A stretch of DNA of 64,000 bases from Halarchaeum grantii (GTDB lineage: Archaea; Halobacteriota; Halobacteria; Halobacteriales; Halobacteriaceae), in assembly GCF_014647455.2 (NCBI RefSeq), contig NZ_BMPF01000001.1:806001-870000 (forward strand), read 5' to 3'. Within the stretch, counting starts at the first letter, position 1. Each line of letters starts with the position of its first letter. The translations under genes were made by a program, and so were the position numbers. Shown here in pieces: positions 1 through 64,000 of the stretch. The notes under the pieces were generated by a model. That model was not told the DNA's origin and ran no database searches. It saw only the letters and a program-made list of their open reading frames with translations.

Positions 1-893
1 ATCGTGAAGAGGTTGTACGGCCACTCCTGGTCGGACCGGCGCGGGCGGTGGTAGCAGAGGGTGACGTAGGGGAGTTCGCCGGCGGCGATTCCCCGCTCGT
101 CGAGGGCGTCGTCGGGGACGTCCCAGACGACCATGCAGTTCGCGTCGAAGCCGGTCGCGAGGTGGTTGACGACGCAGCCGATGCGTTTGATGCAGTTCCC
201 GGCGAGCAGGTCCCGAAGCGCGTCGAGGACGGCATCGACGTCGGCGCCGACGGCGTCCGCGACGTCCCGATAGGGCGTGCGGGTGAGCGGGAAGCCGTCC
301 TGGACGGCGAGGAGGACGTCGCCCTCGAGTTCGGTGAGGTCGCGGCGGGCGTCCTCGGTGACGCGCGTCGCGGAGACGTCGGTCTCCATGGCGCTCTCGC
401 GCGCGAAGCGGTCGGAGTTGACGACGGGGAACTCGAGGTCGATGTAGTAGTCGGTGCGCATCGGGAGGTTGAGGACGTCGAGGCCGGTTCGGGCCTCGAT
501 GTCGGCGAGGATGCGGTCGCGGACCTCGCGGCTCCCGGCGGTGACGACGAACCACATGTTCCACGGGTTGTCGCGCCGGTAGTTGTGGTTCACCTGCCGG
601 TAGGAGTTCACGACGTCGGCCACCTCCTCGAAGCGCGCGTCGGGCACGCGGAGGGCGGCGAGCGTCGAGGAGCCGATGACGGGCGGGTTGAGGACGGCGC
701 CGAAGCGCCGGAAGACGCCGACGTCCCGGAGGCGCGCGACGCGGTCGTGGGCGTCGCGTTCGGTCGTGCCGAAGTCGTCGGCGACGGCGCGGAACGGGCG
801 TTCGACGAGCGGGAAGCCGCTCTGGTAGCCGTCGACGAGCCGCGCGTCGACGTCGTCGAGCGCGTCGCGCCAGTCCCCCTCGAGCGCGGACAT
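1..893 (-). CDS. Siroheme decarboxylase, AhbA-AhbB type fusion (C-terminus outside window)
   Basis: Probably catalyses decarboxylation of siroheme to didecarboxysiroheme in the alternative (Ahb) heme pathway. The visible 297 residues hold two Lrp/AsnC-like halves in tandem: winged helix about 1-65 plus ligand domain to about 150, then a second winged helix about 185-235 and a second ligand domain. The first half has HNYRRD at 103-108. The second has CYHRP at 280-284 and WPYNLFT at 291-297, typical of AhbB/NirL rather than of true Lrp regulators. The start is the ATG at 893. The gene runs off the window edge, so roughly the last 50 residues are missing. Databases often call such proteins Lrp-family regulators; the motifs favour the enzyme. 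Confidence 0.8.
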   Translation of the reverse strand, partial: MSALEGDWRDALDDVDARLVDGYQSGFPLVERPFRAVADDFGTTERDAHDRVARLRDVGVFRRFGAVLNPPVIGSSTLAALRVPDARFEEVADVVNSYRQVNHNYRRDNPWNMWFVVTAGSREVRDRILADIEARTGLDVLNLPMRTDYYIDLEFPVVNSDRFARESAMETDVSATRVTEDARRDLTELEGDVLLAVQDGFPLTRTPYRDVADAVGADVDAVLDALRDLLAGNCIKRIGCVVNHLATGFDANCMVVWDVPDDALDERGIAAGELPYVTLCYHRPRRSDQEWPYNLFT

Positions 894-983
894 ACCCGTC
901 CGTAGGCGGGCGCCCCACTACCGTGTATCGGTTCCGCGCGCGCCGGTCGCGCTCGACGACGAAAGCGCGGAGCCGCGATGGGA

Positions 984-992
984 GATTTTACG
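984..992 (+). promoter_or_regulatory. Putative TATA box of the TrpD-like gene
   Basis: AT-rich GATTTTACG lies 25-33 bases upstream of the ATG at 1017 in otherwise very GC-rich DNA. This spacing is expected for a leaderless or nearly leaderless haloarchaeal transcript. Confidence 0.45.
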
Positions 993-1016
993 GCCGCCGC
1001 GTCCGTAGGTCCACGT

Positions 1017-2102
1017 ATGTCGACGATATCCGAGTCCGAGGGCGAGGAGTACGGCGAGTGGCCGCTGAAGCGCCTGATGAGTGAGGTCGTCGGGTCCGGC
1101 CCGAAGTCCGCCGAGGACATGACGGCCGCACAGGCGACGGAGGCCTTCGAGCGCATCCTCGGCGGCGCACCCGAGGACACCACGCTCGGCGCGTTCTGGC
1201 TGGCGAACCGATGGAAGAAGAACGTCCCCGAGGAGCTCGGGGCGTTCCTCGACGTGATGGACCGCGAGTCCGTGGTGCGCGCCGCGCCCGACTGCGACCC
1301 GGTGGACTGCGGCGCGAACTACGACGGGAAGGGCCGCTCGGCGCTCCTCGGTGTGGCGGCGGGCGTCGTCGCGGCGAGCGCGGGCACGCCCGTCGTCGTC
1401 CACTCCGGCGACCGCGTCCCCTCTGGAAACGGCGTCGCGTACAAGCACGTCCTCGACGAGCTCGGCGTCGAGACGGACCTCGACCCCGAGGCGTCCGCGC
1501 GCATGACGGACGACGTCGGCTTCGGCTTCTACTACCAGCCGAGCTTCAACCCGGGCGTCCACGCGCTCCTCGAGCGCCGCAACGAGATGGGCGTGCGGAC
1601 GTTCGTGAACACGGTGGAGACGCTCGCGAACCCCGCTGACGCCGACGTCCACCTCGGGAGCTTCTACCACCTCGCGTTCGCGAAGAAGATCGTGGAGACG
1701 GTCCGCGAGAGCGAGGAAGCGACCGTCTCGCGCGTCCTCATGTTCCAAGGGATGGAGGGGTACGACGACGTCCGCCCCGGGTCGACGACGGTCGCGGAGT
1801 GGAACGAGGGCGACGACCTCGCGGACTTCACGGTCGAGACGGCCGAGTACGGCATGGACGTCGAGAACGAGGACCTACAGGTCGAGGACGTCGCCGCCGA
1901 CTCCGCCGCCATCACCGAGGCCGTGCTCGCCGGTGAGCGCGACGACGCGTTCGCGGACGCGGTCGCGCTGAACGCCGCGCTGCGCCTCTACGCCGCCGAG
2001 GACGTCGCCGACCTCGAGGAGGGGCTGGAGGTGGCTCGCGACGCCATCGAGACCGGCGCGGCCGCCGAGACGCTCGCCGACCTGCAGGCGTTCCCCGCCT
2101 GA
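1017..2102 (+). CDS. TrpD-like nucleoside phosphorylase/phosphoribosyltransferase family protein
   Basis: A 361-residue protein with the glycosyltransferase family 3 layout: an N-terminal helical domain (about 1-90) and a C-terminal alpha/beta domain. It aligns by eye with anthranilate phosphoribosyltransferase, but the PRPP-binding signature GTGGDG is replaced by CGANYDGKGRS at 98-108, and the segment around 128-139 reads VHSGDRVPSGNG. It stands alone, not in a trp operon, which suggests a TrpD2-like role on another substrate. The ATG at 1017 is chosen over an upstream in-frame ATG at 978 because the TATA box at 984-992 lies between them. Family placement is good; the reaction is unknown. 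Confidence 0.75.
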   Translation: MSTISESEGEEYGEWPLKRLMSEVVGSGPKSAEDMTAAQATEAFERILGGAPEDTTLGAFWLANRWKKNVPEELGAFLDVMDRESVVRAAPDCDPVDCGANYDGKGRSALLGVAAGVVAASAGTPVVVHSGDRVPSGNGVAYKHVLDELGVETDLDPEASARMTDDVGFGFYYQPSFNPGVHALLERRNEMGVRTFVNTVETLANPADADVHLGSFYHLAFAKKIVETVRESEEATVSRVLMFQGMEGYDDVRPGSTTVAEWNEGDDLADFTVETAEYGMDVENEDLQVEDVAADSAAITEAVLAGERDDAFADAVALNAALRLYAAEDVADLEEGLEVARDAIETGAAAETLADLQAFPA

Positions 2103-2135
2103 AACCGCCGCCCGGCGACCGCCACGCACCGGTGG

Positions 2136-2143
2136 CGTTTTCC
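2136..2143 (+). promoter_or_regulatory. Putative TATA box of the cyclophilin gene
   Basis: CGTTTTCC sits 24-31 bases upstream of the ATG at 2167, the normal position for an archaeal TATA element with almost no leader. Confidence 0.4.
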
Positions 2144-2166
2144 GTTCTTGCGCCCATCTCGGGAGT

Positions 2167-2718
2167 ATGAGCGACCTGACGGCCACGCTGCACACGAGCG
2201 AGGGCGACATCGAGATCGAACTCTACCCGGAGAAGGCGCCGACGACCGTCGCGAACTTCGCGGGCCTCTCGAACGGGAAGATCGCGTGGGAGGACCCCGA
2301 GACGGGCGACGTCGTCGAGAACGAACCCTACTACGAGGACGTCCCGGTCCACCGCATCATCGCGGACTTCATGATCCAGACCGGCGACCGCACCGGCACC
2401 GGGCGGGGCGGGCCCGGCTACACGTTCGACGACGAGTTCCACGACGACCTCCGTCACGACGACGCGGGCACGGTCTCGATGGCGAACTCGGGGCCGAACA
2501 CGAACGGCTCGCAGTTCTTCATCACGCTCGACGCCCAGCCCCACCTCGACGACCGCCACGCCGTCTTCGGCGACGTCGTCGAGGGCATGGACGTCGTCGA
2601 GGCCATCGGGAACGTCCCGACCGACCGGAACGACGAACCGATGAAGGACGTCACGCTCGAGTCCGTGAAGCTCCACGGCGACACCCGCGACCTCGACTAC
2701 TCCGGCCTCGGCGTCTAG
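2167..2718 (+). CDS. Peptidyl-prolyl cis-trans isomerase, cyclophilin type
   Basis: A 183-residue cytoplasmic cyclophilin that should catalyse cis-trans isomerisation of proline peptide bonds. It has no signal peptide. The catalytic core is intact: VHRII at 61-65 with the active arginine at 63, MANSGPN beginning at 105 followed by GSQFFIT at 114-120, and HLDDRHAVFG at 126-135. A short acidic insertion at about 38-58 is common in haloarchaeal versions. The gene stands between the TrpD-like gene and a ferredoxin, both on the same strand and each with its own short intergenic region. Confidence 0.95.
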   Translation: MSDLTATLHTSEGDIEIELYPEKAPTTVANFAGLSNGKIAWEDPETGDVVENEPYYEDVPVHRIIADFMIQTGDRTGTGRGGPGYTFDDEFHDDLRHDDAGTVSMANSGPNTNGSQFFITLDAQPHLDDRHAVFGDVVEGMDVVEAIGNVPTDRNDEPMKDVTLESVKLHGDTRDLDYSGLGV

Positions 2719-2762
2719 ACGGACCGAACACCTGAAGCGCTCGGAGCCCTTCACCCTCCGGT

Positions 2763-3110
2763 ATGAGCGATTCGGACGACGAGACCCCCGTCGACCCCTC
2801 GACCATCGGCGAGGCGAACGCCCCACCGGTCGCGGAGGCGCCCTACAAGATCATCTTCGAGGCGAACAAGTGCTTCGGCGCCGGGAAGTGCGCCGCCGTC
2901 TCCGACAACTGGGAGATGGACATCACCTCCGGGATGGGGAAGCCCAAGACCTACTTCTTCGGCGAGGACGCCCTCGACGACAACGTCGCCGCGGCCGAGG
3001 CCTGCCCCGCGAAGAAGGGGCCGGGCGTCATCCACGTCGTCGACCGGCGGACGGACGAGGAGGTCGCGCCCGACCCGCACGGCGACGGCACCCTCTCCGT
3101 GGACTGGTAG
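2763..3110 (+). CDS. 3Fe-4S type ferredoxin
   Basis: A 115-residue acidic ferredoxin. The three cluster cysteines are C37 and C43 (CFGAGKC, the C-x5-C pattern of 3Fe-4S ferredoxins) and C81 in CPAKKG. The fourth cysteine of a 4Fe-4S site is missing. Its redox partner is not evident from the neighbours. An acidic N-terminal tail of about 25 residues precedes the fold. The ATG at 2763 is followed directly by the tail seen in haloarchaeal homologues, and tRNA-Leu begins about 40 bases downstream of the stop. Confidence 0.85.
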   Translation: MSDSDDETPVDPSTIGEANAPPVAEAPYKIIFEANKCFGAGKCAAVSDNWEMDITSGMGKPKTYFFGEDALDDNVAAAEACPAKKGPGVIHVVDRRTDEEVAPDPHGDGTLSVDW

Positions 3111-3152
3111 GACACCGAAAACGGTTTGCGGGCGAGCGGACAACTACCGGCT

Positions 3153-3235
3153 GCGAGAGTGGCTGAGCGGCCAAAAGCGGCGGGCTTAAGACCCGCTCCC
3201 GTAGGGGTTCATGGGTTCGAATCCCATCTCTCGCA
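3153..3235 (+). tRNA. tRNA-Leu (anticodon UAA)
   Basis: A full cloverleaf can be folded. The acceptor stem is GCGAGAG (3153-3159) with CTCTCGC (3228-3234) plus discriminator A. The anticodon stem is GCGGG/CCCGC with loop CTTAAGA, giving anticodon TAA at 3187-3189. There is a long type II variable arm and a T stem ATGGG/CCCAT. No intron is seen and CCA is not encoded. The 3' end is duplicated further downstream (see the repeat entries). Confidence 0.95.
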
Positions 3236-3248
3236 TGCTGTCGCGAAC
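3215..3248 (+). repeat. Direct repeat copy 1, 3' end of tRNA-Leu
   Basis: This 34-base segment begins in the T loop of tRNA-Leu and runs 13 bases past its end. It recurs exactly at 3329-3362. Similarity continues with few mismatches to 3263. This geometry matches an att-type target duplication or a small tandem duplication. Confidence 0.85.
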
Positions 3249-3328
3249 GCACGTGAGCGACGCATCGAGTGGGATTCGCGGCTTAGCGAGTCGCAGTGCG
3301 AGCGCACGTGAGCGACCGTCTCGCGTTA

Positions 3329-3362
3329 GTTCGAATCCCATCTCTCGCATGCTGTCGCGAAC
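3329..3362 (+). repeat. Direct repeat copy 2, orphan tRNA-Leu 3' end
   Basis: An exact 34-base copy of 3215-3248, offset by 114 bases. It is not part of a complete tRNA. The 80-base spacer holds no plausible gene, but has a short inverted copy of the T-stem sequence near 3270 and repeated GTGAGCGAC motifs. It is probably a scar of a past integration and excision. Confidence 0.85.
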
Positions 3363-3438
3363 ACGCGTGAGCGACGCGGGCACCTCGGGGTCGCGTCCGG
3401 CGGTCACGTTCTTGTGGCGGGCGTTCGAAGCGCGAGGT

Positions 3439-3876
3439 ATGTACGAGCGAATTCTGGTGCCGACGGACGGAAGCCTGGAGAGCGACCGCGCCGTCGAGGA
3501 GGCGATCGACCTCGCGGCGCTGGCGGACGCGACGGTGGTGGCGCTCTACGTGGTGGACACGAACGACTACCGGTCGCTTCCGGAGGCGAAGTGGACGGCG
3601 TTGCGGAACGAACTCGAGTCGGAGGGCGAACGCGCGGTGGCGTCGGTGGCCGAGCGCGCGAACGAGGCGGGCGTGGACGCTGAGACGGTGGTCGCGGACG
3701 GGACGCCCCACGAGGTGATTTTGGAGCGCGCGAGGAGCGGCGACGTGGACGCGGTGGCGATGGGGACGCACGGGCGGAGCGGCGTGGAGCGCTTCCTGCT
3801 CGGGAGCGTGACGGAGCGCGTCGTCCGCGAGTCGCCGGTGCCGGTGTTGGTGGCGCGCGTCGACGAGTCGGAGTGA
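3439..3876 (+). CDS. Universal stress protein (UspA family)
   Basis: A 145-residue single-domain Usp. It starts MYERILVPTDGS, has the usual first strand and acidic ADP/ATP-binding aspartate at position 9, and near the end carries GTHGRSGVERFLLGSVTE, the G-2x-G-9x-G(S/T) nucleotide-binding loop. It therefore probably binds ATP. The ATG at 3439 is the natural domain start; the upstream in-frame extension covers the tRNA scar and is not coding. It lies convergent with the crcB pair. No target is known. Confidence 0.92.
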   Translation: MYERILVPTDGSLESDRAVEEAIDLAALADATVVALYVVDTNDYRSLPEAKWTALRNELESEGERAVASVAERANEAGVDAETVVADGTPHEVILERARSGDVDAVAMGTHGRSGVERFLLGSVTERVVRESPVPVLVARVDESE

Positions 3877-3880
3877 CGGG

Positions 3881-4246
3881 TCAGCCCGCGAGCGCGAGGA
3901 TGAGCCACGCGAGCGCGATGGCGGCGCCGGCACCGAGGAGGTTCGCGACGGCGGTAATCGCGGCGCGGACGCGCTCGCCGGTCTCCCAGAGCCGGACGGT
4001 TTCGACGGCGAACGAGGAGAAGGTGGTGAACGCGCCGCAGGCGCCGGTGCCGAGGAGAAGCATGGCGTCACCGCCGACGCCGGCGAAGGTGAGGAGGCCG
4101 AGGAGGAAGCTCCCGACGACGTTGACGGCGAGCGTGCTCGCGGGGAACCCGTCAGCGGCGACGGACTCGCCGACGGCGGTCCGGCAGAGCGCGCCGAGCG
4201 CGCCGCCGAGGCCGACGAGGGTGGCGGCGGCGAAGCCGGAGCTCAC
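3881..4246 (-). CDS. crcB: Fluoride channel CrcB/Fluc, second gene of pair
   Basis: A small membrane protein of about 121 residues with four predicted helices; it exports toxic fluoride as a dual-topology dimer. Counting from an upstream in-frame GTG at 4255, family motifs are GALGALCR (18-25), NVVGSFLLG (45-53) and GACGAFTTFSSF (71-82), with the conserved Asn and the Phe-box residues. I place the start at the GTG at 4246 because a strong Shine-Dalgarno GGAGGTG (4253-4259) sits six bases before it; the GTG at 4255 is the alternative. It lies downstream of the first crcB gene, and the pair probably forms a heterodimer. Confidence 0.9.
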   Translation of the reverse strand: MSSGFAAATLVGLGGALGALCRTAVGESVAADGFPASTLAVNVVGSFLLGLLTFAGVGGDAMLLLGTGACGAFTTFSSFAVETVRLWETGERVRAAITAVANLLGAGAAIALAWLILALAG

Positions 4247-4285
4247 GAGAGCCACCTCCGGTGGGGAGTGCGAGTCAGTCGGGCC

Positions 4286-4435
4286 GGAGGTCCGGCGCGA
4301 CTCGCGTGTCGCTCGCGTTCGCTCGCTCCCGCTCGTCTGGGCGCGGCGCCCTCTCTGCGGTCGGCTGCCGCGTGAGTCACGCGAGCCACCCCCGGTGGCG
4401 CGTGTGGGTCAATCGGGCGGTGGCCGTAGCAGCGG
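4286..4435. repeat. crcB spacer with GAGC-rich repeat and duplicated start region
   Basis: The 4256-4435 spacer has no gene. Bases 4378-4420 repeat 4244-4286 at about 80% identity, so the ribosome-binding and start region of the second crcB is duplicated upstream of itself. Between the copies lies a GCTCGC/GAGCGA-rich low-complexity tract like those in other gaps of this window. Confidence 0.6.
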
Positions 4436-4837
4436 TCACGCGGACCACCCGGTGATCCGGCGGGCGAGCGTGCGGCCGGCGAGGACGGCGGCGAAGCCGA
4501 GCGCGTAGGTGAGGGCGACGTTCGCGACGAGGAGGGCGGGGCGCGCGGTGGCGCTCTGGACGGCGAACGTGCTGTAGGTGGTGAACGAGGAGAGGAAGCC
4601 GGTGGAGACGAGGAGGCGGACGTCTGCGGGGAGCGCCCCCCGGTAGAGGGTCCCGTAGACGAGGAAGCCGAGCGCGAATGCGCCGAGGACGTTCGCGAGG
4701 AGCGTGCCGGGGAGGCCGGGTGCGAGGAGGGCGGCGGCGTACCGGCAGTTCGCGCCGGCGACGCCGCCGAGCGCGACGAGGGCGGCGACGCGGAGGCGCG
4801 CGCGGAGCGGACCGGCGGTGAGTGTTCGCGTGGACAT
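4436..4837 (-). CDS. crcB: Fluoride channel CrcB/Fluc, first gene of pair
   Basis: A 133-residue four-helix membrane protein of the Fluc family, exporting fluoride. Motifs: GGVAGANCRY (24-33), NVLGAFALG (49-57) and GFLSSFTTYSTF (80-91). It differs clearly from the second copy, as expected for partners of a heterodimer. It begins with ATG at 4837, eleven bases after a fluoride riboswitch, so its expression should rise when fluoride accumulates. The second crcB lies about 190 bases downstream on the same strand and is probably cotranscribed. Confidence 0.93.
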   Translation of the reverse strand: MSTRTLTAGPLRARLRVAALVALGGVAGANCRYAAALLAPGLPGTLLANVLGAFALGFLVYGTLYRGALPADVRLLVSTGFLSSFTTYSTFAVQSATARPALLVANVALTYALGFAAVLAGRTLARRITGWSA

Positions 4838-4847
4838 GGCTGTGTGA

Positions 4848-4907
4848 CGGAGGCGTCATCAGCCGGTGTCTCCGGCGGTTTGGGGCGGGCGGACGCCATC
4901 GCCCGCG
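4848..4907 (-). promoter_or_regulatory. Fluoride riboswitch (crcB motif)
   Basis: Read on the minus strand, the leader contains GGCGATGGCGTCCGCC, then AAACCGCC, a GCCGG/CCGGC hairpin, and GCTGATGACGCCTCC. These are the conserved blocks of the crcB RNA motif in order and at the right spacing, and the element ends 11 bases before the first crcB ATG. A TATA-like CTAAGT at about 4935-4940 would start the transcript at the riboswitch 5' edge. Placement right against the start codon suggests translational control. This is a strong visual match, not scored by a covariance model. Confidence 0.88.
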
Positions 4908-4998
4908 TCCTCGGACGATGCGACCGGCGGGCACTTAGCGACACCGGAGTGGCGCGTGGAGCGCAACGCCCATTTCCGTCGCTCGCGTTCTCGTGTGT

Positions 4999-5481
4999 AT
5001 GAGCGATGTCGAGCGCGAGTTCGAGGAGAGCGAGACGTTCGCGGCCGAGGGCGACGCGTACGTCCCGACGACGAACGACTGGGAGGCGACGGTCGAGATC
5101 GCGGACGGGACGCTGACCGTGACGGTCCGCGTGCCGACGCTGTCGGCGGCCGTCACGGAGCAGGAGACGGTCGCGGACGTCGTCGAGGACGGGTGGTTGG
5201 AGACGCTCGAACTGCGAGTGGCGGACGCGCCGAACGTGACGCGCGCCGAAGAAGCGAGCCCGCCGACGGTCGAACGCGCGGGCGGCGACGTCGTCGTGGA
5301 GACGGTCATCGACGCCCGCGCGGGGCACGCCGCCGAGGACGCGCTCGCGGTCGTGAACTACGTCGAGGGGACGTGGTTCGAGGGCATCATCCCGGGCTAC
5401 GACTATCGGCCGGACGTGCAGGACCTCCGGGACCGGGCGGCGGGCCGGGGGCAGTCGGGCGCGAGCGCCGACCGCCTCTAA
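4999..5481 (+). CDS. Haloarchaeal conserved protein, DUF5813-like
   Basis: A 160-residue acidic, soluble protein with no signal peptide or membrane segment. I associate it with the haloarchaeal family DUF5813 by its overall pattern, but cannot check this. The middle region contains alternating strands rich in valine and threonine, and the last 20 residues are a disordered Arg/Gly tail. The ATG at 4999 is preferred to an ATG two codons upstream because the start pattern MSDVE is typical. It is divergent from the crcB operon and convergent with a decayed RAM gene. Function unknown. Confidence 0.7.
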   Translation: MSDVEREFEESETFAAEGDAYVPTTNDWEATVEIADGTLTVTVRVPTLSAAVTEQETVADVVEDGWLETLELRVADAPNVTRAEEASPPTVERAGGDVVVETVIDARAGHAAEDALAVVNYVEGTWFEGIIPGYDYRPDVQDLRDRAAGRGQSGASADRL

Positions 5482-5609
5482 TCAGTCCATCGCGATGTAG
5501 GTCTCGGTGTCCTCGACGCCCCGGATGCCCTGAATCGCGTTGGCGGCGACCGCCTTCAGGTCGTCGGGGACTCCACGCTGACCGTGACGACGAAGTCGAC
5601 GTCGCCGGG
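5482..5609 (-). pseudogene. 3' fragment of an Lrp-type RAM-domain gene, frameshifted
   Basis: The minus strand encodes the C-terminal half of an AsnC/Lrp ligand-binding (RAM) domain: GDVDFVVTVSVES, then after a one-base shift in a run of C near 5570, DDLKAVAANAIQGI and DTETYIAMD before TGA at 5482-5484. No N-terminal half or start codon exists upstream: the DNA there already belongs to the opposite-strand fragment. Two lesions (frameshift and 5' loss) make this a pseudogene, unless the shift is a sequencing error. Confidence 0.75.
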
Positions 5610-5735
5610 GAGTGGGACGTCATCGCCGAAGCCGACACCGAGGACGTGCAGGACCTCCTCGGCGCGTCCTCGTCGGGGATTCAGGCGCTCGAAGGGGTGG
5701 CGGACACGAAGACGTACATCTCGATGTCGGCCTAG
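5595..5735 (+). pseudogene. 3' fragment of a second RAM-domain gene
   Basis: The plus strand encodes VDVAGEWDVIAEAD, then [19 protein letters not shown] and TAG at 5733-5735. This is the C-terminal half of the small stand-alone RAM proteins of haloarchaea (normally about 75-80 residues). There is no in-frame ATG or GTG upstream, and the 5' half is missing. It meets the minus-strand RAM fragment at a GTCGAC palindrome near 5595-5603. The simplest history is deletion of the shared 5' part of two divergent genes. Confidence 0.72.
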
Positions 5736-6316
5736 TCGACGCGGGCGTCGAAGACCGCCTCGACGCGCTCGGCGACCGCGTCGGGCGACCGCGTGGCGTC
5801 GATGCGGACGAACCGCTCGGGGTCGGCCTCGACGAGGCGCTCGTAGTTCTCGCGGACGTCCGCGAGGAACTCGGCCTGCTCGAACTTGTTCGTCGCGCCG
5901 GCGCGCTCGGCGGCGGTGTGGGGGTCGACGTCGAAGTAGAGCGTGAGGTCCGGCTCTCTGGTCCACGGCTCGTGGACGTCGCGGAGGAACCGCATTGGGC
6001 GGGGGACGCGACCCGACAGGGCGACGCCCTGGTAGGCGTAGCGCGAGTCCGAGTAGCGGTCGGAGACGACGATATCGCCGCGCTCGAGGGCGGGACGGAC
6101 GAGCCGGGAGAGGTGGGCGGCGTGGTCGGCCGTGTAGAGGAACGCCTCGGCGAGCGGGTCGGCGTCGTCGTCCCGGACGGAGCGAAGGACGGCCTCGCCG
6201 TACCACGAGTCCGTGGGTTCGCGGGTGAAGGCGTAGCCGTCGTCGCGGGTCTCGCGGAGCGCCTCCCAGACGGTGGTCTTCCCGCTCCCGTCGATACCTT
6301 CGAGCGTGACGAGCAT
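5732..6316 (-). CDS. tmk: Thymidylate kinase
   Basis: A 194-residue enzyme that phosphorylates dTMP to dTDP with ATP in DNA precursor synthesis. The P-loop GIDGSGKTT is at 7-15, followed by [11 protein letters not shown] (the dTMP-binding region with the conserved Arg-Glu-Pro), the DRY-type motif [13 protein letters not shown] near 90-100, and a short lid. Length is normal for the family. The stop codon overlaps that of the plus-strand RAM fragment, so the two are convergent. The ATG at 6316 places the P-loop at its usual distance from the N-terminus. Confidence 0.95.
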
Positions 6317-6398
6317 ACGCGGGGTTTCGGGCGTGGCGGTTTATCGCCACCGAAAGCCGGGGACTACCTTTAGGGTGGTACCGCCCGAACGAGGAACC

Positions 6399-7283
6399 AT
6401 GAAGGTTCTCGTCACCGGCGGCACGGGATTCATCGGCACGCACCTCTGTCGAGAGCTCGTAGAGCGGGGCCACGACGTGACCGCGCTCGCGCGGACGCCG
6501 AACGACGACGGCGTTCCCGAGGGCGTCGAGGCGGTGACGGGCGACGTGACGGCGTACGACTCGATGGAGGGCGCCTTCGAGGGGCAGGACGCCGTGGTCC
6601 ACCTCGTCGCGCTCTCGCCGCTGTTCAAGCCGAAGGGCGGGGACGAGCGGCACTTCGAGGTCCACCTGCAGGGGACGGAGAACGTCGTCCGCGCCGCCGA
6701 GGCGCACGACGTGCGCAAGCTCGTCCAGCTGTCGGCGCTCGGCGCGGACCCCGACGGCGAGACGGCGTACGTCCGCGCGAAGGGGCAGGCCGAGGCGGCC
6801 GTGCGGGAGTCCGAGCTCGCGTCGACGATCCTCCGTCCGTCCGTGGTGTTCGGCGAGGGCGGCGAGTTCGTCTCCTTCACGAGGACGCTGACGACGCCGT
6901 ACGTCACGGCGCTCCCCGGCGGCGGGAAGACGCGCTTCCAGCCGATCTGGGTGGGTGACCTCGTGGGAATCATCGCGGACGCGTTGAAGCGCGAGCACGA
7001 CGGCGAGACCTACGAGGTCGGCGGCCCGGAGGTGCTGTCGCTCGCGGACGTCGCGAAGCAGATCTACCGCGCGGAGGGGAAGTCCCTGACCGTGCTCTCG
7101 GTGCCGATGGGGCTCGCGGGCGTCGGGATGTCGATGGCGGACGCGGTGCCGGGCGTGCCGTTCGGGCGCGACCAGTACCGCTCGCTGCGCTTCGACAACA
7201 CCGTCGCGGAGAACGACGTCGCGGCGTTCGGGCGCGACCCCGCGGACTTGAAGCGCCTCTCGGAGTACCTCCGAGAGCCCTAA
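6399..7283 (+). CDS. NAD(P)-binding protein, NDUFA9-like atypical SDR
   Basis: A 294-residue Rossmann-fold protein. GGTGFIGTH at 7-15 binds the dinucleotide, and the YVRAKGQAEAAV segment gives the Tyr-x3-Lys pair of the extended/atypical SDR group. The profile with FQPIWVGDL and a C-terminal GGPEVLSLADV segment matches the complex I NDUFA9-like group, which in archaea may act on quinone or lipid-linked substrates; the true substrate is unknown. The ATG at 6399 lies just before the glycine motif. Divergent from tmk with 82 bases between starts. Confidence 0.85.
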   Translation: MKVLVTGGTGFIGTHLCRELVERGHDVTALARTPNDDGVPEGVEAVTGDVTAYDSMEGAFEGQDAVVHLVALSPLFKPKGGDERHFEVHLQGTENVVRAAEAHDVRKLVQLSALGADPDGETAYVRAKGQAEAAVRESELASTILRPSVVFGEGGEFVSFTRTLTTPYVTALPGGGKTRFQPIWVGDLVGIIADALKREHDGETYEVGGPEVLSLADVAKQIYRAEGKSLTVLSVPMGLAGVGMSMADAVPGVPFGRDQYRSLRFDNTVAENDVAAFGRDPADLKRLSEYLREP

Positions 7284-7288
7284 CCGAA

Positions 7289-7412
7289 CGTATATAAACA
7301 GCTGTTATTCGGCCGAACGGTCGATACGGTGTACTTCGGTTACGAGGGCCGAAACCGCCGAAATCGTCAAATGGGGGGCGTCGTCCGACAGCCGTCATAA
7401 CAACACTTATCC
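7289..7412 (+). promoter_or_regulatory. Upstream region of cetZ with two TATA-like elements
   Basis: The 163-base gap before cetZ is AT-rich for this genome. It has TATATAAAC at about 7290 and ACTTATCC at about 7404-7411. The second lies 36-43 bases before the ATG at 7447, which would give a leader of roughly ten bases. The first could be an additional promoter with a long leader. Confidence 0.4.
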
Positions 7413-7446
7413 GTCTCATAGCTCTGTTCTCTGTAACTGGCACCAC

Positions 7447-8631
7447 ATGAAACTCGCAATGATCGGCTTCGGGCAGGCCGGGGGGAAGATTCTCGACAGG
7501 TTCCTGGAGCACGACGAGCAGACCGGGAGCAACGTCGTCCGCGCCGCCGTCGCGGTCAACACGGCGAAGGCGGACCTGATGGGACTCGAGCACGTCCCGC
7601 AGGAGAACCGCGTCCTCATCGGCCAGTCGCGGGTGAAGGGGCACGGTGTCGGCGCGGACAACGAACTCGGCGCCGAGATCGCCGAGGAGGACATCGACGA
7701 GATACAGGGCGCCATCGACTCCATCCCCGTCCACGAGGTCGACGCCTTCCTCATCATCACGGGTCTCGGCGGCGGCACCGGCTCCGGCGGGTCGCCCGTC
7801 ATGGCGCGCCACATCAAGCGCATCTACACCGAACCCGTCTACGGCCTCGGCGTCCTCCCGGCGGGCGACGAGGGCGGCATCTACACGCTGAACGCCGCAC
7901 GCTCCTTCCGGACGCTCGTCCGCGAGGTCGACAACCTCCTCGTCTTCGACAACGACGCGTGGCGCAAGAGCGGGGAGTCAATGCAGGGCGGCTACCGGCA
8001 GATAAACGACGAGATCGTCACCCGCTTCGGCATCCTCTTCGGCGCCGGCGAGGTCGAGCAGGGCGGCGAGGTCGCCGAGAGCGTCGTGGACTCCTCGGAG
8101 ATCATCAACACGCTCGCGGGCGGCGGCGTCTCCACGGTCGGCTACGCCGCCGAAGACGTCTCCGACGAGAAGCAGAGCAGCGGCCTCCTCTCGCGCTTCA
8201 CCGGCGGGGACGAGCAGTCCAGCCTCGACTCCGCGAGCACGACGAACCGCATCACCTCGCTCGTCCGGAAGGCCGCGCTCGGCCGGCTCACCCTCCCCTG
8301 CAAGATCGAGAACGGCGCCGAGCGCGCCCTCCTCGTCACCGCCGGCCCCTCGCAGTTCCTCAACCGGAAGGGTATCGAGCGCGGCCGCAAGTGGCTCGAA
8401 GAGCAGACCGGCTCCATGGAGGTCCGGGGCGGCGACTACCCCGTGGAGGACTCGAACAACGTCGCGGCCGTCGTCCTCCTGAGCGGCGTGACCGACGTCC
8501 CGCGCATCAAGGAGCTCCAGCAGATCGCCATCGAGGCGCGGGAGAACATCGACGACATTCGCGGCGAGAGCGAACAGAACTTACAGGACCTCGTCGAAGA
8601 CGATGACGATGAACTCGAGCCGCTATTCTAG
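7447..8631 (+). CDS. cetZ: CetZ tubulin/FtsZ-family cytoskeletal GTPase
   Basis: A 394-residue tubulin-superfamily protein. GFGQAGGK is at 7-14 (T1 loop), VNTAKADL follows (T2), and the tubulin signature GLGGGTGSG is at 106-114. Further on are GVLPAGDEGG and NDEIVTRFG near the T7 region. The acidic C-terminal tail (DDDDELEPLF) and the GLGGGTGSG form fit CetZ rather than FtsZ. CetZ proteins control cell shape and motility in haloarchaea, polymerising with GTP. A membrane-protein gene overlaps the 3' end by 29 bases and is probably translationally coupled. Confidence 0.93.
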   Translation: MKLAMIGFGQAGGKILDRFLEHDEQTGSNVVRAAVAVNTAKADLMGLEHVPQENRVLIGQSRVKGHGVGADNELGAEIAEEDIDEIQGAIDSIPVHEVDAFLIITGLGGGTGSGGSPVMARHIKRIYTEPVYGLGVLPAGDEGGIYTLNAARSFRTLVREVDNLLVFDNDAWRKSGESMQGGYRQINDEIVTRFGILFGAGEVEQGGEVAESVVDSSEIINTLAGGGVSTVGYAAEDVSDEKQSSGLLSRFTGGDEQSSLDSASTTNRITSLVRKAALGRLTLPCKIENGAERALLVTAGPSQFLNRKGIERGRKWLEEQTGSMEVRGGDYPVEDSNNVAAVVLLSGVTDVPRIKELQQIAIEARENIDDIRGESEQNLQDLVEDDDDELEPLF

Positions 8632-9391
8632 CCTCGCGCTCGCGGCGCTGCTCGCCCTCTCCGTTCTCGCGGTCCCCGCGGGTGCGGTCTCCGTGGACGG
8701 CACCGCGCCGCCGTCCGCGCAGGTCGGGAGCCAGCAGACCGCGACGTACACGTTCACCGACCTCTACGAGGAGTACGACACGTGGACGCTCCGGGGGAGT
8801 ACGGAACTCACGCAGGTGACGTGGACGGTGACGCTCTACGACCAGACGGGCGCGAAGATCGCCCAGCACTCGCCGACCGGGCAGAGCTTCGAGCAGCAGG
8901 TGCAGGCGAGCGAGGACGTGAACAAGGTGACCGTGCGCGTCGAGGGGACGGTGCCGGCGGTCGAGGAGTACAGCTACGAGCCGGCCCAGCAGCTCACGGT
9001 CGCGGAGTTCACGCAGGCCCAGCAGGGCGGCTCCGCGTCGATGATCGGCGAGGCGCACACGACGCGGCCGTACACCGAGAGCAGTCAGGAGGCACGGACC
9101 GCGATCGAGGACGCCCAGAGCGCCATCGAGAGCGCGCAGAGCGCGGGCGCGAGCGTGAGTGAGGCGACCTCGCTCGTCGAGAACGCCATCTCCGCGTACA
9201 ACGCCGGGAACTTCGAGAACGCCATCTCGCTCGCGAGTCAGGCCGAACAGCAGGCCGAGTCCGCGGCCTCCTCCGCGCAGACCCAGCGTTGGCTGTTCAT
9301 CGGCGCGGGGGTCGTCGTCGCGCTCCTCGTGATCGGCGGCGGCGTCTGGTGGTACCTGCGCCAGCGCGACACCTACGACCGCCTCGGCTAG
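8603..9391 (+). CDS. CetZ-overlapping exported protein with C-terminal membrane anchor
   Basis: A 262-residue protein of unknown function. It has a Sec-type signal (hydrophobic stretch about 9-26, likely cut near AGA), a beta-rich ectodomain (about 30-140), an alanine/glutamine/serine-rich helical region with repeated DAQSAIESAQSA-like heptads (about 165-225), one membrane helix (about 228-248), and a short basic tail in the cytoplasm. The gene starts inside cetZ (ATG at 8603, or 8609 in frame) in another frame. This overlap argues for coupled translation and a link between the surface and the CetZ filament, which is inference. Confidence 0.8.
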   Translation: MTMNSSRYSSLALAALLALSVLAVPAGAVSVDGTAPPSAQVGSQQTATYTFTDLYEEYDTWTLRGSTELTQVTWTVTLYDQTGAKIAQHSPTGQSFEQQVQASEDVNKVTVRVEGTVPAVEEYSYEPAQQLTVAEFTQAQQGGSASMIGEAHTTRPYTESSQEARTAIEDAQSAIESAQSAGASVSEATSLVENAISAYNAGNFENAISLASQAEQQAESAASSAQTQRWLFIGAGVVVALLVIGGGVWWYLRQRDTYDRLG

Positions 9392-9438
9392 GGTCGAACC
9401 CGCACGCCTTTCTACGCTCCTCGTCCTACGACAGCCAG

Positions 9439-10044
9439 ATGCGGACGCTCGTTCCGTTCGACGCCACGGACCCGAAGACGCGCCTCGCGGGACTGTTCAC
9501 CCCGTCGGAGCGACGCGACCTCGCGGGCGTGCTGCTCGCGGACGTCCTCGCGGCGCTCCGCGCGGCGGGCGGCGACCCGCTCGTCGTCGCGACCGAGTCG
9601 GTCGACTGCGCGGCGCCCGTCGTCGTGGACGAGCGGCCGCTGAGCGAGGCGGTGAACGCCCGTCTCGACGCGGGGACGGCGGTGGTGATGGCCGACCTCG
9701 CGCTCGCGACGCCGCGCGCGCTGGCGCGCTTCTTCGCGGCGGACGGCGACGTGGTGCTCGCCCCGGGTCTCGGCGGCGGGACGAACGCGCTCGTCGTTCG
9801 GGACGACGCCTTCGCGGTCGACTACCACGGCACGTCCTACCTCGACCACCTCCGGGCCGCCCACGAGGGCGGGCTGTCGGTTCGGGAGTTCGACGCGACG
9901 CGGCTCGCGCTCGACGTGGACGAGCGTGCGGACCTCGCGGACGTGCTGGTGCGCGGGGAGGGCGAGGCGGGCGCGTGGCTCCGCGAGGCGGGCGTCCGCC
10001 TCGACCGGACGGGCGGGCGGACGACCGTCACCCGAAGCGAGTAA
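9439..10044 (+). CDS. cofC: 2-phospho-L-lactate guanylyltransferase
   Basis: A 201-residue nucleotidyltransferase that activates 2-phospholactate with GTP for coenzyme F420 synthesis. It has the family start MRTLVPFDATDPKTRL, then LFTPSERRDLAGVLLADVLAAL, and the core APGLGGGTNAL. Length and order match archaeal CofC. The upstream in-frame extension lacks family similarity, so the ATG at 9439 is used. It is followed by a small membrane protein and cofG on the same strand, giving an F420-biosynthesis context. Confidence 0.93.
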   Translation: MRTLVPFDATDPKTRLAGLFTPSERRDLAGVLLADVLAALRAAGGDPLVVATESVDCAAPVVVDERPLSEAVNARLDAGTAVVMADLALATPRALARFFAADGDVVLAPGLGGGTNALVVRDDAFAVDYHGTSYLDHLRAAHEGGLSVREFDATRLALDVDERADLADVLVRGEGEAGAWLREAGVRLDRTGGRTTVTRSE

Positions 10045-10069
10045 CCGTGTGGCGGACGACGGGCCGACG

Positions 10070-10483
10070 ATGAAACACCGCCTCCTGCGGGCCGCCGCGT
10101 CGGTGGTCGGCCTGCTCGCGCTCGCCGGCGTCACGGGCACGCTGGTCGACGTCGCACTGCTCGCGCTGGACGCCCCGGTCGCGGTCGCCGGCCCGGTGTC
10201 GGCGGCGGTGGCGGTGACGGTGGTGCTGCCGGTCGCGGACGCCTACACGCCGCTCGGACGGGACGTGCGGACGGACGCGCTCCGCCGGGCGGGCCGGGCG
10301 CGTCTCGGCCTCGAAGTACTGCTCGCGGCGGGCGCGGCGTTCGTCGCGGGCGGCGCGCTCGCGGCGGCGGGCCTCCGATTGCACTCGATATTCGGGACGT
10401 TCGTCGTCGTCGTCCTCGGCGGCGTCGCCGTGGGCTACGGGTCCTTCGTCCTGCGGAACCGCGAGTTCTACGCGGACGCGTAG
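10070..10483 (+). CDS. Small four-helix membrane protein between cofC and cofG
   Basis: A 137-residue hydrophobic protein of unknown function. Four membrane helices are visible at about 8-30, 38-58, 80-104 and 110-130, with a basic loop between helices 2 and 3 (RDVRTDALRRAGRAR). It begins at ATG 10070, only 26 bases after cofC, and ends 130 bases before cofG, so it may belong to the cofC transcript. A role in F420 metabolism is not supported by any motif. It could simply be a conserved haloarchaeal membrane protein. Confidence 0.7.
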   Translation: MKHRLLRAAASVVGLLALAGVTGTLVDVALLALDAPVAVAGPVSAAVAVTVVLPVADAYTPLGRDVRTDALRRAGRARLGLEVLLAAGAAFVAGGALAAAGLRLHSIFGTFVVVVLGGVAVGYGSFVLRNREFYADA

Positions 10484-10613
10484 GGTTGCGCGAGGTCGAA
10501 GAACTCGCCGGCCGTACGCGGTGGGTTCCCGGGAGCCGGCAGCCAGCGCCCGCCGGACGCGTCGGGGTGTCGGGGTAGCAATCCTTTTCGGGACGGACGC
10601 AATAGCGACAGGC

Positions 10614-11720
10614 GTGTTCCCGGGAGTCGAGGAGTACGGGGTGGACGTGCACGTCGCGGACCGCGACGTGGAGCGCGCGCTGGCGGTGCGACCGGACGAC
10701 GTCGAGGCCGCCGACGAGCTCTCGTTCGCGCGCAACGTCTTCGTGCCGCTGACGACGGCGTGTCGCTACACCTGCACGTACTGCACCTACTACGACCCGC
10801 CCGGGCAGGCGTCGCTGATGACGCCCGAGGGGATACGCGAGACGTGTCGGCGCGGCGCCGACGCGGGCTGTACGGAGGCGCTGTTCACCTTCGGCGACGA
10901 CCCGGACGACCGGTACACGGAGATCCACGCCGAACTCGCGGAGCTCGGCCACGACTCCATCCACACGTACCTCCGGGAGGCGTGCGAAATCGCGCTCGAC
11001 GAGGGCCTCCTCCCGCACTCGAATCCGGGCGACCAGACGCACGCGGAGATGGCGGCCGTCGCGGACGTGAACGCCTCGATGGGCGTGATGCTGGAGACGA
11101 CCGCGGAGGTGCGGGCGCACGGCGGGCCGCGCTCGAAGGTGCCGGGCCAGCGCCTGAACACCATCGCGAACGCCGGGAAGCTCGACGTGCCGTTCACGAC
11201 CGGCATCCTCGTGGGAATCGGGGAGACGTGGCGCGACCGGGCGGAGAGCCTGCTCGCGATCCGCGACCTCCACGAGCGCTACGGCCACGTCCAGGAGGTC
11301 ATCGTCCAGCCGGTCTCGGACAACGAGCGCTGGCACGAGGGGTCGCCCTCGCTGGCGACGATGCGCCGCGCCGTCGCGATGGCGCGCGACGTCCTCCCCG
11401 ATTCGGTGTCGGTGCAGGTGCCGCCGAACCTCTTCGACGCCCGCGAGGTGGTGGACTGCGGCGTCGACGACCTCGGCGGCGTCTCGCCGGTGACGGACGA
11501 CCACGTGAACCCGGACTACGCGTGGCCGGCGCTGCGCGAACTCGAAGCGGTCGCCGAGCACGCGGGCGTCCCGCTCGCGGAGCGCCTCCCGACCTACGAG
11601 CGGTTCCTCGAGTCGGAGCGCTGGACGTCCGAGCGGATCCGATCGGCGCTCGAAGCGACGGACGAGGCGGGCGAGCGCTATCGGGCGGTTCGGGCGGGGG
11701 CGACCGGCGCGGCCGACTGA
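10614..11720 (+). CDS. cofG: FO synthase subunit 1 (7,8-didemethyl-8-hydroxy-5-deazariboflavin synthase)
   Basis: A 368-residue radical SAM enzyme that, with CofH, forms FO, the chromophore of coenzyme F420. The 4Fe-4S cysteines C50, C54 and C57 are in CRYTCTYC. Downstream segments TFGDDPD, HSNPGDQT, KVPGQRLNTI and VQPVSDNERW are typical of CofG. I use the GTG at 10614: the protein then begins FPGVEEYGVDV like its homologues, and a TATA-like ATCCTTTT lies about 28-35 bases before it. cofH is 4.5 kb away on the other strand. Confidence 0.95.
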   Translation: MFPGVEEYGVDVHVADRDVERALAVRPDDVEAADELSFARNVFVPLTTACRYTCTYCTYYDPPGQASLMTPEGIRETCRRGADAGCTEALFTFGDDPDDRYTEIHAELAELGHDSIHTYLREACEIALDEGLLPHSNPGDQTHAEMAAVADVNASMGVMLETTAEVRAHGGPRSKVPGQRLNTIANAGKLDVPFTTGILVGIGETWRDRAESLLAIRDLHERYGHVQEVIVQPVSDNERWHEGSPSLATMRRAVAMARDVLPDSVSVQVPPNLFDAREVVDCGVDDLGGVSPVTDDHVNPDYAWPALRELEAVAEHAGVPLAERLPTYERFLESERWTSERIRSALEATDEAGERYRAVRAGATGAAD

Positions 11721-11932
11721 GACGTCACATTTAGAGGCAGTAATTGCCCCGTCCTACGACCCGTATCCGACCGGGGTTCACGGCGAACCGTCGCACTCGG
11801 GGCGGGCCGAAGGGGAGTTCGCGGATCGCGGCGTGTCACGTACGGCGGCGAGTCACGTCCCGTACCCGGGAGCCGTGACACTCCTTGCAGGCATACGCAG
11901 AAAGAGGGTCGCGCGCGTGTAGTACCCACCTA

Positions 11933-13630
11933 GTGAGTCTGAACACGACCGAGCAGTGGAAACAGGAGAAACACCCCCTCGACGTCGTCGAGGACCTCCG
12001 CGAGTACGCAGAGGAGGAACTCGGTTTCGACGACATCGAGGAGCGGGCGGGCGACGGCGAGTGGGAGCGCCTCAAGTGGGCGGGGGCGTACACGCAGAAG
12101 CAGGACGGCTACTTCATGGTGCGGACGAAGGTCCCCGGCGGGCACCTCACCCCCGAGCAGGCCGAGGTCATCGGCGAAGTCGCCGAGGAGTACGCCGTCC
12201 AGCCCGACGAGGAGTACGAGGAGGTCAACGACGAGTTCTGGGGCGACGCCTACCTCGACATCACGACGCGCCAGGACATCCAGATGCACTGGATCCGAGT
12301 CGAGGACGTCCCCGAGATCTGGGACAAGTACGACGAGGTCGGGCTCACCACGATTCAGGGGTGTGGTGACTCCGCCCGGAACGTGCTCGGCTGTCCGGCC
12401 GCCGGCCTCGACGACCACGAGTGCTTCGACGCTCAGCCCGTCATCGACGCCGTCTCCGACTACTTCACGAACAACCGCGAGTACGCCAACCTCCCGCGGA
12501 AGTTCAAGATGACCATCACGGGCTGCAAGCACGACTGCGCGCAGTCCCAGATCAACGACGTCGGCCTCGTCCCCGCGAAGAAGCAGACCGACGAGGGCGC
12601 CGTCTACGGCTTCCACGCTCGCGTCGGCGGCGGCCTCTCCGACGGTCCGCGAATGGCCTCCGAGCTCGACGTCTTCGTCCGCCCCGAGCACGCCGTCGAG
12701 TTCTGCCGCGCCATCGCGCAGACGTTCAAGGAGCTCGGCGACCGCCACAACCGCGGCGTCTGCCGGATGCGCTACCTCGTCCAGCAGATGGGGCCCGAGA
12801 ACTTCGAGCAGGCGGTCCGCGACCGCTGTGACGTCGACCTCCCGAACGCCGGCATCGACCTCACCGAGGGGTACACCGGCGACCACGTCGGCGTGCACGA
12901 CCAGAAGGAGGACGGCCTGAAGTACGTCGGCTTCAACGTCATCTCCGGGCGCGTCGGCGGCGACGAGTTCGTCGAGGCCGCCCGCGCCGCGAAGGAGTAC
13001 GGCACCGAGGAGTCGACCGTCCGCCTCGCGACCGACCAGAACTTCCTCATCACGCACGTCCCCGAGGAGAACGTCGAGGACCTCGTGAACGAGGCGTTCG
13101 CCGAGGACTACCAGCCCGACCCCGGCCCGTTCTCCCGCGGTGCGGTCGCCTGTACGGGCACGGAGTACTGCAAGTACGCCATCATCGAGACGAAGGCGCG
13201 CACCAAGCAGTGGGCGCGCCAGCTCGACGAGCAGATCGAGACGCCCGACGACCTCGACGTCGTCCGCATGCACATGTCCGGGTGTTCGGCGTCCTGCGCA
13301 CAGCCCCAGATCGCGGACGTCGGCTTCCGCGGCGAGACCGTGAAGGTCGAGACCGCCGACAACAGCGACGACGACATCGTCGAGGGGATGGACTTCGGCC
13401 TCGGCGGGAGCCTCGGCCCCGACAACGCCTTCCTCGACTGGGTGGAGACCGCCGTCCCCGCCGGGAGCGTCACCGGCGCCCTCGAGGAGCTGTTCGCCGT
13501 CTACACCGAGGAGCGCACGGAGGACGAGCGCTTCTACGAGTGGACGCGCCGCGTCGACAACGACCGCCTGCGCACCGTGATGCAGCGTGCCGACGGCCCC
13601 GTCTCCAAGGGGGTGGCGCACGGTGACTGA
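11933..13630 (+). CDS. Siroheme-dependent nitrite/sulfite reductase
   Basis: A 565-residue hemoprotein with two ferredoxin-like halves. The siroheme/4Fe-4S cysteines are C407 and C413 (CTGTEYC) and C451 and C455 (CSASC). The first half has a matching region with ITGCKHDCAQ. It reduces nitrite to ammonia or sulfite to sulfide by six electrons; the motifs do not separate the two substrates. The start is the GTG at 11933, which gives the N-terminus SLNTTEQWKQE. Its last 8 bases overlap the next gene, an FrhB-type iron-sulfur flavoprotein, so that protein is the likely electron donor. Confidence 0.88.
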   Translation: MSLNTTEQWKQEKHPLDVVEDLREYAEEELGFDDIEERAGDGEWERLKWAGAYTQKQDGYFMVRTKVPGGHLTPEQAEVIGEVAEEYAVQPDEEYEEVNDEFWGDAYLDITTRQDIQMHWIRVEDVPEIWDKYDEVGLTTIQGCGDSARNVLGCPAAGLDDHECFDAQPVIDAVSDYFTNNREYANLPRKFKMTITGCKHDCAQSQINDVGLVPAKKQTDEGAVYGFHARVGGGLSDGPRMASELDVFVRPEHAVEFCRAIAQTFKELGDRHNRGVCRMRYLVQQMGPENFEQAVRDRCDVDLPNAGIDLTEGYTGDHVGVHDQKEDGLKYVGFNVISGRVGGDEFVEAARAAKEYGTEESTVRLATDQNFLITHVPEENVEDLVNEAFAEDYQPDPGPFSRGAVACTGTEYCKYAIIETKARTKQWARQLDEQIETPDDLDVVRMHMSGCSASCAQPQIADVGFRGETVKVETADNSDDDIVEGMDFGLGGSLGPDNAFLDWVETAVPAGSVTGALEELFAVYTEERTEDERFYEWTRRVDNDRLRTVMQRADGPVSKGVAHGD

Positions 13631-15167
13631 TCGGACTCCGGGCGTCCCGAACGTCGGGACGTCGAACGAGAGCGACGGCGAGAGCGGCTCCTGCGGGAGC
13701 GACTGCGGCTGTTCGACGGACGCCGGCCCGAGCGAGGAGTCCACGGCCGTCCGCGCCGACGGGGGTGAGGGCTCCGTAGGAGCGCGAGGAACGTCGGAGC
13801 TCCGCTCCGACGGTGCTGGCGCCGTCAACGTCGACGAGAACGGCCAGCTCGGCGACGTCGACTTCACGCCGCCCTCCGAGGGGAAGAGTCAGGACGTCGA
13901 CTCGCCCGGCGCGGAGCCGGACACGCGCGTCGGCGTTCCCGAGGGCGTCGACCTCGACACGCCCGAGTACTCGATCCGCTCGGAGATGAACGACATCGAG
14001 ACGCCCGACGAGAAGACGTGGTTCATGGAGCTCGACGAGGCCGTCATCGACGCCGACCGCTGTATCCAGTGCGGGACGTGCGTCGCCGCCTGCCCCTCGG
14101 ACTCCATCGGCGTCGGCGACGACGGGAAGCCCGAACTCGTCAAGATGTGTACGGGCTGCTCGATGTGTTGGGACTTCTGTCCGCGCGGCGGCCTGCGCTA
14201 CGAGCGCCAGTGGAAGATCACCGGCGGCGACGACAACGTCTCCGGCGCGGGCGACCCCATCACGGAGTTCACCGCGAAGGTTCGCGACGACTGGCACGAG
14301 GACGCACAGGACGGCGGCGTCGTCACCGCGATGCTCTCCACGCTCCTCGAAGACGGCGAGATCGACGGCGCGCTCGTCGCCACCGAGTCCGAGGAGGACC
14401 CGTGGAAGGCCGAGTCCTTCCTCGCGACGAGCCACGAGGACCTCGTCGAGAACGCCGGGTCGTTCTACAACCAGACGATGGCGCTCGGCAACCTCGACCT
14501 CGGGCAGTGGGAGGACAAGCTCCCCGAGAAGGACCCCGAGGACCTCAGCCTCGCGCTCGTCGGCACGCCCTGCGAGATCGAGGGCATCAGCGCCCTCCAG
14601 GACTTCGACTGGTCGAAGGGCGCGCAGACGGAACTCGTCGAGGCCGTCGACTTCCGCATCTCGCTGATGTGCACGAAGAACTTCAACTACGAGCGCCTCA
14701 TCGGCGAGCAGCTCGCCGAGAAGCGCGACATCTACCCCGAGGACATCGGGAAGATGGACGTCATCGAGGGCGAGATGCGCGTCTACGGGACCGACGGCGA
14801 GCAGATCATCGCCGAGGACGTCAACGAGTTCCACGACGCCACCCTCAAGGGCTGTGACGAGTGTGCGGACTTCACCGGCATGACCTCCGACGTCACCGTC
14901 GGCTCGGTGGGGTCGGCGGACGGCTACTCCTCCGTCATCGTCCGCAACGAGCAGGGGATGAAGGCGTGGGAGGCCACCGAGGCCGCCCTCGAGCACCGCG
15001 ACCTCGACTCCCGGAAGGCGGTCGGGAAGCTGCAGGGCTGGGACAAGAAGAAGGCCTTCGAGTCGCTCGAGCGCCCCTTCGACCCGGACGCCCCGCGCTT
15101 CATCGACTACACCGACCACGCCGAGTACTACGGCACGCAGGTCGCCCCGCACGAGCAGGGCCACTAA
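13623..15167 (+). CDS. FrhB/FpoF-type coenzyme F420-oxidoreductase with two 4Fe-4S clusters
   Basis: A 514-residue protein. It has a Ser/Gly-rich N-terminal tail of about 110 residues with a small Cys cluster (C24, C28, C30), a two-cluster ferredoxin domain (CIQCGTCVAACP at 147-158 and CTGCSMCWDFCP at 176-187), and an FrhB-like N- and C-terminal region that binds F420 and FAD (GTPCEIEGISAL, CTKNFNYE, CDECADFTGMTSDVTVGS). It probably oxidises F420H2 and passes electrons to the reductase encoded just upstream. The GTG start at 13623 lies inside the reductase gene, an 8-base overlap that implies coupled translation. Confidence 0.88.
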   Translation: MTDRTPGVPNVGTSNESDGESGSCGSDCGCSTDAGPSEESTAVRADGGEGSVGARGTSELRSDGAGAVNVDENGQLGDVDFTPPSEGKSQDVDSPGAEPDTRVGVPEGVDLDTPEYSIRSEMNDIETPDEKTWFMELDEAVIDADRCIQCGTCVAACPSDSIGVGDDGKPELVKMCTGCSMCWDFCPRGGLRYERQWKITGGDDNVSGAGDPITEFTAKVRDDWHEDAQDGGVVTAMLSTLLEDGEIDGALVATESEEDPWKAESFLATSHEDLVENAGSFYNQTMALGNLDLGQWEDKLPEKDPEDLSLALVGTPCEIEGISALQDFDWSKGAQTELVEAVDFRISLMCTKNFNYERLIGEQLAEKRDIYPEDIGKMDVIEGEMRVYGTDGEQIIAEDVNEFHDATLKGCDECADFTGMTSDVTVGSVGSADGYSSVIVRNEQGMKAWEATEAALEHRDLDSRKAVGKLQGWDKKKAFESLERPFDPDAPRFIDYTDHAEYYGTQVAPHEQGH

Positions 15168-15213
15168 CGGCGTCGGACTCACGCGACTCTCTCTCTCTCC
15201 GTTCTGCCGCGCG

Positions 15214-15220
15214 GTTTTTT
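15214..15220 (+). promoter_or_regulatory. T-run: terminator of upstream gene and/or TATA box of tautomerase gene
   Basis: GGTTTTTT ends 25 bases before the ATG at 15246 and 53 bases after the FrhB-type stop. It fits a TATA element for a leaderless tautomerase transcript. A T-run in this position could also end the upstream operon. Confidence 0.45.
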
Positions 15221-15245
15221 GTGCCGACGACGCGGACGGTCAGCC

Positions 15246-15626
15246 ATGCCGCTGCTCCAGTTCGACACGACGCTGTCGCTCGACGCCACGGAGACGGAGG
15301 CTTTCGCCGCGTTCGTCCGCGAGACGTACGCCGAGCGGATGCGCACGGGGACGAGTCACGTCGCCGTCACCGTCCGCGAGCACGACGAATCGGCGCTCTC
15401 CATCGGGCGCGGCGTCGAGGGCGACCTGCTCTTCGCGGACGCCGAGGTCCGGCGCGGCCGCGACGACGAGACGAAGCGCGACTTCGCGCTCGCGGTGATG
15501 GAGCACGCCCACGAGGCGTACGGGGTGCCGACGCCGAACTTGAAGGTGGTGTTCACGGAGCACGACGGGCCGTCGATGATGGGGTACGACCGCGTCGGCG
15601 GCGAGTGGACGCCCGAGGAGGGATAG
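15246..15626 (+). CDS. Tautomerase/MIF superfamily protein
   Basis: A 126-residue protein starting MPLLQFDTT. Once the initiator Met is removed, proline becomes residue 1, the catalytic base of the 4-oxalocrotonate tautomerase and MIF group. The pattern of a beta-alpha-beta core repeated twice (about 2-60 and 62-110), with KVVFTEHDGPSMMGYDRVGG near the C-terminus, suggests a fused or long-type tautomerase. Haloarchaeal versions are conserved but their substrate is unknown. It is separated from the upstream reductase operon by its own promoter. Confidence 0.75.
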   Translation: MPLLQFDTTLSLDATETEAFAAFVRETYAERMRTGTSHVAVTVREHDESALSIGRGVEGDLLFADAEVRRGRDDETKRDFALAVMEHAHEAYGVPTPNLKVVFTEHDGPSMMGYDRVGGEWTPEEG

Positions 15627-15642
15627 ACACCGCACGCGCCCC

Positions 15643-16200
15643 TCACTCGAGGAGCCACGGCGCCCACTCCGGGAGGCGCTTGCGAACGGCGGTGTACGTC
15701 GCGGAGACCGGGAGCGTGAGGACGACGAGCCACCGGACGGGGCCGTCGAAGGCGGCGATGCAGACCAGCGCGAGCGCGCCGCCGAGCGCGAGGTCCTCGG
15801 GCGCGCCGTCCCAGCGTACCCAGTGGCGCGGGTGGACCCAGCGCCCGCGCAGGCGGCAGTAGACGCCGCGATGGTCGTCGCGAACCCACGGGCGCGGCGC
15901 GAGGCCGCCGCCGAACGCGTCCGCGACGGAGTGGACGGCGGCCGACGCCACGAACGCCGCGACGGCGACCGTGGCGGCGACGGGCCGGAGGAGGGCGACG
16001 CCCGCGAGGCCGAACGCGAGGAGCGTGTAGTAGTCGGGGTAGTGGAGGGTGCGGCGGTGCTCGCCGACGAGGAGGTCGAGGTCGGGGAAGACGCCGCCGC
16101 AGAAGGCCGCGAGCGCCGCGACGCCCGCGAGTTCGGGCGAGAGCGGGAGGAGGAGCGCGCTCAGCGCCGCGCCCATCGCCGCGTGCGTCGTGACCATCAT
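15643..16200 (-). CDS. Membrane-bound metal-dependent hydrolase-like protein (DUF457/YdjM family)
   Basis: A 185-residue multi-pass membrane protein. The start MMVTTHAAMGA with a His in the first helix, GGVFPDLDLLVGEHRRTLHYP (the HxxD-like metal-binding part) and AVHSVADAFGGGL are family hallmarks. Its activity is unproven. A second member lies at 47241-47852 with the same motif order, so the genome has paralogues. Either of two adjacent ATGs (16200 or 16197) can be the start. It follows cofH on the same strand after ten bases. Confidence 0.85.
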   Translation of the reverse strand: MMVTTHAAMGAALSALLLPLSPELAGVAALAAFCGGVFPDLDLLVGEHRRTLHYPDYYTLLAFGLAGVALLRPVAATVAVAAFVASAAVHSVADAFGGGLAPRPWVRDDHRGVYCRLRGRWVHPRHWVRWDGAPEDLALGGALALVCIAAFDGPVRWLVVLTLPVSATYTAVRKRLPEWAPWLLE

Positions 16201-16210
16201 GCCGGCGTCC

Positions 16211-17563
16211 CTAGTCGAGGAGCGGCGTACCGTCGGCCTCCGGGCCGAGGCGGGGGCCGATGACAGCCGTGTCCGGGTCGACGCGGCGGCGCTCCGTGTA
16301 GTCCGTCGAGCGCTCGACCGGCGTGCGACCGATGGCCGTGATCATCTCCGCGTAGTCCCGGAAGGATCGGAACTCGCCGTACTCGCCGCCCGCGCGCTTC
16401 GTAATCTCCTCGGAGAGGATGGTGCCCATGAAGTCGTCCGCGCCGCAGTTCAGGAGCTTCATCCCGTGCTCGTCGCCGTACTTCACCCACGAGGACTGAA
16501 TGTGCTCCACGTTGTCGAGGAAGAGCCGGGAGACGGCGACCATGAGTTCGTCCTCGGCCTTCGAGGCGCCCGAGTCCACGACGCCGTGCTCGTGGAGCGG
16601 CGTGTTCTGGTGGATGAACGACAGCGGGACGAACTCCGTGATGTTGTCCGTGCGGTCCTGTAAGTCCCGGATCACCTTCAGGTGCCGGACGCGGTGGGCC
16701 TCGTTCTCGACGTGCCCGTACATGATGGTCGCGGTCATCGGGAGGCCGACGTCGGCGGCGGCCTCCATCGACGCCACCCACTCGTCGGTGGTGATCTTCC
16801 CGGGGCAGATGACGTCGCGCACCTCGTCGACGAGGATCTCGGCCGCCGTCCCGGGCACCGTCTTCAGGCCGACGTCCGCGAGCTCGCGGTAGACGTACTC
16901 GTAGTCCCAGTCCGCGCCGCGCTGGGCGTGATGGACCTCCTCGGGCGTCATCGAGTGAACGTGTGCGCCCGTCTCCGCCATCGCCGCGATCTGCTCGCGG
17001 TAGGTCGCGGGCGGCGTCTCGTAGACCTCGGGGGGCTTGAAGTTGAGTTCGGGGTCGTCGGGGTCGAGGAGTTCGCGGTGCTCCTCGTCGAGCGTCATGC
17101 CGGGGTGGAGGCCGGACACCGACGTGACCTCGTAGACGCCGCGCTCGACGGCGTCGCCCACGATGTCGCGGGATTCCGCCGGTGTCTTCGTGAAGCCGCC
17201 GTGCTCGTCCTGATACTCTTCCTCGAACTGGTGGGCGGTGTCCTTGAAGTTGCAGAAGAGACAGCCGACGTTGCACGCGGTGGTGACGTTGTTGTTGACG
17301 TTCGCGACGAACGTCACCTCGTCGCCGACCACCTCGGCGCGCCGGCGGTCAGCGGCCTCGAGGACGAGTTCCTTGCGTCGCGGGTCGATGCCCACGGCGT
17401 CCGTCCCCGTGGTCATGAGTTCGATGCCGTCGTCGACGCTGAGCCGCTCGCCGTCGCGGGCCTTCGCGAGCGCGTTCTCGAAGGATTGGTCGGTTTCGGG
17501 CAGCACCTCGAAGCCGAACTCGTCGGCCTCGAGCGAACTCGCCCGGTCGTCGATCCAAGACAT
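16211..17563 (-). CDS. cofH: FO synthase subunit 2
   Basis: A 450-residue radical SAM enzyme, partner of CofG in making FO for coenzyme F420. The cluster cysteines are C97, C101 and C104 in CNVGCLFC. NVNNNVTTACN precedes them, and SGLHPGMTLDE, GTAAEILVDEVR and the C-terminal LNCGADDFMGTI follow, all typical of CofH. Length is slightly above the usual 370-450. It lies opposite the cofC-cofG block with the reductase operon in between, so all FO steps plus CofC are within 8.2 kb. Confidence 0.95.
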   Translation of the reverse strand: MSWIDDRASSLEADEFGFEVLPETDQSFENALAKARDGERLSVDDGIELMTTGTDAVGIDPRRKELVLEAADRRRAEVVGDEVTFVANVNNNVTTACNVGCLFCNFKDTAHQFEEEYQDEHGGFTKTPAESRDIVGDAVERGVYEVTSVSGLHPGMTLDEEHRELLDPDDPELNFKPPEVYETPPATYREQIAAMAETGAHVHSMTPEEVHHAQRGADWDYEYVYRELADVGLKTVPGTAAEILVDEVRDVICPGKITTDEWVASMEAAADVGLPMTATIMYGHVENEAHRVRHLKVIRDLQDRTDNITEFVPLSFIHQNTPLHEHGVVDSGASKAEDELMVAVSRLFLDNVEHIQSSWVKYGDEHGMKLLNCGADDFMGTILSEEITKRAGGEYGEFRSFRDYAEMITAIGRTPVERSTDYTERRRVDPDTAVIGPRLGPEADGTPLLD

Positions 17564-17639
17564 ACTCGCAGTTGCGCGCGGACACCCAAAAGCAGGCGGG
17601 TAGCGTCGGGAGAGTTGGGCAGTCGAACGCGACTCGGGT

Positions 17640-17826
17640 CACTCGGCCCGGCGTCCTGCTCGCGGCTCGCTACCGCTCACCGCTCGCGTCCCGTTCGCGG
17701 CTATCGCCGCTCGCTTCCGCGTCGTTCTCTCTCGCGTCGCCGAGCCCGCTCAGTCCGAACGACGGCCTGCTCGCGGCTCACTCGCGCTCGGCGTTCGCGT
17801 CTTCGTGGGCCCTCGTTCGCTGGCGC
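17640..17826. repeat. GCTCGC-rich intergenic tract
   Basis: Between cofH and the KDPG aldolase gene lies a gene-free stretch dominated by permutations of GCTCGC, CCGCTC and TCGCGG. Similar tracts occur near 4300-4380, 24130-24190, 34320-34380 and 62380-62500, mostly just downstream of minus-strand stop codons. No ORF with sensible composition is present. Confidence 0.5.
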
Positions 17827-18480
17827 TCACTCGGCCCCACGGCCTGCCTCCACGGCGGCGACGAGCTCCTCCGCGTTCTCGGTGATGACCTCGAAGTCGC
17901 CGCGCTCGATGGCGTCCTCGTCGATGAGCGAGCCCCCCGCGCCGACGGCGACGGCGCCCGCCTCGACGTACTCCTGTGCGTTCGACGGGCCGACGCCGCC
18001 CGTGGGGATGATGGGAATCTGGCCGAGCGGGCCCTTGATGGCGCCGACGTGCGAGGGGCCGACCGTCTTCGCGGGGAAGACCTTCACGACGTCCGCGCCC
18101 GCCTCGTAGGCGGTGACGGCCTCCGTGGGCGTCATGACGCCGGGCGCGCAGACGACGCCGTAGCGGCTGCACGTCTCGATGACCTCCTCGTGGAGCGACG
18201 GGGAGACGACGAACTGCGCGCCCGCGCGGAGCGCCGCGTTCGCGGTCTCCTCGTCGATGACGGTGCCGGCGCCGACGTGGACTTCGGTGCCCTCGAAGTG
18301 GTCGGCGAGCTCGCGGATGCCCTCGATGGCGCCCGGCGAGTCGGCGGTGACCTCGATGGTGGTGACGCCGCCCTCGCGGAGGGCGTCGCCGGTCTCGACG
18401 AGCGTCTCCGGGTCGAGGCCGCGCATGACCGCGACGACGCCGCAATCGGTGAGTTCCTGTAGAGTCGGGTGTGACGACAT
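17827..18480 (-). CDS. 2-dehydro-3-deoxy-phosphogluconate aldolase / 4-hydroxy-2-oxoglutarate aldolase
   Basis: A 217-residue TIM-barrel class I aldolase that cleaves KDPG to pyruvate and glyceraldehyde-3-phosphate in the Entner-Doudoroff route. Catalytic residues are in place: E43 in TIEVT, the Schiff-base K133 in VKVFPAK, R20 in MRG, and the phosphate site PTGGVG. Length matches the bacterial Eda-like family. The start is the ATG at 18480; a TATA element at 18505-18512 lies about 25-32 bases before it, so the mRNA is probably leaderless. Divergent from purC. Confidence 0.92.
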   Translation of the reverse strand: MSSHPTLQELTDCGVVAVMRGLDPETLVETGDALREGGVTTIEVTADSPGAIEGIRELADHFEGTEVHVGAGTVIDEETANAALRAGAQFVVSPSLHEEVIETCSRYGVVCAPGVMTPTEAVTAYEAGADVVKVFPAKTVGPSHVGAIKGPLGQIPIIPTGGVGPSNAQEYVEAGAVAVGAGGSLIDEDAIERGDFEVITENAEELVAAVEAGRGAE

Positions 18481-18504
18481 ACCCGTTTCTCGCCGCCGGG
18501 ACGG

Positions 18505-18512
18505 CATAAATG
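18505..18512 (-). promoter_or_regulatory. TATA box of the KDPG aldolase gene
   Basis: On the minus strand CATTTATG lies 25-32 bases upstream of the ATG at 18480. It stands out in GC-rich DNA and predicts a leaderless transcript. Confidence 0.55.
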
Positions 18513-18618
18513 CAGGTGGGACGAAAGAACCACGTTCGTGTATAACTCTATGGAGAGGAGTCGAGTGATAGGCACGTCGATGGAAACCCCTTAGTCCCCG
18601 GCTGTCCGAGAGGCGGGT

Positions 18619-19644
18619 ATGACGAGCGTGAAGGACCTCGTGGTCAAGGACGCCCCGACAGCCGACGCACCCGGCCGCGGTCGGTTCGCGTTCACCGACG
18701 ACTACAGCGTCTTCGACTGGGGGAAGATGCCCGACGAGATTCCGCAGAAGGGCGCCGCGCTCTGCACGATGGGCGCGTACAACTTCGAGCTCCTCGACGT
18801 CAACCACGTCCCGACGCACTACGAGGGCGTCGTCGACCCCGAAACCGGCGAGGTCGTCGAACTCGGCGAGGCGAGCGCGCCGCCGACGGAGATGGTCATC
18901 GACCTCGTGCAGGTCCCCGACCTCCCCTTCGAGGGTGGCGCCTACGACTACGACGCCTACCACGGTGGGGCGGGCACGAACTACATCATCCCCCTCGAAA
19001 TCGTCTTCCGGAACACCGTCCCCGTCGGGTCGAGTCTGCGCTCGCGCGGCGCGCCCGCCGACTACGGCCTCGACGTCGAGGAGTGGCCGGACGAACCCGT
19101 CACGCTCCCGGAGCCCGTCGTCGAGTTCTCCACGAAGTACGAGGAGCAGGACCGCTACCTCTCGCGCGCGGAGGCCGACCGCATCGCGGGCGACGCCGAC
19201 GTGGACGCCCTCGAAGAGCTCGCGCTCGCCGTGAACCACGTCGTCACCGAGCAGGCCAGCGAGGGCGGCTTCGACCACCAGGACGGCAAGATCGAGTGCG
19301 CGTACGTCGACGGCACGGTTCAGGTCGCGGACGTCGTCGGCACCTTCGACGAGAACCGCTTCGCCTACGGCGACCAGCAGGTCTCGAAGGAGGTCGTCCG
19401 GCAGTACTACAAGTCCTACGACCCCGCGTGGGTCGACGCCGTGAGCGCCGCGAAGGCCGAGGCCGACGAGCGCGGCGTCGCCGACTGGCGCGACCTCTGC
19501 GAGGCCGCCCCCGACCCCCTCCCCGCCGACGTCATCGACGCCGTCTCCGACCTCTATCGCGCCGGGACGAACGCCTACACCGATAGTGACTGGTTCGACG
19601 CGCCGGACGTCGAGGCCGCCGTGGACGCCGTTCGCGACCTCTAG
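18619..19644 (+). CDS. purC: Phosphoribosylaminoimidazole-succinocarboxamide synthase
   Basis: A 341-residue SAICAR synthetase, joining aspartate to CAIR with ATP in purine synthesis. The segments [39 protein letters not shown] (the EIVFRN and SxxxR substrate site), and [13 protein letters not shown] (the DGKIE Mg/ATP motif) are all present. The length, longer than the bacterial 240 residues, is usual for haloarchaeal PurC, which has a C-terminal helical extension. purU, purS and purQ lie 1-4 kb further on. Confidence 0.95.
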
Positions 19645-19693
19645 TTACTTTTCTCCGCCCTCCTTCTTGGTGCTCGGGCACTTAGCGAGGTGT

Positions 19694-20530
19694 ATGATCG
19701 TCACGGAGGCCGCAGGCCGCTACCGCTTCGTCACGCAGCCCGCGCACGCGGCGCTCTCCGGGCGCTTCGCGCGCCACTGGGGGAGCGACGCCGTCGCCAC
19801 GCCGGAGCCGCGCCACCCGCTCGTCGTCGCCGCCGAGCACCACGACCAAGGGTGGAGCGACTACGACACGCGCCCGCGCCTCGACGGCGACGGCGACCCG
19901 GTGGGGTTCGTCGAGGCGGACGGCGACGACTGGGTCGACTTCTACGCGCGCGGCGTGGACGTCGTCGCCGACATCGACCCCTACGCCGGCCTCCTCACGT
20001 CGATGCACGCCGCCGGCCTCCGACGCGGCGGCTACGGCGTCCGCACCGAGATCCTCGACCTGAGCGACCGCGCGCCTTACGCGGCGTTCGTCGCCGCACA
20101 GGAGGCCCGGCAGGACGACCTCCTCGCCGCCCTCGCGGACGGCGACGCGTACGACGTCGGCGAGCGCGAGCGCGACGTCCTCGACGACCTTCACGCCGAG
20201 GGCGCCGCGCCCGCGGGCGCGATCCGGAGCCCGCTCTGGCGGAACTACCTCCTCCTGCAGGCGCTCGACTCCCTCTCGCTCTACGTCTGCGACAGCGCGC
20301 GCTACGAAGAGACGACGATCGGGCCCGTGCCGACGGGCGACGGCGACACCACCAGTATCGACGTCTCGCCCGTCGGGCCGGCGACGCTTCGCCTCGACCC
20401 GTACCCCTTCGACGTGCCATCGCTCTCGGTGACGATACCACGCCGAATCGTCCCCGTGGACGCCGACGACCTCGTCGCGGCGTACTTCGAGGCGGACGTC
20501 CGACGGGCCGAACTGACGGTCATCGCCTGA
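19694..20530 (+). CDS. DUF3891 family protein
   Basis: A 278-residue soluble protein matching the DUF3891 pattern: an N-terminal EAAGRYRFVTQPAHAALSG, then AAEHHDQGWSDYD, and SMHAAGLRRGGYG. The repeated His residues and acidic partners (AEHHDQGW, SMHAAG) look like an HD-type metal site, so hydrolase activity is plausible but unproven. The C-terminal 70 residues are beta-rich. It starts 49 bases after purC on the same strand and may be cotranscribed; a purine-related role is only a guess. Confidence 0.8.
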   Translation: MIVTEAAGRYRFVTQPAHAALSGRFARHWGSDAVATPEPRHPLVVAAEHHDQGWSDYDTRPRLDGDGDPVGFVEADGDDWVDFYARGVDVVADIDPYAGLLTSMHAAGLRRGGYGVRTEILDLSDRAPYAAFVAAQEARQDDLLAALADGDAYDVGERERDVLDDLHAEGAAPAGAIRSPLWRNYLLLQALDSLSLYVCDSARYEETTIGPVPTGDGDTTSIDVSPVGPATLRLDPYPFDVPSLSVTIPRRIVPVDADDLVAAYFEADVRRAELTVIA

Positions 20531-20622
20531 AGAGCGCGCGAATCGGCGTGGCGTGCCGCTCCGCGTGAAAAGCGGTCGCCGGAAACTACTGGGTCGGCAG
20601 AAATCGGGGAGCGAGAAGGGCG

Positions 20623-21588
20623 TTAGTCGTCCGTGTTCGGCTCGACGGGGTCGGCGCCCTCGACATCGAGGGCGTCGTCGACGGGCGCGTTCGGGTTCGC
20701 GTCGCGCGCCTCGGGGGTGAGACCGAGCTGGTACTCCTCAGGGTCGCCACGGAACTCGACTTTCCCTCTATGAACGGCGATGTCGTCGTTGAGGTGGAGG
20801 CGCAGGCTCTCGAAGAGTACTTCGGCCTCGACGGGCTGGCCGCGCGCCTTCAGGTCGGCGCGGTCGGCCTCGGGCGGGACGTCGAAGGCGCGCTGGGCGA
20901 TGATCGGCCCCTGGTCGAGGTCGGTGGTGACGTAGTGGCCGGTGACGCCCGCGATGCGGACGCCGGCGTCGAGCGCCTGCCGGTAGGGTTCCGCGCCGGG
21001 GAAGGCGGGGAGGAGGCTCGGGTGGACGTTGATGATGCGGCCCTCGTAGCGGAAGACGACGTCCGGTGAGAGGATGCGCATGTAGCGCGCGAGGCCGATG
21101 CAGTCCACCTCGTACTCCTCTAAGAGTTCGAGGAGGCGCTCCTCGTCGGGCTTGCCCGAGTCGGTACCGATGTCGTAGAAGGGGACGTCGTGGGCGTCGG
21201 CGAGGCCTTCGAGTTTCGAGTGGTTGCCGACGATGACGCGGATCTCGGCGTCGAGTTCGTCGCGGCGCTCGAGGATGTACTCGAGGGGGTGAGACTCCTT
21301 CGTGACGAGGAGCGCGAGGCCGCGTGCGACCTCCTCGATCGGGAAGCGGACGGTGACGTCGACGCCGAGGTCGGCGGCGATGTCGTCGAGGCTCTCGCGG
21401 AGGGTCTCGCGCGTGCAGACCATCTCGGAGATGTCCGCGTGGAGCGTCATCCGGAAGGTGCCCTCGCGGACGGCCTGGTCGATGTCCTCGATGTTGATCC
21501 CGCGCTCGAACAGCGCGGAGGTGACGTTCGCGACGATTCCCGTCTTGTCTCCTCCGACGACGGTAATCTCGGCGAATTCGCTCGTCAT
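20623..21588 (-). CDS. purU: Formyltetrahydrofolate deformylase
   Basis: A 321-residue enzyme that hydrolyses 10-formyl-THF to formate and THF. An ACT domain (GGDKTGIVANVTSALFERGI, about 12-80) precedes a formyltransferase domain with NVHPSLLPAFPG and TTDLDQGPII, which contain the catalytic Asn, His and Asp. A C-terminal acidic extension of about 40 residues follows. The start is the ATG at 21588 (MTSEFAEI); a longer upstream reading lacks family similarity. It would supply formate for PurT-type GAR formylation and is divergent from purS-purQ. Confidence 0.93.
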   Translation of the reverse strand: MTSEFAEITVVGGDKTGIVANVTSALFERGINIEDIDQAVREGTFRMTLHADISEMVCTRETLRESLDDIAADLGVDVTVRFPIEEVARGLALLVTKESHPLEYILERRDELDAEIRVIVGNHSKLEGLADAHDVPFYDIGTDSGKPDEERLLELLEEYEVDCIGLARYMRILSPDVVFRYEGRIINVHPSLLPAFPGAEPYRQALDAGVRIAGVTGHYVTTDLDQGPIIAQRAFDVPPEADRADLKARGQPVEAEVLFESLRLHLNDDIAVHRGKVEFRGDPEEYQLGLTPEARDANPNAPVDDALDVEGADPVEPNTDD

Positions 21589-21721
21589 CGCGACCACCTC
21601 CGCTGGCTGTCGAACGCAGACATACAGCGTTTCGAACGTGGCGCGTAGTGAAAAGGCCCGCGTCTTCGGGCCGCTCCCGGGCGATGTCGCACGAACGTGT
21701 AACACCCCGTCGTTTCAGAAG

Positions 21722-21729
21722 GCTTTTTG
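21722..21729 (+). promoter_or_regulatory. TATA box of purS-purQ
   Basis: GCTTTTTG lies 25-32 bases before the purS ATG at 21754 and predicts a leaderless purSQ message. Confidence 0.5.
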
Positions 21730-21753
21730 ACCACGGACACGCACCCTCACGCG

Positions 21754-22008
21754 ATGAGCGCCTACACCGCGACGGTGACCGTCCGACTCAAGCGCGGCGT
21801 CCTCGACCCCGAGGCCGAGACGACGAAGCACGCCCTCGAGCGCCTCGGCTTCGAGCTCGACGAGCTGCGCTCGATGGATCGCTTCGAGCTCGACCTCGAC
21901 GCCGCGGACGCGGACGCCGCCGCAGAGCGGGCCGAGGAGATGGCCGAGCGCCTGCTCGCGAACCCGACCATCCACGACTACGACGTGGAGGTCGCCGCGC
22001 GCGAATGA
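21754..22008 (+). CDS. purS: Phosphoribosylformylglycinamidine synthase subunit PurS
   Basis: An 84-residue subunit of the FGAM synthase complex PurS-PurQ-PurL. It has the family pattern VTVRLKRGVLDPEAETTKHALERLGF and a C-terminal NPTIHDYDVEV. It bridges PurQ and PurL and helps pass ammonia between them. Its TGA overlaps the ATG of purQ by four bases (ATGA), a standard coupled arrangement. purL is not in this window. Confidence 0.95.
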   Translation: MSAYTATVTVRLKRGVLDPEAETTKHALERLGFELDELRSMDRFELDLDAADADAAAERAEEMAERLLANPTIHDYDVEVAARE

Positions 22009-22676
22009 TCGCCGTGATTCGATTCGGCGGGTCGAACTGCGACCGCGACGCCGTGCGCGCGCTCGAGACGGTCGGCGTCGACGCCGACATCGTCTGGCAC
22101 GAGGACGGCCTCCCCGCCGACACGGAGGGTGTCGTCCTGCCGGGCGGGTTCTCCTACGGCGACTACCTCCGCGCGGGCGCGATGGCGGCGCGCTCGCCGA
22201 TCCTGAACGACGTCCGGGAGGCCGCCGAGTCGGGCACGCCCGTCCTCGGCATCTGCAACGGCGCGCAGATCGGCTGCGAGGCCGGCCTGACGCCGGGCGC
22301 GTTCACGACGAACCGCTCGGCGCGCTTCCAGTGCGAGCACGTCAACCTCCGCGTCGAGCGCGCCGACACGCCGTGGACGGCCGCCTACGATGAGGGCGAC
22401 GTCGTCGAGTTCCCCATCGCGCACGGCGAGGGGCGCTTCGAGATTCCCGACGCCGAACTGGCGGCCGTCGAGGACGAGAATCGGGTCCTCTTCCGCTACT
22501 GCGACGCCGACGGAAACGTCACTGACGATGCGAACCCGAACGGCTCGAAGCACAACGTCGCGGGCCTCCTCGGCGCGGACGAGACGGTCGCGGTCATGAT
22601 GCCCCACCCGGAGCGCGCCGCGCTCCCGCTCCTCGGCGGGACGGACGGGCAGGGCGTGTTGGAAGCGTTCGCGTAA
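22005..22676 (+). CDS. purQ: Phosphoribosylformylglycinamidine synthase, glutaminase subunit PurQ
   Basis: A 223-residue class I glutamine amidotransferase giving ammonia to PurL. The nucleophile is C84 in GICNGAQIG; the His-Glu pair is in MMPHPERA near the end; the PGGFSYGDYLRAG segment (47-59) is diagnostic of PurQ. The start ATG overlaps the purS stop. Downstream lies a gene-free stretch before the PQQ-propeller gene. Confidence 0.96.
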   Translation: MIAVIRFGGSNCDRDAVRALETVGVDADIVWHEDGLPADTEGVVLPGGFSYGDYLRAGAMAARSPILNDVREAAESGTPVLGICNGAQIGCEAGLTPGAFTTNRSARFQCEHVNLRVERADTPWTAAYDEGDVVEFPIAHGEGRFEIPDAELAAVEDENRVLFRYCDADGNVTDDANPNGSKHNVAGLLGADETVAVMMPHPERAALPLLGGTDGQGVLEAFA

Positions 22677-22834
22677 CTGGCGAAGCAGTTACGCGGGCAA
22701 GGAGCAACTGCGTTGCGACCGCGTTCGCGTAATCCCTCCCGGCGATGACGCGAGCACGACGGGCTTCCGAACGGCCGTCACCCGTCCCGGAATAGAGACA
22801 AGTTACTTACCAGTTCGGTCGCGACACTAGTGCG

Positions 22835-24046
22835 ATGCCCTCCAACGCACAGACGCGCCGCGGACTGCTCGCAGCGACGGGAGCGACGGCGCTCGCCTCC
22901 CTCACGGGGTGTATCGGTCGTGTCGTCGCGGGAGCCGACCGGGTTCACGAACGGGACGCCCCCGTCGGCGACGTCGCCGGGGCGTGGCCGACCTACCAAC
23001 ACGACTTCGCGAACACCGGCGGTACGGCCGACAGCGGGCCGTCCGGCGACCCGGCCGTTTCCAGCGTCGCGGCCGTCGCCATCGCGACCGGCACCTCGGT
23101 AACGCTCGCCGGTGGCCGCGGTATCGTGGGGTACAGCGACGGGAACGGCGAGGCGGGCGCGTATCGCGGCTTCGGACTCGACTCCGCGACGGGGTCGTGG
23201 TCGGTTCGCTATCCGTACGGGAAGTCGACGCCGACGGTCGCCGGAGACGCGGTCTTCGTCTCGACGGCGGAGTTCGTGGCGGCGTACGACGGACGGAACG
23301 GCGAGCTCTGTTGGCGAACCGACCGGGGTGGCTACGGAGCGGTGTCGAACGCGCCCGTTCTCGCTGCGGACACCCTCCTCACGGACGACGGCGGGATCGT
23401 CTACGGTCGCGACCCCGAAACCGGCGAGAAGCGTTGGCACTACGACGCAGGGGAGTCTGCCGCGTCCGTCGTCGCCCGCGACGGCGTCGCGTACACGACC
23501 GTGGGTGCGAGCGAGGGGACGACCGGTGTCGCCGCCCTCGACCCGATGTCGGGCGAGGAGCGCTGGCGACGGCACGACCTCCCGGAGAGTACCGTCCCGC
23601 TCGTGGTCGGCGAGAGCCACCTGTACTACGCGGCACATCGCGGCGACGTGTACGCGCTCGCACTCGACGACGGGGCGACGGAGTGGCGCGCGTCCGTCGC
23701 ACTGCCGGAGAACGGGAGTGGATACGCCGCCGTGAGCGGCGACACGCTCCACGTCCAGTCACCCGACGGCGCGCTCGCGGCGTTCGACGTGACCGACGGA
23801 GCCGCGAAGTGGACGAGAGAACTCGACGTCGACCTCGGGCCGCGTCCGCCGGTCGTCGCCGCCGATACGCGGTTCGCGCTCGGGGACGAGACGCTGTACG
23901 CACTCGACGCCGCGAGCGGCGAGACGACGTGGTCGCTCGGGCTGGATACCCGACCCGCACTCACGAGTGCGCCCTCGGTTCGCGGGAGCGCGCTCTACTA
24001 CGCCGGTCACGGCCGCGACCCCGGTGTCGTGCGCGTCAGCGACTGA
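22835..24046 (+). CDS. PQQ-like beta-propeller lipoprotein
   Basis: A 403-residue exported protein. The N-terminus has a twin-arginine signal (TRRGLLAATGATAL) followed by a lipobox LTGC with the lipidated Cys at about 26, so it is probably Tat-exported and anchored on the outside. The rest is a seven- or eight-bladed propeller of PQQ/BamB type, with repeated W-R blade motifs such as GELCWRTDRGG, GEKRWHYDAG, GEERWRRHD and GETTWSLG. No enzymatic residues can be assigned; it could act in protein folding or binding at the cell surface. It is monocistronic by context. Confidence 0.85.
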   Translation: MPSNAQTRRGLLAATGATALASLTGCIGRVVAGADRVHERDAPVGDVAGAWPTYQHDFANTGGTADSGPSGDPAVSSVAAVAIATGTSVTLAGGRGIVGYSDGNGEAGAYRGFGLDSATGSWSVRYPYGKSTPTVAGDAVFVSTAEFVAAYDGRNGELCWRTDRGGYGAVSNAPVLAADTLLTDDGGIVYGRDPETGEKRWHYDAGESAASVVARDGVAYTTVGASEGTTGVAALDPMSGEERWRRHDLPESTVPLVVGESHLYYAAHRGDVYALALDDGATEWRASVALPENGSGYAAVSGDTLHVQSPDGALAAFDVTDGAAKWTRELDVDLGPRPPVVAADTRFALGDETLYALDAASGETTWSLGLDTRPALTSAPSVRGSALYYAGHGRDPGVVRVSD

Positions 24047-24234
24047 GCGCGGCCGGCCACCAGTAACTGGGGGTCGAGACGACCGAAGGAGTTCCCGAAC
24101 CGACCGGTTCCTCGCGGGTCGTCCCTTCCCCGCTCGGACGTCCGGTCGCCCCTCGCGTTCGCTCGGCCCGACTCCTCACGGCCCGCCGGTCGCCGTTCGG
24201 TCGATGGCGGTTCTTCGCTGCCGCTCAGAGCCGC

Positions 24235-25314
24235 CTATTCCGCCAGCGGGAGGTTGTAGGCCGTCTCGCGTTCGAGAACGGCGTCGTGCGTGAGCTCGCA
24301 CCCGCAGGAGACCTCCTCGAAGACGCTCGGGTCCTGTCGGAGGTCGAAGTCCTTGATGGCCTCGTAGACGAGGTCGTCACACTCCCCGCAGTTGTGCGGG
24401 CCCCGGTCGGAGCCGTTACCCACAGGGTCGGAGACGACGATGACGTCCTCGTCGGCGGTCTCCTCGAGCACCTCGGCGACCGACCAGAGCCACGGCGGGC
24501 GATAGCCGCCCCGGAAGTGGAGTTGGTCGACCATCGTGTAGCGCTGGACGTTCGTCGGGTTCATCGAGACGGTGTGACAGCCCTCGACGGCCGCGCACCG
24601 CTCGATGGAGCGCTTCATGTCCGCGACGGCCTCGGACTCGGAGAGGAAGGGCGGCTTCATCAGGAGGTAGGCCTTGACGCCGGCGCCGACGGAGCGCGCC
24701 TCACGAGCCGCGTCCTCGAAGTCAGCGAAGTCGAAGTACTTGTTCACGCAGTCGTGGCGGACGCGGTCCGTGGCGGTCTCGAGGCCGACGGCGACGTCGG
24801 TCTCGAGGCCGACGTCCGTGAAGTCGGAGACGCGCTCGGCCTCCACGAAATCCGGGAGGCTCTCGACGACGATGCGCTCGCGGTCCGCGAACACGTCGGC
24901 GATGGCTTTTCGAGTTTCGGCGGGAACCTCGCGCTCGTCGAGGAAGCTCCCGGAGGTGTAGATCTTCACGAGCCCGGCTTCCTCCTCGGCCTCCTCGGCC
25001 TCGTGGTCGAGGCAGGCCTGAATCTGGTCCATGAGGGCGTCGTGGCCGACGCTCCCGCCCTCGACGGACTCGGCGACGTAGCCGCACATCGTGCAGCCGC
25101 CGGCGCGCGCCCAGCGACAGCCGCCCGTGTTCAGGATGATCGTCAGGCTCTGATAGACGCCGTCGGGCGTGTTGTCCTCGTCGAGCCAGACGCGCGTCGG
25201 CTCGTGCGGGTCGTAGTTCTTGGCCCCTTTCTCGGCGCGGAGTTCGCGCATCACCTGATTGTGCGCGTCCATCCCGCGCCCCTGCTCGTAGACTTCCGGG
25301 GACGGCTGACTCAT
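24235..25314 (-). CDS. Archaeosine synthase beta subunit, radical SAM protein RaSEA
   Basis: A 359-residue radical SAM enzyme that works with ArcS to turn the lysine adduct of preQ0 at tRNA position 15 into archaeosine. The cluster cysteines are C66, C74 and C77, in the wide spacing GGCRWARAGGCTMC, followed by GYVAES. The C-terminal part has paired cysteines (NCGECDD and SCGCEL). The ATG at 25314 is preceded by a TATA element 25-32 bases upstream. ArcS and TgtA lie at 29520-31280 and 34380-35873 on the same strand. Confidence 0.92.
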   Translation of the reverse strand: MSQPSPEVYEQGRGMDAHNQVMRELRAEKGAKNYDPHEPTRVWLDEDNTPDGVYQSLTIILNTGGCRWARAGGCTMCGYVAESVEGGSVGHDALMDQIQACLDHEAEEAEEEAGLVKIYTSGSFLDEREVPAETRKAIADVFADRERIVVESLPDFVEAERVSDFTDVGLETDVAVGLETATDRVRHDCVNKYFDFADFEDAAREARSVGAGVKAYLLMKPPFLSESEAVADMKRSIERCAAVEGCHTVSMNPTNVQRYTMVDQLHFRGGYRPPWLWSVAEVLEETADEDVIVVSDPVGNGSDRGPHNCGECDDLVYEAIKDFDLRQDPSVFEEVSCGCELTHDAVLERETAYNLPLAE

Positions 25315-25338
25315 TACTCGAACGAAGCCCGCGAGCGC

Positions 25339-25346
25339 GTAAAACC
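25339..25346 (-). promoter_or_regulatory. TATA box of the RaSEA gene
   Basis: GGTTTTAC on the minus strand, 25-32 bases before the ATG at 25314, predicting a leaderless message. Confidence 0.5.
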
Positions 25347-25405
25347 TCCGCGGTCCCCGGTGTGCGGCCACAACGCGTACCCGGCGCGCGCGACTGCGTC
25401 CGCGT

Positions 25406-25987
25406 ATGCCGGCGTCGGTTTCGGCCACGGTCACCGTCGAGCACGCCTTCGATGCCCCGCCGAGGGACGTGTGGGTCGCCCTCTCCGACCCGGGAACGGT
25501 CGGCGACACCCTCCCGGGGTGTGTGTCGCTCTCGTCCGCCGGTCGGACGCGCTCGCGTCGCTCGCTCTCGCGGCTACTCGCCGCCGACCCCGCGACCCGC
25601 GAGGCGAGGTGCGTCGCCGAGGGCGAGCGCTACGACGCGACGCTGGCGGCGCGCGTCCGCGGCGTCGATGTGGCGCTCGACGGGACGGTCGCCGTCACGG
25701 AGCGCGACTATCCGCGGCTCGCGACGGAGGTCGAGGCACACGCGGACGAGGTTGACGTCGCGGCGGCGGTGTCGCTCACCGTCGCGGCGTCCGAGGGCGG
25801 GTGTCGCGTCACGCTGACCGCACGGGCGGACGTCTCGGGCGTGCTCGCGGCGCACGGCCGTCGCCCCGTGGAGGCGGCGGCCGCGCGGTGTGCGAACGCG
25901 TTCTTCGAGGCCGTCGGAGCACGTCTCGCGGCCGTCGACGGCCCGGAGAGCGAGCGCGCCGTCAAGGACCCGGACTGGCGCGCGTGA
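25406..25987 (+). CDS. SRPBCC/CoxG-like protein
   Basis: A 193-residue protein with a START/SRPBCC-like fold. It begins with TVEHAFDAPPRDVWVALSDPGTVGDTLPGC, the CoxG pattern (carbon-monoxide dehydrogenase subunit G family), followed by beta strands and a long C-terminal helix with FFEAVGARL. No CO dehydrogenase genes are near, so a role in molybdoenzyme function is unlikely to be inferred; it more probably binds a hydrophobic ligand. Its 3' end overlaps the opposite-strand VanZ-like gene by 26 bases. Confidence 0.75.
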   Translation: MPASVSATVTVEHAFDAPPRDVWVALSDPGTVGDTLPGCVSLSSAGRTRSRRSLSRLLAADPATREARCVAEGERYDATLAARVRGVDVALDGTVAVTERDYPRLATEVEAHADEVDVAAAVSLTVAASEGGCRVTLTARADVSGVLAAHGRRPVEAAAARCANAFFEAVGARLAAVDGPESERAVKDPDWRA

Positions 25988-26312
25988 GGAGGCGGACGGC
26001 GAGCGCGCCGAGCGCGGCGCCGACGGCGTCGGCGGTCAAATCGAGGAGCGACGGGTGCCGGCCGGGGACGAACGCCTGCGCGAGTTCGATGCCGGCGCCG
26101 ACGAGGACGGCGAGGAGGGCGCACGCGAGGAGCGCGCGGCCGTCGCGTCGCCGGAGCGCCCACGCGCTCGCGAGGACGAGCGCCGCGCCGCCGAGCATAT
26201 GCGCGAGTTTGTCCCACGGGAGGCCGCCGGCGGTCGGCGCGCCCGCGCCGGGGAGGAGGGAGGCGACGACGACGGCCAGCGCGACGCCGAGGACCACGAG
26301 GCGCCGGCGCAT
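25962..26312 (-). CDS. VanZ-like membrane protein
   Basis: A 116-residue protein with four membrane helices. PWDKLAHMLGGAALV and GAGIELAQAFVPGRHPSLLDLTADAVGAALG carry the family's His, Glu-Gln and Asp-x2-Asp-x2-N/D-like positions. VanZ-family function is unclear outside teicoplanin resistance in bacteria, and no antibiotic role is implied here. It follows azlD on the same strand after three bases, so it is probably the last gene of an azlC-azlD-vanZ transcript. Confidence 0.82.
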   Translation of the reverse strand: MRRRLVVLGVALAVVVASLLPGAGAPTAGGLPWDKLAHMLGGAALVLASAWALRRRDGRALLACALLAVLVGAGIELAQAFVPGRHPSLLDLTADAVGAALGALAVRLLTRASPGP

Positions 26313-26315
26313 CGC

Positions 26316-26663
26316 TCAGAGCACCATCGGGAGGACGAACCGGACCGTCCAGAGTGCGAGCATGCCGCTCGCGATGGTGGCGAGGACGTCCTCGGTGCGC
26401 CACGCGACGGCGGCGGCGACGGCGCCCGCGAGCACGCGGTCCTGTCCGAGCGTCCCGAGGAGCGTCGACTGAACCGTGACGACGTCGGGGACGACGAGGG
26501 CGGCGAGCACGGCCGCCGGGACGAACGCGAGCACGCGCTCCGTCCAGTCTGGGACGTCGCCGAGACGCCCGAGGAGGCCGATGAACGAGTAGCGGATGAG
26601 GAAGGTGGGAATCCCGATGGCGAGGATGAGCGCCCAGAGCGTGAGCGCGTCGAATGACGTCAT
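26316..26663 (-). CDS. azlD: AzlD domain protein, branched-chain amino acid export
   Basis: A 115-residue protein with four membrane helices, with the start LILAIGIPTFLIRYSFIGLLG and RVLAFVPAAVLAALVVPDV that typify AzlD. It works with AzlC as a small subunit of a branched-chain amino acid (or azaleucine) exporter. Its ATG overlaps the azlC stop by four bases. Confidence 0.9.
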   Translation of the reverse strand: MTSFDALTLWALILAIGIPTFLIRYSFIGLLGRLGDVPDWTERVLAFVPAAVLAALVVPDVVTVQSTLLGTLGQDRVLAGAVAAAVAWRTEDVLATIASGMLALWTVRFVLPMVL

Positions 26664-27334
26664 CGGCGACTCGCCTCCACGACGAGGCCGACGAGTATGC
26701 CGGCGCCAGCGCCGACGAGCAGGCCGACGTTGAACGGCCAGCCGGCACCGAGGGTGGCGACGGCGGCGGCGACGGCGGCCGCTGCGGCGTGGGGGACGCC
26801 CTCGATCGCGGGCACGAGGAGCGCGAGGAAGACGAGCGGGACGGTGAAGCCGAGTCCCCACGAGGAGGGGACGCCGGTGCCGAGGAAGACGCCGAGCGCG
26901 GTGGTGAGCTGCCAGACGACCCAGAGCGTGATGGAGACGCCGAGGTAGTACCAGCGGTGGTCGACGTCGGAGTCGCGGTAGGCGGCGAGCGAGAGCGCGA
27001 ACGCCTGGTCGGTGAGGAAGTAGGCGAGGAGGGCGCGCCAGCGCGTCGCGTACTTCTCGAAGTAGGGCGCGATGGACGCCGAGTACATCCCCATACGGAG
27101 GTTGACCGCGACGGCGGTGGCGACGATGGCGGCGAACGCGCTCCCCTGTTCGATGAGCGAGAGCGCGGCGAGCTGGGAGGCGCCCGCGAAGACGAAGACG
27201 GAGAGGCCGAGCGCCTGCGCGAGCGTCAGGCCGGCTTCGACGGACGCGACGCCGGCGACGAGGCCGAACGGAACGATGCCGAGGAGGAGCGGGGCGGCGT
27301 CGCGGACGCCGCGTCCGAGAGCGTGGCGGTCCAT
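26660..27334 (-). CDS. azlC: AzlC family branched-chain amino acid exporter
   Basis: A 224-residue multi-pass membrane protein. PFGLVAGVASVEAGLTLAQALGLSVFVFAGASQLAAL and LRMGMYSASIAPYF are AzlC signatures. It forms the large subunit of a two-component exporter with AzlD, with which it overlaps by four bases. The ATG at 27334 starts a short N-terminal tail before the first helix. Divergent or spaced from the antiporter pair by 55 bases on the same strand, so cotranscription with it is possible. Confidence 0.92.
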   Translation of the reverse strand: MDRHALGRGVRDAAPLLLGIVPFGLVAGVASVEAGLTLAQALGLSVFVFAGASQLAALSLIEQGSAFAAIVATAVAVNLRMGMYSASIAPYFEKYATRWRALLAYFLTDQAFALSLAAYRDSDVDHRWYYLGVSITLWVVWQLTTALGVFLGTGVPSSWGLGFTVPLVFLALLVPAIEGVPHAAAAAVAAAVATLGAGWPFNVGLLVGAGAGILVGLVVEASRR

Positions 27335-27389
27335 ACGAACCGGTGGACGGCGCGGGGATAAACACCCACCGAAGGCGACGCGGACGCGC

Positions 27390-27869
27390 TCAGGGTTCGA
27401 CGTGGTCGGCGAACGCGGCGTGCTCCTCGCGCGTCCCGACGGTGACGAGGAGGTCGCCGGGTTCGATGACGAAGTCGGGGCCGGGGTTCGGGATGGTCTC
27501 GTCGTCGCGCTGCACGGCGATGACCGAGACGCCGGTCTCCGCGCGGATATCGGTGTCCGCGAGCGCCTCCTCGGCGAGCGGGGAGTCGGGCGTGACCTCG
27601 ACCCACTCGAGGATGGCGTCGCCGAGCGGGACGGTGAGTTCGTCGACGTCGACGGACTCGAAGTAGGCGCCCTCGAGGATGGAGCCGAGTTTGTTCGCCT
27701 GATCGCCGCTGAGGTCGAGGATCTTCTCGCCGTCGGCGTCCTCGCCGTCGCGGCGGAAGAGCTCGCAGCGACCGTCGTGGTGGACGACGGTGACGAGCCG
27801 CGTGCCCCCGGTGAGCTCCATCTCGAAGCGCCGGCCGACGCCGGGGATGTCGGTCTCGAAGATGCTCAT
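27390..27869 (-). CDS. TrkA-C domain regulatory subunit of cation:proton antiporter (KhtT-like)
   Basis: A 159-residue soluble protein. The N-terminal half (about 1-80) is a small beta domain like that of KhtT, and the C-terminal half (about 80-155) is a TrkA-C/RCK-C ligand-binding domain, with PLAEEALADTDIRAETGVSVIAVQRDDETIPNPGPDFVIEPGDLLV. It should gate the antiporter encoded by the next gene upstream on the same strand (44 bases apart). The ligand is unknown; c-di-AMP is bound by bacterial homologues. Confidence 0.88.
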   Translation of the reverse strand: MSIFETDIPGVGRRFEMELTGGTRLVTVVHHDGRCELFRRDGEDADGEKILDLSGDQANKLGSILEGAYFESVDVDELTVPLGDAILEWVEVTPDSPLAEEALADTDIRAETGVSVIAVQRDDETIPNPGPDFVIEPGDLLVTVGTREEHAAFADHVEP

Positions 27870-27913
27870 GGCGCCCCTTCGCGGGGCCCGGAGAAAAGGA
27901 TACTGCCGGGCGT

Positions 27914-29107
27914 TCAGCCGCCGGCGGGGAGGTAGCGCTCGAAGACGCCGGACGTCTGGATGAGGACGGTGCCGAGAATGCTCATCACGAGGACGTAGCC
28001 GACGGTGAACGCGTAGAGGGTCTGTGCGGTCTCGGCGGGGAGGGCGGCGCCGGCGCCGGCGAGCGCGGTCGCGGCGATGATGAGCGAGAACTCCCCGCGC
28101 GTCACCATCGCGAGGCCGACGCGGAGCGAGCGCCGGTCGCCGAGGCCGTAGACGCGCCCGCCGTAGAAGCCGCTGATGACCTTCGCGGGGAGGGTGACGA
28201 CGACCGCGATGGCGAGGAGGTCGAGGACGCCGAGGAAGGAGAACGGGTCGGTGACGAGGCCGATCCAGAAAAAGAAGACGGCGGCGAAGGTGTCCCGGAG
28301 GGGCGCGAGCGACTCCTCGAGGTCGTGGACGAACGACGTGGAGCTGAACGCCATCCCGACGAAGAAGGCGGCGACGGCCTCGCTGACGCCGATCGCGAGC
28401 GCGGCGCCCGCGATGAGGACGGTCGTCCCGACGGCGCGGAGGACGAAGTACTCGGCGGAGGTCGTGGAGAGGAGGCGTTCGAGCGCGCGCGTTCCGACGT
28501 AGACGAAGAGCGCGAGCGCGAGGAGGAAGCCGAGCGCGACGCCGACGGACTGGGCGGCGGCGCCGATGGAGCCACCGCCGAGGACGGCGGCACCGACGAC
28601 AGCGAGGTAGATTGCGATGACGAGGTCCTCGAAGACGAGCGTGCCGAGGAGCGGGCCGCTCTCCGGGTTCGCGATCCAGCCGACGTCAAGCATCGTCTTC
28701 GTGATGACGGCGCTGGAGGAGATGTAGACGATGCCGGCGAAGACGACGGCGGCGACGGCGCCACCGAAGAGCAGATAGCCGAGTGCGAAGCCGACGGTGA
28801 AGTTCACGCCGAGGTCGATGAGGCCGGAGGCGCCGATGCGGCGGCGGTCGGCGAGCAGGCGTTCGAGGTTGAACTCGAGGCCGAGGAAGAAGAGGAGGAA
28901 GACGATGCCGAGTTCGGCGCCGATCTCGACGAACGCGGTCTCGGTGACGTAGGGGAGGCCGTAGCGCCCGAGGACGAACTCGTTGATCGCCATCCCGACG
29001 AGGATGTAGAACGGGATCGGGGAGAGGTCGAGACGCGCCGCGAGGAAGCTCACGGCGGCGATTGCGGCGAACATCACGCCGGCTTCGAGGAGGAGTGCGC
29101 CCGCCAT
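27914..29107 (-). CDS. Cation:proton antiporter, CPA2 family (KhtU-like)
   Basis: A 397-residue protein with about 12 membrane helices. The Na/H exchanger fold has FLLFFLGLEFNLERL and SSSAVITKTMLDVG, and LGTLVFEDLVIAIYL holds the conserved Asp of the ion site. A later helix has VTRGEFSLIIAA with the conserved Arg/Glu. With the adjacent TrkA-C protein it forms a KhtTU-type K+(Na+)/H+ antiporter for pH and salt control, important in a high-potassium cytoplasm. Confidence 0.9.
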   Translation of the reverse strand: MAGALLLEAGVMFAAIAAVSFLAARLDLSPIPFYILVGMAINEFVLGRYGLPYVTETAFVEIGAELGIVFLLFFLGLEFNLERLLADRRRIGASGLIDLGVNFTVGFALGYLLFGGAVAAVVFAGIVYISSSAVITKTMLDVGWIANPESGPLLGTLVFEDLVIAIYLAVVGAAVLGGGSIGAAAQSVGVALGFLLALALFVYVGTRALERLLSTTSAEYFVLRAVGTTVLIAGAALAIGVSEAVAAFFVGMAFSSTSFVHDLEESLAPLRDTFAAVFFFWIGLVTDPFSFLGVLDLLAIAVVVTLPAKVISGFYGGRVYGLGDRRSLRVGLAMVTRGEFSLIIAATALAGAGAALPAETAQTLYAFTVGYVLVMSILGTVLIQTSGVFERYLPAGG

Positions 29108-29169
29108 CGTTCGTCCCTACTCGCTCGGCGCGCGCACTTAAGCGATGCCGGTTCGATCGCTCGGCGTGC

Positions 29170-29523
29170 TCAGCGCCCGAGCACGACGGCGGTCCGTATC
29201 TCGAGCGCGCTCGCGAACTCGGCGTCGCGCTCCTCGTGCCGGCCGGCGAGTCGGAGCGTCGCCTCGTGGGCCGCGCGGACGGCGGCCGTCTCCGCCTCGT
29301 CGTAGCCGAGCGCGGTCCCGGTGCGCGACCAGAACGCCGCGTCGGCGAGCAGGACCCGCCCGTCGTCGGCGTCGAGGACGGCCTCGTACTGGCGTTCGAG
29401 CGCGAACTCCTTTCCGCTGAAGTAGTCCGCGACGCGGGCGAGGAGGGCGTCGAGGCGCTCGACGGCGAGGTCGTGCTCCGCGGCGGCGGCTTCGACGGCG
29501 TCCGGGGGGAGCGGGTGCGTCAC
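29170..29523 (-). CDS. Uncharacterised protein translationally coupled to arcS
   Basis: A 117-residue acidic, mostly helical protein of unknown family. It begins with GTG at 29523, which overlaps the TGA of arcS by four bases (GTGA), so it is translated as the distal gene of the arcS message. Features include an aromatic patch (ADYFSGKEFALERQYEAVL) and AAFWSRTGTALGYDEAE; there are no cysteines and no signal peptide. The tight coupling suggests a role in tRNA archaeosine formation or in regulating it, which is inference. Confidence 0.72.
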   Translation of the reverse strand: MTHPLPPDAVEAAAAEHDLAVERLDALLARVADYFSGKEFALERQYEAVLDADDGRVLLADAAFWSRTGTALGYDEAETAAVRAAHEATLRLAGRHEERDAEFASALEIRTAVVLGR

Positions 29524-31280
29524 TTCTCGACGCTGTGCCGGACGTCGACGGCGACGCCGCGGGTCGCGTCCGCCATCGCGGAGCCGTGGACGGCGGCGCG
29601 CCCGACCGCGAACGCCTCGGGGCCCTCGACGACGACCTCGTCGCCGGGGCGGATCGAGTCGTCGGCGGCCACGACGCCCGGCGCGAGGACGTTGCCGCGC
29701 GGGACGAACGCGTCGATCTCCACGCGCTTCGTCGGGACGGCGCTCTCGACCCACGCCCGCGCGCCGGCGAGCGAGAGGGAGAGCGTCCCGTACTGCGGGA
29801 CGAGCGCCGCCAGCTGTTCGCCCTCACCGTCGAGCGCCTGCAGTTTGGGGTAGCGGCCCTGCAGGGTGAAGTCGTCCTCGGGGAAGAGCTCGTCCCCGGC
29901 GCCGTCGCCGAACTGGTAGTCCGCGACGGCGCGGAGGGTGGCGGCCTCGCGCTCCTGCACCCAGATCTGGTCCTCGCCCGCGAGGGCGGCGTTCAGCTCG
30001 CCGAGCGACTCGTCCGTCGTCGGGTGGTCGACGACCGTGTACTCGACGGGGATGTCGCGGTCGGCGGTCGCGCGCCGCACGATCTCCTCGTAGCCCTCGT
30101 CGGGAACGTGCGCGACGATTCGCGGGTAGTCCGTCCGGTCGAGGTAGCGCTCGAGCACCCGCGCGACGAAGTCGAGTTCGTTCTCCGTCCACCGGCCCGT
30201 CACCACCGAGTCGTAGTGCTGGGCGGGGTACGTCAGTTCGAGTTCGGTGGGGACGACGCCGATGGGCGAGGTCATCGAGACGACGTGCCCGCGATAGTTC
30301 GCGGCGTCCTGGAACTGCCGGTGGCTCTGCGAGTCCGAGTAGGGCTTGCGCGCCGAACACGGCACCAGCAGGAGCGGGTAGTCGTCGAGGCGCGGCGTAT
30401 ACCGGGCGGTGACGCGCTCGGCGAAGCGCTGTATCTCGACGCGCCGCAGGGTGTCCTCGCTCGCGGCGAGGAGGAGGCTGTCGCGCTCGACGGGCGTGCG
30501 CTCCTCGACGTAGCGCCACTGCTGGTCGAACTCGCGGAACGCGGCGGTCGTCCACGCCTCGTGGCGGGCTTGGCCCTCGATGTAGTCCCGGAGTCGCCCC
30601 TGCTTGATCCGACCGCGGACGCGCGCGAGTTCCGCCTCGAGGGCGTTCACGTTGTGCTCGGCGCAGGCCTCGCGCCCGAACTCCGCGAGCGGGCGCTGGC
30701 ACGCCGGGCACGCACACGGGAGTTCCTCGAGGTCGTCGAGGTCGTGTGCGCCCTCCGTGGTGAGGTAGCGGCCCTGCGTCCCGCGCACGACGGCGCGGTC
30801 GGCGTCCACGAGGTCGACGCCCGCGTAGACGAGCGTCGCGACGTTCGACGGTGTCGCGACGCCCGAGAGGTAGAGCGCGGTGTCGTCGGGAATCGCCTCC
30901 CGGACGTCGATGACGGCGTCGCGGAAGGCGCTCCCGTGGCCGACGAACCCGGGCGCGCCCGAGACGACGTAGACGTCCGCGCCGTGGGTCTCCGCGGTCT
31001 CGGGCGAGACGACGACGCCGCTCGGGTAGTCGACGTCGGGGTGGTCGACGGCGAAGGACTCCTGGACCTCCTCGGCGGTGCCGCTCGGGAAGGCCCGGTG
31101 GGGGAGAACCGTGACGTGCTCCTCGCTCCCCTCGGGCAGCTCGCGCTCGGCGTTCCAGAGGCTCCCCGCGTCCTCGACGACGTCGTCGGCGAGCGCCGGC
31201 GTCTCCACGGGGTCGGCGAGACGCAACTCGCCGATGCGGGCGGCGGCGTCCCGCGCGTGGACCTCGAAGTAGTCGGTCAT
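29520..31280 (-). CDS. arcS: Archaeosine synthase subunit alpha ArcS (TgtA2)
   Basis: A 586-residue protein that adds lysine to the preQ0 nitrile of tRNA position 15; RaSEA then completes archaeosine. The N-terminal TGT-like part begins MTDYFEVHARDAAARIGELR, and the zinc-like cluster PCACPACQRPLAEFG lies near 195-210. The core PCSARKPYSDSQSHRQF is diagnostic of ArcS, and a C-terminal PUA domain (about 510-586, with KRVEIDAFVPRGNVLAPGV) binds the tRNA. The TGT catalytic aspartate motif is absent, as expected. Followed directly by a coupled small gene. Confidence 0.94.
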   Translation of the reverse strand: MTDYFEVHARDAAARIGELRLADPVETPALADDVVEDAGSLWNAERELPEGSEEHVTVLPHRAFPSGTAEEVQESFAVDHPDVDYPSGVVVSPETAETHGADVYVVSGAPGFVGHGSAFRDAVIDVREAIPDDTALYLSGVATPSNVATLVYAGVDLVDADRAVVRGTQGRYLTTEGAHDLDDLEELPCACPACQRPLAEFGREACAEHNVNALEAELARVRGRIKQGRLRDYIEGQARHEAWTTAAFREFDQQWRYVEERTPVERDSLLLAASEDTLRRVEIQRFAERVTARYTPRLDDYPLLLVPCSARKPYSDSQSHRQFQDAANYRGHVVSMTSPIGVVPTELELTYPAQHYDSVVTGRWTENELDFVARVLERYLDRTDYPRIVAHVPDEGYEEIVRRATADRDIPVEYTVVDHPTTDESLGELNAALAGEDQIWVQEREAATLRAVADYQFGDGAGDELFPEDDFTLQGRYPKLQALDGEGEQLAALVPQYGTLSLSLAGARAWVESAVPTKRVEIDAFVPRGNVLAPGVVAADDSIRPGDEVVVEGPEAFAVGRAAVHGSAMADATRGVAVDVRHSVEK

Positions 31281-31437
31281 GGAGGGGTTTCGGGGACGCA
31301 GAAAGAACTGTCTTGCCTTACTCGTCGGTGCGCCGCGTGCCGCGCGGGCGCGACACCGACGCGGTCCGGGGCGCGTGCGTGACGGCGCGTGCGGGCCGTC
31401 GCGTCACGCGCCCGACTCGTCGGTCGTTGCGGTGGCG

Positions 31438-33453
31438 TCAGTCGCGGCGGAGCGCGAGGAGCGCGGCGCCGACGAGCGCGAGGACGGCGAGCGCGACGCC
31501 GAAGCCGGGCGAGCCACCGGAGGTGGTCTCACCCATCGACGTGCTCGTGGCCGTCGTGGTGGTCGCGTCGGTCGTCGTGCTCGCGCCCGCGACGCTCAGG
31601 CTCGCGGTGTCGAGGACGGCCGCGCCGTTCGCGGTGTAGGGGCCGTCATTTGCGCCCTCGCTCGACGCGAACTCGTACGCCATGTTCGCGTTCGTGTCGC
31701 GGTGGGCCATCGCGACGAGCGTCCCGTCGCCCTCGTAGGGCGCGTCGAGCGAGACGGTGACGTTCTCGTGGGTGCCCGGCGCGAGGTAGGCGGAGGTGCC
31801 GCGGATCGACTCGAAGACCGCTCCCTCCGTGACCGAGGCGTCGTGAATCGTCACGAACCCGCCGTCGGCGAGCGTCACGGAGTCGACCGTGACGTTCGCG
31901 CCGTCGCCGGACTGGGCGCCGATGGCGACGTGGGCGTTCACGTCGGTCTGTGCGGCGGCGACGACGGCGCTCCCGTTCGCGGTGTAGGGTCCGTCGTTCG
32001 CGCCCTCGCTCGACACGAACTCGTACGCCGTGTTGTCGTTCGATTCCGTGTGCGCCATCGCGGTGAGGAGGCGCGTCGAGCGGACGTGCTCGTCGAGGGT
32101 CACCGTGACGTTGCGGTGGACGCCCGCGTCGAGGTACTCGGTGGTGCCGAGGACGCTCCCGAACGCGTCGCCGGCGTAGAGCGACGGCCCGTGAACGGTC
32201 ACGTAGCCGCCCTCGGAGAGGTCGACGACGGGGACGGTGACGGTGGCCCCGTCGGCGGCGGTCGGGCCGTAGGTGATGGCGGCGGAGACGGTCACCGCAC
32301 CGGTGTCGACGACGGCGGAGCCGTCAGCCGTGTACGGACCGTCCGTCTCGCCGTCCGAGGCCGAGAAGTCGTACGCCATGTCGTCGTCCGTGTCGCGGTG
32401 CGCCATCGGGACGAGCGTCGTGTCGTTCTCCACGGGCGCGTCGAGCGTCACGGAGACGTTCCGGTGGAGGCCGGGCGCGAGATAGGCGGAGGTGCCGCGG
32501 ATCGACTCGAAGACCGCCCCCTCCGTGACAGAGGCGTCGTGCACCGTCACGAACCCGCCGTTGGGGAGGTAGGCCGAATCCACGCTGACGTGGTGGCCGC
32601 CGGTCGCGCCGCCGCCGTAGGCGACCATCGCGGACTGCCCGACGGTGACGGACGCGGTGTCGACGACGGCGGAGCCGTCAGCCGTGTACGGACCGTCCGT
32701 CTCGCCGTCCGAGGCCGGGAAGTCGTACGCCATGTCGTCGTTCGTGTCGCGGTGCGCCATCGGGACGAGCGTCGCGTTCTGCGTGACGTTCGCGTCGAGG
32801 TCGATGCGGACGTCGCGGTGGACGCCGGCGTCGAGGTAGGCGGAGGTGCCGCGGATCGACTCGAAGACCGCCCCCTCCGTGACAGAGGCGTCGTGCACCG
32901 TCACGAACCCGCCCTGCGCGAGTTCGACGCGGTCGACGACGACGCTCGACCCGTCGGTCGGCTGGTCGCTCATCGAGACAGAGGCCGAGACGTCGACGCT
33001 CGCGGTGTCGACGACGGCGCTCCCGCCGGCGGTGTAGGGTCCGTCCGTCTCGCCGTTCGAGGCGACGAACGTGTACGCGCGGTCACCGTCCGAGTCCGCG
33101 TGAGGCATCGCGACGAGCGTCCGGGTCCCGAGTTCGCTCAGGGGCTCGTCGAGGCGGACCTCGACCGACTCGTGGGTGCCCGCCGCGAGGTACTGCGACG
33201 TACCGACGACGCTCCCGAGGACGTTCCCCTCGGTGACGGAGGCGTCGTGGATGGCGACGAAGCCGCCGTCCGGGAGCGTCACCGAGTCGACCGTGACGAC
33301 CGTCCCGCCGCTACTCTGGTTCGAGAACGACACCGCGGGCGCGTGCATGTCCGCGGGTTCGTCCGGGGCTGTGCTCGCTGCGGCCGCGCCCGCCGGCACC
33401 GCGCCGACGAGCACCACCGCGACGACCAGTACGGATGCGAGTTGTCGTCGCAT
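31438..33453 (-). CDS. Surface protein with five DUF7282-type repeats and PGF-CTERM anchor
   Basis: A 671-residue secreted protein. A Sec signal peptide (about 1-26) is followed by five tandem domains of about 115-120 residues; each has a core such as GGFVTVHDASVTEG, GTSAYL and AMAHRDT. Repeats 2, 3 and 5 are nearly identical over stretches, so the DNA contains long direct repeats. A Thr/Ser-rich stalk (about 630-648) precedes GSPGFGVALAVLALVGAALLALRRD-like PGF-CTERM, so archaeosortase A would lipid-anchor it. The repeats resemble DUF7282 domains. Likely a cell-surface or adhesin-like protein; function unproven. Confidence 0.85.
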   Translation of the reverse strand: MRRQLASVLVVAVVLVGAVPAGAAAASTAPDEPADMHAPAVSFSNQSSGGTVVTVDSVTLPDGGFVAIHDASVTEGNVLGSVVGTSQYLAAGTHESVEVRLDEPLSELGTRTLVAMPHADSDGDRAYTFVASNGETDGPYTAGGSAVVDTASVDVSASVSMSDQPTDGSSVVVDRVELAQGGFVTVHDASVTEGAVFESIRGTSAYLDAGVHRDVRIDLDANVTQNATLVPMAHRDTNDDMAYDFPASDGETDGPYTADGSAVVDTASVTVGQSAMVAYGGGATGGHHVSVDSAYLPNGGFVTVHDASVTEGAVFESIRGTSAYLAPGLHRNVSVTLDAPVENDTTLVPMAHRDTDDDMAYDFSASDGETDGPYTADGSAVVDTGAVTVSAAITYGPTAADGATVTVPVVDLSEGGYVTVHGPSLYAGDAFGSVLGTTEYLDAGVHRNVTVTLDEHVRSTRLLTAMAHTESNDNTAYEFVSSEGANDGPYTANGSAVVAAAQTDVNAHVAIGAQSGDGANVTVDSVTLADGGFVTIHDASVTEGAVFESIRGTSAYLAPGTHENVTVSLDAPYEGDGTLVAMAHRDTNANMAYEFASSEGANDGPYTANGAAVLDTASLSVAGASTTTDATTTTATSTSMGETTSGGSPGFGVALAVLALVGAALLALRRD

Positions 33454-33627
33454 GGCCCGAACGAGGACGTATCACCTAAAGACTATTTTCCGGACTCTCA
33501 CCCAAATTCGTTCCCACTCGATCCCGGTTTGGTCGTTTTCGTGTATTTCGGCCCGCCTCGTTCGAGTGTTCGCGTCGCCACTCGGTCGCGTCGCCGAGCC
33601 GAACCGAGAGAACGTATCAGGAATCAG

Positions 33628-33933
33628 TTAGTCGAGCGTCGTCCACGCGAGGACGGCGAGGCCGAGCGTCTCGAAGACGGCGAGCGCCATCAGGAAACGC
33701 CAGACGAGCACCGGCACCGCCGTCGAGAACCACCCGGAGAGCATCGGGTCGACGAGGTAGATGTAGAAGTAGACGGCGTTGTGCGCGAGGAGGAAGACGC
33801 AGAAGAGCGCGAGGCCGAGCGTGTGCTTCGAGCGGAACTGGAGGTAGTTGCGCACCCAGACCGCGAGCAGCACCGCTAACAGCACGACGTTCAGTCCCGT
33901 CGCGACCTTCGCGGCGTCGGCCCAGAGGCTCAT
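33628..33933 (-). CDS. Small membrane protein paired with HTH regulator
   Basis: A 101-residue protein with three predicted membrane helices (about 8-28, 34-58 and 70-98). It starts at ATG 33933 (MSLWADAAKV). It lies 55 bases downstream of a winged-helix gene on the same strand; the same type of HTH plus small membrane protein pair recurs in haloarchaea as I recall it. The loop HNAVYFYIYLVDP is aromatic-rich. No enzymatic motif. It may signal membrane state to the HTH protein, which is inference. Confidence 0.72.
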   Translation of the reverse strand: MSLWADAAKVATGLNVVLLAVLLAVWVRNYLQFRSKHTLGLALFCVFLLAHNAVYFYIYLVDPMLSGWFSTAVPVLVWRFLMALAVFETLGLAVLAWTTLD

Positions 33934-33988
33934 CTGTCCCACCGTTCGACGTCGGCGCGTATAGGCACTTTCCCAAATTCCTCCATAC

Positions 33989-34264
33989 TCACTCCACCTT
34001 CTCGAGGACGTCCTCGACGGTCCCCCAGTTGCTCCGCGCACGCTCCGAGGGGAGGTAGACGGCGCCGTAGTCGTCGCCGCTCTTCTGCACCACGTCGTTG
34101 TCCGTGAGAACGTCGAGATGGTGGCGGATCGTCTTGTAGTCGAGGTCTAAGTCCTCGGCGAGTTGGTTGGCGTTCCGCGGCCGCGCGTCGAGGGCGCGCA
34201 GGATGCGGGCGCGGTTCGGCCCGCCGCGCGTCCCGGTGAGCACGTACCACAGAACGGCCTCCAT
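33989..34264 (-). CDS. Winged helix-turn-helix regulator, ArsR-like
   Basis: A 91-residue DNA-binding protein with TRGGPNRARILRALDARPRNANQLAEDLDLDYKTIRHHLDVLTDNDVV, the classic recognition pattern of ArsR-type winged helices (about 12-65). It lacks metal-binding cysteines, so it senses something else. The start is the ATG at 34264 (MEAVLWYVLTG); the longer upstream reading is not supported. Probably cotranscribed with the downstream small membrane protein gene. Confidence 0.85.
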   Translation of the reverse strand: MEAVLWYVLTGTRGGPNRARILRALDARPRNANQLAEDLDLDYKTIRHHLDVLTDNDVVQKSGDDYGAVYLPSERARSNWGTVEDVLEKVE

Positions 34265-34379
34265 CGTCCCCACCGTCACCCCGGGCGTACGTAAGGCCAT
34301 CGCCACCCGCTGTACCGACGCCGAAGAACGGCGGCTCGTCGCTCGCTCGCGGTTTCACCGCTCGCTCGTTCGACCGAGC

Positions 34380-35873
34380 CTACGGCTCGGTCTGCGGCCC
34401 CTCCAGGCGCTCCTCGCGGAGGTCGACGAGCGCGACACGCGGCGGCACGTAATCGAGGGCGTCCCCCGGCCAGCTGTCGTGGGCGAGCGTGAACTCGACG
34501 TCCGGGTGTTCGCCGGCGAGGCGCGCGACGGCCTTCGCGGCGGCCTCGTAGCCCTCGCGGTCCATGTTCTCCGGGATTTCGGCCGTCAGCGGATACGTCT
34601 CTGAGAGCTCGCGGGGGTAGGGGCCGAACGGCGGCTTCACGTGCCAGCAGTCGTCGTAGTCGCGGTGGCGCGGGCCCTCCGTCAGGAGGACGTGGCCCTC
34701 CGGGGAGAGTCGGTCGAGGCGCTCGCGGTGGCGGATGACCTCGGGGCGGCGCGCGGACTCGGCGGAGGTGTAGAAGAAGGTGTCCTTGCTCGCGGGGTCG
34801 CTCGCCTCGTACTGGCGGGCGTGGTCGAGGAACGCCCGGTAGCCGTCGAGCGTGCGGGGGTGGGCGTGCGAGCGCGCCTCCACGAGCTCCATGAGGTCGC
34901 CGTCGCGGACCGCCTGCTTCACGCGGCGGAGCTCCGTGAAGGAGACGTGGAGGTTGTGCTCGGCGAGCAGTTCCTCGCGCGCCGCGTCCGGCATCCGGCG
35001 CACCTCCTCGGGCGTGTGCTCGACGCAGACCGGACACGAGCACGGGAAGTGCTCGAGGTCCGGGAGGTGCTCGGTGCCGTGGACGGTGAGGTAGCGGTCG
35101 TCGCGCGCGTAGATGGCGTACGCCGCCGAGTCGAAGAGGTCGCAGCCGAGCGCGACCGCGAGCGCGAACATCATCGGGTGGCCGGCGCCGAAGAGGTGGA
35201 CGGGCGCGTCCCGCCCCAACCCGCGTTTCGCGCCCGCGACGGCGCGCGCCATGTCGTCGTAGCGGTACTGGTTCATCATCGGCACCACCGCGCCGACCGG
35301 GAAGACGTCGAGGTCCGTCCCGTAGGCGTGCTCGCCGGCGTCCTCGCGGAGGTCCGGGTAGGTCGAGCCCTGCACGGGCGCGTTCACGAGCATCTCGCCG
35401 ACGTCCACGGTCTCCGCGAGTTCGAGGCGCTCCTGCGTGGTTCGGAGCTCCTCCGCGGCCCGCTCGCGCGGAACGTCCGGCGGCGTCGGGATGTCCACTG
35501 GCGTCCCGACGTCGCTCCCGATGTCGTGCTGGAAGCGGAGGATCTCCTCCGTGTCGGTCTCGATTTCGCCGTACTCGGCGAGCTGGAAGGAGCCCGAGTC
35601 GGTCATGATGGCGCCGTCGAAGCCCAGCAGGTCGTGGAGGCCCTCCTCGCGTGCGCGCTCGGCGAGGTCCTCGTCCTGCTTGATGATGTAGGAGTTCGTG
35701 ATGAGCATCTGCGCGCCGAACTCGGAGAAGCGCGACGGGTCGACCGTGATGAGGTTCGGGTTGACGACGGGGAGGAGCGCGGGCGTCTCCACCGTCACGT
35801 CCGCACGCGGGACGCGCAGGTCGCCGATGCGCCCGCCGGCGTCCTGCGCACGGATCTCGAAGACGTCTCTCAT
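34380..35873 (-). CDS. tgtA: tRNA-guanine(15) transglycosylase
   Basis: A 497-residue enzyme that swaps guanine 15 of tRNA for preQ0, the first committed archaeosine step. The catalytic aspartates are D92 in TDSGSFQL and D248 in [10 protein letters not shown]; zinc ligands C278, C280 and C283 lie in CSCPVC with a nearby His in EHNLH. The C-terminal part has no obvious full PUA domain, unlike some archaeal TgtA. It belongs functionally with arcS and RaSEA on the same strand. The start ATG at 35873 gives the family N-terminus [17 protein letters not shown]. Confidence 0.96.
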
Positions 35874-35918
35874 TGCTCGCGTTTCGCGCGGCGAACGACT
35901 AAGGGTTGTGTTGTCCGC

Positions 35919-36518
35919 CTACGCGCGGAACTCGGCCTCCGGGCCGAACGTCTCGTAGTAGAGGAGCGCGAGCGCCGCCCGGCCGTCCCGGAGGTCGTCG
36001 CGTCTGAGCGCCCCGCGCAGGGCGTCGCGCGTCGTCTCCTCGACGCGGATGCTCTCGTTGAAGTCGAGTTCCTGCTCGCCCGAGGGCGTACAGCCGTACG
36101 CGACGAAGTAGTGGTGGCGGGCGTTCGCGACGCCGTTCGTGGGCTCGAAGGACGCGAGCTTCTCCACGCGCTCGGCCTCGTAGCCCGTCTCCTCGGTGAG
36201 TTCGCGGTGCGCCGCGTCCGCGAGGTCCGCGTCCGCGTCCTCGACGCCGCCCGCCGGGAGGCCGCGGTTCACGCGCTTGACGGCCTGTCGCCACTCCTCG
36301 ATGACGACGACGTCGCCCTGCGGCGTGAGCGGCAGGACCACGACGGAGGGGGCCTCGTCGAGGTAGTCGAAGTCGCTCTCGGTGCCGTCCGGGAGCACGA
36401 CGTCCTCGTGGACGACGTCGAAGCCCGGGCAGTCGTAGGCGACGTCGCTGTCCGTCGTCTCCCACGCGAGCGCGTCGCGCGCGTCGTCGGCGTCCTCGCT
36501 GTCGGCGTCGTCGCTCAT
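35919..36518 (-). CDS. NUDIX hydrolase
   Basis: A 199-residue NUDIX protein of ADP-ribose-pyrophosphatase-like length. The core ends with RELTEETGY, keeping the catalytic REL-x-EE-x-G part, and the preceding GLPAGGVEDADAD holds the GG start, although the first conserved Glu of the box is replaced. An acidic N-terminal tail (about 1-25) precedes it. Substrates could be ADP-ribose or nucleotide sugars. The ATG at 36518 is preferred to an upstream in-frame ATG because the tail is typical; divergent from a small gene. Confidence 0.85.
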   Translation of the reverse strand: MSDDADSEDADDARDALAWETTDSDVAYDCPGFDVVHEDVVLPDGTESDFDYLDEAPSVVVLPLTPQGDVVVIEEWRQAVKRVNRGLPAGGVEDADADLADAAHRELTEETGYEAERVEKLASFEPTNGVANARHHYFVAYGCTPSGEQELDFNESIRVEETTRDALRGALRRDDLRDGRAALALLYYETFGPEAEFRA

Positions 36519-36633
36519 CGAGTGAGCGCTCGGCCCGCGTCCCCCTCGCCGTTTCGGTTCCGCGCGACCGTCCGAGTGCGCACCGGCCGAGAACAGCGGC
36601 ATGGTTTATCAGCATTCCACGACGAGATGGCGT

Positions 36634-36846
36634 ATGACCGACACGCCCATCGAGACCATCCGGACCATGCTCGAATCGCTCCTCGAGGAGACCGACGACC
36701 CGGACGTCCACTACAAGCTCCGGACGTCGCTCCAGCTCCTCACCATCCTCGAAGAGCGCGACGCCGCCGGGCGCGACGCCCTCGAACACACCGACCTCGA
36801 CCCCGAGGTCGCGGAGCGCCTCGAACGCCTCGGCTACATCGACTGA
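36634..36846 (+). CDS. Small conserved haloarchaeal protein
   Basis: A 70-residue acidic, helical protein with no recognised domain. It begins MTDTPIETIRTMLESLLEE and contains a middle segment VHYKLRTSLQLLTILEERD, which would form an amphipathic helix pair. It lies between the divergent NUDIX gene and a convergent two-domain protein of unknown function. The start at ATG 36634 is preferred over an upstream ATG at 36601, which would add an unlikely 11-residue tail. Codon use is as strongly GC-biased as that of its neighbours, which supports a real gene. Confidence 0.65.
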   Translation: MTDTPIETIRTMLESLLEETDDPDVHYKLRTSLQLLTILEERDAAGRDALEHTDLDPEVAERLERLGYID

Positions 36847-36850
36847 GAGC

Positions 36851-37573
36851 TCAGAGCTCGACGCCGTCGAGGGAGTCGCTCAGCTCCGCGATGTCGGCGT
36901 TGAACGCCTCGACGAACCCCCGGAACCCCGGCGCGTACTCGCGGACGTCGCCCGGCGACGGCGGCGCGTACTGCGAGACGAGGTAGACGCCGCCCTCGCC
37001 GCCCGCCCGAACGTAGGACGCCGACGCCGCCTCGCGCTTCAGCTCCCAGCGCGTCCCATCCACCGTCGCCGCGAACGTCCCGTACTCCGTGGGCTCGACG
37101 CGGTGGAGTTCCGCCGCCATCCGGTCCGCGGCGTCCTCGATGCGCGAGACGATACGGTCGCGTTCCGCCGCTACCTCGCCCGTCGACGCCACCGGCGGGA
37201 ACTCCTCGGGCACGCCGTCGAGCACGCCCGCGAGCGACGCCACGTACGCCTCGAACGCCGCGACGAACTCGTCGTAGTGCTCCATCGCCGTCGCCAACTC
37301 GCCCGCGTCCGGGTCCGCCTTCGAGGAGACCACGTAGACGTCGAGGCCCGAGCGCCCCTCGAAGCGCAGGAAGTCCACGTCGCCCGCCTCGTACTTCAGC
37401 GTCCACTCGCCGCCATCGACGCGGAACGTCCGTCGGCCGTAGTCGCCGCCCTTGAGCCGCGCGAGTTCGTAGGCGAGTCGCCCCGCGTGCTCGCGCACCC
37501 GCGCCACGACGGCGTCGCGTTCCGCCGCCGTCGCCTCCGCCGACGGCACGTCCGCGTCCAACCCCTCGGTCAT
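36851..37573 (-). CDS. Duplicated-domain haloarchaeal protein (profilin-fold-like)
   Basis: A 240-residue acidic protein with two homologous halves (about 15-125 and 130-240). Each has an N-terminal helix with AAERDAVVARV or AAERDRIVSRI, then YELARLKGGDYG or AELHRVEPTEYG, a GGEWTLKYEAG or DGTRWELKREA strand, a DVYVVSS or GVYLVSQ strand, and a final helix ending VEAFNAD or VAAFEAY. I associate it with proteins named profilin-fold domain-containing, but cannot verify this. No catalytic residues are evident. Function unknown. Confidence 0.75.
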   Translation of the reverse strand: MTEGLDADVPSAEATAAERDAVVARVREHAGRLAYELARLKGGDYGRRTFRVDGGEWTLKYEAGDVDFLRFEGRSGLDVYVVSSKADPDAGELATAMEHYDEFVAAFEAYVASLAGVLDGVPEEFPPVASTGEVAAERDRIVSRIEDAADRMAAELHRVEPTEYGTFAATVDGTRWELKREAASASYVRAGGEGGVYLVSQYAPPSPGDVREYAPGFRGFVEAFNADIAELSDSLDGVEL

Positions 37574-37610
37574 GGGTCCCCGAGGGTGGCGACGCGGATA
37601 GCGTTCACGC

Positions 37611-38360
37611 TCACAGGCGATAGGCGACGTCCTTCGCGACCGCGTCGACGACGTCGTCGCGGCTCGTCCAGAACCCCGACCACTGCCGGGGCGTGTCCGC
37701 GTACGCCACGAGCGCCGTCCCGCCGCCCTCGGGGCGCCGGAACACGACGAACCACCCCCTTCGGAAGTCGTCGCCGTAGCCCGCGTGCGCCGTCACGTCG
37801 AACCCCACGGGCGGCATCCAGTCCGGCGTCCCGTAGACGTGCACGTCCACGTCCGTCTCCGCGAGCGTCTCGTAGACCGCGCGCGTCCCCGACTCGTCGT
37901 TCATCCGCGAGAGCCGCTGGAACGCCGAGCGCAGTCTGCCCTCGCCCGCCAGCCACGCCTCGCGCTCGATCGCACGCGACACCGCGATCAGGAGGAGTTT
38001 GTCCTTCTCCGTCTCCGGATACCCGCGGACGTCGAAGCGGGTGTCCTCCAAGCCCGCCAGCACCGCCGGTAGCTCCGCGTCCTCCAGCCCCCGCGACCCC
38101 GTGATGAACAGGTCCGAGTTCACCAGCAGGACCGCGTCCATCACCGCCGACAGCGGCGAGGACGCCACGATATCGCCGTCGCGCACCAACAGCACGACAT
38201 CGCGCTCGCCCTCGGGGAGGTCGGCCTCCGACACCGCGACCGGCTGGCCCTCGAAGAGTCCCTCCAGCATCCGCTGGACCGGCATCGGCTGGTCGCGATT
38301 CACCACCACCAGCGACGCCTGCGGCGCGTCCACGTCCTCGATGAACTCCGAGAGCGTCAT
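37611..38360 (-). CDS. DICT sensory domain protein
   Basis: A 249-residue protein beginning MTLSEFIEDVDAPQASLVVVNRDQP with the DICT-domain architecture: an N-terminal alternating alpha/beta sensor-like domain (about 1-115), a helical linker with LLLIAVSRAIEREAW, and a C-terminal VHVYGTPDW and GWFVVFRRPE segment (about 175-245). DICT domains occur with two-component and cyclic nucleotide systems; their ligand is unknown. The ATG at 38360 is supported by a TATA element 29-38 bases upstream. It lies downstream of two pilin genes on the same strand. Confidence 0.8.
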   Translation of the reverse strand: MTLSEFIEDVDAPQASLVVVNRDQPMPVQRMLEGLFEGQPVAVSEADLPEGERDVVLLVRDGDIVASSPLSAVMDAVLLVNSDLFITGSRGLEDAELPAVLAGLEDTRFDVRGYPETEKDKLLLIAVSRAIEREAWLAGEGRLRSAFQRLSRMNDESGTRAVYETLAETDVDVHVYGTPDWMPPVGFDVTAHAGYGDDFRRGWFVVFRRPEGGGTALVAYADTPRQWSGFWTSRDDVVDAVAKDVAYRL

Positions 38361-38388
38361 CCTTCTAGCACATCGGTTCACACGACGG

Positions 38389-38398
38389 GTAAAAAGTG
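38389..38398 (-). promoter_or_regulatory. TATA box of the DICT gene
   Basis: CACTTTTTAC on the minus strand, 29-38 bases before the ATG at 38360. Confidence 0.5.
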
Positions 38399-38462
38399 TT
38401 CGCGGCCGACAGCGCGACGCCCCGGCGCGACCTCGGTTAGCTGTCGCTCTCCAGATGGGCGC

Positions 38463-38475
38463 GAAAGAAAAACCG
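38463..38475 (-). terminator. T-run downstream of the second pilin gene
   Basis: On the minus strand CGGTTTTTCTTTC follows 20 bases after the second pilin stop at 38496. Haloarchaeal transcripts often end at such short T-runs without a strong hairpin. Confidence 0.45.
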
Positions 38476-38495
38476 CGGCGTCGAGTCAGCGAACG

Positions 38496-38993
38496 TTAGC
38501 TCGGCGTCGTCGACGAACTGATGATCGAGGACTGCCCGGAACCGGAGCTCCAGACGACACGGACCGTCTCACCGGTACCGAACGGATTGCCAGCCTCACT
38601 CTGGGCCCTCAGCGTGGCACCGGCGGAAATCTTGTCCGCGGGCCACGTGCTGTTGCTGGCCTTCGTTACATTACTCTGTGCAGGGGAGACGAACGACTGG
38701 TTTTCACCGTAGTAAATGGTGTCGCCGCTGACAGAGACGGTGACCGATTCCGCCTGTATCGGGGAGTTACTCCCCTGACTAGTGATGCTGATCGTCTGGT
38801 TCCCCGAGCTGGAGAAGTTCGCGTATTCGTAGCTGAAGCTGGCCTGCGGTGCGTTGTTCCCGACCTGACTGCCGAGTCCGAGGACGAACGTCCCGATGAC
38901 GGCCGCGAGAATCACCGTGATCGCGACCATCAGGATGACTCCGATCACCGGGGAGACACCACGGTCGTCATCGAGGGGCTGCTTCAGTTCCAT
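38496..38993 (-). CDS. Type IV pilin, PilA family (second of pair)
   Basis: A 165-residue archaeal pilin. The prepilin peptidase site is in [15 protein letters not shown] with the H-domain [19 protein letters not shown] directly after, which is the archaeal type III signal cut by PibD. The rest is a Ser/Asn-rich beta domain with many N-x-S/T glycosylation sites. Its ATG overlaps the stop of the first pilin (TAATG). The first 45 residues are nearly identical in DNA to the first pilin, but the middle diverges. GC content is lower than in neighbouring genes. Confidence 0.9.
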
Positions 38994-39421
38994 TAGGCGT
39001 TGTACGTCCACGACGAGATGATCGAGGACTGGCCGGAGTCGGAACTCCAGACGAGGTTCACCTTCTGCCCGTCATTCCAATCGGAGACGGATTCGATGCG
39101 TAACGTGTCGCCCGCCGAGAGCTTGTCACTGAGCGAACCACGGTTCGAGATGTTGACCGAGGATTGGCTCGACGTCACGTTCAAATCCGACGTGGAGATC
39201 GCCGAGCCGCTACTCTGAAGCGTCGCGTTCACCGACGACATATTTCCACTATCCCAGTCGAAGCTGGCCTGCGGTGCGTTGTTCCCGACCTGACTGCCGA
39301 GTCCGAGAACGAACGTCCCGATGACAGCCGCGAGAATCACCGTGATCGCGACCATCAGGATGACTCCGATCACCGGGGAGACGCCACGGTCGTCCGCGTT
39401 GAACAGATTGCTTAGTTTCAT
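38993..39421 (-). CDS. Type IV pilin, PilA family (first of pair)
   Basis: A 142-residue archaeal pilin with the same class III signal, [14 protein letters not shown] and the hydrophobic H-domain, as the second gene, and a conserved C-terminus (GQSSIISS). The middle differs from its twin. PibD would cleave before the H-domain, and the protein would assemble into adhesion or motility pili. It leads a two-gene operon with a TATA box and a palindrome upstream (39453-39474). Confidence 0.9.
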
Positions 39422-39876
39422 GGTTGTGATGCGCCAACCCTGCCACAGAAGCGATATAGGAGTCGTACGACTCCCATCGCGTAGGTCGGGAGGTGGGTGC
39501 CTCCGTCGCTACGCTCCCTTCTGCTGACGGCGGTCGGCGTCTATGTGCTATCTGACTCGGAGATAACTTAAAATGGATGGCCGATTATGGCGTTCGATCC
39601 CGGCGAAACCTTTGTTAGCGCCCGCGATACGGCCTCAACCCACACAATCCGTTTATCTGACACGACACGGCGACCGTCGCGGAACCGGAGCGCGGCGGCG
39701 CCGTCGAGGCGTGGGACGCTCGCCGTCGATGCCGAGCCGGGAGCATCGGGGTCGGCCACGCGCGGACACCGGTCTACGGGCGTTCGCGGCGGCGCTCGAC
39801 GTGGCGGATCGGCGAGCGCGACGGTGAGTGAACGACGAGGAGAAATCGCTGTTCGGTGTTCGGAATGCGGGAAAAG
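39422..39876. other. Gene-free 455-base region between pilin operon and tRNA-Pro
   Basis: I see no credible gene here. It contains the pilin promoter and palindrome (39453-39474), an AT-rich patch near 39560-39600 (CTTAAAATGG), a second TATA-like GTTTATC near 39648 on the plus strand, and a GC-rich stretch. Short ORFs in all frames have arginine-rich compositions typical of non-coding DNA. It could hide a small RNA downstream of 39648. Confidence 0.4.
39453..39474 (-). promoter_or_regulatory. Pilin promoter: TATA box and 16-bp palindrome (putative operator)
   Basis: On the minus strand CCTATATC (39453-39460) lies about 32-39 bases before the first pilin ATG at 39421. Immediately upstream, and touching it, GGAGTCGTACGACTCC (39459-39474) is a perfect 16-bp palindrome covering the BRE position. 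A dimeric repressor bound there would block TFB/TBP. Confidence 0.65.
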
Positions 39877-39949
39877 TGGGCCGGCGCGAATTTGAATCGC
39901 GGTTACGGCCACCCGAAGGCCGAAGGATACCAAGCTACCCCACCGGCCC
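39877..39949 (-). tRNA. tRNA-Pro (anticodon CGG)
   Basis: On the minus strand the acceptor stem is GGGCCGG with CCGGCCC and discriminator A. The anticodon stem is CGGCC/GGCCG with loop TTCGGGT, giving anticodon CGG; the T arm is CGCGATTCAAATTCGCG. The D arm fits, no intron is seen, and CCA is not encoded. A TATA-like CGTTAAAG at 39975-39982 precedes it. Confidence 0.93.
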
Positions 39950-39974
39950 GCACTCGAAATGATGAGGCGATTGC

Positions 39975-39982
39975 CTTTAACG
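39975..39982 (-). promoter_or_regulatory. TATA box of tRNA-Pro
   Basis: CGTTAAAG on the minus strand, 26-33 bases before the tRNA 5' end at 39949. Confidence 0.45.
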
Positions 39983-40004
39983 CTTCCGAAAGGGTCTCTG
40001 GGGG

Positions 40005-40601
40005 TCAGTAGGACGTGTAGGCGTCGGTGTCGAGGTAGTTGTGCGCGACGGTGATGGCGTGGTCGGCGTGGAGGATTTCGGGGCCGACGCGGACGCGTTC
40101 GTCGCTCGAATCGGCGAGGTGCGTGGCTTCGGCGTCGGTGAAGTCGCGGTGGTCGGAGAGGACGAAGACCGGGTCCGCGGGTGGTTCGACGTCGGGGAGG
40201 GGGCGGCCGTCCTCGTGGAGTTCGAGGACGGTCCCGCGCGCGGCGGCGTCGTCGAGCGTGGGTTCGAAGCCGCGCTTCGAGACGTAGACGCCGGGGGAGG
40301 GGTTGGCTTCGCGGTGGCCGATGGCGTTCCCCTTGGCGTCGATGGCTTTGCGGAGCATCCCCGCGATGTTGCGCTCGTCGGGGTTGAGATAGCGCAGTTC
40401 GCTCCCCTCGAAGCGGACGGTGAGGTCGTCGGCGAGGACGAGCGACACCCGGACGTCCTCGCGGATGCCGTGCGAGAGGAACACCGCGGAGTTCACGCAC
40501 CGGCAGAGGACGTCGAGGCGGCCGGCGCCGCCCGCGAGGTCGGCGAGGTCGAAGTCGGCGGTGGTTGGGGCGTCGTGGCCGTGAACGACGAAGTGGCGCA
40601 T
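40005..40601 (-). CDS. trmY: tRNA (pseudouridine(54)-N1)-methyltransferase
   Basis: A 198-residue SPOUT methyltransferase that makes N1-methylpseudouridine at tRNA position 54, the archaeal counterpart of ribothymidine. It has [19 protein letters not shown] at the start, a [17 protein letters not shown] core, and the knot region [13 protein letters not shown]. Length is the usual 190-200. Pus10, which makes the pseudouridine 54 substrate, is 1.2 kb away in the divergent direction, with a membrane-protein gene between. Confidence 0.95.
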
Positions 40602-40656
40602 ACGGGTTGGAGGGTGCGGAGTGTGTTGAACGCCGCGACTCGCCGGTCGGGTCGCG

Positions 40657-41664
40657 TCAGGCGGCGTCGCCCCCGTCGCCGTCCGCGTCGTCGTTCCGCG
40701 CGGCGGCGCGGCGCTCGGGGATCAGGTCGAGGCTCGTCTCGGTGTCGCCGAGGAGGAGGAGCGCGTAGTAGCGCAGATAGGCCTGTACGGGCGCGGAGAC
40801 GAGGCCGCCGAGGAGGAGGGTGGTGAGGAGCCCGAGGAGGAGGCCGGCGCCGAGCCACGTCCACGCGAGGGCGCCGCCCGCGCCGGCGAGCACGAACGGG
40901 AGGCCGAAGACGAGGCCGAGGACGAGCACCACGGGGACGAGCGCGATGAAGAGGACGATGGCGACGGCGACGCCGCCGACGAGCGTCAGCACGAGGTTCG
41001 CGACGAAGAAGACGCCGTACTCCTTCGGATGCGCGCGCAGGACGCCCCAGAAGTGCCGCCAGCCGGCGAGGACGCCGACGCCCTCGCGGTACATGATGGG
41101 GACGACGAACGCGCGCGTGAAGCCGAGGACGACGGCGACGCAGAGCGCGAGGATGACGCCGACGGGGAGCAGGAGGAGGAAGAGCGCGCCGACGGGGAGG
41201 CCGAGCAGCACGGGCGCGATGGCGAGCGCGAACACCCCGAGGACGAGAGTGCCGAGGAGGAAGCGGAAGGCGAAGAGGCGCAGGCCCTGCCCCCAGTGGT
41301 CGGCGAGGGTGGCGCGCAGTTCGACGTCGCCGGTGACGAGGGCGTCGACGAACGTGAACTCGAGGGCGGCGCCGATGACGGCGAACGCGACGCCGAGGAG
41401 GAGCGCGACTCCGAGGAGCGCCCACGCCCAGAGCGGGACGGTGGCGAGCACGTCACCGAGCGACCCGTGGGGGAGGCCGGCGTCCGGGACGGTCCCGACG
41501 TCGCCGGTGTTGACGTTCCCGGAGCCGGAGAACCCGCTACTGACGCCGCCGGTGAGGACGGCGACGAGCGCGAGTTTCAGCCACTCGACGGGAGTCAGCT
41601 TGCGGAGGAAGGCGGTCGTAGTCGAGAGCGCGTCCGTCACGTCGTCGACGGCGTGGAGGGCCAT
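40657..41664 (-). CDS. Polytopic membrane protein of unknown function (DUF7544-like)
   Basis: A 335-residue protein with about six membrane helices. After an N-terminal amphipathic segment, helices lie at about 28-45, 76-100, 130-170 (two), 215-240 and 255-305. The C-terminal tail is charged ([15 protein letters not shown]). The pattern [17 protein letters not shown] and [23 protein letters not shown] is seen in haloarchaeal families resembling DUF4013/DUF7544. It lies divergent from pus10 and upstream of trmY on the same strand. No substrate can be suggested. Confidence 0.72.
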
Positions 41665-41762
41665 GCGGGGAGGGTTCGTCGACTGTGGGCAAAGGCGTTG
41701 TGCCGGGCGGCCGGCGACGGCGGACCGAAGGGTTCCTCCCGGCGCGCGTCGATACGTCGCGT

Positions 41763-43055
41763 ATGAGCATCCTTGAGGACGCGCGGGCCGTCGTGGAGAA
41801 CGGCCCGGTCTGCGACGCCTGTCTCGGCCGGCAGTTCGCCGACCGGAGCTTCGGGCTGACGAACGAGGAGCGCGGACGGGCGCTCAGAGTGAGCGTCGAG
41901 CTCGACGACGACGACCCGCACGACCCCGTCGAGACGGAGGCGTGCTGGGTCTGCGAGGGGCTGTGCGCGACGTTCGACGAGTGGGCGGAGCGCGCGGCGA
42001 GCGGCGTCAGCGACGTGGAGTTCGCGACCTATCAGGTGGGGACGCGCGCGCCGCCGCTCGTCGAGGAGAACGAGACGCTGCTGCGCGAGAGCGCGGGCCT
42101 CGACGACGACGGCGGCGAGCCGTTCAAGGCGGAGTTCAACCGCGAGGTCGGCAAGCGCGTCGGGCACCTCACGGACACCGAGGTGGACTTCGAGCGCCCG
42201 GACGTCCTCTTCGTCCTCGACGTCGCCGACGAGTCCGTGGACGTGCAGGTGAACCCGGCGTTCGTCTACGGCCGCTATCGGAAGCTCTCGCGGGAGATTC
42301 CCCAGACTGAGTGGCCGTGCCGGGAGTGCAACGGCACCGGGCGGCGCGCGGGCGAGCCCTGCATCCACTGCGACGGCACGGGCTACATGTACGCCGAATC
42401 CGTCGAGCAACTCGTCTCGCCCCCGATTCTGGAGGCGATGGACGGCGACGACTCCTCGTTCCACGGCGCCGGCCGGGAGGACATCGACGCGAAGATGCTC
42501 GGGACGGGTCGACCGTTCGTCGTCGAGGTGAAACACCCCCGGGCGCGCTTCCCGGACGTCGACGCCCTCGAAGCCGAGGTCAACGAGCACGCGGACGGGA
42601 AGGTCGAGGTCGAGGGCCTGCGCCTCGCGACCTACGACATGGTCGAGCGCGTGAAGGAGCTCGACGCGTCGAAGACGTACCGTGCGCGCGTGCAGTTCGA
42701 CGCGCCGGTCGACGAGGCGGCCTTCGAGACGGCGCTCGACTCCCTCGACGGCGCGACCATCGAGCAGAACACGCCCGAGCGCGTCTCGCATCGCCGCGCG
42801 GCGAAGACCCGTATCCGTGAGGCCTACGCGGTGTCGGGCGAGCTCGAGGACGAGACGCACGCGACCGTCGAGATCCACGGCGAGGGCGGCCTCTACATCA
42901 AGGAACTCGTCTCGAGCGACGAGGGGCGGACGGAGCCGTCGCTCGCCGGTCTGCTCGGGACCGCGTGTCACGTGATGGAACTCGACGTGCTCGCCGTCGA
43001 GGGCGAGGACGAGCCCTTCGGGGACCCGGATTTCTTCGTCGAGTCGGACGGATGA
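41763..43055 (+). CDS. pus10: tRNA pseudouridine synthase Pus10
   Basis: A 430-residue enzyme forming pseudouridine at positions 54 and 55 of archaeal tRNA. The N-terminal THUMP-like region has zinc ligands C17, C20, C61 and C64. A zinc-ribbon-like insert CRECNGTG (186-193) and CIHCDGTG (200-207), similar to DnaJ knuckles, sits before the catalytic domain; the catalytic Asp is in GAGREDIDAKMLGTGRPF. The insert is usual in archaeal Pus10. It overlaps rnhB by four bases (ATGA) and is close to trmY. Confidence 0.95.
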   Translation: MSILEDARAVVENGPVCDACLGRQFADRSFGLTNEERGRALRVSVELDDDDPHDPVETEACWVCEGLCATFDEWAERAASGVSDVEFATYQVGTRAPPLVEENETLLRESAGLDDDGGEPFKAEFNREVGKRVGHLTDTEVDFERPDVLFVLDVADESVDVQVNPAFVYGRYRKLSREIPQTEWPCRECNGTGRRAGEPCIHCDGTGYMYAESVEQLVSPPILEAMDGDDSSFHGAGREDIDAKMLGTGRPFVVEVKHPRARFPDVDALEAEVNEHADGKVEVEGLRLATYDMVERVKELDASKTYRARVQFDAPVDEAAFETALDSLDGATIEQNTPERVSHRRAAKTRIREAYAVSGELEDETHATVEIHGEGGLYIKELVSSDEGRTEPSLAGLLGTACHVMELDVLAVEGEDEPFGDPDFFVESDG

Positions 43056-43696
43056 CGCGGCGCTTCGGCGTGGACGAGGCCGGGAAGGGCCCGGTTCTGG
43101 GGTCGATGTTCGCGGCCGCCGTCGTCTGCGACCCCGAGGAGTTGCCGGACGGAATCGGGGACTCGAAGACGCTCGCGCCCGCGCGCCGCGAGGCGCTCGA
43201 CGAGCGGATTCGGGCAGTTGCGGACGTCGGCGTCGCCGAGGTCGGCGTCGAGCGCATCGACGACCCGGCGACCGACATGAACACGCTGACCGTGGCGGCG
43301 CACGCCGACGCCCTCGGGCGGGTCGCGACGGACGGCCTCGCGGGCGTCGTGGACGGCGGGGACGTGGACGCCGCGCGCTTCGGGCGCCGCGTCGCCGAGC
43401 GCGTGGACGCCGACATCGACCTCGTGGCCGAGCACGGCGCGGACGGCGCGCACGCCATCGTGGGCGCGGCGAGCATCGTCGCGAAAGTGGCGCGCGACCG
43501 ACACGTCGAGGCCATCGCCGAAGCGCACGCGGGCTACGACGTCGGGAGCGGCTACCCGAGCGACCCCGCGACGCGCGAGTTCCTCCGCGCCTACGTCGCC
43601 GAGACCGGCGGCCTCCCCGACTGCGCGCGCGAGTCGTGGGCGACGTGCGACGACGTCCTCGCGGCCGCCGAGCAGTCCGCGCTCGAGGAGTTCTGA
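43052..43696 (+). CDS. rnhB: Ribonuclease HII
   Basis: A 214-residue enzyme that cleaves RNA-DNA hybrids and single ribonucleotides in DNA. FGVDEAGKGPVLG carries the first catalytic Asp-Glu (D8 and E9). Further on are NTLTVAAH and the AHAIVGAASIVAKVARDRH block typical of RNase HII; the other acidic ligands fall in the DGG and PSDP regions. Its ATG overlaps the pus10 stop, so the two are coupled, and nucS follows 36 bases later. Confidence 0.95.
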   Translation: MTRRFGVDEAGKGPVLGSMFAAAVVCDPEELPDGIGDSKTLAPARREALDERIRAVADVGVAEVGVERIDDPATDMNTLTVAAHADALGRVATDGLAGVVDGGDVDAARFGRRVAERVDADIDLVAEHGADGAHAIVGAASIVAKVARDRHVEAIAEAHAGYDVGSGYPSDPATREFLRAYVAETGGLPDCARESWATCDDVLAAAEQSALEEF

Positions 43697-43732
43697 GCGC
43701 TTATGTGTCGCCCGCGCGACCGTGCGGACGGA

Positions 43733-44488
43733 ATGGGAGTCGAGCGATACGAGTCGCCGGACGCGGAGACGGTCGCGGACGTCGTCTCCACCGCGCTCCA
43801 CGAGGGCGCGGTGGTGACGGCCGAGGTGGCGTGCGAGGTGGAGTACGACGGCCGGACGAGCGGCTACCTCGGCCCGGGCGACCGCCTCGTCGTCGCGAAA
43901 CCGGACGGCACGCTACTGGTCCATCAGCCGACGAAGCACAAGCCCGTGAACTGGATGCCGACCGGCGGGACGATCGTCACCTCCGTCGCGGAGACGGCGG
44001 ACGAACCCGTCATCGTCGCGCGGCGCTCGAACCCCCGCGAGCGCGTGGAGGTGCGCGTCCGCGAGACGTACGGCCTCACCCGCTTCGACGCCGCCGACGC
44101 CGCCGAGTACGAGGAGTCCGGCACCGAGGCGGAGATGCACGAGTACATCGAGGCCCACCCCGAGGAGCTGGAGGACGGCCTCCGCATCGTCGAGCACGAG
44201 CGCGAGACGAAGTACGGCTTCATCGACTTCTACGCCGTCGACGCCGAGGGCACGCCCGTCGTCGTCGAGGTGAAGCGCGTGCAGGCGACGCTCAACCACT
44301 TCGACCAGCTGAAGCGCTACGTCTCGCTCTACGAGGACACCGGCGACGTCCGTGGCCTGCTCGTCGCTCCGTCGGCGTCGGAGCGCGTCGAGCGGGCGTG
44401 TCGCGACGCCGGGCTCGAGTTCGTCGCGCTCCCTGAGTTCGAAACGGACGCCACGCTCGGGAACGCGACGCTCACGGACTTCGACTGA
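43733..44488 (+). CDS. nucS: Endonuclease NucS/EndoMS, mismatch repair
   Basis: A 251-residue archaeal mismatch-specific endonuclease. An N-terminal beta-sandwich dimerisation domain is joined to a C-terminal RecB-like nuclease domain, with catalytic D165 (FIDFY), E179 and K181 (VVVEVKR) and QLKRYV. It cuts both strands at mismatches and works with PCNA; the C-terminal tail ATLTDFD could hold a PCNA-interacting element, which I cannot confirm. The ATG at 43733 is chosen over an upstream in-frame ATG at 43703. With rnhB it forms a DNA-quality group. Confidence 0.93.
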   Translation: MGVERYESPDAETVADVVSTALHEGAVVTAEVACEVEYDGRTSGYLGPGDRLVVAKPDGTLLVHQPTKHKPVNWMPTGGTIVTSVAETADEPVIVARRSNPRERVEVRVRETYGLTRFDAADAAEYEESGTEAEMHEYIEAHPEELEDGLRIVEHERETKYGFIDFYAVDAEGTPVVVEVKRVQATLNHFDQLKRYVSLYEDTGDVRGLLVAPSASERVERACRDAGLEFVALPEFETDATLGNATLTDFD

Positions 44489-44630
44489 GCGCCCACCGGG
44501 ACGCACCGACGACCGCGCGGTCGACGCTCCACGCGAGACCGGCGAGGGTGAGTCGGGCACCGACGACGGCGCCGCGCGCGTCCCGCGTCGCGGCGAGGTC
44601 GAGGAGGGCGTCACGGCTCGCGCGGTACAC
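44472..44630 (-). CDS. Possible small protein or gene remnant between secD and nucS
   Basis: The minus strand downstream of secD has a 52-codon frame from GTG 44630 to TGA 44472-44474, beginning VYRASRDALLDLAATRD and ending ASRWALSRSP. About 85% of its codons end in G or C, close to that of real genes here, and the coding-like reading extends back to the secD stop codon. It has no family I recognise and no clear Shine-Dalgarno, so it may be a real small gene, the tail of a lost gene, or chance. Confidence 0.25.
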   Translation of the reverse strand: MYRASRDALLDLAATRDARGAVVGARLTLAGLAWSVDRAVVGASRWALSRSP

Positions 44631-44693
44631 CTCGTCGTACGTGTCGGAGGATAGGCGGAACGTGAGCGACGGCCGAGAAAAGGAAGGGGTGCG

Positions 44694-46265
44694 CTACTTG
44701 CCCTCGTCGGTGAGGAGGTAGCGCAGGATGTCGCCGTAGGCGGGCCGCGTGATGAGCACGCCGATGAGGACGCCGAGGATGGTGACGAGCGCGAACCCGC
44801 GGAGGTCACCGAGCGAGAGGAACGCGAGCGGACTCATCGCGATGATGGTGGTCGCGGCGGCGCCGCCGATGATCCAGAACGCCTTCCGGAAGCGACTCTG
44901 GAAGACGCGCTCGGAGGACACCTCTTGGGTCGTCACCTCGTCGGCGATGATGACGAGGTCGTCCACCCCCGTCCCAATGACCGCGATGAACCCCGCGATG
45001 TGCGAGAGGTTCAACGAGAGACCGACGAGCGAGCTGAACCCGAGGAGGATGGCGACCTCACTGAGCGCGGTGACAAGCATCGGGAGCGCGACCTTCGCGC
45101 GGCCGTAGCGGAGGTAGACGACGAGGCTGACCGCGAGCGCGGCGATGAGGCCCGTGAGGAAGCTGAGGGGCTTGAAGCGCTCGGCGAGCGACGCGTCGAT
45201 GCTGTAGATGGTGCCCGAGTCGATGTTGAGGGGCGCGGGCAGCGCACCCGCGCGGAGGTCGACGGCGACCTGGCGGGCCTCACTCATCGAGTTCGTCTGG
45301 AGGACGAACGTCTTCGTCTGCTGGAAGTCGCCGCTCTCGATGGAGTTCGCGAGGTCTTGTCCCATGCCGGCGGAGTAGACGACGTTGCCGTCACGGACGT
45401 TCAGCAGGCAGTACTGCTCGCCGGGCGTGCCGTTCGGGTACCGGCAGCTCGAGATGCCGGCACTCGAGGTGTAGCCGTACGCCTGCATGTCGTCCGCGAA
45501 GGACTGCGCGGCGCTGTCCGTGAGCGTGATGGGGACGACGGGGACGCCGCGCTGCGTCGTCGGGTCGTTGATCTGCGAGGCCTGTAGCTGATCGTTCGAG
45601 AGGACGGTGTCGTTCACCTGCGCGCTCCCGTTCGCGGGGTGGTAGGCGACGATACGGACGTTCCCGCGACTGCTGACGAGTTCGCGGACCTGCGAGACGT
45701 TCGTGTTCGGCGCCTCGACGACGATGTAGTGTTCGCCGGAGGGCGTCGACTGCGCGGTGACCTCGGCGCCGGAGAAGCCGAGCGAGTTCACCTTATACGA
45801 GAGCGTCTCGATGATGTCGTCGCGGGTCGCCTGCGTGACGCCGTCGCGAACGTCATCGGCGCTCACGGAGAGACCGGCGCTCGTGAGGGCGCTCCGGAAC
45901 TGCGACTGGGTGACGTTCGTGAACACCTCGGCGGTGCCGGCGGAGTTGTTGTAGAGGCGGAGCTGAACGTCGGAGGCGGTCGTGGACGAGAGGTTCGCGG
46001 CGATGGTCTCCCGGAGTTCGTTCTGCGCCTGCTGGTCGGTGGGGACGTCGACGTTCTCGGCCGTGAGGCCGACGACGGGCGCGCGGACGCGCGTCCCGCC
46101 GGAGAGCTGGAGGCCGTACTGGAGGTTCGTCGCGCCCTGCGTGGCGGCGTTCCCCGCGCTCCCGGTGACGGGCGCGGCGCCGGGGACGAAGACGGCGCCG
46201 AGACTGCCGACGAGGAGGACGACGAGGAGGGCGACGCGCCAGTTGTCGCGGATACTCGGCGCCAT
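44694..46265 (-). CDS. secD: Protein translocase subunit SecD
   Basis: A 523-residue membrane protein. After the first helix (about 8-28) comes a large extracellular P1-like domain, then a group of helices in the last 170 residues. The RND-type membrane core with LVVYLRYGRAKVALPMLVTALSEVAILLG, VIGTGVDDLVIIADE and GFALVTILGVLIGVLITRPAYGDILRYLL is diagnostic. With SecF it uses ion-driven motion to help Sec export. The gene directly abuts secF, whose TAG precedes its ATG without a gap, implying coupled translation. Confidence 0.96.
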   Translation of the reverse strand: MAPSIRDNWRVALLVVLLVGSLGAVFVPGAAPVTGSAGNAATQGATNLQYGLQLSGGTRVRAPVVGLTAENVDVPTDQQAQNELRETIAANLSSTTASDVQLRLYNNSAGTAEVFTNVTQSQFRSALTSAGLSVSADDVRDGVTQATRDDIIETLSYKVNSLGFSGAEVTAQSTPSGEHYIVVEAPNTNVSQVRELVSSRGNVRIVAYHPANGSAQVNDTVLSNDQLQASQINDPTTQRGVPVVPITLTDSAAQSFADDMQAYGYTSSAGISSCRYPNGTPGEQYCLLNVRDGNVVYSAGMGQDLANSIESGDFQQTKTFVLQTNSMSEARQVAVDLRAGALPAPLNIDSGTIYSIDASLAERFKPLSFLTGLIAALAVSLVVYLRYGRAKVALPMLVTALSEVAILLGFSSLVGLSLNLSHIAGFIAVIGTGVDDLVIIADEVTTQEVSSERVFQSRFRKAFWIIGGAAATTIIAMSPLAFLSLGDLRGFALVTILGVLIGVLITRPAYGDILRYLLTDEGK

Positions 46266-47141
46266 CTACCGGCTCACCCCCTCGAACTTGTACCAGCGAA
46301 GCAGGCTGAGGTTGAGCATGTAGGTGTTCACGAGGTCGGTGACGAGGCCGAAGACGAGGACGAGCCCGATGCTCGTCAGGAGGTCGATACCGAAGAGGAA
46401 CGCGACGAGCGACATGACGGTCATCGCGGCGATGGAGGTCACGGTCATCGTCACGCCGGTTTTCATCGCCCGGTGGACGCTCTCGTAGAAGCTCCCGGAG
46501 CGTCTGAGGACGTGGTTCGTGAGGAGGATGTCGGAGTCCACGGAGTACCCGATGAGCATCAGGAGCGCGGCGACCGTCCCCAGCGAGAGCTGGATGCCGA
46601 AGACGTTCATGAGCGCGAGCGGGACGACGATGTCGCCGAACGCGGAGAGGACGACGGCGGCGCTCGGGACGAACGTCCGGAAGAGCACGAAGACGACGGC
46701 GGCCATGCCGACGAAGGAGCCGACGAGACCGTAGAGGGCGAGCTGCTGGGTGCTCGCACCGAACGTCGCCGAGGTGCTGGAGACGGAGACGACCTCGTAG
46801 TTCGCGGCGCGGGCCTGCTGCTGGAGCGTGGAGACGTCGACGCCGGACCCGAAGGTCACGAGGTAGGTGTCGGCGCGCGACGGGATCGCGCGGATGGACG
46901 TCGTGGACGTGGAGAACGCCTGTCTGATCGCGTCCTGCGAGGCGGCCTGCGCGGACGTCGCGTGAATCGTCAGTTCCGTTCCGCCCGTGAACGCGATACC
47001 GAGTCGGACGGGAGTACCGTAGAGGACGTACCACCCGGCGAGCACCAGCAGCGCGAGCGCGAGCACGCCGAGCGGGACGGCCGCGAGCTGCCGGTTCGAG
47101 TACCGGGTGTAGTCCACCTCCGGAACGTCGAACGAGGGCAT
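46266..47141 (-). CDS. secF: Protein translocase subunit SecF
   Basis: A 291-residue membrane protein with six predicted helices and a small periplasmic-type domain after the first. Motifs: the P4-like TFGSGVDVSTLQQQ segment, then FVLFRTFVPSAAVVLSAFGDIVVPLALMNVFG and LLMLIGYSVDSDILLTNHVLR, typical of SecF. It starts at ATG 47141 (MPSFDVPEVDYTRYS); a longer upstream reading is not credible. secF precedes secD, the reverse of the usual bacterial order. Confidence 0.96.
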   Translation of the reverse strand: MPSFDVPEVDYTRYSNRQLAAVPLGVLALALLVLAGWYVLYGTPVRLGIAFTGGTELTIHATSAQAASQDAIRQAFSTSTTSIRAIPSRADTYLVTFGSGVDVSTLQQQARAANYEVVSVSSTSATFGASTQQLALYGLVGSFVGMAAVVFVLFRTFVPSAAVVLSAFGDIVVPLALMNVFGIQLSLGTVAALLMLIGYSVDSDILLTNHVLRRSGSFYESVHRAMKTGVTMTVTSIAAMTVMSLVAFLFGIDLLTSIGLVLVFGLVTDLVNTYMLNLSLLRWYKFEGVSR

Positions 47142-47167
47142 ATGCGTTCGAGTAGCGGCGGGGTTTC

Positions 47168-47186
47168 GGATAAGACTTCGCTTATC
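47168..47186 (-). promoter_or_regulatory. secF promoter with inverted repeat around the TATA element
   Basis: GATAAG-N6-CTTATC (47169-47186) lies 28-45 bases before the secF ATG; its CTTATC arm on the minus strand is at the TATA position. The symmetry may be chance or a regulator site. Confidence 0.35.
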
Positions 47187-47240
47187 TCGATGGTCGCGTC
47201 GCCGTCGCGACCACAAGACTCATCTCCCCCGAGGGAACGC

Positions 47241-47852
47241 TCAGCGCATATCGCGCACGAAGCGCTCGGGGACGTAGGCGAGAACGGGGGCGGGCGTCGC
47301 GTGGACGAGGTGCTCGGCGAGCGCGACCATCGGCTTGCGGACCAGGGCGTACGCCACCGACACGCCGATGGCGGCGAGGACGGCCGTGCGGACCACGCCG
47401 GAGTAGGCGAGGTAACCGGGGATGGCGACGGCGACGCCGAGCAGGACGTCCTCGGGCGCGCCGTCGTAGCGGACGAGGCGGCGGGGCCGCCACCACACAC
47501 CCCGGAAGTGGTCGTAGACGGCTCGGTCGCTCGTCCCCTCCCACGGCCGGAGTTCGAGGCCGCCCCCGAGCGCGTCGCTGGCGGCGTGGACGGCGGCGGC
47601 GAGGACGAAGAGCGCGACGGCGAGGGCGACGGGGCCGCCGACGGCGACGTAGCCGCCGACGGCGAGGGCCGCGAGGAGCGACCCGTAGACGGGGAAGTGG
47701 AGCGTTTTGCGGTGGCCGGCGTAGAGGTCGAGGTCGGGGAACACACCACCGAGTATCCCGGCGGCGGCCACGAGGAGCGACCCCTCGCCGGTTATGGCGC
47801 TCGCGACGGCGGCCAGCAGGAGGCCGACGAGCGCGTGCGTCGTCGCCATCAT
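47241..47852 (-). CDS. Membrane-bound metal-dependent hydrolase-like protein (DUF457/YdjM family), second paralogue
   Basis: A 203-residue polytopic membrane protein with the same hallmarks as the gene at 15643-16200: MMATTHALVG at the start, GGVFPDLDLYAGHRKTLHFP, AVHAASDALGGGLELRPW and RYDGAPEDVLLG. The conserved His and Asp positions suggest metal binding, but no activity is known. It precedes secF on the minus strand only by position; the 99-base gap with its own promoter makes it independent. Confidence 0.87.
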   Translation of the reverse strand: MMATTHALVGLLLAAVASAITGEGSLLVAAAGILGGVFPDLDLYAGHRKTLHFPVYGSLLAALAVGGYVAVGGPVALAVALFVLAAAVHAASDALGGGLELRPWEGTSDRAVYDHFRGVWWRPRRLVRYDGAPEDVLLGVAVAIPGYLAYSGVVRTAVLAAIGVSVAYALVRKPMVALAEHLVHATPAPVLAYVPERFVRDMR

Positions 47853-47948
47853 TGTATAGTCGGATACGGGAGGTCAGAATAAAACCCTATCGCCGGCTCA
47901 CGGGGCGACGGCCGCCTCGCCGTACGCGTCGTCCCGGAAGAGGAGCGC

Positions 47949-48419
47949 CTACGGCAGGTAGCGGACGTTGACGACGCCGGGTTCGGAGCGGACTTCGACG
48001 CGCGTCGCGCCGACGCGCGCGGCGCGCTCGACGGTCGCCTCGTCGGCGACGACGTCCGCGACGGCCTCCTCCGTCGCGTCCTCGGGCACGGAGAGGACGT
48101 GTATCTCGCCGTCGCCCGCGCGCTCCTCGGTGGCGAGGTCGCCCTCAGCGAGGTCGGCGGCGAGCTCGCGGGCCTGCTGCGTGGGCGCCTCCTCGCTCTC
48201 GAAGACGTCGACCGTGTAGCGGTCCGCGACCTCGACGACGGAGTAGGTGACCTCCATGGGCGGGTCGGGCGCGACGGTCGCCTCGACGACCTCGCCGGCC
48301 TCGACGCCGGGGTTGTCCGAGAGGGTGTGGACCTGTCCGCCGTGGACGTCCGAGAGCATCGCCGAGGACTCCTCGGCGTGCGTCACGAGGAACGTGCTCG
48401 TCTTTTCTGAGTCGGTCAT
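47949..48419 (-). CDS. Haloarchaeal DUF5812-like protein
   Basis: A 156-residue acidic protein that I recognise as the haloarchaeal DUF5812 family: KTSTFLVTHAEESSAML, then VHTLSDNPG, VVEATVAPDPPMEVTYSVVEV and a C-terminal GVVNVRYLP. It has a predicted OB-like beta N-terminal half (about 1-75) and a ferredoxin-like C-terminal half, no signal and no membrane segment. It is divergent from pgi, with 100 bases between the starts. Function unknown. Confidence 0.8.
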   Translation of the reverse strand: MTDSEKTSTFLVTHAEESSAMLSDVHGGQVHTLSDNPGVEAGEVVEATVAPDPPMEVTYSVVEVADRYTVDVFESEEAPTQQARELAADLAEGDLATEERAGDGEIHVLSVPEDATEEAVADVVADEATVERAARVGATRVEVRSEPGVVNVRYLP

Positions 48420-48519
48420 ACCCGCGATAGGCCGCTCGGCCTTTTCCGGGTTTCGCCGCGTGCGGGCGCGTCACGGGCGGAGTGACAACCCTCTTGGTCC
48501 GCGCGTCGGAGAGTGAGGT

Positions 48520-49803
48520 ATGGACGTCGACATCGGCAACGCCCTCGCGGGCGTCGCCACCCCCGGAGTCCCGCGGAGCTACCTCGACCGCCTCGACGAG
48601 CGCGTCGCGGACGCCCACGACCGCATTCGGACGGGGATGGCCGACGACGAGTTCGGCTACGCCGCACTGAACCTCCCGGAGCGCGCCGACCCCGACGCGA
48701 TCCGCGCGGCCGTCGCCCCCCTCGCGGACGCCGACACCGTGCTCACGGTCGGCATCGGCGGGAGCAGTCTCGGCGCCGCGACGCTCACGGACGCCCTCGC
48801 CACCGAGGGCGAGGCCCACTACCTCGACAACGTCGACCCCGCGCAGGTGTCGAGCCTGCTCGACGACCTCGACCTCGAGTCGACGGCCGTGAACGTCGTC
48901 TCGCGCTCGGGCACGACCGCCGAGACGCTCGCGAACTTCCTCGTCGTCCGCGAGGCCTACGAGGAGCGCGGCGTCGACTGGACGGAGCGCACGCTCGTCA
49001 CCACCGGCGATTCGGGGAACCTCCGCGACCTCGCCGACGAGCACGACCTGCCCGTCCTCGCCGTCCCCGACGGCGTGCCCGGGCGCTTCTCCGCCCTCTC
49101 CACCGTCGGCCTCGCGCCCGCCGCGCTCCTCGGCGTCGACATCGAGGGCGTCCTCGCCGGCGCGCGCGAGGAGCGCGACGCCCTCTCCGGGTCGCTCTTC
49201 GAGACGCCCGCGTACGCCTACGGCGCGCTCCTCTACGCGCTCGACGGGCGGGGCGCGCACGCGAACGTGATGATGCCCTACCACGAGTCGCTCGAGACGT
49301 ACGCGGAGTGGTACGCTCAACTCCACGCCGAGAGCCTCGGGAAGGACGGCCTCGGGCAAACACCAGTGAGAGCGCTCGGCGCGACCGACCAGCACAGCCA
49401 ACTCCAGCTCTATCGCGCCGGCCCGAACGACAAACTCGTCACGTTCGTCCACGCCCGCGACGGCCCGGACGTCCCGATTCCGAGCGCCGACCTCGACGGC
49501 CTCGACTACCTCGCCGGCGCGACGCTCGGCGAGCTCCGCGACGCCGAATTCGCGGCCACCGAAGCGAGCCTCGCGGACGTCGGCCTCCCGAGCGTCCGCG
49601 TCGAGATCGAGCGCGTGGACGCCCCCGCCGTCGGCGGCCTCCTCTTCGGCATGGAGGCCGCGACCGTGCTCGCGGGCGAGCTCTACGGCGTCGAGACGTT
49701 CGTCCAGCCCGCCGTCGAGTGGGGCAAGGAGGTCGCGCGCGGCCTCCTGCGCGGCGAGGAGGCCCTCGAGGAGACGGAGTCGCTGCGTGTGACGCGCGAA
49801 TGA
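48520..49803 (+). CDS. pgi: Glucose-6-phosphate isomerase
   Basis: A 427-residue SIS-domain enzyme interconverting glucose-6-phosphate and fructose-6-phosphate. Motifs: GIGGSSLGA (about 76-84), VVSRSGTTAETLANF (the phosphate-binding SGTT loop), GRFSALSTVGLAPAALLG, and the C-terminal GQTPVRALGATDQHSQLQ with active His and VEWGKEVA with the catalytic Lys. This is the long, PGI-superfamily type and not the cupin PGI of other archaea. Its TGA overlaps the ATG of the CPBP gene by four bases. Confidence 0.95.
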   Translation: MDVDIGNALAGVATPGVPRSYLDRLDERVADAHDRIRTGMADDEFGYAALNLPERADPDAIRAAVAPLADADTVLTVGIGGSSLGAATLTDALATEGEAHYLDNVDPAQVSSLLDDLDLESTAVNVVSRSGTTAETLANFLVVREAYEERGVDWTERTLVTTGDSGNLRDLADEHDLPVLAVPDGVPGRFSALSTVGLAPAALLGVDIEGVLAGAREERDALSGSLFETPAYAYGALLYALDGRGAHANVMMPYHESLETYAEWYAQLHAESLGKDGLGQTPVRALGATDQHSQLQLYRAGPNDKLVTFVHARDGPDVPIPSADLDGLDYLAGATLGELRDAEFAATEASLADVGLPSVRVEIERVDAPAVGGLLFGMEAATVLAGELYGVETFVQPAVEWGKEVARGLLRGEEALEETESLRVTRE

Positions 49804-50954
49804 GCGACGCGACGGAACGCGACGACGGTATGGAGCGCCGGGAGGCGAACGCGGGCAACGACGGCGACGAGTCGGAGCGTCTCGCGGCCACGCTCGGCTT
49901 CCTCGCGGCCGGCCTCGGCGTCGCGTCGGCGGGCCTCCCGTGGACGGACGCGCTCGTGTTCAGGGCCATCGCCGGCCTCCAGCCCGAGCCAGCGCTCCCG
50001 GCGCTCGTCGCGGCCGCCGCCTTCTACGCGCGCCGTCGCGGGGTCGTCGAGCGCGAGGCGGGCGCGCGCCTCGCCGCCGTCGCGTCCGGGGCGCTCGTCG
50101 CCGTCGCCGCCGCCGCGCTCGTCCTCCCGGCCGTGCGCGGGACCGGCGCTCCCGTGGGCGTCGGCGCGCCCGTCTGCCTCGCCCTCGGCGTCTTCGCCGT
50201 CGGGTTCGCCGTCGCCGACCACGCGCGCGTGGACGCCGCCGGCCTCGGCCGCCGCGTTCGAGTCGGCGCCGCCGTCGTCGGCGTCGCCGTCCTCGGCCTC
50301 GTCGCGGGCGCGCTCGTCCAGAGCCTCGTCGTCTCCGTCGCCGCCGCGTTCGACCCGCCGACCGTGGTGCGCCTCGCGGCCGCGCAGGGCGGCTTCGCGC
50401 TCGCGCTCGCGGTCACCGCGCTCGGCTACGTCGTCGTGACGCGACGCACCCTCCGGTACTTCGACGTCCGCTTCGGCCGGCGGGACGCGCTCTGGACGGT
50501 CGGCGGCCTCGTCGGAATGTTCGCCGTCCTCCTCGCCGGGAGCGCGGCCGCGAGCGCGCTCGGCATCCCCGCCGCCTCACACGACACCGTGGAGACCATC
50601 CGACAGACGCCGTACCTCGGCCTCCTGCTCGTCCCCGTCTCGCTCCTCCTCGTCGGCCCCGGCGAGGAGCTGTTGATGCGGAACGTCGTCCAGAAACGCC
50701 TCTACGACGCCTTCTCGCGACGCGGCGCCGTGCTCGTCGGCTGTCTCGTCTTCACGCTCGTCCACCTGCCCGCGTACGCGACGCCGGGCGCGGGCGCGGC
50801 GGCGCTGTTCGCGACGCTCGCACGCCTCTTTCTGGTGTCGCTCGTCCTCGGCGTCGTCTACGAGCGCACCGAGAGCGTCGTCGCGGCCGCGCTCGCGCAC
50901 GGCGGCTACGACGCCATCCAGTTCGGCGCGCTCTTCTACGCGAGCGTCGCCTGA
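49800..50954 (+). CDS. CPBP family intramembrane metalloprotease
   Basis: A 384-residue membrane protein with about ten helices. The catalytic motifs of the Rce1/CAAX protease and bacteriocin-processing (CPBP) family are intact: E289 and E290 with R294 in GPGEELLMRN, H322 in LVHLPAY, and H367 in ALAHGGYDAI. It probably cleaves membrane proteins. A charged N-terminal tail (about 1-30) precedes the first helix. Translational overlap with pgi is likely an operon accident, since no functional link is known. Confidence 0.9.
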   Translation: MSDATERDDGMERREANAGNDGDESERLAATLGFLAAGLGVASAGLPWTDALVFRAIAGLQPEPALPALVAAAAFYARRRGVVEREAGARLAAVASGALVAVAAAALVLPAVRGTGAPVGVGAPVCLALGVFAVGFAVADHARVDAAGLGRRVRVGAAVVGVAVLGLVAGALVQSLVVSVAAAFDPPTVVRLAAAQGGFALALAVTALGYVVVTRRTLRYFDVRFGRRDALWTVGGLVGMFAVLLAGSAAASALGIPAASHDTVETIRQTPYLGLLLVPVSLLLVGPGEELLMRNVVQKRLYDAFSRRGAVLVGCLVFTLVHLPAYATPGAGAAALFATLARLFLVSLVLGVVYERTESVVAAALAHGGYDAIQFGALFYASVA

Positions 50955-50967
50955 GCGCTCGGCCGCG

Positions 50968-51426
50968 CTAGTTCGGGTTCTTCCGCGCGAGCGACGACCC
51001 GCAGACCGGACAGCGCTCGCGTTTCTCGTCGAACTCGCGCCCGCAGCCCTGACACTGGAAGTTCCAGTCGCGGCGCTCGCTGATGCCCTCCTTGGCGATC
51101 GAGTCCACCTCGAGGTCGAGGGCGTCCGCGACGTTCTGCATCGCGTAGTCGTCGGTGACGAGCACGGCGTCGAGTTCGAGCGCCGCCGCGATGACGCGCA
51201 CGTCCGTCTCGGAGAGGACGTCGCGGTCGCCCGTGCCCGACGCCGCCTCGCGGACGCGGCGCACCGTCACGTCGTCGGGAACGTGAACGCTCATGCCCGC
51301 GCCCTCCATCGCGTCGAAGCGGTAGCTCGCGGCGTCCTCGAGTTCCGCGCGGACGGCCGGAATCGTCGCCGCCGGGCCGTCGGCGTCGTACTCGTCGATG
51401 AACGCGGACGAGTCGAGGACGTACAC
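50968..51426 (-). CDS. nob1: rRNA endonuclease Nob1-type (PIN domain plus zinc ribbon)
   Basis: A 152-residue protein. The PIN domain (about 1-110) has D5 in VLDSSAFID and the acidic residues SETDVRVI and TDDYAMQN; the zinc ribbon has C125, C128, C139 and C142. It cuts the 3' end of 16S rRNA. The start is a GTG (51426) whose first base overlaps the upstream PRC gene stop (TAGTG), an unusual choice that implies reinitiation. Length matches archaeal Nob1. Confidence 0.93.
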   Translation of the reverse strand: MYVLDSSAFIDEYDADGPAATIPAVRAELEDAASYRFDAMEGAGMSVHVPDDVTVRRVREAASGTGDRDVLSETDVRVIAAALELDAVLVTDDYAMQNVADALDLEVDSIAKEGISERRDWNFQCQGCGREFDEKRERCPVCGSSLARKNPN

Positions 51427-51671
51427 TATCGGTCGACGACGATGTAGTCCTTCACGGCCTGCACGCGCCCGACCGGGATGCGATAGCGCCCGCGCTCGTC
51501 GGTCGGGAAGTCGAGTTGTATCTGGTTCGTCTCCTCGGTCTGCTCGACGAGCAGGTCGACGAGCGTCCCGCTCTTGAGGTTCATCGTGATGTTGTAGAGC
51601 ATTCCGAGCTCCGTGCCATCCGAGCCCATGACGGCCTTCCCGGAGAGGTTCTCGGCGAGGATGTCGGCCAT
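51426..51671 (-). CDS. PRC-barrel domain protein
   Basis: An 81-residue PRC-barrel protein with the start LAENLSGKAVMGSDGTELGMLYNITMNLKSGTLVDLLVE, a C-terminal RIPVGRVQAVKDYIVVDR, and the glycine/strand pattern of the family. It may bind RNA or ribosomal proteins like the PRC domain of RimM. It is coupled to the nob1 gene downstream and therefore plausibly works in rRNA processing. Confidence 0.9.
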   Translation of the reverse strand: MADILAENLSGKAVMGSDGTELGMLYNITMNLKSGTLVDLLVEQTEETNQIQLDFPTDERGRYRIPVGRVQAVKDYIVVDR

Positions 51672-51797
51672 ACCGTCCGTGTTGCCGGCGGGCGACTTAA
51701 AACCTCCACACCCGACGCACGACGCGCACGGCGCCCGCCGCTCGACGCCGTCCTCACCCACGGGCGTTAAGCCCCGCCGGGCCACACGTTCACCCGA

Positions 51798-52688
51798 ATG
51801 GCCGACTTGCTCGCCGGGGCCGGGTTCGCCGTGCTCTCCGCCGCCTGCCTCGCCGTCCAGAGCCTCACCGTCCGCCTCGGCACGAAGACCCACCGCGTCG
51901 CGGACGTCATCGCGGCGATGTTCGGCGTCAACCTCCTCGTGTTGGTCCCGGTCACCGCGTTCACCGCCTTCCCCGACTACGGGCTCACGCCGACCGCTAT
52001 CGCCGCGTTCGCCGTCTCCGGGGTGCTGGGGTCGCTGCTCGCGCGCTTCTGTTACTTCCACGGCATCGCGCGCCTCGGCGCGAGTCGCGCCGAACCGCTG
52101 AAGGCGCTCTTCCCCGTCTTCGCCACCGCTATCGCGGTCGCCGCGCTCGGCGAACGCCCGACGCTCACGCTCGCCGCCGGCGTCGGACTGCTCGTGCTCG
52201 GCGGTGCGGTCGTCGCCGCCGACTCGCGGGCGACGCCGGCGACCGCGTCCGGCCGGCGCCTCTGGCTCGACCTCGTCTACCCGCTCGCCGCCGCGCTCTT
52301 CCTCGGCATCGACCCGATATTCACGAAGCTCGGTCTCGCCGAGGGGACGGCGCCGCTCGTCGGCCTCACCACGCGAGTCATCGCGGCCGCGCTCGGCTTC
52401 CTCGCCTACGTCGCGTGGCACTCGCACGCGACCGGCGAGTGGTGGCGCCCGCGCGCGAACCGGTGGCTCCTCGGCGCGAGCGTCGCGAACACCGGCTACC
52501 TCGTCGCGTACTACGCGGCGCTCGACCGCGCGCCCGTCGCCGTCGTCACGCCGCTCCTCGGGGTCAGCACGCTCTTCGTCGTCCTCGGCGCGGCCGTCCT
52601 GCTCCGGCGGGACGAGCGCGTCACGTGGCGCCTCGGCGTCGCCGCCGTCCTCGTCGTCGCCGGCGCCGCCCTCGTCGTGCGCGGCTAG
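51798..52688 (+). CDS. EamA/DMT family transporter
   Basis: A 296-residue membrane protein with ten helices in two five-helix repeats, the DMT fold. The pattern ASRAEPLKALFPVFATAIAVAALGERPTL and a second-repeat RAPVAVVTPLLGVSTLFVVLGAAVLLRRDERV match EamA. The substrate cannot be predicted. It is convergent with nothing and is followed by the aIF5B gene on the same strand. A second, more distant DMT protein lies at 62505-63377. Confidence 0.88.
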   Translation: MADLLAGAGFAVLSAACLAVQSLTVRLGTKTHRVADVIAAMFGVNLLVLVPVTAFTAFPDYGLTPTAIAAFAVSGVLGSLLARFCYFHGIARLGASRAEPLKALFPVFATAIAVAALGERPTLTLAAGVGLLVLGGAVVAADSRATPATASGRRLWLDLVYPLAAALFLGIDPIFTKLGLAEGTAPLVGLTTRVIAAALGFLAYVAWHSHATGEWWRPRANRWLLGASVANTGYLVAYYAALDRAPVAVVTPLLGVSTLFVVLGAAVLLRRDERVTWRLGVAAVLVVAGAALVVRG

Positions 52689-52763
52689 GGCGTGTTCGAT
52701 GCGGGGGATTTACCTGTCTCTGCGCGCTGCATTCGGACAACAGCCGTTCTGGCGTGGGTTTCA

Positions 52764-54557
52764 ATGTCTGGAGATACACAACACGGGGGACTCAGAACCC
52801 CCATCGTAGCCGTGCTCGGTCACGTCGACCACGGGAAGACCAGCTTGCTCGACAAGATCCGGGGGTCGACCGTCATCGAGGGCGAGGCCGGCGCCATCAC
52901 CCAACACATCGGCGCGACCGCCGTCCCGCTCGACGTCGTCGGCGAAGTCGCGGGGAGCCTCGTCGACCCGACCGAGTTCGACCTCCCGGGCCTGCTCTTC
53001 ATCGACACGCCCGGCCACCACTCCTTCACGACGCTGCGCTCGCGCGGCGGCGCGCTCGCCGACATCGCCATCCTCGTCGTGGACGTGAACGACGGGTTCC
53101 AGCCCCAGACCGAGGAGGCCATCAAGATCCTCGCGGACTCCGAGACGCCGTTCGTCGTCGCCGCGAACAAGGTCGACACCATCCCGGGCTGGCAGGTCAC
53201 CGAGGACGCCCCGATCCAGCAGACGCTGGAAGCGCAGTCGGATCGCGTCGAGCAGCAGTTCAACGAGAAGCTCTACGAGATCATCGGCGAGCTCTCCGAC
53301 GCCGGCTTCACCTCCGACTTCTACTGGCGCGTGCAGGACTTCCGCTCGAACGTCGGCGTCGTCCCGGTGTCGGCGATGACGGGCGAGGGCATCCCCGACC
53401 TCCTCGCCGTCCTCATGGGCCTCGCGCAGCGCTACATGAAGGAGGACATGGAGATCGACGTGACGGGGCCGGGCGCCGGCACCGTCCTCGAAGTGAAGGA
53501 GGAACGCGGCTTCGGGACGACGCTCGACGTCATCCTCTACGACGGCACCGTGCGGGCCGACGACACCGTCGTCGTCGGCGGCGTCAACGGCCCCATCGTC
53601 ACGGACGTCCGCGCGCTCCTGAAACCGCGGCCGCTCGCCGAGATCCGCACGGAGAGCCGCTTCGAGAAGGTCGACGAAATCGCGGCGGCGGCCGGCGTGA
53701 AGATCGCCGCCCCCGACCTCGACGACGCTATCGCGGGCGCGCCCGTCAGGGTCGTCCGTAACCGTGACCTCGACGACGTCATCGCCGACGTGCAGGCGGA
53801 ACTCGCGGAGGTCGCCGTCGACACCGGCGAGGAGGGCGTCGTCGTGAAAGCCGACACGCTCGGGAGCCTCGAAGCGATGGCGAACGCCCTCGACGAGGCG
53901 GAAATACCGATGATGCGCGCGGAAGTCGGCGACATCGCACCCCGCGACGTCGCGATGGCGACCACCGTCGAGGAGGAGGAGTACCGCGCCATCCTCGGTT
54001 TCAACGTCGACGTCCTCGGCGACGCCGCCGACCGCGCCGAGCAGGACGACGTCGAGGTCTTCGAGAGCGACGTCATCTACCAGCTCGTCGAGGAGTACGA
54101 GGGGTTCGTCGAAGAGATCGAGCGCCGCCAGAAGGAGGCCGTCTTCGAGAACGTCATGCGCCCCGCGCGCTTTCGCGTCCTCGAGGACCACGTCTTCCGC
54201 CAGTCCGACCCCGCCGTCGTCGGCGTCGAAGTGCTCTCCGGCACCCTCCGTCGCAACACGCCCGTCGGGTACTTCGACGGCAACGAGATGGAGCGCGTCG
54301 GCGTCGTGAAGGGCATCCAGGACCAGGGCGAGGACGTCGACGAAGTCCGCGCCGGCAACGAGGTCGCGGTGAGTATCGACGGCCCCACCGTCGGCCGCGA
54401 CATCAACGAGGGCGACGAGCTCTGGGTCGACCTCCCCGAGAAACACGCGAAGGTCCTCGAACAGGAGCTCCTCGAGGAGATCCCGATGGACGAACGCGAA
54501 GCCCTCCACCAGTTCCTCGAAACCCAGCGCAAACGCGACCCCTTCTGGGGGAAGTAG
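52764..54557 (+). CDS. infB: Translation initiation factor aIF5B (InfB-type GTPase)
   Basis: A 597-residue GTPase that promotes subunit joining and initiator tRNA positioning. G1 is GHVDHGKTS (19-27), then switch II DTPGHHSF, NKVD, and the SAMTGEG box. Domain II (about 235-330), the helical domain and the C-terminal domain with KEAVFENVMRPARFRVLEDHVF and QDQGEDVDEV follow. The ATG at 52764 directly precedes the usual N-terminus; the upstream extension is not coding. It has the normal archaeal length and no intein. Confidence 0.96.
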   Translation: MSGDTQHGGLRTPIVAVLGHVDHGKTSLLDKIRGSTVIEGEAGAITQHIGATAVPLDVVGEVAGSLVDPTEFDLPGLLFIDTPGHHSFTTLRSRGGALADIAILVVDVNDGFQPQTEEAIKILADSETPFVVAANKVDTIPGWQVTEDAPIQQTLEAQSDRVEQQFNEKLYEIIGELSDAGFTSDFYWRVQDFRSNVGVVPVSAMTGEGIPDLLAVLMGLAQRYMKEDMEIDVTGPGAGTVLEVKEERGFGTTLDVILYDGTVRADDTVVVGGVNGPIVTDVRALLKPRPLAEIRTESRFEKVDEIAAAAGVKIAAPDLDDAIAGAPVRVVRNRDLDDVIADVQAELAEVAVDTGEEGVVVKADTLGSLEAMANALDEAEIPMMRAEVGDIAPRDVAMATTVEEEEYRAILGFNVDVLGDAADRAEQDDVEVFESDVIYQLVEEYEGFVEEIERRQKEAVFENVMRPARFRVLEDHVFRQSDPAVVGVEVLSGTLRRNTPVGYFDGNEMERVGVVKGIQDQGEDVDEVRAGNEVAVSIDGPTVGRDINEGDELWVDLPEKHAKVLEQELLEEIPMDEREALHQFLETQRKRDPFWGK

Positions 54558-54638
54558 CGCGCGGTCGCGGGGTGAACCGTTTCGACGTTTCGAACGGTCA
54601 CGTCGCTTAACACCCCAGAGCGTCGAGGAACGGTAGTG

Positions 54639-55757
54639 ATGGACGACGTCGCGGGGGTGCGGTCGCGCTGGGCGTGGGTGATCATCGCAGTGGTGAGCGG
54701 CGCCCTCGTGGCGTACAACATCTCGCACTTCCTCCTCGGACACGCGGACACGCACGCGCTCCCCGTCGACTACGTGGTCGGGTGGGCGCCGAGCCTCGCG
54801 CTCTCCGTGGCGGTGGTGGCGAGTATGCGGTGGGCGCGCGGCCGCGACGCCGACGACTACGGGTGGACGTTCTGCCGGTGGTTCCTGAGCGGCGCGCTCG
54901 TCCTCGGCGCGTCGGGCGCCGCGTCGCTCGCCGTCGAGGCGTTGCGCGGCGCCACGCTCGCCGAGCCCGTCTTCGTCACGGGAATGTGGGTGATGGGCGG
55001 CGGCGTCGTCGGCCTCTACGTCGGCTACGTCGACACGCGACGGCAGATGGCGCGCGAGCACGCCGAGCGCGCGAGCGCGGACGCACAGCGCCTCGCCCAA
55101 CAGCTCTCCGTCATCAACCGCGTGCTCAGACACGACGTCCGCACCGACCTGAACGTCGTCCTCGGATACGCCGACCAAGTCGGCGGCTACTTCGAGGCGG
55201 GCGAGGAGCCCCCGGAGCTCAAGAAACTACGCGAGCGCGCGCACCGCCTCGTCGACCTCGCCGAGCAAGCCCGCGTCGTCGAAGGCCTCCTCGAGGACGA
55301 TCGCGTCCGCCCCATCGCGGTCGGCGAGCAACTCACGTCGCGTCTCACCGAGCTGCGCCTCGACCACCCGGACATCGACGTCTCCGGGACCGTGGACGAG
55401 GACGCCGTCGCGCGCGGCCACCGGCTCCTCGAACTCGCCCTCGACGCCGTCCTCGACACCGCCGTCGCAGACACCGCGGACGTGACGACGCTCGACGTCA
55501 CCTGCCGCCTCGTCGACGACGGCGAAACGGTCGAAATCGTCGTCGTCGACGACGGCCCCGGCATCCCGGCGGGCGCACGCGTCATCTCCCGGGACGAGGC
55601 GGAGACGCCGCTCGAACACGCCGACGGGATCGGGCTCTGGACCGTCCGATGGGCGGTCGAGCGCTCCGAGGGGACGTTCGACCTCGGTGACGGCTCGGAG
55701 GACCGGATCCGAATCAGGCTCCCCGCACACGGCGACTTCCGGGGCGAGAGTGACTGA
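54639..55757 (+). CDS. Membrane histidine kinase
   Basis: A 372-residue sensor kinase with four predicted membrane helices in the first 130 residues, a short coiled-coil linker (about 132-155), the H-box with H165 in RVLRHDVRTDLNVVLGYA, and an ATPase domain with DDGPGIPAG and ADGIGLWTVRWAVE. The sensor region has no extracellular domain, so it probably senses the membrane or an intracellular cue. No response regulator is adjacent. The C-terminal ATPase domain lacks a clear N-box Asn and may be degenerate. Confidence 0.86.
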   Translation: MDDVAGVRSRWAWVIIAVVSGALVAYNISHFLLGHADTHALPVDYVVGWAPSLALSVAVVASMRWARGRDADDYGWTFCRWFLSGALVLGASGAASLAVEALRGATLAEPVFVTGMWVMGGGVVGLYVGYVDTRRQMAREHAERASADAQRLAQQLSVINRVLRHDVRTDLNVVLGYADQVGGYFEAGEEPPELKKLRERAHRLVDLAEQARVVEGLLEDDRVRPIAVGEQLTSRLTELRLDHPDIDVSGTVDEDAVARGHRLLELALDAVLDTAVADTADVTTLDVTCRLVDDGETVEIVVVDDGPGIPAGARVISRDEAETPLEHADGIGLWTVRWAVERSEGTFDLGDGSEDRIRIRLPAHGDFRGESD

Positions 55758-55838
55758 CTGAGAGCGGTCGAGGGCGTCGCTACGCGCTCCAGACGCCGTA
55801 AAATTTTCGTGGGCCGCGTCCGTATTCGTGAGTGAACC

Positions 55839-56084
55839 ATGCAGCGAGACGACACGACGGGAGTGGAACGCATCGCGACGAAGCCGAGCACGACGCGCCA
55901 CGACCTCGTGCTCGCTGCGATACCGCTCGTCCTCCTCGCCGGCGCGTTCGGCGCGGTGATAGCCGATATCGGTATCCGGACCGGTATCGCCGTCGGGAGC
56001 ACGGGAGCGGCCGCCGTGCTCGGCTACGCGCTCTTCGGCGACCCGCCGGTGGGCCGTGGCGGGAGCGGGCGGAGCGCGAGCTGA
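55839..56084 (+). CDS. Small two-helix membrane protein
   Basis: An 81-residue protein with two membrane helices (about 23-46 and 48-68). A short polar N-terminal tail and a Gly/Ser-rich C-terminal tail flank them. It is 82 bases downstream of the kinase gene on the same strand and convergent with the DUF5811-like gene. Function unknown; it may belong to the kinase transcript or be independent. Confidence 0.6.
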   Translation: MQRDDTTGVERIATKPSTTRHDLVLAAIPLVLLAGAFGAVIADIGIRTGIAVGSTGAAAVLGYALFGDPPVGRGGSGRSAS

Positions 56085-56085
56085 G

Positions 56086-56466
56086 CTACTTCGCGATCGG
56101 GTCGTCGGAACGCTTCTGGAACGCCTGCTTCACCTGCAGGGCGGCGGACGCCGCGAGCCCCTGTGCGACTTCCGCGCGCTCGTCGGCGGGGACGAGGTCC
56201 GACTCCTCCTCGTCGAACTCCGGCGTGAACCCCGCGCTCACGGGGTTGCCGGCGGGCGGCCGGACGGCGACCGTCGCGCGCGTGCCGTCGTGCCCGCTCC
56301 CGATCTCGGCGCCGACGACGTATTCGTCCGGGAGGTACTCGCGGGTCTGGGCCGCGATGCGCGCGAGACTGTCGCGGAGCGCGCGGCGCTGCTCCGGCGT
56401 CAGCTCCGCGTCCGGTTCGTTCTGGGGATCCCCACCCGGTCCGGCGTACGGCGTGTTGCCGTTCAT
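56086..56466 (-). CDS. Haloarchaeal DUF5811-like protein
   Basis: A 126-residue protein starting MNGNTPYAGPGGDP, which I associate with DUF5811. It has a helical region with TPEQRRALRDSLARIAAQTREYLPDEYVVGAEI, then a Glu-rich loop and a C-terminal helix LAASAALQVKQAFQ. No known function. The 3' end is only one base from the opposing small membrane-protein gene. Confidence 0.75.
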   Translation of the reverse strand: MNGNTPYAGPGGDPQNEPDAELTPEQRRALRDSLARIAAQTREYLPDEYVVGAEIGSGHDGTRATVAVRPPAGNPVSAGFTPEFDEEESDLVPADERAEVAQGLAASAALQVKQAFQKRSDDPIAK

Positions 56467-56517
56467 GCCCCCGAGTAGTGGCTACGCGGTTGAAAGGCCT
56501 TCCCCCACCGGCGACCC

Positions 56518-56994
56518 TCAGAGAATCGGCTCGCTCTCGCCGTAGCAGGCGACGACGACGGCCGACGCGTACTCGCCGGGGTCGGCCTCGACGGCCGTCG
56601 TCTCCACGCGCTCGCCCGCGAACGCCCAGTCGCGCAGTTCGCGGCCGGCGTCGAGGCCGGCGCGCACCCGCGCCGCGACGTCCTCAGGGTCGGTCTCGTC
56701 CGCCACCTCGTAGAAGAGCCCCGGCCCGTCCGGGGCCTTCGTCCACCCGAGGCCGGCCGAGACGTGGCGCGGTCCCGCCGCGTTCGCGTGCGCCTCGACG
56801 ACCGTCAGGCGCTCGCCGGCCGGCCCGAGGTCGGGCGCGGTGCCCACCGCCTCCACGTCGGCCGCTGCGGGAATCACGGAGGAGACGGTGACGAGGTTGT
56901 AGTTGTGGACGTTCGCGTCCGCGAGCGCGGCGTCGTACGCGGACATCGCCGTCGGGCCCGTCCCGGTGCCCCAGACGACGTTGATGGTGTTCAT
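56518..56994 (-). CDS. pdaD: Pyruvoyl-dependent arginine decarboxylase
   Basis: A 158-residue self-processing enzyme that makes agmatine from arginine. Cleavage between S38 and S39 in LVTVSSVIPAA gives the alpha chain with a pyruvoyl group at S39. The order INVVWGTGTGPT, the serine site and GWTKAPDGPGLFYEV matches archaeal PdaD. In haloarchaea agmatine also supplies the agmatidine modification of tRNA-Ile. It lies 51 bases upstream of the DUF5811-like gene (same strand). Confidence 0.93.
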   Translation of the reverse strand: MNTINVVWGTGTGPTAMSAYDAALADANVHNYNLVTVSSVIPAAADVEAVGTAPDLGPAGERLTVVEAHANAAGPRHVSAGLGWTKAPDGPGLFYEVADETDPEDVAARVRAGLDAGRELRDWAFAGERVETTAVEADPGEYASAVVVACYGESEPIL

Positions 56995-57070
56995 ACACGG
57001 CCTAGCGGAGTGAGCGAGGTAAGCGGTTCGCTCCGGGAGCGACGAAGACGGAAAACGAGAGCCGGCGGGG

Positions 57071-58297
57071 TTACTGAACGTAGGCGGCGTAGCCGGGCGT
57101 GCCGGACTCCTCGTCGCGCTGGATCTTCGCGAGGGCGTCCTCGAAGTCCGCCATCGTCACCTCGTCGCGGCCGTCGCGGATCGCGAACATGCCGGCCTCC
57201 GTGGTGAGCGACTCGAGCTCCGCGCCGCTGAAGCCGTCGGTCTTCCGGGCGAGCGACGCGTAATCGACGGCTTCCGCGAGGTTCATCCCGCGCGTGTGGA
57301 TGTCGAGGATGCGCTCGCGGGCCGCCTGATCGGGCTCGGGCACCTCGATGAGCCGATCGAAGCGCCCCGGGCGCAGGATCGCCGAGTCGAGCATGTCGAA
57401 GCGGTTGGTGGCGGCGATGATGCGGACGTCGCCGCGCTCGTCGAAGCCGTCCATCTCGTTGAGGAGCTGCATCATCGTGCGCTGGACCTCCGCGTCGCCC
57501 GACGTCTTCGAGTCCGTGCGCTCGGCGGCGACGGCGTCGATCTCGTCGATGAAGAGGATGGCGGGCTCCTCCTGCTCGGCGAGGTCGAAGAGGTCGCGCA
57601 CGAGACGCGAGCCCTCCCCGATGAACTTCTGGACGAGCTCGGAGCCGGCCATCTTGATGAACGTCGCGTCCGTCTCGTTCGCGACGGCCTTCGCCATCAT
57701 CGTCTTCCCCGTCCCCGGCGGCCCGTGCAGGAGCACGCCGCTCGGCGGCTCGACGCCGACCAGCTCGAACTGCTCGGGGTTGACGAGCGGGTCCTCGACG
57801 GCTTCGCGAACCTCGCGGAGTTCCGCGTCGAGGCCGCCGATGTCCTCGTACTCGACGCTCGGCGACTGGTCGACCTCCATCGCCTGCGCGCGGGCGTCCG
57901 TCTCCGCGTCGAGGACGTCCTGAATGCTGAAGGAGTCGTTGATCGTGACGCGGTCGCCGACCTCGATGCGTTCGCGCATCCGGTCGGAGACTTCCGTCAG
58001 GACCTCCTGATTGTTCCCGTGTTGCTTGACGACCGCGCCGTCCTCGGAGAAGTCCTCGACGGTCGCGAGGTAGAGCGACGCCGTCTTCAGCGCGTCGTTC
58101 TCGCGCTGGAGGTCGTCGACTTCCTCGCGGAGGTCCTCGTGGTGGTCTTGGACCGCGTCGAGTTGGTCCTCGAGTTGTTCGTTCACCTCGAGGAGCTCCC
58201 GGAGGTGATCCCTGAGCGCCGCCAGCCGCTCTTCCGGGCTCGACTCGGGGTCGAGCTCGAGCGTCGGCCGGTCCGGTAGAGTAGGACTACGAGACAT
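57071..58297 (-). CDS. pan: Proteasome-activating nucleotidase PAN
   Basis: A 408-residue AAA ATPase that unfolds proteins and opens the 20S proteasome gate. An N-terminal coiled coil (about 20-75), an OB domain (about 75-140) and the AAA core with Walker A GPPGTGKT near 190-197, Walker B LFIDEID near 248-254, and the arginine fingers (LRPGRFDR) are intact. The C-terminus ends AAYVQ, where the Tyr is third from the end rather than the penultimate Tyr of the HbYX motif. One of probably two PAN paralogues. Confidence 0.95.
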   Translation of the reverse strand: MSRSPTLPDRPTLELDPESSPEERLAALRDHLRELLEVNEQLEDQLDAVQDHHEDLREEVDDLQRENDALKTASLYLATVEDFSEDGAVVKQHGNNQEVLTEVSDRMRERIEVGDRVTINDSFSIQDVLDAETDARAQAMEVDQSPSVEYEDIGGLDAELREVREAVEDPLVNPEQFELVGVEPPSGVLLHGPPGTGKTMMAKAVANETDATFIKMAGSELVQKFIGEGSRLVRDLFDLAEQEEPAILFIDEIDAVAAERTDSKTSGDAEVQRTMMQLLNEMDGFDERGDVRIIAATNRFDMLDSAILRPGRFDRLIEVPEPDQAARERILDIHTRGMNLAEAVDYASLARKTDGFSGAELESLTTEAGMFAIRDGRDEVTMADFEDALAKIQRDEESGTPGYAAYVQ

Positions 58298-58381
58298 CCG
58301 TTACCCGATGCTACGGCCCGCACAAAGAAGTTCCTTTGGGTCACGGACACGAACCGGGGTTCGCGGCCCTGAGACGCGGCG

Positions 58382-60178
58382 TTACGCGAGGAGCAGGTCC
58401 TCCGAGCGGTCGAGGTACTCCCGGTAGACGTCGATGGCGGACTCGATGGGTGCCGGCGAGGACATGTCGACGCCGGCGTCCCGGAGCAGTTCGAGCGGGT
58501 ACTTGCGCGAGCCGCTCTGCAGGAAGTCGACGTACGCCTCCGCGGCGTCCGCGTCGCCCGCGAGGATGTCCTGCGTGAGCGCGACGGCGGCGCTGATGCC
58601 CGTGCTGTACTGGTAGACGTAGTAGCTGTAGTGGAAGTGCGGGATGCGCATCCACTCCCGAACGATGCGGTCGTCGACGGCGGCGTTCGCGTAGAACTCG
58701 CGCTTGAGGTCGCCGTACACCTCGTCGAGCGCGTCCGGCGTCAGCGGCTCGCCGTTCTCCTCCATCGTGTGGATCGTGTGCTCGAACTCCGCGAACAGCG
58801 TCTGGCGGAAGAGCGTCGAGCGGAAGCGTTCGAGGTACTGGTCGAGGACGTGGGCGCGTAGCGCGTCGTCGTCCGTCGTCTCCAGCAGGTGGTGGGTCAG
58901 GAGGCTCTCGTTCACCGTCGAGGCGACCTCCGCGACGAAGATCTCGTAGTCGTTGTAGACGTAGGGCTGGTGCTCGCTCGAGAGCTGGCTGTGCAGGGAG
59001 TGTCCGAGCTCGTGCGCGAGCGTGTAGACCGAGTCGAGGTCGCCCTGGTAGTTCATCAGGATGAACGGCTGGGTGTCGTACGTGCCGCCGGAGTACGCGC
59101 CCGAGCGCTTGCCCCGGTTCTCGTAGACGTCCACCCAGCCCGACTCGAGGCCCTCGGCGACCCGCGACTGGTAGTCCTCGCCGAGCGGCGCGACCGCCTC
59201 GACGATGTGGTCGCAGGCCGTTCCGTAGTCGATGTCGGGCTCCTCGGCGTCCGTCAGCGGCATGTAGACGTCGTACATCTCCAGCTCGTCGACGCCGAGC
59301 GCGCGCTCCTTCAGGTCGACGTGCCGGTGGAGCGCGTCGAGGTTCTCGCGAACCGTCGCGACGAGGTTGTCGTACACCTCCTCGGGGATGTTCGGGCCGT
59401 CGAGCGCGGCCGCCCGAGCGGTGTCGTAGTTCCTCGCGCGCGCCAGTTTCACGTCCGACTTCGTCGAGTACTGCAAAGAGGAGCCGATCGTGTTCCGCAC
59501 CTCCGAGATGCGGTCGTAGAAGGACTCGTGAACGGTGCGTCGGAACTCGCGGTCGCGCTCCTTCAGGAGCGTCGTGAAGTTCGACTGCGTGATCGTGACG
59601 TCCTCGCCGTCGGGGTCCTCGACGGTCGGGAACTCGAGGTCGGCGTTCGTGAGCATCCCGTAGATGTCGCTGGACGCCCCCAGTACCTCGCCGAACTCGG
59701 AGATGAGCTCCTCGACCTCCGCCGAGCGCGTGTGCGCCTTCATCCGGAAGACGTCGTCGAGGTAGTGCTCGTAGAGTTCGAGCCCCGGCGTCTCGGCGAC
59801 CATCGCCTCAAGTTCGTCGCGCGAGAGCGACTGGAGTTCGGGTTCGAGGAAGCTCGTCGCCGCCGAGAGCTGCGAGGAGAGCGCGGACCCCCGGGACTTC
59901 AGTCCCTGTGCGTCCTGGTTCCGCGTGTCCTCGTCCGAGCGCATCCGCGCGTACGACGAGAGCGTCGAGACGGTCCGCGCGACCTCCTCGTACGCCTCCA
60001 AGAACTCGAGGAGCGTCTCGCCGTCCTCGGCGACGCGCCCCTCGTACTCCTTCAGCGCCGAAATTCGCTCCTTCGCCCACTCGAACTCCGTCTCCCACTC
60101 CTCCGTGGAGTCGTAGACGCTGTCGAGGTCCCACTTGTACGCCGACTCGATCTCCTCGCGTTCGGGGACGCTACTCAT
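58382..60178 (-). CDS. pepF: Oligoendopeptidase F (M3 family)
   Basis: A 598-residue zinc metallopeptidase that cuts short peptides in the cytoplasm, acting downstream of the proteasome. The zinc site HELGHSLHSQ begins at H389, with the third ligand E further on in AEVASTVNESL. Other features are the helical N-terminal channel and MNYQGDLDSVYTLAHEL. The length of about 600 residues is typical. It lies next to pan, both on the minus strand; peptide breakdown after PAN-proteasome action makes a functional link plausible. Confidence 0.95.
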   Translation of the reverse strand: MSSVPEREEIESAYKWDLDSVYDSTEEWETEFEWAKERISALKEYEGRVAEDGETLLEFLEAYEEVARTVSTLSSYARMRSDEDTRNQDAQGLKSRGSALSSQLSAATSFLEPELQSLSRDELEAMVAETPGLELYEHYLDDVFRMKAHTRSAEVEELISEFGEVLGASSDIYGMLTNADLEFPTVEDPDGEDVTITQSNFTTLLKERDREFRRTVHESFYDRISEVRNTIGSSLQYSTKSDVKLARARNYDTARAAALDGPNIPEEVYDNLVATVRENLDALHRHVDLKERALGVDELEMYDVYMPLTDAEEPDIDYGTACDHIVEAVAPLGEDYQSRVAEGLESGWVDVYENRGKRSGAYSGGTYDTQPFILMNYQGDLDSVYTLAHELGHSLHSQLSSEHQPYVYNDYEIFVAEVASTVNESLLTHHLLETTDDDALRAHVLDQYLERFRSTLFRQTLFAEFEHTIHTMEENGEPLTPDALDEVYGDLKREFYANAAVDDRIVREWMRIPHFHYSYYVYQYSTGISAAVALTQDILAGDADAAEAYVDFLQSGSRKYPLELLRDAGVDMSSPAPIESAIDVYREYLDRSEDLLLA

Positions 60179-60214
60179 TGTCGAGTCGTGAATCGGAGCG
60201 CTGTTAAGCGTTCC

Positions 60215-61027
60215 TCACCGCTCCGACAGGTCCGCAGCGACGGTGTCCGCGACCCGCGCGAGCGCGCGGTGGCGAGCGCGCTCGTCCGCGAAGAACGCGC
60301 GGGTGTCGGCGGCCGCCCGCTCGTCCGTCTCGAACGACGCGTCGCCGTAGCCGACGTCGACGAGGGCGAGCGGCTCGGGCGCGGCCTCGGGGACGCCCTC
60401 GGGGCCGTCGAGCTCGTCGGCGCCGAGGACGCGCTCGACCTTCGAGAGCGGTGTGGCGCCCGTCGCGACGGCGTGGACGAGCGCGGCGAGGCGGCGGACG
60501 AGTCCCCTCGGGAAGCCGCCGGCGCGCGCCCGCAACGCGAGGAAGTCGCCGTCCGGGTCGACGGTAAGCGAGAGGTCGCGTTCGGTGCCCGTCGCGTCGC
60601 TCGTGAGGTTGTGGAAGTCGTGGGCGCCCGAGAGGGTGCGGGCGGCCGCGCGCGCCCGCTCGGCGTCCGCGTCGGGCGCGTAGAGGTGGTAGACGTACTC
60701 GCGGTAGCGCGCGTGGTGGGTCGCGTGGAAGTCGGCGGGGACGGCCGCGTGCGCCCACGCCCAGACGGCGTCGTGGAGCTCGGCGTTCAGCGCGCGCGGC
60801 GTCAGCCAGTCGGGGCAGTCGAGGGCGACCGTCTGCGCGCGCGCCGAGACGCCGCGGTCGGTCCGCCCGGCGGCCGCGTAGCCCGGCGGCCGCTCGTCGC
60901 CCGCGTCGAGCACGTCGAGCGCGCGGAGCGCGTCGAAGAACGCGTCCTCGACGGTGGGGACGGCCGGCTGGCGCTGGAAGCCGTAGAACGGCCGGCCGTC
61001 GTAGGCGAGGCGGAACGCGCGGCGCAT
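60215..61027 (-). CDS. truA: tRNA pseudouridine(38-40) synthase
   Basis: A 270-residue pseudouridine synthase for tRNA anticodon-stem positions 38-40. It has the start FRLAYDGRPFYGFQRQP, the catalytic D57 in GRTDRGVSA, and RYREYVYHLYAPD. Slightly longer than average at the C-terminus. Its start follows the hisS stop by four bases, so the two form an operon with the larger hisS first. Confidence 0.95.
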   Translation of the reverse strand: MRRAFRLAYDGRPFYGFQRQPAVPTVEDAFFDALRALDVLDAGDERPPGYAAAGRTDRGVSARAQTVALDCPDWLTPRALNAELHDAVWAWAHAAVPADFHATHHARYREYVYHLYAPDADAERARAAARTLSGAHDFHNLTSDATGTERDLSLTVDPDGDFLALRARAGGFPRGLVRRLAALVHAVATGATPLSKVERVLGADELDGPEGVPEAAPEPLALVDVGYGDASFETDERAAADTRAFFADERARHRALARVADTVAADLSER

Positions 61028-61031
61028 CCGC

Positions 61032-62330
61032 CTACTCGAAGTCGTCGTAGCGGGGTTCGTCGTGGTCGCCCGGGAACGCCTCGAGCGGGACCTGCGTCTG
61101 GTCGCCCGACGCCATGTCCTTCACCGTGACGTTCCCCTCCTCGAGGTCGCGCTCGCCGACGATGACGACCGTGTCGGCGTTGATGGAGTCCGCGTAGTTC
61201 ATCTGCGAGCCGAAGGAGCGCCCCGAGACGTCGGTCTCGACGACGTGGCCGCGCTCGCGGAGGGCGCGCGCGACGCCCGCCGCCTCCTCGCGGACATCGC
61301 CAACCTGGAGGACGTAGTAGTCCGTGCGGACCGCCTCTTCCGGCCAGACGCCCGCGCGCTGGCAGAGGAGCGGCAGCGTCGAGTAGCCCGTCGCGAACCC
61401 CACGGCGGGGGTGGGTTGGCCGCCGAAGGACTCGATGAGGTCGTCGTAGCGCCCGCCGCCGAAGACCGAGCGCCCGACCTCGCCGGTGGAGTCGAAGCAC
61501 TCGAAGACGACGCCCGTGTAGTAGTCGAGGCCGCGCGCCGTCGAGAGCGAGACGTCGACGTACTCCCGGACGCCGTAGTCCTCGGTCGCCCGCAGGACCG
61601 CGCGGAGGTTCTTCACCGCGCTCGTGACGCGCTCGGTGTCCGCGAACGCGACGAGGTCCTCGAGGTCGTTCGACGCGATGACGTCGTCGAACGCCTCCGC
61701 CTGCGCGACCGAGAGGCCGGTGCGCGCGAGGCGGTCGACGTAGTCGTCGTGGTCGAGTTTCGCGCGCTTGTCCACGACGCGGATGGCGTCCCGCGTCTGG
61801 ACGTCCGCGTCGAAGCTGTTCAGCACGCCGCCGAGGACGTCGCGGTGGCTCACGCGGAACTCGAAGTCCTCGCCCGTCAGCCCGAGACCCGTCAGCGCGT
61901 CCGCCGCCGTCGCCAGCACCTCGGCGTCCGCCTCGGGCTCGCTCGACCCGAAGAGGTCGACGTTCGTCTGGTAGAACTCCCGGTTGCGCCCGGACTGGGG
62001 CTCCTCGTAGCGCCAGAAGTCGCGCGTCGAGTACCACTTGATGGGCTTCGAGAGCGCCTGCTGTTTCGCGACGACCATCCGCGCCACCGTCGGCGTGAGT
62101 TCGGGCGTGAGCGTGACGTGTCGCCCGCCCTGATCCTCGAAGTCGTAGAGCTCGGTGACGATGTCGCCCCCGGACTTGTCCGTCCACATCTCCGCGCGCT
62201 CCATGGCCGGCGTCCCGATCTCGCGGAAGCCGTAGCGCCGCGCCGCGTCCTCGACGGCGTCCATCGCCTCCCGTCGAGCGCGCATCTCCCCGGGGTAGAA
62301 GTCCCGGAATCCCTTGAGCCGGTCGTACAT
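61032..62330 (-). CDS. hisS: Histidyl-tRNA synthetase
   Basis: A 432-residue class II synthetase. Motif 2 is in the YSTRDFWRYEEPQSGRNREFYQTNVDLFG segment and motif 3 in GGGRYDDLIESFGGQPTPAVGFATG; the class-specific histidine-binding ARGLDYYTG is present. A C-terminal anticodon domain with VVIVGERDLEEGNVTVKDM completes it. The ATG at 62330 gives the family start MYDRLKGFRDFYP; the upstream in-frame ATG at 62360 is not used. It lies upstream of truA. Confidence 0.96.
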   Translation of the reverse strand: MYDRLKGFRDFYPGEMRARREAMDAVEDAARRYGFREIGTPAMERAEMWTDKSGGDIVTELYDFEDQGGRHVTLTPELTPTVARMVVAKQQALSKPIKWYSTRDFWRYEEPQSGRNREFYQTNVDLFGSSEPEADAEVLATAADALTGLGLTGEDFEFRVSHRDVLGGVLNSFDADVQTRDAIRVVDKRAKLDHDDYVDRLARTGLSVAQAEAFDDVIASNDLEDLVAFADTERVTSAVKNLRAVLRATEDYGVREYVDVSLSTARGLDYYTGVVFECFDSTGEVGRSVFGGGRYDDLIESFGGQPTPAVGFATGYSTLPLLCQRAGVWPEEAVRTDYYVLQVGDVREEAAGVARALRERGHVVETDVSGRSFGSQMNYADSINADTVVIVGERDLEEGNVTVKDMASGDQTQVPLEAFPGDHDEPRYDDFE

Positions 62331-62379
62331 ACGGGCGTGTTCGGTGCCGGCGCGCTTCAAGCCTGTCCTTCGGCGACGC

Positions 62380-62504
62380 TCGCGCGCTCTCCCAGTTCGC
62401 GGGTCGTCCCTCCTCGCTCGCGTCTCACCGATACCTACGGGATCGGCCAGTTCGCGTCTCGCTCACGCCCGCGCTCGCGCGTTCGGCGCTGGCGTAGGCA
62501 GCGC
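62380..62504. repeat. GCTCGC-rich gap between hisS and the DMT gene
   Basis: Low-complexity stretch of GCTCGCG and GCGTTCG permutations with no credible ORF, like the tracts at 4286-4380 and 17640-17826. Confidence 0.45.
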
Positions 62505-63377
62505 CTAGCTCGCGATGAGCGCGATCCCCGTCACGGCGAGCGCAGCGGCGGCGAGGCGCGTCCGGAAGCCGTCCTCCGCGAGCAGGTACCCTCCGAGAAC
62601 GACGGCGACGACGGCCTGCGCGTTGATGATGGTGGCCGCGACCGACGCGGACGTCACGGAGAACGTCACCGTCGTGAGGACGCGCCCGACGACGACGACG
62701 GCCGCCGCCGCGACGAACAACGGGAGGTCCTCGCGGATCCCGCCCGCCGGCCAGTCGCGATAGGCGATCGGCGAGAGGATGGCGGCGGCGCCGACGAGGC
62801 TCAGCGGGATCCAGACCGACCCCGGGACGTCGATGTCCTGGAGGACGAGGCGCTTCCCGACGTCGCTCACCGCGTAACACATCGCGGAGAGCAACGCCAG
62901 CTGGACGGCGCGCGAGGACGCGAGGTTCCGAAACGGCTCGAGGAGCGGGCCGCCCTCGTAGTTCGCGAGGTAGATCGCGGCCGTGGCGAAGACCACGCCG
63001 AGCACCTGCAGGGGGCCGAACGCCTCCTGCAAGAAGAGGACTTCGAGCGGGAGGACGAACACCGGCACCACCTTCGCGACGGGTGCGACCAGCGAGACGT
63101 CACCGTCCGCGATGGCGTGCATGAACGTCAGGAAGCCCGCAGCGGCGAGCGCTATCGTCCCGAGCGTGACGAGCGCGCCCATCGCGTCGAGCGGCGGGAG
63201 CGACGGGAACCCGCCGAGGTAGAGCCCGGCCGTCGGGAGGTACCAGAGCGTCGCGCAGACGTTCATCACCACCGCGACGACCGCGCCCGAGTACGCCGAG
63301 AAGTAGCGTTTCAGCGCGTAGAGGTAGCCGCCCCAGACGAAGGCGGCGAGAACGGCGGTGGCGATACCCGAGACCAT
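62505..63377 (-). CDS. EamA/DMT family transporter, second copy
   Basis: A 290-residue membrane protein with ten helices in two repeats. GYLYALKRYFSAYSGAVVAVVMNV and ADGDVSLVAPVAKVVPVFVLPLEVLFLQEAF belong to the first EamA repeat; VTSASVAATIINAQAVVAVVLGGYLLAEDGF to the second. The substrate is unknown. It begins at ATG 63377, with the PDCD5 gene 58 bases further on in the upstream direction on the same strand. Confidence 0.88.
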   Translation of the reverse strand: MVSGIATAVLAAFVWGGYLYALKRYFSAYSGAVVAVVMNVCATLWYLPTAGLYLGGFPSLPPLDAMGALVTLGTIALAAAGFLTFMHAIADGDVSLVAPVAKVVPVFVLPLEVLFLQEAFGPLQVLGVVFATAAIYLANYEGGPLLEPFRNLASSRAVQLALLSAMCYAVSDVGKRLVLQDIDVPGSVWIPLSLVGAAAILSPIAYRDWPAGGIREDLPLFVAAAAVVVVGRVLTTVTFSVTSASVAATIINAQAVVAVVLGGYLLAEDGFRTRLAAAALAVTGIALIAS

Positions 63378-63435
63378 TAGCGGGTATCGGCCGCCAAGAC
63401 GAAAAACCCGTTCGGTTTCGCTCTCAATCGCCCGC

Positions 63436-63795
63436 TCAGCGCCGCTGAATGTCGAAGGACTTCGAGTCCGGCTTCAGCTCCCGCAGCAGCTCCTTCATCT
63501 GGTCCTCGTCGAGCTGGTCCTGAATCCGCCCGGAGCGTCCGAGCGCGACGACCTGCTGTTCGACGCGCTCGGCGAGCTCGGGCTTGCTCATCTTCACCGA
63601 GTTCAGCCGCCGGCGCGCCCCGTCCGAGAGGTACTGGCGGAGCATCGCCTTCTTCTGCTGTTCGGCCTGCTGCGAGGCCTGCTGCTGTGGTTGCTCGCCC
63701 CCGGCGGCGCCGCCCTCCTGCTGTTGCTGCTTCAGCTGCTCCTTCTTCTGCTTGCGAAGCTCCTCGAGTCGGTCGTCGTCCGGGTTCTCACTCAT
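63436..63795 (-). CDS. DNA-binding protein, PDCD5 family
   Basis: A 119-residue protein of the PDCD5/TFAR19 family. A Gln-rich, charged N-terminal helix (about 5-50) precedes the triple-helix core with [35 protein letters not shown] and the C-terminal SFDIQRR. In archaea it binds double-stranded DNA and may work with translation genes; rps19e, its usual neighbour, is not seen immediately upstream within the window. A TATA-like AAGGCTTTTT lies 26-35 bases before the ATG. Confidence 0.9.
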
Positions 63796-63820
63796 ACGCC
63801 CACGTAGCCGCTCGAACGGG

Positions 63821-63830
63821 AAAAAGCCTT
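63821..63830 (-). promoter_or_regulatory. TATA box of the PDCD5 gene
   Basis: AAGGCTTTTT on the minus strand, 26-35 bases upstream of the ATG at 63795. Confidence 0.5.
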
Positions 63831-63869
63831 AGTTGGGTGGCGGATCCTGCAGGGGCCGTTCTTCCCTCC

Positions 63870-63889
63870 GGGTCGCGCCGGCGCGACCC
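63870..63889. other. Perfect 20-bp palindrome near window end
   Basis: GGGTCGCGCCGGCGCGACCC is fully self-complementary. It lies between the PDCD5 promoter and whatever begins beyond the window; it may form a hairpin terminator (on the plus strand an A-run follows) or an operator. Confidence 0.5.
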
Positions 63890-63927
63890 TCTCCTCGAAA
63901 AATCTGGACCAAAAACTCCGCAAGCCG

Positions 63928-64000
63928 ATGGCTCGCGAACGCGAAACGGTAAGACGAAAATTCGGGGACTCCCTCTACGAACGGGGTGCCGCCGCACGCG
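63928..64000 (+). CDS. Possible gene start truncated by window end
   Basis: An open frame begins ATG at 63928 (MARERETVRRKFGDSL...) and runs out of the window after 24 codons. The upstream region is AT-rich (CGAAAAATC and CCAAAAACTCC), which could hold a promoter. It is too short to identify; it may not be a gene. Confidence 0.25.
   Translation, partial: MARERETVRRKFGDSLYERGAAAR

Follow-up and report, generated by a model that had tools for sequence, protein, structure and literature searches.

An overlapping haloarchaeal gene pair predicted to encode an F420H2-dependent assimilatory sulfite reductase

Results

Organization and conservation of the locus

The window, i.e., the whole stretch of Halarchaeum grantii DNA that was analyzed, spans 64,000 nucleotides (contig NZ_BMPF01000001.1, positions 806,001 to 870,000 of the forward strand). 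It harbors two overlapping genes, called alpha and beta below, located between cofG and cofH. The features of the locus are as follows, with positions given in the window.

9409-10044: cofC, scoring above the curated NCBIfam cut-off
10521-11720: cofG, scoring above the curated NCBIfam cut-off
11933-13630, forward strand: alpha (aFsr-alpha), assimilatory-type siroheme [4Fe-4S] reductase, GTG start, 565 aa
12362-12538, forward strand: cysteines of the N-terminal half of alpha (C144, C154, C198 and C202), a possible second metal site, found in 103/103 alpha1 sequences
12500-12508, forward strand: codons of K190-F191-K192 of alpha, with the substrate-site Lys where plant nitrite reductase (NiR) has Asn226, placed by alignment
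13151-13297, forward strand: [4Fe-4S]-siroheme cysteines of alpha, starting with C407-X5-C413, invariant across all aligned sequences
13609-13616, forward strand: Shine-Dalgarno-like sequence GGGGGTGG within the coding end of alpha, 6 nt ahead of the beta start
13623-13630, forward strand: start/stop overlap of alpha and beta, 8 bases, GTGACTGA, read from the sequence
13623-15167, forward strand: beta (aFsr-beta), predicted F420H2 oxidase subunit of the FrhB/FpoF/Fsr-N type, GTG start, 514 aa
13623-13967, forward strand: N-terminal extension of beta, about 115 aa, of low complexity and with the Cys-rich motif CGSDCGC, delimited by alignment (pLDDT <50)
14061-14180, forward strand: two ferredoxin-type [4Fe-4S] motifs of beta, C147/C150/C153/C157 and C176/C179/C182/C186, from Fer4 matches
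14268-14996, forward strand: F420-oxidoreductase domain of beta, in which C317, C350, C411 and C414 make up a third [4Fe-4S] motif, assigned by homology
16211-17563, reverse strand: cofH, scoring above the curated NCBIfam cut-off

Analyses of 146 haloarchaeal genomes revealed beta directly downstream of alpha1, the group that includes alpha, on the same strand for all 39 alpha1 genes. Among 80 named loci, which were collected via beta, alpha adjoined beta in 79; the single exception (L151) is an extra beta whose genome contains a complete pair as well (L134). In 79/79 testable pairs, a start codon for beta is found 8 nt (37 pairs) or 11 nt (42 pairs) ahead of the point where the alpha stop codon ends, and a Shine-Dalgarno-like motif lies upstream of it in 77/79 homologous pairs. 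That an overlap of 8 or 11 bases was kept in every pair indicates conserved coupling rather than an accident of GC-rich coding. A preliminary description of this DNA had noted the 8-base overlap between a nitrite/sulfite reductase gene and an FrhB-type gene and had read them as a split, translationally coupled Fsr-like pair, a reading that it tied to conservation across haloarchaea. The overlap is confirmed and that reading is supported, and the loss of conservation that would have spoken against it is the opposite of what was found. Alpha and beta are thus a real unit, with near-perfect linkage and a conserved overlap.

Alpha is a double-repeat siroheme reductase

Alpha consists of two repeats of NIR_SIR (2e-52) and NIR_SIR_ferr (7.5e-33), and family searches detected neither a Fer4 domain in alpha nor a rhodanese domain in alpha1. 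The AlphaFold2 model (pLDDT 87.4, pTM 0.90) had Mycobacterium tuberculosis NirA (1zj8, TM 0.84) as its top fold match, the double repeat being shared with both 1zj8 and plant NiR (TM 0.81 to 0.84). The best sequence and family names for alpha are those of nitrite reductases. Its score of 394 bits is below the cut-off of 594 for ferredoxin-nitrite reductase NirA (NF007125), which is weak evidence, as the nas-type paralog of the same genome fails there as well (424.6 bits). Because alpha and its paralogs reach no NCBIfam equivalog cut-off, the family names leave the substrate undecided.

Comparison of the two halves of alpha showed that C144, C198 and C202 correspond to C407, C451 and C455, which are three of the four cluster ligands in the active half. 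This correspondence makes a putative second metal site in the N-terminal half plausible. C154, C198 and C202 are also retained in all 31 sequences of the KFN group described below, and two distant sequences, of which one is KWK and the other alpha2, have lost all three together (with N, S and S instead).

Beta belongs to the F420-binding FrhB/FpoF family

The features expected of that family, i.e., FrhB N- and C-terminal domains, ferredoxin clusters and FrhB-domain cysteines, are all found in beta, which has Fer4 domains, FrhB_FdhB_N (4e-21) and FrhB_FdhB_C (5.7e-32). Across 26 aligned relatives, eight cysteines of the ferredoxin motifs and four of the FrhB domain do not vary. The latter four (C317, C350, C411 and C414) coincide with conserved cysteines of 8riu_B, whose F420-reductase domain contains one [4Fe-4S] cluster and FAD (PMC11493965). 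By homology with 8riu_B, beta would hold three [4Fe-4S] clusters; the preliminary description had counted two, which is correct for the ferredoxin motifs but leaves out the four further invariant cysteines.

The best PDB sequence matches of beta are 8riu_B from the Ethanoperedens CODH (2.8e-40) and Fsr (9.9e-40, aligned over residues 136-469), then FwdI and FrhB. Fold searches returned the F420-reducing CODH and Fwd modules, Fsr and FrhB first and plant HCAR later, with a weak model (pLDDT 56) that is useful for residues ~210-480 only. Plant HCAR, which has the FrhB fold, uses ferredoxin. The occurrence of this fold in HCAR counts against simply assuming F420 for beta. Scores against the NCBIfam equivalogs FpoF (113 bits, cut-off 475) and FrhB (125 bits, cut-off 331.5) are both well under the cut-offs, and beta is a relative of these proteins and not an orthologue. 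Halarchaeum nitratireducens and H. acidiphilum have its closest named relatives (88-91%). Across the sampled members of the phylum, no protein from outside the haloarchaea had a comparable score, with haloarchaeal sequences at 560 bits or more and the next best at 235. The Haloferax volcanii genome, which served as a control, gave matches to NIR_SIR and none to FrhB_FdhB_C.

The active site and gene distribution point to sulfite

The siroheme reductases of haloarchaea fall into four groups: alpha1 (with beta1), alpha2 (with beta2), and two stand-alone groups, KWK and KFN. Each is set off by a branch with a bootstrap support of 100, and alpha1 and alpha2 form one clade apart from KWK and KFN with the same support, in a tree for which the program warned of long branches. 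No siroheme reductase outside this clade was found with beta, so that a single origin of the beta partnership fits the tree.

The KFK motif of alpha aligns with KWN of tobacco NiR and with KWK of its N226K mutant (3vlx). The N226K substitution in the tobacco enzyme reportedly favors sulfite. At the position equivalent to Asn226, Lys is present in 103/103 alpha1, 10/10 alpha2 and 6/6 KWK sequences, and Asn in 31/31 KFN sequences. KFN genes adjoin the assimilatory nitrate reductase gene nasA (NF041323, above cut-off) in five of the seven loci inspected. In the source genome, the one KFN gene adjoins genes for a NarK-type transporter, a MobA-like protein and urease; alpha and KFN are the only two siroheme reductases found there. 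With both present, alpha is not required there as a nitrite reductase.

The distribution of the groups, to which members were assigned by bit score in the 146 genomes, follows the same division. KWK is under-represented in genomes with alpha1 (13/39, compared with at least 75/107 of the others, a lower bound; Fisher p 1e-4) and KFN is over-represented (28/39 compared with 34/107; p 2e-5), although these tests overstate certainty because the genomes are related and therefore not independent. In 7 of the 146 genomes, alpha1 is the sole siroheme reductase found. Such a pattern would arise if sulfite reduction fell to either alpha1 or KWK and nitrite reduction to KFN.

The Lys/Asn difference, the presence of a distinct nas-type enzyme and the way in which the groups co-occur led us to reject nitrite as the main substrate. 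The most likely physiological substrate of the pair, judged from sequence and gene distribution, is sulfite. "Nitrite or sulfite," as first suggested, thus narrows to sulfite as much the more likely of the two, with Lys192, the separate KFN enzyme and co-occurrence all speaking against nitrite. According to titles, M. tuberculosis NirA is a sulfite reductase (Schnell 2005, cited in PMC11237513) and the Fsr of Methanocaldococcus jannaschii also reduces nitrite (PMC10202398); given the latter, an enzyme with a Lys-type site may still turn over nitrite. Nor does Lys192 by itself show that an enzyme depends on beta, a reading that we rejected because the KWK enzymes, which stand alone, share this Lys.

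Genomic context and the electron donor

The claim that cofC, cofG and cofH lie within 6 kb of the pair is correct; all three are less than 4 kb away and are genuine by the NCBIfam cut-off. Such an arrangement is uncommon. Cof genes flank the pair in 9 of the 80 named loci; these nine are from Halarchaeum, Halospeciosus, Halegenticoccus, Halogranum, Salinigranum, Halobonum and one MAG. By coordinates, cofG lies at most 5 kb from the pair in 3/39 genomes (G000, G039 and G122) compared with ~0.1 expected, i.e., p 2e-4 if the genomes were independent, which holds only in part. With just 9/80 loci and 3/39 genomes, the cof neighborhood lends weak support to F420, and a general linkage of the pair to cof genes, seen in a minority of lineages, was rejected. 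In the named loci, the most common upstream neighbor is SRP54; no conserved sulfur-gene neighborhood of the plain alpha1-beta1 pair was found there, and no nas gene was seen adjoining the pair. The presence of cofG in 146/146 haloarchaeal genomes makes F420 available, but since the whole class has F420 genes, their co-occurrence with beta is uninformative.

The source genome also encodes NpdG, an F420:NADP oxidoreductase (263 bits, cut-off 149.8). With redox potentials near -380 mV for F420 and of -116 mV for sulfite/sulfide (PMC10229431), electron transfer from F420H2 to sulfite is energetically favorable. F420H2 is the likely donor to beta, given the relatives of the latter.

A second, rhodanese-bearing pair

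The alpha2-beta2 pair was found in 18 of the 146 genomes, 17 by direct scoring of both genes and one (G002) through locus L078. Two N-terminal rhodanese domains are present in each of the three alpha2 members scanned. A rhodanese fusion was reported in 2024 for 19/529 NirA proteins, in a passage that makes no link to an FrhB partner (PMC11237513). At one locus (L073, one genome), alpha2-beta2 is close to a CysD/CysH-like gene and to siroheme-synthase genes.

Discussion

We propose that alpha and beta are probably the two subunits of a single F420H2-dependent assimilatory sulfite reductase (aFsr). NpdG would regenerate F420H2 from NADPH, and beta would accept the hydride of F420H2 on a predicted FAD. 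Single electrons would then pass from FAD across the three [4Fe-4S] clusters of beta to the [4Fe-4S]-siroheme center of alpha, where sulfite would be reduced to sulfide with six electrons to feed cysteine synthesis. The overlap and the ribosome site inside alpha may couple translation of the two genes and hold the subunits equimolar.

One alternative concerns the donor, namely the same complex and substrate with electrons delivered to beta by reduced ferredoxin, as in plant HCAR, or by another flavin donor, and no role for F420. HCAR is indeed among the fold matches of beta, the dicluster ferredoxin domain of beta could take up electrons, and the stand-alone KWK and KFN enzymes work without beta, presumably on ferredoxin. 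Against this, alpha would have no need of beta if ferredoxin were the donor. F420-active modules are clearly the better matches by sequence (E values of 1e-40 to 1e-28) and by fold, HCAR is absent among the best 60 sequence matches listed for beta, and the pair is flanked by cof genes in several genera. We consider a ferredoxin-type donor unlikely.

Readings that keep F420H2 but change the physiological role fare worse. An F420H2:nitrite oxidoreductase serving nitrogen assimilation would agree with the names of the best sequence and family matches of alpha, and there are precedents in an ANME F420-dependent nitrite reductase mentioned in PMC9295563 and in the nitrite reduction that the title of PMC10202398 ascribes to M. 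jannaschii Fsr. Yet Lys192 is kept in 103/103 alpha1 sequences, alpha falls under the NCBIfam nitrite-reductase cut-offs, and no nas gene was seen by the pair, whereas the source genome has a separate Asn-type enzyme by a NarK-type transporter gene and a MobA-like gene, with relatives by nasA; this role is very improbable. The enzyme might instead serve mainly in sulfite detoxification, which is part of the role of Fsr in methanogens (PMC10229431), or reduce thiosulfate or another sulfur oxyanion, as the rhodanese domains of the sister pair hint, with assimilation secondary. We give this even less credence, since alpha1 is the sole siroheme reductase found in 7/146 genomes and shows a trade-off with the stand-alone Lys-type enzyme, both of which argue for a basic assimilatory role, and since alpha1 lacks a rhodanese domain.

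An extension of the F420H2-dependent sulfite reductase model is rather doubtful but worth stating. A beta partnership of single origin might have given rise to two F420H2-driven sulfur enzymes, the plain pair and an F420H2:thiosulfate reductase formed by alpha2-beta2, and a metal cluster might in addition occupy alpha's N-terminal half. In alpha2-beta2, the fused rhodanese domains would split thiosulfate and pass sulfite directly to siroheme within one complex. C154, C198 and C202, possibly with C144, would hold the second cluster of alpha, a remnant of an ancestral twin site that might relay electrons from beta.

The suggestion that such a pair is not well described does not stand. The names aFsr-alpha and aFsr-beta were given in 2012 by Susanti and Mukhopadhyay, who proposed a putative haloarchaeal F420H2-dependent assimilatory sulfite reductase and whose tree legend includes Halogeometricum, Halorhabdus, Halalkalicoccus and Haloterrigena (PMC3448663); the name was repeated in 2022 (PMC9295563). 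The idea developed from the Halarchaeum sequence is thus a rediscovery, and the pair is a well-supported instance of the published prediction. What is added here is the Halarchaeum instance with the pair between cofG and cofH, the conserved start/stop overlap and near-perfect linkage, sharper evidence for sulfite, a tree that fits one origin of the beta partnership, the rhodanese-bearing second pair and the cysteine set in the N-terminal half of alpha.

We found no experimental test of aFsr in the open-access papers that were searched. In 2021, NP_4006A, which is 27% identical to Fsr, was judged too distant for the same function to be assumed, and a single F420-dependent reaction was reported as known in halophiles (PMC8305020). 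A review called the physiological role of F420 in haloarchaea undetermined (PMC8498797), which makes the pair worth testing, as it is widespread and offers a concrete candidate for an enzyme that consumes F420H2 in an aerobe. If the proposal is true, many haloarchaea assimilate sulfur on F420H2 rather than on ferredoxin or NADPH, and one F420 plug-in module is common to assimilatory sulfite reductase, Fsr, CODH and Fwd.

Comparison with known systems

The pair consists of the same two proteins, from the same class of archaea, as the aFsr of 2012 (PMC3448663), from which we found no essential difference; the double-repeat aSir-type subunit, the free-standing Fsr-N homolog (FrhB with two N-terminal ferredoxin-type [4Fe-4S] clusters) and the grouping of the genes are all present. 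With M. tuberculosis NirA/SirA (1zj8) and plant NiR, alpha shares the fold, the double repeat and the [4Fe-4S]-siroheme motif. Where alpha has Lys192, plant NiR has Asn, and the N-terminal half of alpha carries additional cysteines. NirA/SirA and plant nitrite reductases take electrons from free ferredoxin.

Like the pair, Fsr (7np8, 7npa; PMC10229431) combines an F420H2 oxidase module, an N-terminal dicluster ferredoxin and a siroheme sulfite reductase. In contrast, Fsr is one chain whose Dsr-type domain is single-repeat and carries an inserted ferredoxin, whereas the pair comprises two chains, with an alpha of the double-repeat aSir type that has no inserted ferredoxin. The solved structures most closely related to beta include the zeta subunit of the "Ca. 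Ethanoperedens" CODH (8riu_B) and FwdI of Fwd (8rja_E), in which a ferredoxin domain likewise precedes an FAD/[4Fe-4S] F420 domain (PMC11493965) and which serve as plug-in F420 modules on other metalloenzymes. Their partner enzymes are unrelated to alpha, and their described activity is the reduction of F420 by electrons that the partner supplies, whereas beta would run in the opposite direction.

Cysteines of the siroheme reductase and the N-terminal extension of its partner

Two features of the putative F420H2-dependent sulfite reductase lie in the N-terminal parts of its siroheme reductase (alpha) and FrhB-type partner (beta).

12362-12538, + strand: alpha C144, C154, C198 and C202, fully conserved
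13623-13967, + strand: beta N-terminal extension, long, acidic and of low complexity

The four cysteines belong to the half of the enzyme in which a cluster is normally absent. The joint loss of C154, C198 and C202 in two distant sequences, that of locus L084 and one alpha2 (see below), suggests that these three residues may form a joint metal site. The extension is a feature of beta1 proteins, most of which, i.e., not all, carry a small Cys motif (C-x3/4-C-x-C) within it.

Related loci

A solitary beta without alpha (64% identical; L077, 4301-7386) adjoins FAD-dependent dehydrogenase-like and integrase-like genes; here a different oxidoreductase may have taken over the module. Halorubrum laminariae has two alpha-beta pairs (L149 and L150) about 40 kb apart on one scaffold.

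In L006 (7539-11518; contig C3, about 465.5-469.5 kb), the source organism's own Asn-type nitrite reductase lies next to a gene for a NarK-type transporter, a gene with weak similarity to MobA, and a urease operon. No gene for the assimilatory nitrate reductase NasA was seen in the stretch inspected. Near the stand-alone Lys-type (KWK) reductase, most loci read (L079-L084) encode a short conserved protein, about 90-130 aa in length, with the motif RxNAYTTxDxxDG.

Alpha2, a second beta-partnered siroheme reductase, was found in 18 of the 146 haloarchaeal genomes.

L069 3769-7391, L070-L076, L078, L088: alpha2-beta2 loci

In the alpha2 proteins scanned, three in number, the reductase carries two N-terminal rhodanese domains, the second of which retains a CNTARR active-site loop; alpha2-beta2 is a candidate F420H2:thiosulfate reductase.
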